Below, piece after piece: positions 1-37,475 of a DNA stretch of 37,475 nt (within the stretch, counting starts at the first letter, position 1; each line of letters starts with the position of its first letter). The DNA comes from Alphaproteobacteria bacterium (GTDB lineage Bacteria; Pseudomonadota; Alphaproteobacteria; Caedimonadales; UBA9215), in contig JAJSAD010000025.1 in NCBI GenBank assembly GCA_024281375.1, positions 1-37,475 on the forward strand, read 5' to 3'. The position numbers and the translations under genes were made by a program. The notes below the pieces were generated by a model that made no database searches, was not told where the DNA came from, and saw only the letters and a program-made list of their open reading frames with translations.

Positions 1-465
1 AAGCTTTAAGATGGATAAAAGTCATTTTGAAACGTTGGGTCATCAAATGGCCCACCTTTACCGAGCTCAGCAAGCAAATTTTCTGGTGAGTTTTTCACGG
101 CGCACTCCCGCTGACTTCAAAGAAGTCTTTTTAAAAGCCACTAAAAGAGTTCCTTTAGAACTTTATGATCCTTTGACATCAAAAAAGAAAATCCCTATAT
201 CTCTTATTTAGGATGTGCAGATCATATTGTTGTGAGTGCGGATTCAATTTCTATGGTGGCCGAAGCGTGTTCTACGGGAAAACCTGTACATGTGGTGGGG
301 TGTCAAAAAATGCCTCGAAAATTCCGCCATTTTCACCAAGCCCTTGAGGCAAATGGGTCGACAAAACCTTTTAAAGGGAGTCTTGAAAAGTGGAATGTTG
401 TTCCGTTGCAAGAAACCCAAAGGGTTGCTCAAGAGGTTCGCAAAAAATTAAGCTTGTTTTTTTAA
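1..465 (+). CDS. ELM1/DUF1022 family protein, 3' part, frameshifted
   Basis: This is the C-terminal part of an ELM1 (mitochondrial fission ELM1-like, DUF1022) family protein. The gene enters from the left edge: its frame is open from base 2. Two frames together give the family pattern: a SRRTP segment (near base 95) in the first frame, then NPYISYLGCADHIVVSADS and SEA/TGKPV-like residues in the second. The frame changes at a run of six A at 181-186. The zero frame reads ..A AAA AAG, a classical -1 slippery heptamer, and a -1 slip continues exactly into the downstream frame (K-K-E-N-P-Y). One extra A would do the same. The 3' end overlaps the convergent recJ end by 18 nt. Family members are glycosyltransferase-like, but the bacterial function is poorly defined. 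It may be a pseudogene, a sequencing error or a recoded gene. Confidence 0.6.
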
Positions 466-2262
466 GTCGACTAAGGTCGTTTGAATGATATCTTCCAGCA
501 TGAATTGAACGCGTTTACGGCCATTCCACTCATCGAGTTTTAAAGTGCCAACGGCGGAGAACCATTTACCTCGCGCATTTAAAAGGAGGTCTCCCAAAGG
601 AGTGCCGACGCTTCTAAAGGAGATCCCTGATAATTTTCCTGATTTTGAAAAATCTGTGAAGATACATCTCACATGATCTTTTCCAACGATATCAGCCTTT
701 ACAAGAGAGAGCTCGTCGAAAAGAAACCGCGGGTTTGGATTACCTTGGCCATAGGGAGAGAGTTTTTCAAAGTGCTCGAGCAATTCTATGGACGCTCCTC
801 CAGCCGCTAATCTTGCATCGATTTTTATGGAGGGGGTGAGATCAAGGCCTTCTTTTTCGATGCTCCGTTGAAGGCGTTTTAGGCAAAATGTTTCAAAATG
901 TTTCAATTGATTTTCTTGAATGGTGAGGCCCCCTGCCATGGCATGCCCTCCTCCGGCTTCAAGGAGACCTTCTTGTTTGGCGGCTTGGATCATACTGCCG
1001 ATATCAAAGCCACTCACAGAGCGAGCCGATCCTTTGCCAACACCGTGATCATCAAGGGAAATAACAAAGGTTGGTTTATGATAGTGATCCTTAAGGCGTC
1101 CCGCAACAATGCCAATAACCCCCGGGTGCCAGTTTTTTCCGGCAATAATAAGAACCGGTGTTGTCTCCAAATTCTCTAAAGAGTCGGCCTGTTTTTTGGC
1201 TTCCTCAAGAACATCGGCTTCAATGAGTTTGCGTTCTTCATTATAAGTTGAAAGTTGAGTTGCAATTTCTTGGCAATGATAAGGGTCATCACTGGACAAA
1301 AGGTCTGCGCCAAGGGCGGAGGATCCCACACGACCACCCGCATTAATACGAGGTCCAATGAGGAAGCCTAGGTGATAGGCTGAGGGGAAAGTATCGATGC
1401 CTGATGCATCAGCCAAAGCTCGAAGACCCGTGTTTTGACGACGGGCAAAGACCTTGAGACCCTGTTTAACGAAGGCTCGATTGAGGCCTTTTAAGGGAAC
1501 GACATCACAGACGGTTCCCGTGGCCACAAGGTCTAAAAATTGTAGAAGGTCCGGGGCGGTTTTTGCCTCAAAGAAGCCTTGGTCTCGAAGGGCTTTTTGA
1601 AGGGCAACGAGGGTCATGAAAACAATACCCACAGCGGCACAATCTTGACAAGGGCTGTCCTGTTGATCCAAACGGTTAGGATTCACGATGGCAACAGCTT
1701 CAGGCAAGTTAGGTTCCCCAATATGGTGATCAATAACGATGACATCAAGGCCTATTTCTTTAGCCTTTTTGAGGGGATCAAAAGACGTCGTGCCACAATC
1801 AACAGTGATGACGAGACCATGCCCCTGGGCTTTTAATTTTTCAAGGGCGTTGATATTGGGTCCATATCCCTCACTCATACGATCAGGAATATAAATAGTT
1901 ATATCATAACCAAGGGCTTTAAAATAGCGTTTTAACAGGGCAGAGGAGGTTGCCCCATCCACATCATAATCACCAAACACAGCAATTTTCTCTCCCTTGG
2001 AAATAGCAGCCATCAGACGCGCAACAGCCTTGTCCATATCCTTTAAATGTGCGGGGTCAGGTAGAGATTTTTTAAGGCTTGGGGTGAGGTAATTATCAAG
2101 ACTTTCCTCGGGAATGCCTCGGGAAACAAGGAGTCTTGCAACGGGCTCAGGGAGAGAAAATCTCTGAACATAAAAGGCAACTTGACGTTCATCAGCCTCC
2201 CGTAGAAACCAACGTTTTCCAGAGGCAGAAAGGGTGTCCTTTAAAAGATTATGTTGAGTCAT
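448..2262 (-). CDS. recJ: Single-stranded-DNA-specific 5'-3' exonuclease RecJ
   Basis: RecJ degrades single-stranded DNA 5' to 3' in recombination and mismatch repair, using metal ions held by DHH-family motifs. The 604-residue protein carries the FGDYDVDG motif (about residues 96-103), VDCGT near 154-158, a DHH triad near 178-180, and the DHHA1 glycine-rich GGGHAMAGG motif in the C-terminal half, followed by the RecJ OB-fold region. Length is normal for the family. It is the last gene of the minus-strand series. Its ATG overlaps the end of the upstream acyltransferase gene by 14 nt, so translation is probably coupled. No promoter of its own is visible. Confidence 0.95.
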   Translation of the reverse strand: MTQHNLLKDTLSASGKRWFLREADERQVAFYVQRFSLPEPVARLLVSRGIPEESLDNYLTPSLKKSLPDPAHLKDMDKAVARLMAAISKGEKIAVFGDYDVDGATSSALLKRYFKALGYDITIYIPDRMSEGYGPNINALEKLKAQGHGLVITVDCGTTSFDPLKKAKEIGLDVIVIDHHIGEPNLPEAVAIVNPNRLDQQDSPCQDCAAVGIVFMTLVALQKALRDQGFFEAKTAPDLLQFLDLVATGTVCDVVPLKGLNRAFVKQGLKVFARRQNTGLRALADASGIDTFPSAYHLGFLIGPRINAGGRVGSSALGADLLSSDDPYHCQEIATQLSTYNEERKLIEADVLEEAKKQADSLENLETTPVLIIAGKNWHPGVIGIVAGRLKDHYHKPTFVISLDDHGVGKGSARSVSGFDIGSMIQAAKQEGLLEAGGGHAMAGGLTIQENQLKHFETFCLKRLQRSIEKEGLDLTPSIKIDARLAAGGASIELLEHFEKLSPYGQGNPNPRFLFDELSLVKADIVGKDHVRCIFTDFSKSGKLSGISFRSVGTPLGDLLLNARGKWFSAVGTLKLDEWNGRKRVQFMLEDIIQTTLVDLKKQA

Positions 2263-3172
2263 TTATCGTGCCCTTTTTATAAAGTTCTTTTGGCCAGCGG
2301 CGATGAACCCAAAACCATTGTTCTGGATGGTCTTCAATCCAGCTTTCAATATGTTGATTCATTTGCGTCAAAAGGTCTAATTTTTTTTCTTGAACGTTCC
2401 CTGTTTGGGGAACACTCAGAGGAGGATAATAAATAATTTTGCAACGCACACCCTCTAAACGAATGACCTGAAAAGGGATAAGGGGACAGTTAAATTTTAA
2501 AGCCATCTTTGCAAATGCAGAGGCCGTCATTGCGTCCCGTCCAAAGAAGGGAACAGCCATACCGTCATTCATTTTTTGGTCCGCCAGCATCGAAACAGAA
2601 TGACCCTTTTTAAGTTCTTTGATGATTTGTTTAGCTCCTTCAGCTCCCTTTGGGATGACTTTTCTAGCAACACGTTCATGAACTTTATTAACAAAAAAAC
2701 GGACCAAAGGATTGTTTAAAAAGCGCGTGATTTGAGCAATTTTAAGCCCTCGTTTTTGAGCAACATAAGTCCCTAATTCCCAATTTCCATAGTGGGCTGA
2801 AAAAAGAAGGCCAGGCTGTTTATTTTTGAGGAGCATATCAATATGCTCAAGACCTTCCATCTCATAGAGAGAGTCTTTTGCAAAGGGATCTTGAAAAGGA
2901 AGGCGCACATATTCAAAAAAGGTCCGCCCTAAATTTTCCCACATTTTTTTAATCAGAATCGGTTGTTCTTGGGGAGAAAATTTTAAACCAGAAAGCTCAA
3001 AATTACGTCGTATAATTTGATTGATACGAGACAGTTTTGGTCCTAGAAAACCCGTTAAAAGAGCCCCTGCTTTTGAGCCCCAGGCAAAAGGAAGGAGAAA
3101 TCCAATAAGCACAAACAGCGCAAAAAGAAGAGCTTCAATGGGATAAAAAAGATATTTAAAAAAACGTTTCAT
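2249..3172 (-). CDS. LpxL/HtrB-family lipid A late acyltransferase
   Basis: This is an inner-membrane acyltransferase of the LpxL/HtrB family, which adds secondary acyl chains to Kdo2-lipid IVA. It has 307 residues. One hydrophobic N-terminal segment (about residues 10-30) is followed by the catalytic H(X4)E motif, HYGNWE at about 127-132. Further family features are ADQKMNDGMAVPFFG and the C-terminal PEQWFWVHRRWP. Its start overlaps lpxK by 4 nt (ATGA-type) and its end overlaps recJ by 14 nt. The waaA-lpxK-acyltransferase order supports a role in lipid A completion. Which acyl chain and position it uses cannot be read from the sequence, so no specific symbol is given. Confidence 0.9.
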   Translation of the reverse strand: MKRFFKYLFYPIEALLFALFVLIGFLLPFAWGSKAGALLTGFLGPKLSRINQIIRRNFELSGLKFSPQEQPILIKKMWENLGRTFFEYVRLPFQDPFAKDSLYEMEGLEHIDMLLKNKQPGLLFSAHYGNWELGTYVAQKRGLKIAQITRFLNNPLVRFFVNKVHERVARKVIPKGAEGAKQIIKELKKGHSVSMLADQKMNDGMAVPFFGRDAMTASAFAKMALKFNCPLIPFQVIRLEGVRCKIIYYPPLSVPQTGNVQEKKLDLLTQMNQHIESWIEDHPEQWFWVHRRWPKELYKKGTINDST

Positions 3173-4167
3173 TTCTTTTTCTTTTCTGTGAGAAAAGGCT
3201 CTAGAAGACGCCGGAATTGATGAAGGTCTTGATACTCTAATTTAATACGCAACTGGAAGATTTTTTCTTGAAAATCTTTGGGTAAACGCACCCAGTCCTT
3301 TTGTGTTGTAACCAGGTGAGCCTCCTGTTTTTGTGCTGTTTTGAGGAGACTTTCAAGGTCCTCTTGCGTATAGAGATAATGGTCTGGAAAGGGAATTGTT
3401 TTTTGGATGTCAAAGTTTTCACGACGGAGAGTATCAAAGAACTTTTCAGGATGGGCAAGCCCTGCAAAAGCCACTAATTTTTTGTCCTTTAAAGTCGCCC
3501 AGTCCTCTTTATTAATAGCAATGTTTGCGCGCAGAAGAGGCTTTTTTGTTTTTAAGGTAAACTGTGCAGGGGAAGAATTTCCAATGGCAACAAAGGCATC
3601 AACACGTTCTAATCCCTTTGCTAGATTTTCACGTAAAGGCCCCAAGGGTATCACTTCTTTATTACCAAATTTTTGTGTTGTATTAATGACACAAATTTTG
3701 AGATCTTGCCTTAATTTATAATTCTGCAACCCATCATCGAGGAGAATAATATCAGCCCCTTTTTGAAGGGCAGCTTGTGCACCCTTATAGCGATTAGCAG
3801 AAACCCAGGTTGGAAAAAGTTGGGCGAGCAAAAGGGGCTCATCCCCAACGTCTCGTGTACTATGGCGTATTGGATCAACCTGCACAGGCCCCCTCAGGCG
3901 TCCCTTATATCCCCTTGAAATAATGGCAACAGCTTTCCCTTGACCCTTAAAATATTGTGCAATGGAAAGGGTCGTCGGGGTTTTTCCAGCACCTCCAACG
4001 GTGAGATTTCCAATGCAAATCACCGGTTTGGAAATCGCTCTCGTAATCGTTATTTTCTTTTTTAGAAAGCCCCCAAAGAGAAAGAGATGGCTTAAAATTT
4101 GCAAAGAAATCTTTTTAAAAAAGGGAAGGGGTGCAGTTGCATTGTACCAAAAACTAGGCTCTTTCAC
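3169..4167 (-). CDS. lpxK: Tetraacyldisaccharide 4'-kinase LpxK
   Basis: LpxK phosphorylates the 4' position of the lipid A disaccharide precursor to make lipid IVA, at the inner membrane. The P-loop GNLTVGGAGKTPTT lies at about residues 53-66, and DDGLQNYKL and TTQKDWVRLP are family motifs. The frame is open further upstream to 4218, but the family N-terminus (KEPSFWY) fits a GTG start at 4165-4167. That GTG has a strong AGGAGGT ribosome binding site about 5 nt upstream, giving 332 residues. This start produces a 14-nt overlap with waaA, the same overlap length seen at two other junctions of this operon. The 3' end overlaps the acyltransferase gene by 4 nt. Confidence 0.93.
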   Translation of the reverse strand: MKEPSFWYNATAPLPFFKKISLQILSHLFLFGGFLKKKITITRAISKPVICIGNLTVGGAGKTPTTLSIAQYFKGQGKAVAIISRGYKGRLRGPVQVDPIRHSTRDVGDEPLLLAQLFPTWVSANRYKGAQAALQKGADIILLDDGLQNYKLRQDLKICVINTTQKFGNKEVIPLGPLRENLAKGLERVDAFVAIGNSSPAQFTLKTKKPLLRANIAINKEDWATLKDKKLVAFAGLAHPEKFFDTLRRENFDIQKTIPFPDHYLYTQEDLESLLKTAQKQEAHLVTTQKDWVRLPKDFQEKIFQLRIKLEYQDLHQFRRLLEPFLTEKKKK

Positions 4168-5446
4168 GGGGCACCTCCTGTTGTAGATAGGGAGAAAAAT
4201 AATCTGAAATATGATCAAGAACTTGGGTTTGTTGTGTTAGAAAGGTATGTCCATTTTTAAGATAGGTTTCTGTTTTTTGAGGGGTATTCATGAACTCTAA
4301 GAGGGTATCTGCAAGGTCATCAGCATCTTGAATTTCGAGGGTTGCTTTAGCTTTCTTTGCATCGGCAACCACTTCCTTGAAATTACTCATATAGGGGCCA
4401 TGAAGGGTGACGCAATTTTGTCGTAAAGGTTCTAAAATATTATGTCCGCCAATATGATCTACGAGGGAACCGGCCACCAAAACATAAGAAGATATCTCAT
4501 AAAACAACCCCATGAACCCCATTTGATCCACCAGAAGGATATCTTCTTTGAGGGAAAGAGAGGTTTCTTGCCAATGGCTATAACGTTGATAACTTAATCC
4601 TTGATTCTTGATGAGATGTTCAACGGCACTACAGCGATGGGGGTGACGCACTACTAAAATCAGGCAGGTATTTTTCTGTATTTTTAAGAGTTTTTTGTGG
4701 GCTTGGAGGACAATGTCTTCTTCAAGGTTGTGGGTACTTGCCACCATCCAGTGGGGACGATTTCCGAGGGATTTTTGCAAAATGTTGAGCTCTTCTTTTT
4801 GGAATCCTGGGGGGTCTGCAGCGTACTTTAAATTCCCGCAGAAATGAGACTTTTTGTAACCGATTCCCTTAAGGTCTTTGTTTAATTCTTGAGTTTGAGT
4901 CAAGATTAGGTCAAAGCAATTTAAAAGCTTTAAAAAGGTCTTTTTAAAAGTCGCCCATTTGGTAAAAGACCTGGGGGATAAACGCATGTTTAAAAGGATC
5001 AAAGGAATCTTTTGTAAAGAAGCCTTGTGGATTAAATTGGGCCATAGCTCTGATTCCACCCAGACCATCAGATCAGGCTGCCAGTGATCAAGAAAACGGT
5101 TCAACGCACAGACACAATCAAGGGGCGCATATTGATGAATAACCTGTTTTGGGAAGCGCTCTTTGACAATTTTGGCAGAGGTTACTGTGCCGGTGGTAAT
5201 GAGCACTTTCCAGGTTGGATTTTCCCGCACAAAACGGCCAATCAATTTTAAAAGAGACAAGCTTTCGCCCACACTGGCGGCATGAGACCATACAAGCTTT
5301 TTAGTGTCTTTGTCGAGGGAAGGGAAACCGAGTTTTTCTGTATAACGTTCGGGATCTTCTTTGTTGATTTTAAGGCGATAGGGAAGGAACCCGTAACGAT
5401 AGAAGGGATAAAGAAGGGCCGTTAAAAGGCGGTATAAAAAAAGCAT
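4154..5446 (-). CDS. waaA: 3-deoxy-D-manno-octulosonic acid transferase (Kdo transferase)
   Basis: WaaA (KdtA) transfers Kdo from CMP-Kdo to lipid IVA at the cytoplasmic face of the inner membrane. The 430-residue protein has the N-terminal membrane-associated segment (MLFLYRLLTALLYPFYR), the LGFPS region, the catalytic-loop HAASVGES, VWVESELWPN, and the C-terminal GGHNILEP motif typical of the GT30 family. Length is usual. It lies 9 nt downstream of the DUF374 gene and overlaps lpxK by 14 nt. Whether the enzyme adds one or two Kdo residues is not visible. Confidence 0.94.
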   Translation of the reverse strand: MLFLYRLLTALLYPFYRYGFLPYRLKINKEDPERYTEKLGFPSLDKDTKKLVWSHAASVGESLSLLKLIGRFVRENPTWKVLITTGTVTSAKIVKERFPKQVIHQYAPLDCVCALNRFLDHWQPDLMVWVESELWPNLIHKASLQKIPLILLNMRLSPRSFTKWATFKKTFLKLLNCFDLILTQTQELNKDLKGIGYKKSHFCGNLKYAADPPGFQKEELNILQKSLGNRPHWMVASTHNLEEDIVLQAHKKLLKIQKNTCLILVVRHPHRCSAVEHLIKNQGLSYQRYSHWQETSLSLKEDILLVDQMGFMGLFYEISSYVLVAGSLVDHIGGHNILEPLRQNCVTLHGPYMSNFKEVVADAKKAKATLEIQDADDLADTLLEFMNTPQKTETYLKNGHTFLTQQTQVLDHISDYFSPYLQQEVPRERA

Positions 5447-5455
5447 ATGTTGTTT

Positions 5456-6142
5456 TTAATCCAAAGGGTTATGACCGCAGAGCTGGTCAGCTTTATTACT
5501 TACATCACACAGGTTTTTTGTGAGTTTTTGCTTTGCCTTTTTAAAGTCACTCTCATTAGCATCCCTTGAGACAAAGACCGGTTTTCCCCAGACAAAAACA
5601 CCTTTGCTAAAGGGAAGGGCAAGGATAAATTTATCCCAAGATTTTAAAACTTTTCGGCGTTTAATACCAAAAGCCCCTGGAATAATAGGGCACCCCGACA
5701 TTTTGGCCAGCATGATCACGCCTTCGCTTACTGTAAAACGGGGTCCTCGAGGACCATCGGGGGTGATGCCCACACATTCCCCTGACTTTAAAGCCTTCAA
5801 AAGGCCTCGCAAGGCCTCAACGCCCCCTTTATTTTTAGAACCGGCAATGGTTTTTATATGAAAATTTTCAATGGTTTGCGCAATAAGCTTCCCATCTGAA
5901 TGTTTTGAAATCAGCATATTAAAAGGCTTTTTTCGGTTCCAACCATAGACGTTCATGAGAACACGGTTATGCCAAAAAGCACAGATAAAAGGCTCGTCTT
6001 GGTCCCAGTATTTTTCAGGAATATCACGATTGATATGTTGCCATCTTGAGGTGTAATAAACAAAGCGAATATAGCTTGAAGCAACCCCTGCCATAAAGCC
6101 AATAAATCCGTTGCTTTTTAAAATGCGTTTATACAGCTTCAT
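5456..6142 (-). CDS. DUF374 family lysophospholipid acyltransferase-like protein
   Basis: This 228-residue protein belongs to the DUF374 family of predicted acyltransferases. Visible motifs are an N-terminal hydrophobic stretch, FWHNRVLMN (about 56-64) in place of the HX4D box, SKHSDGKLIA (79-88), and the ITPDGPRGPR signature (126-135). The family often lies next to lipid A and Kdo genes. Here it sits between msbA (14-nt overlap) and waaA (9-nt gap), which suggests a role in envelope lipid or LPS acylation. The substrate is unknown. Confidence 0.85.
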   Translation of the reverse strand: MKLYKRILKSNGFIGFMAGVASSYIRFVYYTSRWQHINRDIPEKYWDQDEPFICAFWHNRVLMNVYGWNRKKPFNMLISKHSDGKLIAQTIENFHIKTIAGSKNKGGVEALRGLLKALKSGECVGITPDGPRGPRFTVSEGVIMLAKMSGCPIIPGAFGIKRRKVLKSWDKFILALPFSKGVFVWGKPVFVSRDANESDFKKAKQKLTKNLCDVSNKADQLCGHNPLD

Positions 6143-7934
6143 TATGCGAGCCTTGAAATTGCATCTTGGACAGCTGTTGATAACGGGGGCTTGTTTTTAA
6201 AAGCTCCTCGTGAGTACCTTGGGCTGTAATCACGCCGTCTTCCAGGACATAAATCACATCGGCCCCTCTCACGGTTGCGAGGCGGTGGGCAATGGTTAGG
6301 GTTGTGCGTCCTTCCATCAAGTGCCCAAGGGCCTCTTGAATTTTTTGTTCGGAGGCTGCATCAAGGGCGGATGTTGGTTCATCCATGAGTAAAATCGGGG
6401 CATCTTTGAGGAAGGCTCGGGCGATGGAGAGGCGTTGACGTTGACCTCCAGAAAGGCGCATACCTTGCTCACCAACAAAAGTGTCGTATCCTTGGGGGAG
6501 GGCCTCGATAAATTCATCGGCAGCAGCGGCTTTAGCTGCTTTTTTAATATCCTCAAGGGAGGCCTCTGGCTTTCCAAAACCAATGTTTGCAGCGACGGTA
6601 TCATCAAATAAGGTAACTTCTTGACTGACAAGGGCGATAGCATTTCGAAGCGAGCTAAAGGTAACATGTCTAATGTCTTGTCCATCGATTTTAATCAACC
6701 CAGAAGTCACATCAAAAAAGCGGGGTAATAGATTCATCAAGGTTGATTTCCCCCCCCCACTGGGTCCCACGAGAGCAGCCTTTTGACCAGGTTTTAACGT
6801 TAAAGAAATATTTTTTAAGACAGGTTGATTATCTCCTTCATCCCCATAACTAAAATTGACATTTTGAAGAATAATTTCACCTTTTTTAACCTGAAGGACT
6901 TTGGCATTTTCATCTTCTGTAATTTCATTTTTATAGTCCATTAAAGTGAAAACACGGTCTGCTGCGGCCAATTGTTCTTGCAGGTTCGCGTTTAAATTAG
7001 CAAGACGTTTCAGGGGCTCGTAACTCATAATAAGGGCTGTGATAAAGGTGAAAAAAGCCCCTGGTGTGTGGTTGCCTTTAATGACCTCGGAACCGCCATA
7101 AAGAATCACAACCGCAATGGCAACACCCCCTAAGAATTCCATGACGGGGTGGCTGATGGCTTTGGTTTTTACGCCTTTGAGAGTGCGTGTGAAAACCTGT
7201 TCGATGACAGTCCCCATTTTGCTTTTTTCATAAGCTTCGAGGCAGTAGGATTTGACCAGTCGCACTCCTTGAAAAGCTTGGGTGAGGAGAATTGTTAAGT
7301 CCGAGGTGTGTTCTTGAACTTTGGTGGATGTCTTGCGCATTTTACGGCCGATAATCACCACGGGTAGAATAGCGATGGGGAGGATGAAAAAGACAACAGA
7401 GGCGAGTTGCCAGTCCTCATCAAACATGATAGCAACAAAAAAAACAAGGGTCAAAAAGTCTTTTCCAATGCTCGAAAGTGTGCCCGTAACCGCATTATGT
7501 AGACGGTTGATATCGCTCATAAAACGGGAAACAAGGTCTCCTGTTTGCATTTTTTGATAGAATTTTAAGTCTGCTTCAATCAGGATACGAAAAAAATCTT
7601 TTTGCACATCGGCAATAACCCGATGCCCCACAAAGGCCATCAGGACGGATTCTCCATAGGTAAAGAGGCCTTTTAGAAAGAAGACGAGAAAAATCATACC
7701 CGTGACCGGCCATAACATATCTTCGTTTTTACCGAGAAAAATATCATTGATGATGGGTTTCATCAGTTTTGCTGAGGCTGCCGTTGTGGCGGCAACAACA
7801 ACCATACACAAAAAGCCCCAAAGGATTTTCGAGCCATAAGGTTTTGCATAGGTCACAAGCTTTTTAATGAGCTTGTGTGTGGAGGCATTTGTGGCCACTT
7901 GAATGATGGATTTTTTGGCGCGCTTTTTAGCCAT
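6129..7934 (-). CDS. msbA: MsbA-type lipid A ABC exporter (ATPase/permease fusion)
   Basis: This is a half-size ABC exporter of 601 residues that probably flips lipid A-core across the inner membrane as a homodimer. The N-terminal half has about six membrane segments (residues about 35-310). The ATPase domain has Walker A GPSGGGKST (390-398), signature LSGGQ (494-498), Walker B ILLMDEP (514-520) and the H-loop TIAHR. The Walker A codons form a run of nine G on the coding strand, and the frame is intact there. Its position directly before DUF374-waaA-lpxK supports lipid A transport rather than drug export. It starts 33 nt after the end of hemW and overlaps the next gene by 14 nt. Confidence 0.9.
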   Translation of the reverse strand: MAKKRAKKSIIQVATNASTHKLIKKLVTYAKPYGSKILWGFLCMVVVAATTAASAKLMKPIINDIFLGKNEDMLWPVTGMIFLVFFLKGLFTYGESVLMAFVGHRVIADVQKDFFRILIEADLKFYQKMQTGDLVSRFMSDINRLHNAVTGTLSSIGKDFLTLVFFVAIMFDEDWQLASVVFFILPIAILPVVIIGRKMRKTSTKVQEHTSDLTILLTQAFQGVRLVKSYCLEAYEKSKMGTVIEQVFTRTLKGVKTKAISHPVMEFLGGVAIAVVILYGGSEVIKGNHTPGAFFTFITALIMSYEPLKRLANLNANLQEQLAAADRVFTLMDYKNEITEDENAKVLQVKKGEIILQNVNFSYGDEGDNQPVLKNISLTLKPGQKAALVGPSGGGKSTLMNLLPRFFDVTSGLIKIDGQDIRHVTFSSLRNAIALVSQEVTLFDDTVAANIGFGKPEASLEDIKKAAKAAAADEFIEALPQGYDTFVGEQGMRLSGGQRQRLSIARAFLKDAPILLMDEPTSALDAASEQKIQEALGHLMEGRTTLTIAHRLATVRGADVIYVLEDGVITAQGTHEELLKTSPRYQQLSKMQFQGSHNEAV

Positions 7935-7967
7935 GAAATATACCTTTTATACAGAGCTCAGTATACG

Positions 7968-9133
7968 CTATTTCAGAGACGTGACAAGTTCTGATGTGAT
8001 GGTATTGAGGCGCAACATGCCTTTGGTTGTGATGAAAAAATGCGTGTCATTTTCAGCACAAAACCCAAGGTTTTTAAGGAGGGTAACTTTTTGGGGATTC
8101 AAGATCTCTTGCAAGCTTATGCCGTGCATCGTTTTAAAGTCTTGTTTTGAGATTCCTGTTTTAAGACGCAGCCCCATAAGAAGGTGCTCGATGAGTTGGT
8201 CTTGTTGTGTGAGAGCCTCACAGACTTCTTGCCCATGACCGACTGTGTTTACTTTTTCAAGCCATGTTTCAGGCAGTTTATAATTTTGATGGCCATTTTT
8301 TTATGGTCTAAGGTCATGCGGCCATGGGCTCCGGGACCAATGCAACCATAGTCGTCGTACTCCCAATATAAAAGATTATGACGACATTCTTGACCCGGTT
8401 TTGCATAGTTAGAGACTTCGTAATCTTCATAGCCTTGTTGAGCGACAATGTTTCTTGTGAAGTCGTACATATCAGCTGAGAGGTCTTCCGAAGGTAGCTG
8501 AAAATCTCCTCGCTGATGCTGAGTATAAAAGGCTGTTCCGGGCTCGATAATAAGTTGATAGAGAGAAAGGTGTCCCTGGGCGAATTCTAGGGCTGAGGTG
8601 AGTTCTTCTTCCCACTGTTTTAAGGTTTGATGGGGCAAAGCATAGATTAAATCAAAAGAAGATCGATCAAAAAGAGTGGTTGTAATGTCAAGGGCGCGCT
8701 TGGCTTCCTCCGCCGTATGAAGACGCCCTAAAAAAGTCAGAGACTCTTGGTGTAAGGATTGAATACCAACGGAAACACGGTTAATGCCGGCGGCTTTAAA
8801 GTCTTTATATTTTTGGACCTCGATGGAGTTAGGATTGCCCTCAAGGGTAATCTCGAGATTAGGGTCAAGGGACCAATACATTGAGAGCGCTTCGATGAGT
8901 TTTTGCACTGTTTTGGCGGGCATAAGAGAAGGGGTTCCCCCGCCAAAAAAGACGCTGGTGAGGAGACGGTCTTTTGTTTGGTGTCCCACATAATCGAGTT
9001 CTGTCAGAAGAGCCTTTTCCCAAATATCTTCATCAATGGTTTTTCTGACATGGCTGTTGAAATCACAATAAGGGCATTTAGATTCACAAAAAGGCCAATG
9101 AATATAAAGACCAAAATTCTTAGGGGATTTCAT
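7968..9133 (-). CDS. hemW: HemW, radical SAM heme chaperone, with a single frameshift
   Basis: HemW is a radical SAM protein related to HemN and acts as a heme chaperone. The N-terminal 294-codon frame (8249-9133) has the cluster motif CESKCPYC (Cys16, 20 and 23) and GGGTPSL (64-70), and runs to GPGAHGR. The frame then fails. The remaining C-terminal HemN_C-like domain continues in the -1 frame, with residues such as LPETWLEKV, then LLMGLRLKTG, ending at 7968. The shift maps to a run of seven A on the coding strand (plus positions about 8297-8303). Adding one A gives a continuous 388-residue family-length protein. The start overlaps rdgB by 4 nt. It could be a true lesion, an assembly error in a homopolymer, or a gene rescued by slippage. 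Confidence 0.85.
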
Positions 9134-9738
9134 TTGGAAAAACAGCCCTTAAAAAGCAAATCTAAGGCTCGTTTCCTGTGGGAAACCTTTTGTTTATGGG
9201 TAATGTCTTCGCTAAAAGTTTTGTCATGGCCTTGGGGAATGAAGATGGGATCGACCCCGAATCCGGATTCTCCTGAGGGAAGATGACGGGGAGGAAACAC
9301 AAGGCTCCCCTCACAAATGCCTTCAAAGGAGTCCGCATACCCGTCGGGCCAGGCTATGGCTAAAACACAATGCATACTGGCCTTTTTACTCTGACCTTTC
9401 AACATCGCCTCAAGTTTAGCAAAGGCAATATCGCCACCGCCGAGCTCTTCAATAAAACGTTTGGTATAGACCCCTGGTTTTTGATCCAGGGCCTCAATAC
9501 AAAGACCAGAATCATCGGCAAGAGTGGGGAGATTAAAAGCCTTGGCATAGTAGTGGGCTTTTAACAGAGCATTTTCTAAGAAAGTTATCCCTGTTTCCTC
9601 AGGGTCTTTGATAGAAGTGTCCTTGAGAAAAGTAACCTCTATTCCAAGAGGAGCCAAAAGTGTTTCAAATTCACGAATTTTCCCAGAACTTTGAGTACCT
9701 AAAAGAATTGTTTTTTCTTGAAATTGACGATAAGACAT
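9130..9738 (-). CDS. rdgB: RdgB/HAM1 family non-canonical purine NTP pyrophosphatase
   Basis: RdgB hydrolyses ITP, dITP and XTP to monophosphates and keeps deaminated purines out of nucleic acids. The 202-residue protein has the N-terminal nucleotide loop (GTQSSGKIREF), ENALLKAHYYA, LADDSGL near residues 76-82, and C-terminal GFGVDPIF and SHRKRAL motifs, all standard for the family. It lies 11 nt after rph and overlaps hemW by 4 nt. The rph-rdgB-hemW order is common in alphaproteobacteria. Confidence 0.94.
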   Translation of the reverse strand: MSYRQFQEKTILLGTQSSGKIREFETLLAPLGIEVTFLKDTSIKDPEETGITFLENALLKAHYYAKAFNLPTLADDSGLCIEALDQKPGVYTKRFIEELGGGDIAFAKLEAMLKGQSKKASMHCVLAIAWPDGYADSFEGICEGSLVFPPRHLPSGESGFGVDPIFIPQGHDKTFSEDITHKQKVSHRKRALDLLFKGCFSK

Positions 9739-9749
9739 AGGAGAAATCC

Positions 9750-10466
9750 TTAAAGATTGAGGGCTTTTTTCTGAGCCTCAACAAGAACTTGAATACCTTG
9801 TTTGGCAAGAACCATCATGTCCATAAACTCTTTTTCTTCAAAGGGTTCTTCTTCGGCGGTCCCTTGTATTTCAACAATACCGCCCTTACCTGTGAGGACA
9901 AAATTGGTGTCGGCCTGGGCATTAGAATCTTCGAGGTAATCGAGGTCTAAAACAGGCGTTCCTTTATAGAGACCACAAGAAATAGCAGCCACATGGTCCG
10001 TTAGGGGAATTTCCTTAATAACACCGTCTTTTTTGAGTTTTTGAAAAGCAAGATGAAGGGCCACAAAACCACCGGTAATGGAGGCTGTTCGGGTACCCCC
10101 ATCGGCTTGGAGGACATCACAGTCCACGCGGATTTGTCGCTCGCCGAATTTGCTCATGTCGGTGACGGCCCTTAAAGAGCGGCCGATGAGACGTTGAATT
10201 TCTTGGGTGCGCCCCGTTTGTTTTCCGCGAGAGGCCTCTCGGCCAACACGACTATGGGTCGAGCACGGCAGCATACCGTATTCTGCTGTCACCCAGCCTT
10301 TGCCTGTATTGCGTAAAAATGGCGGGGCTTTATCTTCGATGGTTGCCGTACAAATAACATGGGTGCCGCCCATACGAATTAAGCAAGACCCATGGGCATG
10401 TTTCATGAAGCCTGGTTCAAGGGAGATGTCACGAAGTTGATCAGGGGCTCTGTTTGATGGGCGCAT
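9750..10466 (-). CDS. rph: Ribonuclease PH
   Basis: RNase PH is a phosphorolytic 3'-5' exonuclease that trims tRNA 3' ends. The 238-residue protein starts with the typical [12 protein letters not shown] and has [10 protein letters not shown], the [16 protein letters not shown] phosphate-binding region and [15 protein letters not shown]. Length and motifs are complete. It is the first gene of the long minus-strand series and is divergent from grpE, with 85 nt between the two start codons. Confidence 0.96.
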
Positions 10467-10522
10467 AGTTAGAAATCTTTCTTTAAATTATGGGAATGAT
10501 CGGTTATATATAATTGAGACAC

Positions 10523-10550
10523 ACTATAATATATTACCTAAGGATGTAAA
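10523..10550 (-). promoter_or_regulatory. Candidate promoter of the rph-to-recJ series
   Basis: On the minus strand a TTTACA (plus 10545-10550) and a TATAGT (10523-10528) are separated by 16 nt and lie upstream of rph. The match is moderate. The site overlaps the grpE -10 candidate, so the two divergent promoters may compete. Confidence 0.35.
10525..10544 (+). promoter_or_regulatory. grpE -10 candidate and ribosome binding site
   Basis: A perfect TATAAT lies at 10525-10530 and an AAGGA Shine-Dalgarno at 10540-10544, 7 nt before the grpE ATG. No good -35 is seen, and no CIRCE element or clear heat-shock sigma-32 site was recognised. A start point after 10530 would leave a leader of only about 15 nt. 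Confidence 0.4.
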
Positions 10551-10551
10551 G

Positions 10552-11121
10552 ATGTCTGATGAGACTATCAATAACGAGCCGGAAGAAAATCTTATAGATG
10601 CTGAAAACGATCAAGTGGATTTGAAGGCTGTTGACGATCTAAAAGAAAATAATAAGAGCGATGAGCTAGCAGAACCTTCCCTTGAAGACCAATTGGCCAC
10701 AACCAAAGATCAATTGTTACGCGCCTTGGCTGAGGCGGAAAATACACGCAAACGGGCGGCCCGTGAAAAAGAAGAGATGGCCCAGTATGCCGTGACGAAC
10801 TTTGCACGGGATTTATTATCCGTTGCTGATAATTTAAGCCGTGCTATTGAGAGTCTTGCAGATTCTAAGGACAAAGAGATTAAAGGTCTTTTAGAAGGTG
10901 TTGAGATTACAGAAAAAGAGCTTTTAAAGGTCTTTACAAAATACAAAATCAATAAGATTGAGGCGCTGGACCATCCTTTTGATCATAACCTCCACCAAGC
11001 CATGGTTGAGATCCCCTCAGAAGATAAAGAGCCTGGCACCATCATTCAAGAAATGCAAGTGGGGTACACCATTGCAGGTCGTTTATTACGACCATCCATG
11101 GTTGGGGTTGCAAAAAAATAA
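10552..11121 (+). CDS. grpE: GrpE nucleotide exchange factor
   Basis: GrpE is the cytoplasmic nucleotide exchange factor of DnaK. The 189-residue protein has an acidic N-terminus, a long coiled-coil helix with LRALAEAENTRKRAAREKEE (about residues 57-76), and the C-terminal beta domain ending in GYTIAGRLLRPSMVGVAKK. All are characteristic. It stands alone here, without hrcA, dnaK or dnaJ. It is divergent from rph and its 3' end is 15 nt from the convergent next gene. Confidence 0.96.
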   Translation: MSDETINNEPEENLIDAENDQVDLKAVDDLKENNKSDELAEPSLEDQLATTKDQLLRALAEAENTRKRAAREKEEMAQYAVTNFARDLLSVADNLSRAIESLADSKDKEIKGLLEGVEITEKELLKVFTKYKINKIEALDHPFDHNLHQAMVEIPSEDKEPGTIIQEMQVGYTIAGRLLRPSMVGVAKK

Positions 11122-11136
11122 AGCGCGCAATACGTC

Positions 11137-11769
11137 TTATTTTTCCTTAATAGGCTCAGTGGTGAAATAGTTGCCACCCTGACCGTCAGGTCTAATTGTG
11201 ATGTTAGCCTTGAACAATATATCCCCCGTTACCCTATTGAATAATGTCCAAATTTGTTTGACAATATTATTGGAATCATGGGAAATTATTTTAATGTAGA
11301 TGGCATTTTCAGGGGGATCTTTCTTTTGAGAGAGGGCTTTAAATTGAAAACTGATATCACTGAAGAGTTGATCAGTGATAAAGCTATCTCCTACAAAAGC
11401 CAAAAACATTTTCCGTATCTCACCTGTCTCTGGGTCTAATATGGTGTAAAGACGTGCTTTGTCTTCTGTGCCATTAATCATAAGACCTGCTTCTATCGTG
11501 ATAAAAAAACCTTCAGGGGTTTCATAAAAAGGCATTAAAACATTATTTAATTTTGAAGCAAAAGAGGCATTAGGCATAATATACGGACGCAACGGTAATG
11601 TTGAAAAATGTTTTCCAATGGCTTCGTTAATCGCTGGGATAGCTTTTGTGAGTATTTTTTCATAATGTTGATATTTGGGGTGGGATTCATTGATCATTGT
11701 TGTGCTTGCATTTGCAGAGTTAAAAAAAAATGTAATTAATAGTGTAAAAATATAACAATAATATTTCAT
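11137..11769 (-). CDS. Exported protein of unknown function
   Basis: This 210-residue protein has a clear Sec signal peptide: short basic start, hydrophobic core YIFTLLITFFF, and likely cleavage after ANA (about residue 21). The mature part is mixed alpha/beta in composition, without cysteines, membrane helices or a motif I recognise. It contains LYTILDPETGEIRKMFLAFVGD and ends with a glycine-containing NITIRPDGQGGNYF. It converges on grpE, and upstream is an AT-rich gap. A periplasmic location is inferred from the signal peptide. No function is assigned. Confidence 0.7.
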   Translation of the reverse strand: MKYYCYIFTLLITFFFNSANASTTMINESHPKYQHYEKILTKAIPAINEAIGKHFSTLPLRPYIMPNASFASKLNNVLMPFYETPEGFFITIEAGLMINGTEDKARLYTILDPETGEIRKMFLAFVGDSFITDQLFSDISFQFKALSQKKDPPENAIYIKIISHDSNNIVKQIWTLFNRVTGDILFKANITIRPDGQGGNYFTTEPIKEK

Positions 11770-11993
11770 ATTAGATAGCCTTGTTTAAATTGAATGTGTT
11801 TACTCAGAGCATTATTTTTTTATTAAGTCAATGTTTTTTATTTTTGTGTAAAAACATATGTAGGATAGATTTTTATTATGAGGTGGCGTTACATATTAAA
11901 AAGGCTGACTTTTCTTGTGTGAAAAAAAGAAGCGTAGAAAACAAAAAAAACTACCTCCGTGACTTTAAAATCGCTGTAAATTTGTCCTAATAA

Positions 11994-12071
11994 TTAGGAG
12001 CACTTCTCTTTTTGGAACCATTGGGTGTACTCGTTTTCTTGGAACCAAAATTTGATGATCACTTGGCACAT
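11994..12071 (-). pseudogene. Possible DUF924 family N-terminal remnant
   Basis: On the minus strand, codons from an ATG at 12069-12071 read MCQVIIKFWFQENEYTQWF followed by QKEKCS and a stop. The spacing of FWF and WF with following KE/KD resembles the N-terminus of DUF924 proteins (VLxFWFG...WFxKD). After the stop the same frame continues with LLGQIYSDFK, compatible with the next family segment, and then the similarity is lost. If correct, this is a decayed gene of which only about 35 codons survive. Confidence 0.3.
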
Positions 12072-12113
12072 GGTGCAACTCCGATATGCAGAGGGTTCTA
12101 ATATGGTTATTAA

Positions 12114-12144
12114 TTTAAATATTTAATTTGAATTAATATTTAAA
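12114..12144. repeat. AT-only inverted repeat, 10-bp arms
   Basis: TTTAAATATT (12114-12123) and its exact reverse complement (12135-12144) flank an 11-nt spacer, about 70 nt upstream of a small exported protein gene. It could form a weak hairpin or be a binding site. Base composition alone makes such repeats fairly likely here. Confidence 0.35.
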
Positions 12145-12214
12145 CTGTTTTTCTTTCTATTTCTCTTATGTTTTGCTAGTGATACAATCACTTCAACACA
12201 AAAGGATTTTATTC

Positions 12215-12622
12215 ATGAAAAATACTCTAAAATTATTAACGCTTTCTTTAGCGCTTTTCACTTCTGTTGCCCACAGTACGAACGTTATTATAACTGATAA
12301 TGATATTCTTCCAAAAGCTGTTGCAAACTTAAGAGGTTCTGCTGATACACTGACTCAAGCTTGCGAACGTTATCAAGTTAATCACGGCATCGCTGCACTT
12401 TCTCAAGGCGACATTCAAAAAGCTTTTACTTTTTTCTGTACTGCTCTTGGTGATTACGGATCTCCTTTAGGGTATCTATATGCCTCCGCTTTAGAAGAAG
12501 ACGACGTAACTGCCATCCGCTATCAGAATATTGCGGATAACGCTCACAAAGCTGGTGCCATTTCAGACGTTACTTTTTCTGAACACAATGCTTGGCTTGG
12601 TTCACTTAGTTTCATAGAATAG
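12215..12622 (+). CDS. Small exported protein of unknown function
   Basis: The chosen ATG at 12215 follows AAAGGA and begins a Sec signal peptide (MKNTLKLLTLSLALFTSVAHS, cleavage near residue 21). The frame is open from an upstream ATG at 12173, but that would bury the signal. The mature protein of about 114 residues has two cysteines (in TQACERY and FFCTALGDYG), which could form a disulfide in the periplasm. It also has an alanine-rich helical region with ALSQGDIQKAFTFFC and YLYASALEEDD, loosely like a Sel1/TPR-type helical repeat, but no confident family match. The gene converges on nadK with an 11-nt gap. Confidence 0.65.
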   Translation: MKNTLKLLTLSLALFTSVAHSTNVIITDNDILPKAVANLRGSADTLTQACERYQVNHGIAALSQGDIQKAFTFFCTALGDYGSPLGYLYASALEEDDVTAIRYQNIADNAHKAGAISDVTFSEHNAWLGSLSFIE

Positions 12623-12633
12623 GCTGAATAACC

Positions 12634-13425
12634 CTAACTCTCAAATTGTTCGGCAATAATCCGATCCGCGAGGGTCTGATGAGAATCATAAAGCAAGGTT
12701 ACGGCCTTGCTTTTTGCTTTACAAATATCTACGGCACAAACATCTCGGGCTTCTTGGTAATCCGCCGACACACTGACAGGACGTTTGTCAGGTTCTAAGA
12801 CTTCAAAGCGAATGGTGACATCATCGGGCAACAAAGCCCCTCGCCACCGCCTTGGCCTAAACGGACTAATGGGGGTCATGGCTATTAAGTTAGAAGTAAT
12901 AGGGAGAATAGGACCTGAGGCTGAAAAATTATAAGCGGTACTTCCCGCTGCCGTTGCCACAATCACCCCATCACAGGTTAGTTGATCAAGGCGCACTTGA
13001 CCATCCACATGAATCCGAATCTTGGCGGCTTGGTGGAGCTGACGCAGCAAGGACACTTCGTTCAGGGCATAAAAAGTTTCCGTCCCAGAACTGCAATATC
13101 GTGCTTCCATGCGAAGGGGCGAAATACTAACGCTCAGTGCCTCATCAATGCGTCTTAAAAGATCCGAGGTATCATAGGTATTCATCAAAAAGCCAACACT
13201 CCCGAGGTTCATGCCAAAAACAGGTTTATCCAACGCCATTGCTTGATGCAAGGTATGGAGCATAAACCCATCTCCCCCCAAAGCAACAATGACATCTGCG
13301 TCTTCTGGAGGAACTGTACCATATTGCTCTATAAGAAATTTGCACGCAGCCGTCCCTTTTGGATTCTGGTCATCTACCTTAAAGGAGAGTTTTTGTCGCC
13401 TAAAGTATTTTTTGAAACCACTCAC
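12634..13425 (-). CDS. nadK: NAD kinase
   Basis: NAD kinase makes NADP from NAD with ATP or polyphosphate. The 263-residue protein has the diagnostic GGDGFMLHTLH (about residues 50-60), NLGSVGFLMN, and the TCDGVIVATAAGSTAYNFSASGP active-site stretch. Length fits the short bacterial form. Its start overlaps the upstream ZnuA-like gene by 4 nt, so the two are probably co-transcribed. I see no functional reason for that pairing. Confidence 0.93.
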   Translation of the reverse strand: MSGFKKYFRRQKLSFKVDDQNPKGTAACKFLIEQYGTVPPEDADVIVALGGDGFMLHTLHQAMALDKPVFGMNLGSVGFLMNTYDTSDLLRRIDEALSVSISPLRMEARYCSSGTETFYALNEVSLLRQLHQAAKIRIHVDGQVRLDQLTCDGVIVATAAGSTAYNFSASGPILPITSNLIAMTPISPFRPRRWRGALLPDDVTIRFEVLEPDKRPVSVSADYQEARDVCAVDICKAKSKAVTLLYDSHQTLADRIIAEQFES

Positions 13426-14399
13426 TTTTTAGGTCCATATTTTTGACGACAATCATCCAGTTGCTGAATAAGGGTTCGCATCAGCGTGAAATAATGCTCA
13501 GGACCCGCCTCAATCTCAACACCCAGCGGATCAGCCTCATACATAAACATGTCGAATTCTTTGGCCAATTTCTGTTCCACTTCAGAGGGATGCTGTGGGT
13601 CTACCAAAAGACAGCGGATATCTTTCTGTTTGATGAGGTTCCGAATCTTTGCAAAGGCCTTTAAACTGGGTCTTTCCTGACCCTTAGTCGTTTCTGCAGC
13701 ACTATTTTTTAACTTATAACGATGCTCTAAATACCCATAGGCATCATGAAAGGCAATAAAATGAAAATGCGCGAGAGGCTTTGCCATCTCATCAATTTCA
13801 ATCTTCAAAGCGTCCAATTTTTTTAGCAATGCCTTAGAATTTTCTTGATAGATTTTAGCATTTTTAAGGTCAAGGGCAATAAGGTGAGACGTAATTTCCC
13901 TGACCATTAAAATCGTATTATCAATATCTAACCAAATATGAGGATCAATAGCCGTGTGTTGATTATCATAAATCTTGGTGTCGTCTTTCTTTTTTGCCTT
14001 CTCTCCCTCAACACAGGCCTCTTCCAAAAGACAACCGTGGGAATCTTCCCGGTGCAAGAGCTTCAAACCTGCTGTCGACATCAAGGTGACGCGACGTTTT
14101 TTAGTGGCTCTGATGGCTTTGACCATAAACCCTTCAAGCATTGCGCCCACCCACACAATCAAATCAGCGTCCTTAATCAATTTGGCATGGGAGGGAGCCA
14201 GGCTAAAATGATGGGGGTCTTCTGATCCATCGAGCAAAAGTTGGGGTTCTCCGACCCCCTTCATCAGAAATGCCGTTAAAGAATAAAGAGGTTTGATCGT
14301 CACAAGAACCTTAAGCGCCTCTGATTTCTGAGGCGTTATTGCAGGGGCCACCAAGGGTATAAATAATAAAATACTCAGTGTTTTCAGAAACTTCATCAT
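13422..14399 (-). CDS. ZnuA-like zinc/manganese ABC transporter substrate-binding protein
   Basis: This is a periplasmic metal-binding protein of the ZnuA/TroA (cluster A-I) family. The likely start is the ATG at 14399, preceded by GAGG 6 nt upstream; an earlier in-frame ATG at 14420 would extend the N-terminus by seven residues. A signal peptide follows (KFLKTLSILLFIPLVAPA). Metal-ligand positions are visible as EDPHHF, DPHIWLD, and FHDAYGY, and the C-terminal lobe has VDPQHPSEVEQ. A charged stretch, EGEKAKKKDDTK, stands where many ZnuA proteins have a His/acidic loop. No znuB or znuC is in the window, and no clear Zur site is seen. Metal specificity is inferred from the family only. Confidence 0.85.
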   Translation of the reverse strand: MMKFLKTLSILLFIPLVAPAITPQKSEALKVLVTIKPLYSLTAFLMKGVGEPQLLLDGSEDPHHFSLAPSHAKLIKDADLIVWVGAMLEGFMVKAIRATKKRRVTLMSTAGLKLLHREDSHGCLLEEACVEGEKAKKKDDTKIYDNQHTAIDPHIWLDIDNTILMVREITSHLIALDLKNAKIYQENSKALLKKLDALKIEIDEMAKPLAHFHFIAFHDAYGYLEHRYKLKNSAAETTKGQERPSLKAFAKIRNLIKQKDIRCLLVDPQHPSEVEQKLAKEFDMFMYEADPLGVEIEAGPEHYFTLMRTLIQQLDDCRQKYGPKK

Positions 14400-14461
14400 C
14401 TTAACCTCAAAATTATCCATCTATCTCAGTCTATAGTAACAAAAAACAGACAATAAAAACC

Positions 14462-15799
14462 CTACTTTTTTAAAAGGACTCGAGAAGATTTTGCCTTCAT
14501 CCACACATAAAAAGGAAAGCCAGAAAAGACAAAAATCATCCCCATGAAAACAGCAGACTCACCGGCACCCGCCGTAATCACAATGGTAAACGCAAAAGCA
14601 ATTAAGGCGACACCAATGGAACGCACATACTGTATTTTTGTGAGAGTGTGAGGCTGGGTCACAAGAAAATAGAGCTCGGCCAAACTCGAATAAAGATAGG
14701 GGAGTAGCACTGCAAAAGTCGAGACAATAGCAATGGTTGTAAACTGCTCAATCAAATTAGACTGCATGTTCATATAAAGCATCCCCGTCATAAGAGCCCC
14801 CGAAATCAGGAGGCTCATATAGGGTGTGCCTTGCTTATTGGTTTTTGCAAAGATTTTCGGAAATAAATTATCTTCTGCCGCAGCCTTGGGGACTTGAGCT
14901 TGAATAAGTGTCCACCCGTTTAAAGTACCAAAAATCGCAATCAACGCACTGGCTGTAATCAAGGGCACGGCCCATCCACCGAAAATAATCCCAGCAGCAT
15001 CAGCAAAAGGGGCATGGGATTGAGACAAATCACTTGGAGACATCACACCCAAAATCACCGTCATAGTCCAAATATAAATCACAGCCGCAATAACCGTTCC
15101 CAAAACCGTGGCTCTTGGGATTGTTTTTTGAGGGTCTTGCACATCATCAGCAGGAATCGTTGCTGATTCTAAACCTAAGAAAGAATAAAGAGTTAACGCG
15201 GCAACAGTTCCAATAGCCTTTAGAAAAGGAATATCACTTGGATTTAAGACCTCAAAATGCTCCGGATTAATATGGAAAACACCAAAAATTGCAATGGCCG
15301 CTAGGGGAATAACCTTAAGAATCGTGATCACCAGTTGCACAGCGCCTGCATTTCTGACCCCTGAAATATTAACAAAGGTTAGCAACCACACAACCCCTGC
15401 TCCAATCAGAAAGGACAACGTTAAGTCTGTTTTTAGAATGGGGTAAAAAATAGAAAGGTAACTCACAAAAGCCGTTCCCAACCCCGCTGTTGAGGCCCAG
15501 TTTCCCATCCAATAACTCCACGCCATTTGAAAACCAACAAAATCTCCAAAAGCCTTCCGGCTATAAGCATAAGGGCCACCGGCTTGGGGTTGACGCCTTG
15601 CAAGTCTTGCAAAAATAAGGGCAAGGAAAATAGAACCAACGGTTGTGAGTCCCCACCCTAAAAGACCTGTGACCCCATAAATACCAATACTTGCAGGTAA
15701 TATTAATAAACCGGCCCCAATGATATTCCCCGTCACAAGGGAGGTTGCTCGCCAAAGGCCCAAGGATCGTTGGAGCGCATTATTTTGTACTGTTGACAT
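14462..15799 (-). CDS. APC superfamily amino acid permease/antiporter
   Basis: This is a 445-residue membrane transporter with about 12 hydrophobic segments. The N-terminal helix 1 motif is TGNIIGAGLLILPA, and helix 2 to loop reads ARLARRQPQAGGPYAYSRKAFG, both typical of the amino acid-polyamine-organocation family. A helix 6 segment LYSFLGLESATIPADDVQDP resembles basic amino acid/polyamine antiporters of the AdiC/YjeH type. The substrate cannot be fixed. In a host-associated bacterium such a carrier would plausibly take up or exchange host amino acids. Two adjacent hairpins lie in its upstream region (see 15875-15921). Confidence 0.85.
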   Translation of the reverse strand: MSTVQNNALQRSLGLWRATSLVTGNIIGAGLLILPASIGIYGVTGLLGWGLTTVGSIFLALIFARLARRQPQAGGPYAYSRKAFGDFVGFQMAWSYWMGNWASTAGLGTAFVSYLSIFYPILKTDLTLSFLIGAGVVWLLTFVNISGVRNAGAVQLVITILKVIPLAAIAIFGVFHINPEHFEVLNPSDIPFLKAIGTVAALTLYSFLGLESATIPADDVQDPQKTIPRATVLGTVIAAVIYIWTMTVILGVMSPSDLSQSHAPFADAAGIIFGGWAVPLITASALIAIFGTLNGWTLIQAQVPKAAAEDNLFPKIFAKTNKQGTPYMSLLISGALMTGMLYMNMQSNLIEQFTTIAIVSTFAVLLPYLYSSLAELYFLVTQPHTLTKIQYVRSIGVALIAFAFTIVITAGAGESAVFMGMIFVFSGFPFYVWMKAKSSRVLLKK

Positions 15800-15874
15800 C
15801 GTTTTAATCCAAAATTTTATCTAGGTTGTAAAAGTAAGTATAAGAATATTGTAAAAATTGGGGGGATATTTTGC

Positions 15875-15921
15875 GTTGTTTTTTGGCGCCACAAACGACC
15901 CCTATAGCTTTCGCTTTAGGG
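15875..15921 (-). promoter_or_regulatory. Two adjacent hairpins upstream of the permease
   Basis: Read on the minus strand, 15921-15900 forms a stem (CCCTA, A-A mismatch, AGC) closed by a GAAA tetraloop. Directly after it a second, weaker stem of seven pairs encloses GGCGCC (about 15899-15875). They lie 75-120 nt before the permease ATG and could be part of a structured leader. No known riboswitch class was recognised. Confidence 0.3.
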
Positions 15922-16000
15922 AAGAAACTTTAACAGGGGTATTTAAAGCAAAATTTTTCATAGCCCCCGAATGCTATCAGCCCTTTTTTACAAAGTCAAA

Positions 16001-16035
16001 TTTATTCATTTATAACATGAATGAGATATCTAAGA
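16001..16035. repeat. 35-nt dispersed repeat, copy 1
   Basis: Matches 27541-27575 at 34 of 35 positions in the same orientation (one A/C difference at the eighth base). Core TTTATAACATGAATGAGATA. Both copies are intergenic. Confidence 0.8.
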
Positions 16036-16215
16036 GGGTTCTTTAAGAAAAAGAGTCGCCAAAAATTCTCATGTCAAACAACATATTACTTAAAAATTGA
16101 ATTAAATCAGCCCCTAAAAAAGCTTGATTATTAGTATTTAAATATTATATAAGCAATAGAGTTATTTAGATGGTTGAGAGATACAAGTAATTGTTTTCTC
16201 TTGTAATATTAAGAG

Positions 16216-16243
16216 TTGACCTAATTTTGTAAAGGGCTACTAT
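16216..16243 (+). promoter_or_regulatory. nfu promoter
   Basis: TTGACC (16216-16221) and TACTAT (16238-16243) are separated by 16 nt, and the predicted start lies about 28 nt before the nfu start codon. Confidence 0.55.
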
Positions 16244-16277
16244 CGATTTCATCTTCTCTTTTTTAAAGGATTAAAAG

Positions 16278-16838
16278 TTGTTTATTCAAACGGAAGAAAC
16301 ACCAAATACGCTAACCTTGAAATACATTCCTGGAAAGGAAATCATGGGGAACGGCACACTGACTTTTGCCTCCAAGGACAGCGCCTGGCGTTCTCCTCTC
16401 GCTGAATCATTGTTTCATGTAACGGGTGTTGCAGAAGTTTTCTTTGGGCAGGATTTTATTTCTGTCACGAAGAAACCAGACCAAGACTGGGCCCTTTTAA
16501 AGCCTCAAATTCTGGGGTCTATCATGGAATACTTTATGGAGAACGACAAAGTTGTAATCCGTGAAGCTGAGGGAAGCGACACGACGGAAAATGACAGTGA
16601 TGAAGAAATCTCCGACGTTGTGAAAGAAATCAAAGAATTAATCGAAGCCCGCATTCGCCCTGCCGTTGCCCAAGATGGGGGGGATATTACCTTCGAACGT
16701 TTTGTCGATGGCACTGTGTACCTTAAAATGCATGGCGCTGGTGCGGGATGTCCCAGCTCGGAAGTTACCCTCAAAAATGGCGTGGAAAATATGCTTCGCC
16801 ATTATGTACCTGAAGTTCAAGAAGTAAAGGCTATTTAA
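16278..16838 (+). CDS. Nfu-type iron-sulfur cluster protein with an altered CXXC
   Basis: Nfu proteins carry and deliver [4Fe-4S] clusters. The 186-residue protein has an Nfu_N domain (1 to about 88; MFIQTEETPNTLTLKYIPG is the family N-terminus) and a NifU-like C-terminal domain (about 115-182). The start is TTG with AAAGGA about 8 nt upstream, chosen because it gives the conserved N-terminus. The cluster-binding motif should be G-A-C-x-x-C-P-S-S but reads GAGAGCPSS: Cys158 is present and the expected first cysteine is Gly155 (codon GGT at 16740-16742, one base from TGT). The rest, VTLKNGVENMLRHYVPEV, is normal. Cluster binding may be lost or altered. The next gene starts 1 nt after the stop. 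Confidence 0.88.
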   Translation: MFIQTEETPNTLTLKYIPGKEIMGNGTLTFASKDSAWRSPLAESLFHVTGVAEVFFGQDFISVTKKPDQDWALLKPQILGSIMEYFMENDKVVIREAEGSDTTENDSDEEISDVVKEIKELIEARIRPAVAQDGGDITFERFVDGTVYLKMHGAGAGCPSSEVTLKNGVENMLRHYVPEVQEVKAI

Positions 16839-16839
16839 C

Positions 16840-17772
16840 ATGATTAAACAATCCAATTTTTTAAAGAAAATAAATTTCTGCGTAAGCCGCTTCATTATTG
16901 CAAGCGCCCTCCTTTTGACCGCTATTTTATATGCCCTCGTTGCACAGGATTATATTAAAGCCCCCCTATTTGGTATCTCCTCCCTAAAAGCCTCGGCACC
17001 CCTAAATCAAAAAACACCCTGTATTGAAGTTACCAGCACAAAGGAACTTATTGCTTTATTTGAGCAACATGAGTATTCCCTCGATTCCACAGCCGACGAC
17101 AACACACCCATCGAAATACCTGCTCTTTACCTCTCAACACTTCCCAATGATTTCGCAAAAAATCTTACCATTGCAGACAAAAAAGAACTGTTTATGAAAA
17201 CATTGCTCCCTCTTATTTTGGAAGCCAATAACGAAATCATTCAAGAACGCACAAAGCTTATTGCGTTAAAAGAAATTATTGAGAACAAAGGCACAATTCT
17301 CGAATCTCAACGGGCTTGGCTTAACAATTTAGCTGATAAGTATCGTCTGAAAAAATTTTCCCCTGAAGATACCAATAAACTTGATATTTTATTGACACGC
17401 GTCGATGAAATTCCCGTTGCCATGGCTCTGGGTCAAGCCATCGAAGAGGCTGGTTGGGGGCGCTCCTATGCGGCCCGTATTAAAAACGCAACTCACGGTG
17501 TGACACTCCCTTCTGGTGTGAAAGCCTATGAATCCTTGGTCATAAGCGTCAAATCTTATATGCGTAATTTGAATGCCAATCCTGCTTACATTAAAATGCG
17601 CAAGATTCGCTCGGAATTACGGGCCCAAAACAAAGACCTCTGTGGTGTTAAAATGATGGATGGTTTGTATCATTATTCAGAATTACGCAATAAATATATT
17701 CGTAAAGTGAAGAAACATATCACCCACCATAATCTCGTGCGTTTTGAAGACGCTCAGTTGAAAGAAATTTAA
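16840..17772 (+). CDS. Membrane-anchored glucosaminidase (Bax-like)
   Basis: A 310-residue protein with one N-terminal membrane anchor (about residues 15-35) and a long helical linker rich in charged residues. Its C-terminal domain resembles the glucosaminidase fold of Bax proteins: RVDEIPVAMALGQAIEEAGWG (about 184-204) contains the likely catalytic Glu. SVKSYMRNLNANPAYIKMRKIRSE, then GLYHYSELRNKYIRKVKKHI, match the second half. The usual LFG-containing segment after the catalytic helix is shortened (NATHGVTLPSG). It probably acts on peptidoglycan in the periplasm. It starts 1 nt after nfu, so the two are co-transcribed, though no functional link is evident. Confidence 0.8.
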   Translation: MIKQSNFLKKINFCVSRFIIASALLLTAILYALVAQDYIKAPLFGISSLKASAPLNQKTPCIEVTSTKELIALFEQHEYSLDSTADDNTPIEIPALYLSTLPNDFAKNLTIADKKELFMKTLLPLILEANNEIIQERTKLIALKEIIENKGTILESQRAWLNNLADKYRLKKFSPEDTNKLDILLTRVDEIPVAMALGQAIEEAGWGRSYAARIKNATHGVTLPSGVKAYESLVISVKSYMRNLNANPAYIKMRKIRSELRAQNKDLCGVKMMDGLYHYSELRNKYIRKVKKHITHHNLVRFEDAQLKEI

Positions 17773-17778
17773 AAGAGT

Positions 17779-17795
17779 CCCCTGTTTTACAGGGG
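17779..17795. other. GC hairpin between the glucosaminidase gene and the Mla-type cluster
   Basis: CCCCTG and CAGGGG form a perfect 6-bp stem with loop TTTTA. No T-tract follows on the plus strand, so it is a weak terminator candidate. It may mark the boundary between the two transcription units. Confidence 0.35.
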
Positions 17796-17849
17796 GGCCT
17801 CTCTCAGCTATACTACTCTTAGTGCTTTTTAAAAAAAGAATAAGAATAA

Positions 17850-18980
17850 ATGAGCCAACCGCCAAATTTTTCTATTTCTAATATCAATAACACCACAACG
17901 TCAATTTCTTTTGAGGGTGTTTTTGAGGTTGATCATTGGTTTCTTTTAAAAGAAAAGTTATCAACCCTCAAGGTTGAGGCTCAAAAGGTTACCTTAGATT
18001 TCAAAGACCTTGTCTCCTTAGACACGTTTGGCGCCTGGCAACTAGCTACCCTCTGGAAAAATCTTGAAAAAAAACAAAAAACTGTGTCTTTTACGAATTG
18101 TTCTCCTGACACCTTTGAGTCCATTGAAGACCTTAAAAATTTTTCTATCCCCCCTTCTGTTGAACAAAACCTTCACAAGAAACATCAAAATCCTATTCAA
18201 ACCCTAGGGGATAAAACAATAGAGGCGAGCGCTCAATTGGGACGTATCATCTCTTTTTTGGGAAGTGTCATCATTGCCATCGGCAGTTGTATGCGTCATC
18301 CGTCTTCCTTTCGTGTCAAATCTTTTGTAAAATACCTAGATCACACAGGGGTGCGCGCCATCCCTATTATTGGGCTTGTCTCCCTCTTAATTGGCATTGT
18401 TCTTGTGTATCAAGGTGTTAGTCAACTAGAACGCTTTGGAGCTGAGATTTTTACTGTTAACCTCCTCGCTGTGTCTGTCCTTCGGGAACTCGGTATTTTA
18501 CTCACCGCCATTGTGGTTGCGGGACGCTCGGGGAGTGCTTTTACAGCACAAATTGGATTCATGAAATTGAATCAAGAATTAGATGCGATGAAGGTTCTGG
18601 GCCTTGAGCCTATGCAGCTCCTTGTGGTCCCTCGTGTGCTTGCCCTCATGGTGGTTTTGCCCCTCTTGACAGTTTTTTGTGACTTGGTCGCGTTAACGGG
18701 AGGAGCCTTTATGTCCATGCACCTCATTGATCTGTCCTTTTCACAATTCATGATACAACTGCAATCAGCTATAGAACCCTCAACATTTTGGGTCGGCATT
18801 GCCAAAGCTCCTGTCTTTGCTTTTATCATCGCTTTAATTGGGTGCTATGAGGGTTTGCGCGTTTCAGGTGGGGCCGAAAGCGTCGGGAAGCGCACCACAA
18901 AGTCCGTCGTGAAATCCATTTTTATGGTCATTGTTCTCAATGCTTTTTTCTCCGTCCTGTTTTCCATTTTAAAGGTGTAA
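17850..18980 (+). CDS. MlaE-family ABC permease with N-terminal STAS domain
   Basis: This is the permease of an Mla-type lipid transport system of the inner membrane. The 376-residue protein starts with a STAS-like domain (residues 1 to about 105, including FKDLVSLDTFGAWQLATLW). The MlaE/YrbE permease domain follows: GVRAIPIIGLVSLLIG, ELGILLTAIVVAGRSGSAFTAQIG and ELDAMKVLGLEPMQLLVVPRV are the family signatures. In E. coli the STAS protein MlaB is separate; the fusion form is common in alphaproteobacteria. It is the first gene of a four-gene cluster and is followed by the ATPase gene after 15 nt. The system moves phospholipids between membranes; direction here is not known. Confidence 0.92.
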   Translation: MSQPPNFSISNINNTTTSISFEGVFEVDHWFLLKEKLSTLKVEAQKVTLDFKDLVSLDTFGAWQLATLWKNLEKKQKTVSFTNCSPDTFESIEDLKNFSIPPSVEQNLHKKHQNPIQTLGDKTIEASAQLGRIISFLGSVIIAIGSCMRHPSSFRVKSFVKYLDHTGVRAIPIIGLVSLLIGIVLVYQGVSQLERFGAEIFTVNLLAVSVLRELGILLTAIVVAGRSGSAFTAQIGFMKLNQELDAMKVLGLEPMQLLVVPRVLALMVVLPLLTVFCDLVALTGGAFMSMHLIDLSFSQFMIQLQSAIEPSTFWVGIAKAPVFAFIIALIGCYEGLRVSGGAESVGKRTTKSVVKSIFMVIVLNAFFSVLFSILKV

Positions 18981-18995
18981 GGAGGAGGCTTTTTT

Positions 18996-19742
18996 ATGAC
19001 AAATATTATCGACATTAAAAACCTTCACACCAGCATCAAAGGCCACACAATCCATCATGGATTGAACATGTCCGTCAAACAAGGAGAAATCTTTGGTATT
19101 GTGGGGGGCTCTGGCACAGGGAAAACCGTTCTCCTCAATGCCATGCTCGGTTTGCGCCCTTATCAAGGTGGTACCATCGAGATGTTTGGGGTTGATAGTC
19201 GGATTGTTACCAACTCCTTTGAATATAAAAAACGCATGGGCATTTTGTTTCAAAGCGGTGCTCTTTTTAGTTCCCTTAATGTCTTGCAAAATATTTGTGT
19301 CCCCATGATAGAACAGGGTTGCCTCTTGGAAGAGGAAACCAAAGAACTCGCTTATTATAAAATGTGCCTTGTTGGCCTTCCGGGAGAAACGGCCACAAAA
19401 CTACCGGAAGAATTATCAGGGGGGATGATTAAGCGCGCCGCCCTCGCAAGAGCGCTAGCTCTGGATGCAGACCTTGTCTTTTTAGATGAGCCCACCTCTG
19501 GACTTGACCCTATTTCCGCCGAGAAATTTGATAAGCTCATTCTAAAATTAAAGAAAAACCTAGGATTAACCGTTGTCATGATTACCCATGACTTAGGGTC
19601 TCTTTCTATTTGTGATCATATTGGGGTCATTGTGGATCAAAAAATGGTCACAGGACCCCTTGCAGAAGTGCAGAAAAACCCGCATCCTTGGATAAGGGAG
19701 TATTTTTCTGGAAACCGGAGCCAGGCAATGCTGGGAGTATAA
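18996..19742 (+). CDS. MlaF-family ABC transporter ATPase
   Basis: This is the ATPase partner of the MlaE-type permease. The 248-residue protein has Walker A GGSGTGKTVLL (about residues 37-47), signature LSGGMIKRAALARALALDAD, Walker B LVFLDEPTSGLDP, and an MITHD switch. A GGAGGAG ribosome binding site precedes the start. Its stop codon is immediately followed by the ATG of the MCE-domain gene, which implies coupled translation. Confidence 0.94.
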   Translation: MTNIIDIKNLHTSIKGHTIHHGLNMSVKQGEIFGIVGGSGTGKTVLLNAMLGLRPYQGGTIEMFGVDSRIVTNSFEYKKRMGILFQSGALFSSLNVLQNICVPMIEQGCLLEEETKELAYYKMCLVGLPGETATKLPEELSGGMIKRAALARALALDADLVFLDEPTSGLDPISAEKFDKLILKLKKNLGLTVVMITHDLGSLSICDHIGVIVDQKMVTGPLAEVQKNPHPWIREYFSGNRSQAMLGV

Positions 19743-20579
19743 ATGGAAACAAAACCGCATAACCTTATTGTTGGTATTTTTGTCCTTGCCTTAATAACGC
19801 TGGGGACTCTTTTTGTTGTCTGGTTTTCAAAGCTTGAACTCGGAGAATCTCATAATCTGTATTATATCTATTTTGATGGGGCCGTCACGGGCTTGCGTGA
19901 GAACGAAGATGTCCTCTATCAGGGTATAGCCGTTGGGAAGGTCAAAAGAATTAGAGTTTACAAAAGTGATGTCCAGCGCATCAAAGTTCTTGTCAACATT
20001 AACCGCCCAGATATTATCCGCGAAAATAGCGTTGCAACTGTTGAGGCCCAAGGCTTAACAGGCTACACATTTGTCCAAATCAAAGGCAGCACTCAAGACA
20101 GTCCTATTTTAAAAGCTGCTGAGGGACATAAGCACCCCATTATTCGCTCACGCCCCTCTAATTTAGAATCTCTTTTTTCCAATGCCCCAAAGATTTTAGA
20201 GGGTATTTCTAAAGTTGCCCTGCAACTCCAAAAGTTTTTTGACGATAAAATGATTGCGGATTCTAAAGCAACGTTTAAAAATTTAAATATGATTACGAAA
20301 GATTTATCTGAGGGAACGAGCTCCTTAGCGCTCTTTTTGACTGATTTTAGATCAACACTCGAAGATTTCAAAAGTGCCTCCGCCTCTTTTAATCGCGTCC
20401 TAGTGGAAAATGAAGCTGCATTTTCTACCTTTACACGAACAGGTTTTCCCGCTTTTACAAAGATGTCCCAGAGTCTCCAAAGAACAGCAGACCATGTTGA
20501 TAAAATCGTGAAAGAAATAGAAACAAGCCCCACCGCCTTTTTACATAAAAATAGTAATCAAGGATATCAGGTAGAATGA
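19743..20579 (+). CDS. MlaD-like MCE-domain substrate-binding protein
   Basis: A 278-residue protein with one N-terminal membrane helix (LIVGIFVLALITLGTLFVVWF, about residues 8-28) followed by one MCE domain (about 40-115; GAVTGLRENEDVLYQGIAVGKV and GLTGYTFVQIKGS). The C-terminal half is a long, likely helical or coiled-coil segment. MCE proteins form rings in the periplasm that bind and pass lipids. It directly follows the ATPase gene (no gap) and overlaps the lipoprotein gene by 4 nt. Confidence 0.92.
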   Translation: METKPHNLIVGIFVLALITLGTLFVVWFSKLELGESHNLYYIYFDGAVTGLRENEDVLYQGIAVGKVKRIRVYKSDVQRIKVLVNINRPDIIRENSVATVEAQGLTGYTFVQIKGSTQDSPILKAAEGHKHPIIRSRPSNLESLFSNAPKILEGISKVALQLQKFFDDKMIADSKATFKNLNMITKDLSEGTSSLALFLTDFRSTLEDFKSASASFNRVLVENEAAFSTFTRTGFPAFTKMSQSLQRTADHVDKIVKEIETSPTAFLHKNSNQGYQVE

Positions 20580-21178
20580 TCCATTTCCTCAAAATATTAT
20601 CTCTCATTCCCTTTTTCTTTTTAGGGGCTTGCGTGTCTTTATTGCCAGAACCTGGTAAAGCCCCAAAGCGTATCTGGCTCAACCCTGCCATGACGACTTC
20701 TCCCTTGCGCCAAGCTAATACTCAAACCATAGCTATCACAAGACCCACAACGACTCATATGCTAGATTCCGAGCGCCTTCAAGTTCGGAATTTAAAAGGG
20801 GCTCTCCCCCTCATCGATCAAATAGCAAATGTAGAATGGCAAGACCACCTTCCCTTAATCGTTCAGCGCCATTTGGTGCAAAGTCTCACACATTCTAAGA
20901 AATTCAAAGCCGTTGGGTTTGACGAAGATTCCTTCAAGCCTGATGTCGTTTTAGAAACAGATATCCAAAGCTTTGATGTGGTGATTTTAAAAGATAAAAT
21001 TTATGCTGAAGTGACTTTATCAACCAAACTTCTTGATGCGAAAGGTCGCTGTGTGAGGTGGCAAAAGACAATATCTTCCAATGCCCCCATTGCTGAGCAT
21101 ACCCTCCTTGCTTTTGTAGAGGGATTAACCAAAGCCTATGAAAATGTCCTGTATCAAATCACCCAGGAAGTTAATTAA
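20576..21178 (+). CDS. ABC-type transport auxiliary lipoprotein
   Basis: A 200-residue protein with a lipoprotein signal (FFFLGACVSLLP; lipidated Cys at about residue 19). The mature domain resembles the ABC_trans_aux/PqiC family: ERLQVRNLKGALPLIDQIANVEWQDHLPLIVQRHL and DVVLETDIQSFDV. Such lipoproteins accompany MCE transporters and are thought to sit in the outer membrane. It overlaps the MCE gene by 4 nt and its 3' end overlaps the convergent MFS gene by 8 nt. The overlap region contains an A/T-only inverted repeat (21184-21204). Confidence 0.85.
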   Translation: MIHFLKILSLIPFFFLGACVSLLPEPGKAPKRIWLNPAMTTSPLRQANTQTIAITRPTTTHMLDSERLQVRNLKGALPLIDQIANVEWQDHLPLIVQRHLVQSLTHSKKFKAVGFDEDSFKPDVVLETDIQSFDVVILKDKIYAEVTLSTKLLDAKGRCVRWQKTISSNAPIAEHTLLAFVEGLTKAYENVLYQITQEVN

Positions 21179-22427
21179 TCTTTTTCTTTTTTAAGAAAAA
21201 AGAAGCAAAAACACAAAGCCCGATGACCACTAGTAAGGAACTGAGAGCAAAAATAAATTCTGGGGTGCTGTATAGTCTAAGGCCCTCTGCACTCAAGGCA
21301 CCAAGCCATTGCCAATCAAGGCCAAAGCCAATAAGCTGCTGCAATAAAGCACCACCAAGCATATTCAATGTATTAACCACTCCCAGGGTGAGACCTGATG
21401 TTTGAGGTGTTGTATAATTCACGGCTCCTGTGAAACACATCATCTCCCCCCCACAAAAAAATCCAAGGGCTAGCAATAAAAGCGTTACACCCCAAATACC
21501 TATTACAGGGCCATAAAGAACAACCCCCATCAAAATGAAAAGAGCGATACCACACAATTGAATCCCCTGATTAAGGTGATTTCGTTTCTCAAAAAACCAC
21601 GGCATAAAGAGGCTTCCAAGGGCCATTCCCAAATACATCATGGTACTTGTTTGCGCGGCATCTCCTCGGACAAGACCATATTTTTGCATTAAAAAAGCTG
21701 TCCCCCAAAGATCGGCTAAGGCTGACAAAGGCGTATAAAGACCAATAGCTAAAAGGGTATAAAGCATCACCATAGGGTTTTGGAGAATATCCTTGAGGCG
21801 CTCGCCAAACTCCCCCCAAGTCCGTTTTAATAAGGCTGAGGATTTTTGTTGAGCCGGTAGTAAAAAGACAGACATCAACAAAAGTGGGGTGCCCAGAAAA
21901 GCTGAAAAAGAAACCGTCTCCCGCCATCCAATCTCTTCTAATAACATCACAAGGGGTTTACCGGCTGTTAACGCCCCAATGGTTCCAAAGGAAAGGGTCA
22001 GACCCATGAGCAACCCGCGCTTTCCGGCTGGAAAATAATCGGCTGCTATCTTAAGGGCGCACATAAAAGCTGTTGCCGATCCTATGCCAACCAAAAGACG
22101 GCTCAATTGGGCCATAGGTAAGGAAACGCTGTGGGCGAATAAAAAAGTTCCGCCAATACAAAGGCCGATAGACCCTAAAATCATACGACGAATCCCAACA
22201 CGATCAACAAGGGCTCCCAAAGGAATTTGAAGAAGGGAATAGCCATAAAGATAATAAGCCCCAAAGGTTGAAAATTCTTCGGCCGTCAGCCCAAATTGCA
22301 ACCGTAGATCATCAATCATCACTCCAGGGGCAACCCTCAAGAGATACTGGTAAAAGAAAAAAAGCGCACAGGTAAACCAGGCAAGATAAGCCCTTTTAAG
22401 AGTAATGGTTTTTTTTTGATCAGACAT
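21171..22427 (-). CDS. MFS transporter
   Basis: A 418-residue major facilitator with about 12 membrane helices. Loop 2-3 has the MFS motif A-like GALVDRVGIRRMILG, and helices 4-5 contain GIGSATAFMCALKIAADYFP and GKRGLLMGLTLSFGTIGALTAGKP. The C-terminus is basic (KKKKIN). Substrate is unknown. Related carriers in host-associated alphaproteobacteria move amino acids, osmolytes or metabolites. It converges with the Mla-type cluster. Upstream there is a 741-nt gap. Confidence 0.85.
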   Translation of the reverse strand: MSDQKKTITLKRAYLAWFTCALFFFYQYLLRVAPGVMIDDLRLQFGLTAEEFSTFGAYYLYGYSLLQIPLGALVDRVGIRRMILGSIGLCIGGTFLFAHSVSLPMAQLSRLLVGIGSATAFMCALKIAADYFPAGKRGLLMGLTLSFGTIGALTAGKPLVMLLEEIGWRETVSFSAFLGTPLLLMSVFLLPAQQKSSALLKRTWGEFGERLKDILQNPMVMLYTLLAIGLYTPLSALADLWGTAFLMQKYGLVRGDAAQTSTMMYLGMALGSLFMPWFFEKRNHLNQGIQLCGIALFILMGVVLYGPVIGIWGVTLLLLALGFFCGGEMMCFTGAVNYTTPQTSGLTLGVVNTLNMLGGALLQQLIGFGLDWQWLGALSAEGLRLYSTPEFIFALSSLLVVIGLCVFASFFLKKKKIN

Positions 22428-22697
22428 ATAGTCCTCTAAAAAGATGATATCTGCCTAGTGTAGTCAAAAACCAAAAATTTGTATAGAAGCCTGAGACAAG
22501 AAAAATAACTATCCCCCCCTCCCCTCTTAAGTTTCCAAAAATAAGAGGTTCCAAAAACAAGGAACAGGAAAGGGCTCATCCCTATTTTGTACTTAAAAAA
22601 GAAGGTTTTGTGAAAGAAAAAATCATACTATGTATTCCTATTCAGTTTCGACGTGTGGGTTTTAAAACCAGACCAGAGCTGCCAGAGCGTATACTTT

Positions 22698-22760
22698 ATA
22701 CGTGAGGACAGCGATGTATCGCCGTTTTGAAAGGCCACAGTTTGAAAGAGGATGGGTATA
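22698..22760. repeat. 63-nt dispersed repeat, copy 1
   Basis: Matches 29707-29769 at 59 of 63 positions, same orientation. The core from CGCCGTTTTGAAAGGCCACA onward is identical for about 35 nt. TTATAC at the left end (22696-22701) and GTATAA at the right (22756-22761) are inverted. All three plus frames and one minus frame are partly open, so it is not evidently coding. Confidence 0.85.
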
Positions 22761-22797
22761 AGTCCAAATTGGCTATTATCATCAATATTAATATATT

Positions 22798-22826
22798 TTG
22801 ACAGGCATAAAATCAATATTTATTTT
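22798..22826 (+). promoter_or_regulatory. Promoter candidate downstream of repeat copy 1
   Basis: A perfect TTGACA (22798-22803) and TATTTT (22821-22826) with a 17-nt spacer. A transcript would carry a leader of about 340 nt into the BI-1 gene. Confidence 0.4.
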
Positions 22827-23115
22827 AGTCATTTCCAAAAAAAGTCACTTTATTACTTAACAAATCTCCTTTTTCCCTTCTTTCTTTTTTTTCTCTCAAT
22901 GCTTTCTGCCTTCGTTTATGTCTATTTTCAAGGGGGATTACCTCTCTTCTTCAGTCCCGCCCTTCTTTTTTCCTCTTCTCTTCTTTCATCTTTCTCCCTT
23001 CCTATTTCCGTCAGCCTTATTTTGCCGATTTTTTTGACAAATAGTAAAAATATTGATCAAACATGTCTATTGGTCAAAAAATGTGTATGTGAGAGGAAGA
23101 GAACAACTTTGTATG

Positions 23116-23124
23116 TGCTATAAT
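23116..23124 (+). promoter_or_regulatory. Extended -10 promoter of the BI-1 gene
   Basis: TGCTATAAT is a perfect extended -10 (TGnTATAAT), about 45 nt before the ATG. No matching -35 is seen 16-18 nt upstream. Confidence 0.5.
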
Positions 23125-23168
23125 ATGAGTTATAGTCAGATTGGAATCAACTTTTTAAGGAGATAAAA

Positions 23169-23888
23169 ATGCGTCACGAGTATGATGAAGCCATCCGGAC
23201 AGGATCACAAAGCCGTCAAGGCGATAAGGATATGGGCCTCCGGGCCTATATGCTGAAAATTTATAATTATATGGCTTTAGGCCTTGGTATTACAGGAGTT
23301 ATTGCCTATTTCGTTGCGGGTAGCGAGCAACTTCTTATGGCTATTATGGGGAATCAAATCCTCTTTTGGGGGTTGATCATTGCGCAATTTGGAGCCGTAA
23401 TTTTCTTGGTGACCCGCGTCACAAAGATGTCAACCAAAGCCGCTCAGCTCACCTTTTGGGGGTATGCGGCACTAACAGGTTTGACCCTTTCAGGTATTTT
23501 TGCGGCTTATACTTCTGAGAGCTTGGCCCGCGTGTTCTTTATTACGGCAGGTACTTTTGGCGCCATGAGCCTGTATGGCTACACAACCAAGCGTGATTTA
23601 ACAGGTATGGGGTCTTTCCTGAGGATGGGATTGATTGGATTAATTATTGCTTCTGTTGTGAATATATTTATGCAAAATTCAGCCCTAATGTTCCTCACCT
23701 CTGTGATTGGTGTGTTGATTTTCGTAGGTCTGACTGCCTATGATACGCAAAAATTAAAGCATATGTACTATCAAATTGGTCAGTCTGAACTCGCTGAAAA
23801 TTATGCCGTCGTTGGGGCGCTGACATTATATTTAGACTTTATCAACTTGTTCCTCTTTCTACTGCGTTTTATGGGCGACCGTCGATAG
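23169..23888 (+). CDS. Bax inhibitor-1 (BI-1/YccA) family membrane protein
   Basis: A 239-residue integral membrane protein with about seven helices, resembling the BI-1/TMBIM family. Characteristic are the N-terminal cytoplasmic segment GLRAYMLKIYNYMALGLGITG, the YAALTGLTLSGIFAAYTSES segment, the conserved VGLTAYDTQKLK, and the C-terminal ALTLYLDFINLFLFLLRFMGDRR. In bacteria such proteins act as pH-gated calcium leak channels or modulators of the FtsH protease; the role here is not established. A strong AAGGAGA site lies 8 nt before the ATG. Confidence 0.94.
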   Translation: MRHEYDEAIRTGSQSRQGDKDMGLRAYMLKIYNYMALGLGITGVIAYFVAGSEQLLMAIMGNQILFWGLIIAQFGAVIFLVTRVTKMSTKAAQLTFWGYAALTGLTLSGIFAAYTSESLARVFFITAGTFGAMSLYGYTTKRDLTGMGSFLRMGLIGLIIASVVNIFMQNSALMFLTSVIGVLIFVGLTAYDTQKLKHMYYQIGQSELAENYAVVGALTLYLDFINLFLFLLRFMGDRR

Positions 23889-23920
23889 CTCATGATAGAA
23901 TCGCTTCAAAAACCTCCCAG

Positions 23921-24010
23921 ATGCCATCAGACCTTCCTATTGAGAAAGTAGCTAAAAGAATGAAATCTTCTTTCGATCTAGGGGGGCTTATTGAAGAGTA
24001 TAAAAAATAG
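23921..24010 (+). CDS. Possible 29-residue small ORF
   Basis: A short frame reads MPSDLPIEKVAKRMKSSFD and continues LGGLIEEYKK, an amphipathic, charged composition more protein-like than random AT-rich sequence. There is no ribosome binding site, and another 19-codon frame overlaps it. It lies between the BI-1 gene and the convergent mgtE end. It could be a remnant of a lost gene. I recognise no family. Confidence 0.2.
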   Translation: MPSDLPIEKVAKRMKSSFDLGGLIEEYKK

Positions 24011-24021
24011 GAAGGGCTACA

Positions 24022-25464
24022 TTACAACAAAAACAAGGTGGCGAGACCCAAGAAAAGAGCATAGCCAAAAACATCAGTGGTTGTCGTTAGGATAGGGCCC
24101 GCACTAATAGCGGGATCAAGGCCAAAACGACTCACAACGATGGGCAAGAGGGTTCCCGCAAAGGCAGCCCATAACATATTACAGATCAAAGAGACCGATA
24201 AAATAATCCCAAGGCCCACACTATCAACCCAAAGGCCTGCTATTCCCCCCAATACTAATGCACAAAAAGAGCCCGCTAAAAGGCTGACGCCCAATTCTTT
24301 TCGCACCGCGCGCCAAGTATCTTCTTCTAAGAGGCTGCGGGTCGCTAAAGCCCGCACCACAACGGTAACCACTTGCATTCCAGAATTTCCTCCCATCGCC
24401 GCATTGATGGTCATCAAAAAAGAAAGCGCTGTAATTTGCTGAATGGAGGCTTCAAACTGCGAAATCACATAGGAGGCAATCAACGTATTCACGAGGGTAA
24501 TAAGCAGCCACCTCGTGCGCCAATAGGCCGTTGTTGAAACGGGGGCATAGAAATCTGATTCCCCATGGACTTTATGCATGTGCAAGATGTCTTCTTCGGC
24601 TTCTTCTTCCAGCACATCCACCACATCATCCACGGTCACCATCCCAATGATACGACCACTGCTGCTGGTAATAGGGGCTGAAACAAGGGCATAGTGCTTA
24701 AAAGCTTGCGCGACTTCTTCTTGGTCAGATATATCAGGAAAACTATGAATATCTTCAATCATCACATCTGACACAAGGGTCTTAGGGTCCTGACGCACCA
24801 ACTGGTTCAGGGGAATTTTTCCCATAAGGTGATGGCGGGGATTAACGACAAAAACATCGTAGAACAAAGAGGGCAAATCTTTTTGTTCCCGAATAAAATC
24901 TGAGACTTCTTGGATGGTCCAATGGGGCGGGACACAGACAATCTCCCGCTGCATCAAGCGCCCTGCACTTTTATCAGGATATTGCAATACCCGCTCGAAA
25001 ATTGAGCGTTCTCCTGCGGGGATACGTTGCAGAATAGTGTGAATGAGCTCTTCATCCATTGTCTCGAGAAGACTCAGGGCATCATCACTATCCAGGTGCA
25101 AAATCACCCTAGAAATCTGATCAAGATTTAAAAGATTTATAAGATCCAACCGCAAAGCAGGATCAACATCTACAAGGGTTTCAGGGTCAAGTTGCTCTTT
25201 AATGAGTTGAAAAAAGGGCTCACGATAACGGGCTTTTAAATGATTAATTAAGTCCGCAATATCAGCGGCATGAAGAGGCTCTAATAACTCAAGCACAGCC
25301 GCGGCATTATGATGATCAAGGTTATCTTCAATAGCATCTCGCAACTCAGCAGACACCCCAAAACGAACCCCATCAGCTGATTCATTTAGAGGAGCAATAT
25401 CATCGGGAGATAGGCTAACATCCTCTTTCAAATCGTTCTTATTGTTCCCTGTCTTTTTTGCCAT
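24022..25464 (-). CDS. mgtE: MgtE-type magnesium transporter
   Basis: A 480-residue Mg2+ channel/transporter. The cytoplasmic MgtE_N domain (about residues 35-140; LLEPLHAADIADLINHLK, DPALRLDLINLL, AGRLMQREIVCVP) is followed by a CBS pair (about 145-270; ISSSGRIIGMVTVDDVVDVLEEEAEED) and the C-terminal membrane domain with about five helices, including the conserved AAMGGNSGMQ pore region and AGPILTTTTDVFGY. The N-terminal codons (MAKKTGNNKN) lie in the first unit of a 31-bp tandem repeat. The ribosome binding site is weak (AGGGA about 12 nt upstream). It converges on the BI-1 gene. Confidence 0.94.
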   Translation of the reverse strand: MAKKTGNNKNDLKEDVSLSPDDIAPLNESADGVRFGVSAELRDAIEDNLDHHNAAAVLELLEPLHAADIADLINHLKARYREPFFQLIKEQLDPETLVDVDPALRLDLINLLNLDQISRVILHLDSDDALSLLETMDEELIHTILQRIPAGERSIFERVLQYPDKSAGRLMQREIVCVPPHWTIQEVSDFIREQKDLPSLFYDVFVVNPRHHLMGKIPLNQLVRQDPKTLVSDVMIEDIHSFPDISDQEEVAQAFKHYALVSAPITSSSGRIIGMVTVDDVVDVLEEEAEEDILHMHKVHGESDFYAPVSTTAYWRTRWLLITLVNTLIASYVISQFEASIQQITALSFLMTINAAMGGNSGMQVVTVVVRALATRSLLEEDTWRAVRKELGVSLLAGSFCALVLGGIAGLWVDSVGLGIILSVSLICNMLWAAFAGTLLPIVVSRFGLDPAISAGPILTTTTDVFGYALFLGLATLFLL

Positions 25465-25554
25465 CTGTTTTATTATTCCCTACCTTCCTTACCACCTATT
25501 TTATTGTTCCCTGCCTTTTTTACCACCTATTTTATTGTTCCCTGCCTCTTTTAG
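25439..25554. repeat. 31-bp tandem repeat across the mgtE start
   Basis: TTCCCT recurs at 25445, 25476, 25507 and 25538, an exact 31-bp period. Units 3 and 4 are nearly identical, units 1 and 2 diverged. Unit 1 includes the mgtE ATG and first codons. In the upstream units the corresponding triplet is GTG or absent. Because 31 is not a multiple of 3, each unit is in a different frame. Confidence 0.9.
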
Positions 25555-25646
25555 CTATGAAGCTTGATAAAGCTGGGGAATTCTCCTAAAAAAGATGTGG
25601 TTTAAAAGTAGAATATTCTCATAATTGAAGAAGGATAAATTTTGCG

Positions 25647-25721
25647 ATGAAACAATCAAGAGACACAGACGCTCAGATCATGGGGATTTTACTAGAAACA
25701 GGATGCAGGAGAGAGGGATAA
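25647..25721 (+). pseudogene. IS3-family transposase OrfA N-terminal remnant
   Basis: The frame reads MKQSRDTDAQIMGILLETG and stops five residues later. It resembles the N-terminus of IS3-group OrfA proteins (MKxSRFTxxQIxxILKE), which begin a helix-turn-helix domain. AAGGA precedes the ATG by about 12 nt. Nothing further of the element is recognised, so only a 24-codon relic remains between mgtE and the tRNA gene. Confidence 0.45.
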
Positions 25722-25797
25722 AATTCCATAAACCCTTTTGCGGCCTTTCTATAATTTATAAGGGAGTTTTTTTGATTAAGAAGCTTTCTGAGAACCA

Positions 25798-25826
25798 TTG
25801 ACATTTTAGCTAATAGTCGTTATTTC
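25798..25826 (+). promoter_or_regulatory. tRNA-Ser promoter
   Basis: TTGACA (25798-25803), a 17-nt spacer, and TATTTC (25821-25826) lie about 19 nt before the tRNA 5' end. Confidence 0.55.
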
Positions 25827-25844
25827 TAGGGGTAATCTTCGTGC

Positions 25845-25934
25845 GGAGAGGTGGCCGAGTGGCTGAAGGCGCACGCTTGGAAAGCGTGTATGCGGGCAAC
25901 CGTATCGCGGGTTCGAATCCCGCTCTCTCCGCCA
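25845..25934 (+). tRNA. tRNA-Ser (anticodon GGA)
   Basis: A 90-nt class II tRNA. The acceptor GGAGAGG pairs with TCTCTCC, followed by G and an encoded CCA. The anticodon stem CACGC/GCGTG encloses TTGGAAA with anticodon GGA, which reads UCC and UCU. A long variable arm (TATGCGGGCAACCGTA) and the T arm GCGGG-TTCGAAT-CCCGC are complete. The downstream glycosyltransferase begins 62 nt later. Confidence 0.97.
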
Positions 25935-25996
25935 TTTTATCTCCTGAGTGGTGCCGCCAGTTAGGGGGAGTCAGGGAATCAATCTTAAGGTCTCAT

Positions 25997-26935
25997 ATGT
26001 CTTATTCGACTATTCTTGTTTATGTTGGGGGTGATCTTGTGGGGGATGGCCTTATTAAACTTCCCTTTATTTATAACCTCAGACAAAATAACCCTAATGC
26101 AAAAATTGTTTGGTGCTATGGCGAATTTGATAGTGTTTTTGAAAATCTTTTAGCTCCCTTGATTAAATCACAGATAGATGAAGTCGTCTCTTTAAAAAAT
26201 CTTTCTTCTCAAAATTTTGATTTGATTATTGATACCCAAAGTGAATGGCTGACGACTCTTAAGCTTAAAATGCAACTCACCTGTACATACTTTTTTTCAC
26301 CTACCCTTGGCTATTTTCTGTCGGATTTTAAACCCCCTAAAGGATACAAAGCTCCTAAACGCCTTATTGATAAAATGTTGGGTTTTCTTGATATTATAGG
26401 AATGGATATAAAAACATCCTATGTTCTTGATCTCGATCAGGAGTGGCAAGAGAAAGCAGCAGAACTTTTACCAGGTCACAAGAAATATATTGGTTTTGCT
26501 GTGGGGGCCGGCTATCGGGCAAAGTGCTGGCCTAGAAAAAGTTATCAGAGCCTTGCTCGACAGATCAAAAAAGAAGGATATAAGCCTGTTATTATTTTAG
26601 GTCCTCAAGAACAAGATTGGGTTACAGAGTTTCAACAGGAACTTCCCGACGCTCTTTATCCTTTACAAGATAAACGTGTTACCAAGCAGTCTCCTTTGTT
26701 GACTATTGCCCTTGCCCAGCGTTTTGAGGCGGCGGTGTCTAATGATTGTGGCGTTGGTCACATGGTTGCCGCAGCGAACACGCCTTTGTTGACACTTTTT
26801 GGTCCAACAACAGCGGATAAATTTGCCCCAAAAGTGCTTAAAGGATTGACGTTGCGGGCTCAGGACTTTGGGGGGAACACCATGGAGTCTATTCCCCAAC
26901 AGGCAGTCTTTGAGGAATTGAAAGAGTTACTTTGA
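25997..26935 (+). CDS. Glycosyltransferase family 9 (heptosyltransferase-like)
   Basis: A 312-residue GT9 protein related to ADP-heptose:LPS heptosyltransferases. The start ATG at 25997 has AAGG 6 nt upstream; the frame is open further upstream but would run through the tRNA. Visible features are the N-terminal Rossmann-like VYVGGDLVGDGLIKLPFIYNL, IGFAVGAGYRAKCWP in the middle and VSNDCGVGHMVAAANTPLLTLFGPT at the C-terminal donor site. The canonical G-D motif at the N-terminus is present as VGDGL. It probably adds a sugar to LPS core or another surface glycan. The 3' end overlaps the convergent dut by 9 nt. Confidence 0.85.
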   Translation: MSYSTILVYVGGDLVGDGLIKLPFIYNLRQNNPNAKIVWCYGEFDSVFENLLAPLIKSQIDEVVSLKNLSSQNFDLIIDTQSEWLTTLKLKMQLTCTYFFSPTLGYFLSDFKPPKGYKAPKRLIDKMLGFLDIIGMDIKTSYVLDLDQEWQEKAAELLPGHKKYIGFAVGAGYRAKCWPRKSYQSLARQIKKEGYKPVIILGPQEQDWVTEFQQELPDALYPLQDKRVTKQSPLLTIALAQRFEAAVSNDCGVGHMVAAANTPLLTLFGPTTADKFAPKVLKGLTLRAQDFGGNTMESIPQQAVFEELKELL

Positions 26936-27406
26936 GGAAAAAAGACCTGTAGAGCCAAAACCAGCGACACTCCGGGTGTTTTCTAGATCATTGTCCTGGA
27001 AATCGGAGACTTCTTGGAGGTGGGCTTGGACGTAAGGAGCAATGATCAATTGAGCAATGCGCATACTACGCTTAATCACAATATTTTCTTGGCCAAGGTT
27101 CATTAAAATCACTTTAATTTCTCCGCGATAGTCTGAATCAATGGTGCCAGGCGTATTGAGAACCGTCATTCCTTGTTTTAGAGCTAAGCCAGAACGGGGA
27201 CGAATTTGTGCTTCATAGCCTGGAGGAAGGGCTAAGGAAATACCACAAGGGATGAGGTGCCGCTCGCCTGGTTTTAAGATCACATGCCCCCTAATGGCTG
27301 CCATCAAATCCATGCCTGCACTGCCAGGTGTAGCATAAAAGGGGAGGTCCAGGTCAGCCCCGTGATCTAGTTTTTTAAGGGGGACATTGATAGTGTTTTT
27401 AGACAT
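26927..27406 (-). CDS. dut: Deoxyuridine 5'-triphosphate nucleotidohydrolase (dUTPase)
   Basis: The trimeric dUTPase hydrolyses dUTP to dUMP, supplying thymidylate synthesis and excluding uracil from DNA. The 159-residue protein shows all five family motifs in order: GSAGMDLMA, PRSGLALK, GTIDSDYRGEI, RIAQLII, and the C-terminal arm RSVAGFGSTG. Length is normal and the gene appears intact. Confidence 0.96.
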   Translation of the reverse strand: MSKNTINVPLKKLDHGADLDLPFYATPGSAGMDLMAAIRGHVILKPGERHLIPCGISLALPPGYEAQIRPRSGLALKQGMTVLNTPGTIDSDYRGEIKVILMNLGQENIVIKRSMRIAQLIIAPYVQAHLQEVSDFQDNDLENTRSVAGFGSTGLFSSK

Positions 27407-27540
27407 TCTAAACTCTTTATCACTTAAACTGAATACGCTTAAAATATCACATATTTAACCCTTTTGGAACGACTATAGGAAGCTCTTCAGAATACTTTTT
27501 TCTGGTTTTCAACCCTTGAAAAGCCCCATAAAATATAGAG

Positions 27541-27575
27541 TTTATTCCTTTATAACATGAATGAGATATCTAAGA
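27541..27575. repeat. 35-nt dispersed repeat, copy 2
   Basis: Second copy of the repeat at 16001-16035 (34 of 35 positions). It lies just downstream of the HU gene terminator, within the gap between HU and dut. Confidence 0.8.
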
Positions 27576-27596
27576 CCTTCCTATAGAACAATACAT

Positions 27597-27624
27597 AAAA
27601 AAACGAGCTTCCAAAGACACCCGT
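27597..27624 (-). terminator. Intrinsic terminator of the HU gene
   Basis: On the minus strand ACGGGTGTC pairs with GAAGCTCGT (two G-T pairs, one mismatch) across a TTTG loop and is followed by seven T (plus 27597-27603). Confidence 0.7.
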
Positions 27625-27675
27625 TCTCTTATGTAGTAATCCCCTTAAACACAAGGCGATAAAGCCAAATAAAAA

Positions 27676-27948
27676 CTAGTTTACAGCTTCTTTAAGGTCT
27701 TTACCGGCCTTAAAAGTTGGCACTTTAGAAGCAGCGATTTGAATCGGCGCCCCTGTTCTTGGATTACGACCTGTACGTGCAGCGCGCGCTGAAACTTTAA
27801 AAGTTCCAAAGCCAACAAGACGGACATCATTCCCTTTTTGTAAAGAGGATGTAATGTAAGTCAAAACACTTCCAAGTGCCGTTTCAGAGTCTTTCTTTGA
27901 AAAACCTGTGTCATTGGCAATTGCTGAAATTAAATCTGCTTTAGTCAT
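27676..27948 (-). CDS. HU-family DNA-binding protein
   Basis: A 90-residue histone-like protein that binds and bends DNA as a dimer. MTKADLISAIA at the start, VRLVGFGTF near residues 43-51, and the DNA-contacting arm RTGRNPRTGAPIQI with the tip Pro are typical of HU. The C-terminal FKAGKDLKEAVN is also standard. AAGGGAGA precedes the start by about 9 nt. A terminator lies 50 nt downstream. Confidence 0.95.
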   Translation of the reverse strand: MTKADLISAIANDTGFSKKDSETALGSVLTYITSSLQKGNDVRLVGFGTFKVSARAARTGRNPRTGAPIQIAASKVPTFKAGKDLKEAVN

Positions 27949-28122
27949 TTTTTATATTCTCCCTTATTGAATAAATTTATAGTAGCAGAAAAAAAACAAA
28001 GGTCACCGGTCTTTTTTTTAAATTCTAAATATTTTTTGTGTTTTCAGGATGTTGCCCCCTCCATCTCTATATTTTTTCATTATTTTTCAAGGTATTAAGA
28101 AAAACAAACACCCCCTAAAAAA

Positions 28123-28347
28123 TTAAATTTTATTGTGAGAACCATCGCATAAAGGCGGTTTTTGTGTCTTTTTACACCCACAAAAATACATCGTACCCGT
28201 CCTAGGCGCCGTCCACTTTAAGGAACGCTGTCCCCCTTGGTCTCGATGGGACCCATCACACAAAGGTTGTTTTTGAGACAAACCACAGGTGCACCATGCA
28301 TATACTTTTCCTTTTTCAACCTTCACGGCATAAGGGCTATCAAACAT
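28123..28347 (-). CDS. CDGSH iron-sulfur domain protein (tandem motifs)
   Basis: A 74-residue protein with two CDGSH-type [2Fe-2S] binding motifs, C-x-C-x(9)-CDGSH: WCTCGLSQKQPLCDGSH and FCGCKKTQKPPLCDGSH. Each supplies three Cys and one His ligand. Bacterial members are small cytoplasmic proteins thought to act in redox or iron-sulfur homeostasis. It is divergent from rnhA with 73 nt between the starts. Confidence 0.92.
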   Translation of the reverse strand: MFDSPYAVKVEKGKVYAWCTCGLSQKQPLCDGSHRDQGGQRSLKWTAPRTGTMYFCGCKKTQKPPLCDGSHNKI

Positions 28348-28420
28348 ATTTCTCTCTCGTTATTGTGTGCATGGCATTGTTCATGTAAAACTAAATCTAA
28401 CATAAAGAAAGAAAAAACCT

Positions 28421-28903
28421 ATGAATGAAATTCATATCTATACCGATGGGGCTTGCAGCGGAAATCCAGGGCCTTGCGGCTGGGGAGTCGTTATTCACCA
28501 AAAAGATTCTGATACACAAGAGCTCTTTGGCGGGGAAAATAATACCACTAATAACCGCATGGAAATGACAGCAACTCTGAAAGCTATTCACGCTATTCTA
28601 GAAATAGAGGGTGATGTCCATCTTCACACCGATAGTACTTATGTCAAAGATGGTATTACCTCTTGGGTGAAAAATTGGCAAAAAAATGGTTGGAAAACGG
28701 CCAACAATAAACCCGTTAAAAACAAAGACTTATGGCAAGAACTTATTTCCCTATGTGATAAAAGAAATGTTATGTGGCATTGGGTTAAAGGCCATGCCGG
28801 ACACCCTGATAATGAACGAGCTGATGTTTTGGCCCGCAATGGTGTCATGAAACAAATGATGCAAACTGCCCTTCAAGAAACCGCCAAGCAAAGTAAGGCC
28901 TAA
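28421..28903 (+). CDS. rnhA: Ribonuclease HI
   Basis: RNase HI cleaves RNA in RNA-DNA hybrids. The 160-residue protein has all catalytic carboxylates: Asp9 in YTDGACSGNPG, Glu48 in NNRMEM, Asp71 in HTDSTYV and Asp135 in NERADVLA, plus the KGHAGHP loop. It is followed after 3 nt by a class II aldolase gene, probably in one transcript. Confidence 0.96.
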   Translation: MNEIHIYTDGACSGNPGPCGWGVVIHQKDSDTQELFGGENNTTNNRMEMTATLKAIHAILEIEGDVHLHTDSTYVKDGITSWVKNWQKNGWKTANNKPVKNKDLWQELISLCDKRNVMWHWVKGHAGHPDNERADVLARNGVMKQMMQTALQETAKQSKA

Positions 28904-28906
28904 TAG

Positions 28907-29665
28907 ATGACATCTACAGCACTCCACGCCCTTGATCCAACCTCTTCTCCGGCAACACAGTTAAAGGAAAAGCTCGCGAAATGTTATTATTTACTCGCTC
29001 AAAAAGGGATGGATGATAGAACCTATACCCACTTATCAACACGCCTCCCCTGCGAAAATGCTTATTACATCTATCCTTTAGGACTTTTATTTGAAGAAGT
29101 AACACCCGACAAACTTATTAAGGTTGATTTTGATGGAAATATTATAGAAGGGGCCGAGACCCGTTTTAATAGGACAGGATATGTAATCCATAGCTCCGTT
29201 TATAAAGCGCGTCCAGAAATCAATGCCGTTTTCCACCTCCACACAACAGCAGGTGTTGCTGTGTCTTGCATGCGCCAGGGTCTTCTTCCCCTTTCTCAGT
29301 TCGCCCTCCATTTCCACAATCGCCTCACTACCCATGACTATAATGCCTTAAACCTTGACCTTGAGAGCCAAGGAGCACAACTCGTGAAGGATTTAGGCCC
29401 CACTCATAAAGCAATGCTCTTAAAAAACCATGGTACAATGACCTGTGGGAAAACTTCTGAAGAAGCTTTATTTTATATGCTTTTTTTAGAAGAAGCCTGT
29501 AAAGTACAGGTAGCTGCTCTTTCGGCTGGCTTTAATAATCTTTCTTTCCCATCAAAATCTATTTGTGAACAGGCCTATCAAGGAATGACAAATTTTGAAC
29601 AAAGTGAGATTGGCAAACGAGATTTTGATGCTCAGTGTCGCGTCATCACCTTTCCCTGGCATTAA
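28907..29665 (+). CDS. Class II aldolase/adducin family protein
   Basis: A 252-residue protein of the class II aldolase/adducin fold, zinc-dependent in enzymatic members. The expected ligands are visible in AVFHLHTTAG (HxH) and in LKNHGTMTCG. DDRTYTHLSTRLP and YYIYPLGLLFEEV match the family N-terminal region. Many alphaproteobacterial relatives are annotated only to family level. The substrate is not predictable. The ATG follows the rnhA stop by 3 nt. Confidence 0.88.
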   Translation: MTSTALHALDPTSSPATQLKEKLAKCYYLLAQKGMDDRTYTHLSTRLPCENAYYIYPLGLLFEEVTPDKLIKVDFDGNIIEGAETRFNRTGYVIHSSVYKARPEINAVFHLHTTAGVAVSCMRQGLLPLSQFALHFHNRLTTHDYNALNLDLESQGAQLVKDLGPTHKAMLLKNHGTMTCGKTSEEALFYMLFLEEACKVQVAALSAGFNNLSFPSKSICEQAYQGMTNFEQSEIGKRDFDAQCRVITFPWH

Positions 29666-29686
29666 AAATATTTCCAGCCCCTTATT

Positions 29687-29771
29687 TATATATCCAGCCT
29701 AAATTCATACGTGTGGACAGCGGTGTGTCGCCGTTTTGAAAGGCCACAGTTTGAAAGAGGATGGATATATA
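29687..29771. repeat. 63-nt dispersed repeat, copy 2, with inverted flanks
   Basis: Positions 29707-29769 match 22698-22760 (59 of 63). In this copy the element is enclosed by 13-nt inverted arms, 29687-29699 and 29759-29771, which match at 12 of 13 positions. Inside, TGTGG (29712-29716) can pair with CCACA (29744-29748). It ends 8 nt before the rpsT -35 box. Confidence 0.8.
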
Positions 29772-29779
29772 TTCAATTC

Positions 29780-29808
29780 TTGACGCTGGTCTTTAGGTGC
29801 GGTATAAG
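29780..29808 (+). promoter_or_regulatory. rpsT promoter
   Basis: TTGACG (29780-29785), a 17-nt spacer and TATAAG (29803-29808) form a near-consensus housekeeping promoter about 35 nt before the rpsT ATG. Confidence 0.75.
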
Positions 29809-29817
29809 ATATCCACA
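29809..29817 (+). promoter_or_regulatory. DnaA-box-like site at the rpsT start point
   Basis: ATATCCACA matches the DnaA box TTATCCACA at 8 of 9 positions and sits directly after the -10. It could let DnaA repress the rpsT-dnaA unit. Only this single site was noticed. Confidence 0.35.
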
Positions 29818-29843
29818 TCATTAAGTTTTAATTAGGATTACAC

Positions 29844-30107
29844 ATGGCAAATATTAAGTCTGCAGAAAAAAGAAACCGTCAAAATGTCAAGCGTTACGAG
29901 CGTAACCATGCACGGGTTTCACGTATTCGCACCTTTATCCGTCAGGTTGAAGAGGCTTTGACGGGAGGGGATAAGGCTGTTGCAGCTAACGCTCTTAAAG
30001 CGGCTCAACCTGAAATTCAACGGGGTGTTACAAAAGGGGTGATTCGCAAGAAGACAGCTTCCCGTAAAATTTCAAGACTTGCTGCCCGCGTAAAAGCACT
30101 GGCATAA
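29844..30107 (+). CDS. rpsT: 30S ribosomal protein S20
   Basis: S20 binds 16S rRNA early in small-subunit assembly. The 87-residue basic protein begins [20 protein letters not shown] and ends with the [22 protein letters not shown] helix, both typical. A near-consensus promoter lies upstream and an intrinsic terminator just downstream. The rpsT-dnaA order is common in alphaproteobacteria. Confidence 0.97.
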
Positions 30108-30124
30108 TTAAAAGAAATTATACT

Positions 30125-30170
30125 CTCTGGCGTTCTGCTTTTTTGTTGAACGCCCGAGCTGTTTTTTCTT
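30125..30170 (+). terminator. Intrinsic terminator between rpsT and dnaA
   Basis: CTCTGGCGTTC (30125-30135) pairs with GAACGCCCGAG (30148-30158), 10 of 11 positions, across a 12-nt loop. CTG and a T-rich run follow. It ends about 20 nt before the dnaA ATG. Confidence 0.8.
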
Positions 30171-30191
30171 TTTATAAACCATAAAGAAGAA

Positions 30192-31604
30192 ATGATGACA
30201 GCTCAAAAAGCTTATGACATTGATATACAGGAAAAGAAATCCGATGCATCATCGGATCAAAATTCTTTTCAAGAGCTTTGGAATTCTGTCAAATCTACTT
30301 TCCCTAAATTATTTGGCGAGGCAACTTATAAAAGTTGGCTGGCTCCCCTTGCTTTTAAAGAATTTGTGGGTGGTCGTTTTGTAATTGCGGCCCCAACGTC
30401 TTTTATGCGAGATTGGGTCGCAACTAATTCTAAAAAGAAAATCCTCGGCCTCTTACAAGACCTTCATCCCACGATTTTGGTGTTGGATGTTATCGTTGAT
30501 AAAGATTTAAAGATTGAGAAACAAGGCTCTTCTGGGACTGCTGTTTCCTCTCTTAATACATCCCTTGCAGATATTGAGGTTATTGGATCACGTCTTGAAC
30601 CGCGTTATGTCTTTGACAATTTTGTGGTGGGGCAGTCCAATGAGCTGGCCCATGCTGCGGCCCTTCGGGTGGCTGAATCGTCACAAGTGCATTTCAATCC
30701 TCTCTTTATTTATGGGGGGGTGGGTCTTGGAAAAACCCATTTAATGCATTCTATTGCGTGGCATATTAAAAAATGTCATCCAAAGCGTAAAGTTGTGTAT
30801 CTCTCTGCTGAAAAATTTATGTATCAGTTTATTAGGGCATTGCGTTTTAAGGACACCGTTTCTTTCAAGGAAAAATTCCGTTCCGTTGATGTGTTGATGA
30901 TTGATGACTTCCAGTTTATTAGTGGAAAAGAAGCCACCCAGGAAGAGTTCTTTCACACCTTTAATGCTCTGGTGGATCAAAACCATCAGGTAATTATTTC
31001 TGCGGATAAGTCCCCAACGGATTTGCCTGGTCTTGAGGAACGGATGCGGTCTCGTTTAGGGTGGGGGCTTGTGGCGGATATTCACCCCACGACCTACGAG
31101 CTTCGTTTAGGGATTTTACAATCAAAGACCGAGCAGTTAAAGGTGGATGTACCTGTTTCTGTTCTTGAGTTTCTAGCTCACAAGATTTCCTCGAATATCC
31201 GTGAACTCGAGGGGGCTTTAAATCGTATTGTGGCCCATTCAAGTTTGGTCGGTGGCATCATTACCATTGAATCAACTCAGCAGGTCTTGCGGGATGTGTT
31301 GCGTGCCAATGACCGCCGTGTCACTATCGAAGAAATTCAACGCAGAGTCGCTGAACATTATAATATTAAGACCTCTGATATGCATTCCGCCAAGCGTGTG
31401 CGGACCATTGCAAGACCTCGTCAAATTGCGATGTATCTTTCTAAAGCCTTAACGGAAGCCTCTTTGCCTGAAATTGGTCGGAAGTTCGGGGGGCGAGATC
31501 ATGCCACGGTGATGCATGCGGTTAAAAGGGTTACTGAGCTTATGTTGAATGATCGTGTTATCGGGGAGGATGTTGATCTTCTCAAAAAAATGCTGCAGTC
31601 TTAA
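30192..31604 (+). CDS. dnaA: Chromosomal replication initiator DnaA
   Basis: DnaA binds origin DNA and opens it for replication. The 470-residue protein has domain I (about 25-90; FQELWNSVKSTFPKLFGEATYKSWL), a short linker, the AAA+ domain with Walker A GGVGLGKTH (175-183) and Walker B VLMIDDFQF, and the C-terminal DNA-binding domain with the signature IGRKFGGRDHATVMHAVKRV (about 433-452). Two ATGs are adjacent at the start, preceded by AAAGAAGAA. The rpsT terminator lies immediately upstream, so expression requires read-through or a promoter inside rpsT. Confidence 0.97.
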   Translation: MMTAQKAYDIDIQEKKSDASSDQNSFQELWNSVKSTFPKLFGEATYKSWLAPLAFKEFVGGRFVIAAPTSFMRDWVATNSKKKILGLLQDLHPTILVLDVIVDKDLKIEKQGSSGTAVSSLNTSLADIEVIGSRLEPRYVFDNFVVGQSNELAHAAALRVAESSQVHFNPLFIYGGVGLGKTHLMHSIAWHIKKCHPKRKVVYLSAEKFMYQFIRALRFKDTVSFKEKFRSVDVLMIDDFQFISGKEATQEEFFHTFNALVDQNHQVIISADKSPTDLPGLEERMRSRLGWGLVADIHPTTYELRLGILQSKTEQLKVDVPVSVLEFLAHKISSNIRELEGALNRIVAHSSLVGGIITIESTQQVLRDVLRANDRRVTIEEIQRRVAEHYNIKTSDMHSAKRVRTIARPRQIAMYLSKALTEASLPEIGRKFGGRDHATVMHAVKRVTELMLNDRVIGEDVDLLKKMLQS

Positions 31605-31673
31605 AATTTCTCTCATTTTTTCAATCAGTGTTAGATCATTATATGCATATTGATTTGAGAGGATATTTGAAAA

Positions 31674-31697
31674 AAAACATCGAAAAAGAGGTGTTTT
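31674..31697 (+). terminator. Weak hairpin downstream of dnaA
   Basis: AAAACATC pairs with GGTGTTTT (one G-T pair) around an 8-nt loop, ending in TTTTCTT, about 70 nt after the dnaA stop. It is AT-rich and short on G-C pairs. Confidence 0.35.
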
Positions 31698-31753
31698 CTT
31701 AACGGGAAACTTTACCTATAGCACAGATAGCATGCAAAAAAAAAGCTTGTTTT

Positions 31754-31781
31754 TTGTTGGTGTTATCACTACATAGATAAT
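31754..31781 (+). promoter_or_regulatory. Promoter candidate of the second MFS gene
   Basis: TTGTTG (31754-31759), a 16-nt spacer and GATAAT (31776-31781) lie upstream of the MFS start. If the first ATG at 31797 is used, the leader would be under 10 nt, so the ATG at 31812 may be the real start. Confidence 0.35.
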
Positions 31782-31796
31782 AGAGTCTTTTCGGGG

Positions 31797-33140
31797 ATGA
31801 GAAGACTCGCTATGATGAAGACGAAACTGGCTAAGGAACCTGTGCACATGGCCTCAAATTCAATGAATCTCTTTCAATCTGCAAAGAGTCTCCCAAAGGG
31901 TGTTTGGGCAGTTAGTATATCGATGATGCTCATTGCAATTTCCACCACAATGGTTTTCTCGATTTCTCCTTTTTATATCACACAAGTTTTGGGATTGAGT
32001 TTTGTCTCCCTTGGTATTATGGAAGGGGTCTCAGAAGGCCTTTCTTTTTTTGCTAAATTAGCCTCCGGATTTGCCGGAGATTTTTTTAGGCGTAAAAAGC
32101 CCCCGTTGATGATTGGGGTGGCCATGGCAACAATTTCAAAACCGATTTTCATTCTCGCTGGTGGGGCTGCCGGCATTATGCTGTCAAAGGTGATTGAGCG
32201 TATCTCTAATGGGATTATGGCAACACCGAGGGATGCTTATTGTGCGGAGGAAGTCCACTCCTCCAAAAGAGGCTCTTCTTTAGGATTAATGATGTCCCTT
32301 AAAACATTTGGGTGTGCCCTTGGGTCTTTTATTATTGGAGGTCTCATTATCTTTACCAATGACTATCGTTTACTCCTTTGGATTGGTTTCGTTCCTTGTT
32401 TTCTGTCGTTTCTTGTTCTTGCTTATTACATGAAAGAAAAGCGGGTTGAGTATATGGAATCCCATCCCGAGAAAAAAAGAAAAAAATTAAAGATATCTGA
32501 TTTTAAAGCCCTGAATTCACGGTATTGGAGTCTCGTTATTATCGCGACTCTTTTCATGTGTGCCCGTTTTAGTGATGGCTTTTTAATTTTACGCATGCAG
32601 GAACTGGGGGCGCCTATGTGGCTGTGCACCTCCACTATCGGTATTTTTAATTTAATTTCTGCTTTTGCGTGTTTACCAGTCGGGAAGATGTCTGATCGCA
32701 TTGATCGTTCTCGTATGTTGTATTTTTCTTTCATTGCTTTGGTTCTTGCGAACATTTGCTTTATTTTGGAAGGAGGGCTGTTTCTTGCCTTTGTGGGTAT
32801 TTTCTTTTGGGGCGCTCAACGGGGAACTTCTCAATTACTCTTCGCCGCTATTATTGCCGATGAGGTTCCCGAAAAAATTGTTGGGACGGCTTTGGGGATT
32901 TATTATCTTTTATCTGGTGTCATAGCCGTTTTTGCAGGATTTATGGCGGGACATGTTGCGGACATCGCTTTGTATTATGCTTTTGTCTTTGGTCTTGTGG
33001 CATCGGGTATTTCTCTTGTGGCTTTGGTGATTCGAAATGAAGTCATTGGCCATGGTGGTCGCCGCATGAGTTCAAATAAGAAGGATTTTCCTGAAGAAAG
33101 GGAGTCGGAAATTCTAAGTGGTCCTGTTGTACCAGCCTAA
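31797..33140 (+). CDS. MFS transporter
   Basis: A 447-residue major facilitator with about 12 helices. The helix 2-3 loop ASGFAGDFFRRKKPPLMIG is MFS motif A-like (GDxxxRRK). RISNGIMATPRDAYCAEEV and SSLGLMMSLKTFGCALGSFI follow in helices 4-5, and PVGKMSDRIDRSRML repeats the motif in the C-terminal half. RGxxLGLxxSLxxxG patterns occur in carriers of small metabolites, but the substrate is not clear. The first ATG is used here; in-frame ATGs at 31812 and 31848 are possible alternatives. It differs in sequence from the MFS at 21171-22427. Confidence 0.85.
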   Translation: MRRLAMMKTKLAKEPVHMASNSMNLFQSAKSLPKGVWAVSISMMLIAISTTMVFSISPFYITQVLGLSFVSLGIMEGVSEGLSFFAKLASGFAGDFFRRKKPPLMIGVAMATISKPIFILAGGAAGIMLSKVIERISNGIMATPRDAYCAEEVHSSKRGSSLGLMMSLKTFGCALGSFIIGGLIIFTNDYRLLLWIGFVPCFLSFLVLAYYMKEKRVEYMESHPEKKRKKLKISDFKALNSRYWSLVIIATLFMCARFSDGFLILRMQELGAPMWLCTSTIGIFNLISAFACLPVGKMSDRIDRSRMLYFSFIALVLANICFILEGGLFLAFVGIFFWGAQRGTSQLLFAAIIADEVPEKIVGTALGIYYLLSGVIAVFAGFMAGHVADIALYYAFVFGLVASGISLVALVIRNEVIGHGGRRMSSNKKDFPEERESEILSGPVVPA

Positions 33141-33187
33141 AAATTTTGTTATAAATTCCTATAAAGTTATTTTGAAAGGTATATAGA

Positions 33188-33655
33188 ATGTCAAAAAATG
33201 ACGCTTCTATTAACGCAGATTCTATCCGCCAATTGGCTGAGATTTTAAATGAGACTGATTTAACGGAAATTGAATATGAAAAAGGGGAGTGCCGTATTCG
33301 GGTAGCTCGCCAAATTACAGTCGCTCACACATCTGTTGCTGCACCGACCTTAACACCTGTTGCCGCTCCTTTAGAGGCAGCAGCACCTGAAGAACCAGTT
33401 GTGACTGATCCCTCAAAGCACCCAGGAGCTGTTAAATCTCCCATGGTTGGTAATGTTTATTTATCGCCGGCACCGGGGGCAGATGCCTTTATTAAGGTTG
33501 GAGATTCCATTAAGGCTGGGGATAGTGTTCTTATTATCGAGGCTATGAAAGTGATGAATCAAATTAAGGCCCACAAAGATGGTGTTGTTAAGGATATTCT
33601 CGTTCAAGATGCTGATCCCGTTGAGTTTGATCAAGCGCTTGTGATTATTGAATAA
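33188..33655 (+). CDS. accB: Biotin carboxyl carrier protein of acetyl-CoA carboxylase
   Basis: AccB carries biotin for the first step of fatty acid synthesis. The 155-residue protein has an N-terminal helix, an Ala/Pro-rich linker (about 45-72) and the biotinyl domain with VKSPMVGNVYLSPAPGA and EAMKVMNQI; Lys121 is the biotinylation site. Valine follows the lysine where E. coli has methionine, a conservative change. GAAAGG precedes the start. accC follows after 34 nt. Confidence 0.96.
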   Translation: MSKNDASINADSIRQLAEILNETDLTEIEYEKGECRIRVARQITVAHTSVAAPTLTPVAAPLEAAAPEEPVVTDPSKHPGAVKSPMVGNVYLSPAPGADAFIKVGDSIKAGDSVLIIEAMKVMNQIKAHKDGVVKDILVQDADPVEFDQALVIIE

Positions 33656-33689
33656 TTTCTTTTCCTTCTGATACCATAAAGGATTTCTG

Positions 33690-35033
33690 ATGATTAAAAA
33701 AGTTCTCATTGCAAACCGGGGTGAAATTGCCCTTCGTATTCATCGTGCTTGCCATGAAATGGGTGTGAAAACTGTTGCTGTTCACTCAACGGCCGATACT
33801 GATGCCATGCATGTGCGTTTGGCCGATGAAAGTGTTTGTATTGGTCCAGCTCCGTCTAAAGACAGTTATTTGAATATGCATGCGTTGTTATCTGCGGCGA
33901 CTATAACCGGTGCCGATGCCATTCATCCAGGATATGGTTTATTATCTGAAAATGCTGAATTCGCAGCGATGGTTGAAGAACATGGCTTTATCTTTATTGG
34001 CCCAACGGCGGATCATATTCGAGTGATGGGTGATAAAATTCTCGCAAAAGAAGCCGTGATTAAGCTTGGCATTCCCGTTGTTCCCGGATCCCCTAAAGGC
34101 GTAACACTTCAAGATGATGTCGAGGCGATCTGTGATAAGGTTGGTTATCCTGTGATTGTGAAAGCATCCGGTGGGGGCGGTGGTAAAGGGATGCAGATCG
34201 TGCGTGATCATAAAGACCTTCGCCAAGCCATTACCATTGCTAAAAATGAGGCTAAGGTTAATTTTGGTAATGATGAAGTTTTCATTGAAAAATTCTTAGA
34301 ACAACCCCGCCATATTGAAATCCAAGTTTTATCAGATTCCCATGGAAATGCTGTTCATTTGGGTGAACGGGATTGTTCCTTACAACGTCGTCATCAAAAA
34401 GTGTGGGAAGAAGCGCCCAGTCCTGCCCTAACGGATAAGCAGCGTAAAAAGCTAGGAGAGCTTTGTGCAAAGGCGTGCCGTCAATTTGGGTATCGAGGAG
34501 CGGGAACTTTTGAGTTTCTTTATGAAAAGGGTGAGTTCTTTTTTATCGAGATGAATACCCGGGTGCAAGTGGAACATCCTGTAACAGAGATGATTACGGG
34601 CATTGATATTGTGCAAGAACAAATTAGTATTGCCGCCGGTGAGAAATTGAGTTTCTCTCAAAAAGACATTGAGTTCAGTGGTCACGCCATTGAGTGTCGT
34701 ATTAATGCAGAGCATCATCGAACATTCGCCCCAAGCCCGGGTAAAGTTCTAGGCTATCATCCTCCTGGTGGGTTGCGTGTACGTGTGGATAGTGCGCTGT
34801 ATGCTGGTTACAGTGTGCCGCCTCATTATGATAGTATGGTGGCAAAATTAATTGTGCGTGGTAAGGACCGTGCAGAATGTTTGCGTCGTCTTCGTCGTTC
34901 TTTAGAAGAGTTTGTGATTGATGGGATTCAAACGATAATCCCTCTTCATCAAGCTTTAGCGCAAAACCCTGATATTATTAAGGGGGATTACGATATTCAC
35001 TGGTTAGAGAAATACTTGTCGGCTCAAGAGTGA
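33690..35033 (+). CDS. accC: Biotin carboxylase of acetyl-CoA carboxylase
   Basis: AccC carboxylates biotin on AccB using ATP and bicarbonate. The 447-residue protein shows the N-terminal [18 protein letters not shown], the ATP-grasp glycine loop [14 protein letters not shown] (about 158-171), [32 protein letters not shown], and the catalytic [18 protein letters not shown]. Length matches the single-subunit bacterial enzyme. It is the last plus-strand gene before the minus-strand toxin locus. Confidence 0.97.
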
Positions 35034-35082
35034 CGTCGATTCAAAAAAATCCCAAACGACGTTGTTAATGCTTCCTAAATTA

Positions 35083-35184
35083 TAGAGAATCAAGAGCGCC
35101 GCTCATACCATGGTAGGCGAGTTCCGCAGCACCTTGGGCGATGGCCTTAACGAGGGCATCCCGGGGGTCTTCCCCCAGGAGGCT
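35083..35184 (-). pseudogene. 34-codon remnant of a toxin paralogue
   Basis: On the minus strand this stretch reads SLLGEDPRDALVKAIAQGAA and continues ELAYHGMSGALDSL before a TAA. It matches residues 63-96 of the neighbouring toxin (37157-37258) at 28 of 34 residues, and at about 85 of 102 bases. A TAG lies directly upstream in the same frame, so it is not a gene but a truncated duplicate. It lies 24 nt past the stop codon of the candidate immunity gene. Confidence 0.9.
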
Positions 35185-35208
35185 CTAGAAATTCAAGGGA
35201 TCGTTAAA

Positions 35209-35811
35209 TTAACAAGGGGCTTCGGCGTCGCTGAGGAACTGGATGCCTTTGCTGCGGCGGAACTTCTTGGCCAATTTGGGATGAAAAAGGATGTTACCCT
35301 CAAGGTCTTCGCGGGCAAGAAGATGCCCCTCCCAACAATCTTCATCCTTATAAACACGTTTATCTAACCAAAACATATGATCTTCATCTATTTCATAAAT
35401 GGACTTTTTTAAGTCTAACGCTTTAATACGATGGGTCACATTAATCATATGAAAGTCCTTGTTTTCAAAGGGAGTACCTTTGGGATTAAGATTTTTAATC
35501 ACCATATCAAAGCGTTGAAAATCATCAGGGCACATCTCTTGGAATATTTTCAGAACGCGATTATGGACTACAAAGGCTGGGCCACAAACTGGATGTAAAA
35601 AATCATATTTCGTAAATTCTTCTGGTCTTGATTTGATGCCGAATATATAAGGAAGTATTTTCTTATGGACAATTCCTTTGCGATATAAATCGTATAAGTC
35701 TGTTTTTTTTGGCTCTTCAAATTTATAATATTCTAACTCATATTTATCTGCATAATGAGAGGTTATATATTCAAGAAGAGGCTTATGCCCTTCAAATTTA
35801 TTTATTAGCAC
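35209..35811 (-). CDS. Imm11/DUF1629-like candidate immunity protein
   Basis: A 200-residue cytoplasmic-type protein without signal or membrane segments. The start is GTG at 35811, with AGGGGA about 7 nt upstream, 13 nt after the toxin stop. The C-terminal half, GPAFVVHNRVLKIFQEMCPDDFQRFDM, then HMINVTHRIKALDLKKS and EGHLLAREDLEGNILFHPKLA, resembles the Imm11 (DUF1629, MXAN_0049-type) immunity family by the order of conserved elements. Position directly behind a nuclease toxin tip is the classical place for the cognate immunity gene. The family call is from memory of the pattern. The immunity role is inferred. Confidence 0.6.
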   Translation of the reverse strand: MLINKFEGHKPLLEYITSHYADKYELEYYKFEEPKKTDLYDLYRKGIVHKKILPYIFGIKSRPEEFTKYDFLHPVCGPAFVVHNRVLKIFQEMCPDDFQRFDMVIKNLNPKGTPFENKDFHMINVTHRIKALDLKKSIYEIDEDHMFWLDKRVYKDEDCWEGHLLAREDLEGNILFHPKLAKKFRRSKGIQFLSDAEAPC

Positions 35812-35824
35812 AATATATTCCCCT

Positions 35825-37475
35825 TTATTCCGCCCAAGATCGTTGAGTTTTGTTCAAGGCTCGATGGCCTGATTTCAGGAGCTTACGTTCTTTTTGAATG
35901 ATTTTTACAAGTTTCTGTTGATACTGATCCTTCGTGTAATTATGTACCTTACCCTTATCAAATACTTCATTCATTTGGCGTTCCAGTTTCTGTTTGACCT
36001 CCTTCAAATGCCGTCCTTCATGGATGGAGCGTGTTGTTGACGATAGAGTAGCGCCTTCTTTTGTGGGCAATAACATTTTATTCAGACTCGTTTCAACATC
36101 CATATCGGCTTTTTCCCACAAAGGATGCCCCTTTAGTTTTTGATGAACCACATGATGCTTTTGAGTATACTCAACACCTCTAATTTTTCCAGCAGTATCT
36201 CGCTTGATTTTCATGTTGGAAGCATATTTGGTCCCGATTTTTTCTTTGCCTTTGCGGGAGGGTGCTGAGTCGTTTCCCCTGAATTCATTCAAAAATATAT
36301 CTGTTGAGGGGTCTCTGTCAAGGATTGGTGTGGAGAGGATTTTGGGGTCTGAGGCTCCTTCATGGGGGATGGGGCCTTGATCTCCTCGGGTTTCGACAAA
36401 GTCATCAGGGTGGGGGGTATAGCCCGGCAGAGCGCCTCGATCATGGGGATCAACTGCCGGAAAGCTTTCAACATTCCCAATACCTGTGTCAGCAGGACGA
36501 TCAAAGCCTTCCAGATGACCGCTAGAGCCCTCACCAGAATGCTTGATACTGCTCTCAATTTTCTTTTGAATCACAAGGCCCGTAATGACTGTGCCAAGAA
36601 GGGTCAACTCAGGCGCAAACGCAACAGCAGCTGCAATTACAGGAAGTACAACAGGCCGGACCCCAAGATTCTCTTGACGAAGTTTGAGAGCCGATGTTTC
36701 AAAATTCTTCGCTGTTAACACAAGGGACTTATTCCATGCGTCTTTGAGAGAGTCTCCCATTTCCCGAAGAGCTTTATAACTCGAAAGAAGGGATAATCTG
36801 AGGTCTTTCTTTAAAGTATCTAAAGCGTCATTAAGGTGCTTATATCGCACACCGAGCTCTTTTGCAATTTCTTTTCCAACTTCTTCAACCACATGCTCAA
36901 TACGATTCGCGAGCTCGGGAAGAGCGGTGCGAAAAAAACGATTCTCAAATTCCTGGCGATTATGGTTGTGGACGGGAGGCTTGTCATCACGGATGCCGTC
37001 GTCGTTACCACCATCCGTGCCTCTGTCGAGAATAGCATGGAGGGAGGCGGTGATGTCATCCATTGAGCGCCCCGGAACAGGGGCGGTTGAGGAGCCTTCG
37101 TCGTTTTTGAGAGTTTCAGGGTCCTCTTTTTCCCCTGTTTTATCGGTGAGGTCGTTCAGAGCATCGAAAGCGCCGCTGACACCGTGGTAGGCGAGTTCCG
37201 CTGCGCCTTGAGCGATGGCCTTAACCAGAGCATCCCGGGGCTTGTCCCCCAGAAGACTGTGGCTGGCGAAATGCCGCACCATGCCCGCCGTTGTGTGACC
37301 AATGATGCCTAAGGCAGCAGAAGTCTCTGTAGCTGGGCCTTTGCCTTTGGCACTTTTGGGAGCTTTGGAGGTTTTTGTTGAGGAATCCTTTGAGGAGGAA
37401 TCATCTGCCGGTCCTCCCAACGCACCATCCAGGGCCGTATCCAAAACCGTATTGACCGCCGCTGATTTAAGACCC
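35825..37475 (-). CDS. Polymorphic toxin, C-terminal part, with AHH nuclease domain
   Basis: The frame is open to the right edge (GLKSAAVNTVLDTALDGALG), so the gene is 5'-truncated; the TTG at 37444 is unlikely to be the true start. In order, counting from that TTG: a Ser/Lys/Thr-rich stretch (15-42), a segment also found as a remnant downstream (63-96), an acidic linker, a helical region (about 165-265), a hydrophobic stretch VLPVIAAAVAFAPELTLLGTVITGLV (about 275-300), a Pro/Gly/Asp-rich linker, and a C-terminal domain. The last has KHHVVHQKLKGHPLW (from 429), NKMLLPT and RSIHEGRHLKEV (about 473-484), the pattern of the AHH family of HNH/endonuclease VII-fold toxins. The secretion route is unknown; the start of the visible part is reminiscent of haemagglutinin/CdiA-type proteins. 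Confidence 0.75.
   Translation of the reverse strand, partial: GLKSAAVNTVLDTALDGALGGPADDSSSKDSSTKTSKAPKSAKGKGPATETSAALGIIGHTTAGMVRHFASHSLLGDKPRDALVKAIAQGAAELAYHGVSGAFDALNDLTDKTGEKEDPETLKNDEGSSTAPVPGRSMDDITASLHAILDRGTDGGNDDGIRDDKPPVHNHNRQEFENRFFRTALPELANRIEHVVEEVGKEIAKELGVRYKHLNDALDTLKKDLRLSLLSSYKALREMGDSLKDAWNKSLVLTAKNFETSALKLRQENLGVRPVVLPVIAAAVAFAPELTLLGTVITGLVIQKKIESSIKHSGEGSSGHLEGFDRPADTGIGNVESFPAVDPHDRGALPGYTPHPDDFVETRGDQGPIPHEGASDPKILSTPILDRDPSTDIFLNEFRGNDSAPSRKGKEKIGTKYASNMKIKRDTAGKIRGVEYTQKHHVVHQKLKGHPLWEKADMDVETSLNKMLLPTKEGATLSSTTRSIHEGRHLKEVKQKLERQMNEVFDKGKVHNYTKDQYQQKLVKIIQKERKLLKSGHRALNKTQRSWAE

Follow-up and report, generated by a model that had tools for sequence, protein, structure and literature searches.

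A family of ERIC-like palindromic elements between the genes of an alphaproteobacterium of the order Caedimonadales

Two copies of a palindromic element in the window

The window analysed here is a stretch of 37,475 nucleotides (contig C98) from the genome of an alphaproteobacterium of the order Caedimonadales (1,849,165 bases in 104 contigs, 97.6% complete). It holds two copies of a repeat that we call family A, both on the forward strand. Copy 1 (22633-22760) is found in the gap that separates two divergent genes, one for an MFS transporter and one of the Bax1-I family; copy 2 (29689-29769) has a class II aldolase-family gene on one side and rpsT, followed by dnaA, on the other. The preliminary description of this DNA had reported a 63-nt repeat at 22698-22760 with a second copy 7 kb away and 59 of 63 identical bases, and its sequence details on this repeat hold: the stretch recurs at 29707-29769 with 59/63 identities (blastn E value of 6e-23), and no third place in the window reaches 38/63 identity to it.

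Other copies in the same genome led to conserved sequence to the left of the 63-nt stretch, and copy 1 is a complete ERIC-like palindromic element of 128 nt that begins with TATTCC and ends with GGGTATA. It matches the copy at locus L003 (contig C12) at 94% over its full length, and the family-A covariance model R1 takes it in from end to end with 141 bits. The 128 nt make up an imperfect palindrome that is predicted to fold as a single hairpin along its entire length, with an energy of -47.1 kcal/mol; shuffled sequences averaged -28.0 (z -5.85), and none of 200 did as well. At the apex of the MFE structure is a hairpin, GCGTATACTTTATACGT (22687-22703, forward strand), followed by TGAG, a motif also present at related loci and common to the elements of families A and B, of Caedimonas, and of genomes G028, G029, and G249. 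Since the 63-nt stretch begins inside this apical hairpin, the preliminary description had one half of the longer element, the right half of copy 1. Its reading as a small mobile or palindromic element stands in that the element is small, mobile, palindromic, and strongly folded, and fails on the boundaries. Copy 2 is internally deleted, with most of its left half missing; the remaining ∼81 nt have the complementary ends TATATCC and GGATATA, retain the right half that gives the 59/63 match, and fold with -28.8 kcal/mol (z -3.67 for 29690-29775).

The 12-nt palindrome-like GCGATGTATCGC that had been singled out was located at 22711-22722, with one match, in copy 1 only; its counterpart in copy 2 is GCGGTGTGTCGC, and a 12-nt palindrome of this type was present in 7 of 100 shuffles too. 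As a key feature it was wrong or unneeded in the reading of the element. The TTGACA noted 37 nt past the repeat is indeed found, at 22798, where it belongs to a promoter-like TTGACA-17-TATTTT (22798-22826, forward strand; called from the letters alone) downstream of copy 1 and outside the element. Directly downstream of copy 2 is the rpsT promoter, TTGACG-17-TATAAG (29780-29808, forward strand). An alignment with contig C99 of G001, a genome of the same genus, shows conservation of this promoter but unrelated DNA upstream, in the place that copy 2 occupies here; the promoter is native to the gene. The proximity to promoters that had been emphasized is not a shared part of the repeat, since the rpsT promoter is conserved in G001, which has no element there.

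The window also contains a tandem 31-nt unit (TTATTGTTCCCTGCCTT...) at 25439-25547, upstream of tRNA-Ser, and a 101-nt direct repeat (84%) at 35084-35184 and 37158-37258, probably within coding sequence.

Copy number, covariation, and insertion at TA

Searches of the own genome, each scoring at most the best 40 candidates, returned at least 43 family A matches with an 86-nt query and at least 44 with either of two long forms. The end pattern, with one mismatch allowed, occurred 73 times forward and 81 times in reverse, versus 27 and 38 times for the reversed pattern. Sixty-two regions outside the window contig gave 71 matching stretches, 37 of them 120 to 160 nt long, with two regions lacking any. 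One of the 71 (L102:1155-1180) is a family B element, and the two window copies are added because contig C98 was outside the 62 regions, which brings family A to at least 72 stretches.

Almost all of these stretches are intergenic: 59 of the 60 copies of at least 28 nt lie outside open reading frames (ORFs) of at least 100 aa, the exception being L109, and such ORFs make up 76% of the DNA in the 62 regions. The genes beside the copies are arranged in tandem in 32 cases, convergently in 12, and divergently in 10, so that no one arrangement is consistent. Of 29 gene ends that lie no more than 20 nt from a copy, 20 are 3′ ends and 9 are not (binomial p 0.06), from which we claim no preference. 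The L003 copy had no match in plasmids and phages, the end pattern was not found in viral contigs, and family B and one Caedimonas stretch had no match in plasmids; a plasmid- or phage-borne element was rejected on these searches.

Most family A copies end in TATACC and GGTATA. They come in two forms, of ∼128 and ∼150 nt, with a common left arm and different right halves, and folding is weaker in the 150-nt form (z -1.34 for L028, equaled by 17 of 200 shuffles). Alignment A1 leaves out 4 of the 37 copies of 120 to 160 nt (L097:1430, L098, L106, and L118, with ends cut by blastn) and adds the window copy. Covariation was assessed in alignment A3, with 15 copies (13 type-I-like and the diverged L078:3983 from the own genome and one from G001). 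Ten of 45 pairs had changed on both sides with pairing kept, compared to a shuffled mean of 3.2 (0 of 500 shuffles) and to 0 to 3 for slid structures. The outcome that the preliminary description had named as fatal to its proposal, two copies only and no covariation, is therefore not what the genome holds, with 72 stretches and covariation above both controls. In the G001 copy L175, the apex of the hairpin is re-paired.

This covariation does not prove that the element functions as RNA, since copying of one arm onto the other could give such changes in one event. When the arms of the 49 stretches of at least 60 nt were typed, 28 had a left-type and a right-type arm, two had two left-type arms, three had two right-type arms, none had its arms exchanged, and 16 were untypeable at one or both ends. 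For the five same-arm stretches, the simplest reading would be that one arm was copied onto the other. Other copies look like products of decay or recombination: the 33-nt copies L060, L084, and L109 resemble deletions between AGTTT repeats, the 31-nt copies L067:2644 and L107 resemble deletions between TGGGT repeats, and L157, L062, L091, and L089 resemble chimeras of families A and B. Solo family A left ends occur at L078:1491, L086:1489, and L101:1493, each with [AG]TGACGGGTAGTGAA after it, which seems to belong to another repeat.

Family B, with at least 44 matches in the own genome, consists of 106-nt palindromes with the ends TATAGTC and GACTATA (for example, L102:1115-1220 and L149:1501-1606). 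Its arms vary in sequence yet remain complementary; over 20 copies, 9 of 32 pairs covary against a shuffled mean of 5.6 (9 of 500 shuffles), and the corresponding count of cells is 28 against 8.4 (0 of 500).

The two families are found inserted into each other. Locus L074 reads GGAGCG-TA-(B element, TAGCC...GGCTA)-TA-TACTTTATACG, and taking away the B insert and one TA gives GGAGCGTATACTTTATACG, the sequence of uninterrupted A copies; a 4-nt TATA duplication would fail to restore this form. Locus L085 is the reverse case, GACGACGAC-TA-(A element, TACC...GGATA)-TA-TACTTCATAG, and without the A insert it gives GACGACGACTATACTTCATAG, as in the B copy L145. In both nested cases, insertion took place at TA with duplication of TA. 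Four further pairs of A and B elements abut with only TA or TATA in common (C100:21005, C97:5226, C23:22182, and C11:78633). In L154 a B element is split by a third repeat, and in all three nested cases (L074, L085, and L154) the insertion point is within the apical hairpin or next to it. A 35-nt repeat of the window (97%, 16001-16035 and 27541-27575) also occurs inside this third repeat. The comparison with relatives that had been proposed gave no clean orthologous empty site: between window positions 20500-31700 and G001 and G002, synteny is broken round both copies, and the other copy 1 and copy 2 junctions lie on different contigs in those genomes, the rpsT upstream region being conserved to the promoter only.

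Relatives in other genomes and sequence link to ERIC

By blastn, family A matched in 4 of 57 genomes, the own genome, G001, G007 (a Caedimonas MAG of the same order), and G022 (same class). The family-A covariance model had matches in 7 of 93 genomes, namely the own genome, G001, G007, G019, G028, G029, and G033. Two of its matches, L173 in G033 and L178 in G001, had no closed ends on reading and were excluded from the argument, the former being scored at 5e-6 by the ERIC covariance model R2; the remaining ones have in common a stem-loop followed by TGAG. Scans with the ERIC model found matches in at least 3 of 289 genomes of Alphaproteobacteria (G119, G249, and G254). Phylum-wide, at least 31 of 398 genomes matched, and 30 of these are not Alphaproteobacteria. 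These scans scored 12 candidates per genome for the class and 8 for the phylum and returned no match in the own genome; since both missed it, the figures are lower bounds and absence means little. The matches L193 to L204 in G249, G254, and G119 are alphaproteobacterial elements near ERIC, with at least 10 in G249. A 65-nt palindrome with family A ends was also seen in G022 (L034, 1462-1526), an alphaproteobacterium outside this order.

The core of these elements resembles the ERIC primer sites. The ERIC core was present in 5375 of 5426 Escherichia coli genomes, from which L186 served as the reference copy. Three Caedimonas elements aligned pairwise to L186 with scores of 53.5, 50.5, and 42 (shuffle mean of 18, 0 of 300 shuffles as good), as did two G001 elements with 34 and 26.5 (0 of 300); of another two Caedimonas elements, one scored 26 (1 of 300) and the other 20 (76 of 300). 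The window copy scored 18, with 161 of 300 shuffles as good, and has no pairwise resemblance to ERIC. The elements of G028, G029, and G019 were likewise nonsignificant, their scores being reached in 25 to 149 of 300 shuffles, and none of the family B comparisons was significant.

Since pairwise resemblance is absent, the link between ERIC and the window copy runs via intermediates, and since palindromes can gain covariance-model score from pairing alone, we place the weight on sequence-only tests. A profile built on sequence alone from seven enterobacterial ERIC copies, run against 185 loci, found 19 stretches, 18 in Caedimonas and one in Brenneria (best Caedimonas E value of 9.6e-11, some Caedimonas loci overlapping), with none in reversed DNA, and did not reach family A among these loci. 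With Caedimonas sequences added to ERIC, the profile matched A copies, the window copy at 5e-4, again with none in reversed DNA. Profiles made without ERIC, from Caedimonas (22635-22760, 8e-4) or from Caedimonas and G001 (22634-22760, 3.8e-12), matched the window copy with no match in reversed DNA. A second bridge, from ERIC and the G249, G254, and G119 elements without Caedimonas, matched A copies with E values of 4e-4 to 7e-3 and gave 8e-3 for the window copy, improving to 1.6e-5 for the latter when Caedimonas was included; neither the 13 control loci nor reversed DNA yielded a match with these profiles. The ERIC covariance model R2 covered 22633-22761, the full length of the element, at 9.7e-4, with no control locus at E values up to 1, and the family-A model recovered 2 of 7 ERIC loci (8e-4 and 3e-3) and six B loci (1e-5 to 9e-3). 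On the profile comparisons, family A is homologous to ERIC through intermediates.

Comparison with known elements and origin of the family

In the literature (PMC2229807, PMC2759123, and PMC10969869), ERIC, also called IRU or RU-1, is described as an intergenic imperfect palindrome of ∼127 bp with TA ends and a TA duplication, present in dozens to hundreds of copies and having no autonomous gene; effects of ERIC on mRNA are reported for Yersinia. Family A shares this length in its 128-nt form, the palindrome over the whole length, the TA termini and TA duplication (nested L074 and L085), the intergenic location (59/60), and the apical hairpin with its GTGA core, along with sequence homology at the profile level. 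It differs in that its arms have diverged so far that pairwise similarity is lost, in having a second form of 150 nt as well as the sister family B, and in its alphaproteobacterial host, of the same order as the Caedimonas MAG. A 2024 review gives two families of Gammaproteobacteria, Enterobacteriaceae and Vibrionaceae, as the host range of ERIC; family A lies outside the two families named there, and we therefore call it ERIC-like and not strict ERIC.

Other small elements share some of these features; the literature covered here also comprises PMC2267715, PMC5896051, PMC3091717, and PMC7297999. Correia/NEMIS elements of Neisseria, compared by description, are 100 to 155 bp long with inverted terminal repeats, TA ends and duplication, and short and long forms. 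RUP of Streptococcus pneumoniae, a small MITE that targets TA and is likewise found inserted into other elements, has a candidate helper, IS630-Spn1, whereas none was found for family A. QMITE1 and QMITE2 of Coxiella burnetii likewise number ∼50 small MITE copies per genome in an intracellular bacterium but have direct repeats that vary in sequence and are not TA. YPAL, considered as the nearest relative, was rejected since its ends are without TA.

Taken with its homology to ERIC through intermediates, these features make it very probable that family A is a nonautonomous, TA-targeting MITE of the ERIC kind. Its members are short and noncoding, with inverted terminal repeats, a target duplication, and many dispersed copies; the arms changing together across copies is unusual for transposase-bound ends and counts against a MITE. 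On this reading, a gene-less imperfect palindrome of ∼128 (or ∼150) nt, able to form one long hairpin or cruciform, inserts at TA and duplicates it, and its TATACC and GGTATA ends would have been recognized in trans by an enzyme that spread the family. The enzyme would most likely have been of the TA-cutting IS630/Tc1-mariner type and may since have been lost. Insertions into genes would mostly have been removed, leaving copies between genes, and copies may form stable hairpins if transcribed, with possible effects on neighboring genes. Deletion between short direct repeats could account for the 31- and 33-nt remnants, A and B would have recombined in the apical motif common to both, and one arm may sometimes have been copied onto the other.

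A search confined to IS630-type transposases found none with matching ends in the own genome, a draft of 104 contigs, whose only DDE_3 gene (contig C27) has no such ends. Over the own genome and ten further ones, PF13358 occurred at 9 places, none with TATACC ends, and a parent insertion sequence among these places was rejected. At L120, the locus on contig C27, this IS630-type gene lies beside another transposase-like ORF; the contig looks foreign to the rest and is possibly assembly contamination.

It is unlikely that family A is a lineage-specific palindromic MITE without descent from ERIC, resembling it through the same class of transposase ends and the hairpin shape. The window copy and ERIC lack pairwise similarity, the ERIC-only profile misses family A, and the best profile matches that include ERIC span mainly the right half of A, as such an origin would have it. 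However, two separate sequence-only bridges, through Caedimonas and through G249, G254, and G119, join ERIC and family A with nothing in reversed DNA, the matches take in the apical core beyond the ends alone, the Caedimonas-only and Caedimonas and G001 profiles match the window copy over nearly its full length, and strand orientation is the same throughout.

We consider it highly improbable that the repeat is a multiplied structured regulatory RNA (a riboswitch, small RNA, or 3′ stabilizer) with mobility secondary or past. The strong fold (z -5.85), the covariation, and the 20 of 29 nearby gene ends that are 3′ ends (p 0.06) point that way, but the gene arrangement beside copies is inconsistent (32/12/10), and nested and chimeric copies and deletion remnants argue against it. 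A known RNA family for the element was rejected as well, the one Rfam match in the window being a tRNA. The comparison to Rickettsia palindromic elements made in the preliminary description finds some footing in the size of ∼150 bp, the palindrome, and the small alphaproteobacterial host genome. Those elements are known for in-frame insertion into genes, whereas 59 of 60 family A copies lie outside ORFs, and on this placement, not on sequence, we ruled them out as an identity that is scarcely credible.

A broader, tentative proposal is one that we hold to be possible though somewhat less than an even bet: ERIC may belong, as a single branch, to a superfamily of hairpin elements that target TA and span Alpha- and Gammaproteobacteria, with patchy horizontal transfer into small, probably intracellular genomes. 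Families A and B would then be two branches resident in one genome, each inserting into the apical hairpins of the other, with arms kept complementary by arm copying.

For decades ERIC has served as a standard target in typing, and we know of no transposase for it. Zo reportedly treated ERIC in Gammaproteobacteria in 2011, and we found no published report of ERIC homologues in Alphaproteobacteria in a search largely limited to literature outside subscription journals. The alphaproteobacterial relatives of ERIC, together with the nested insertions at TA, are new material for seeking the missing transposase and for tracing the history of the family.
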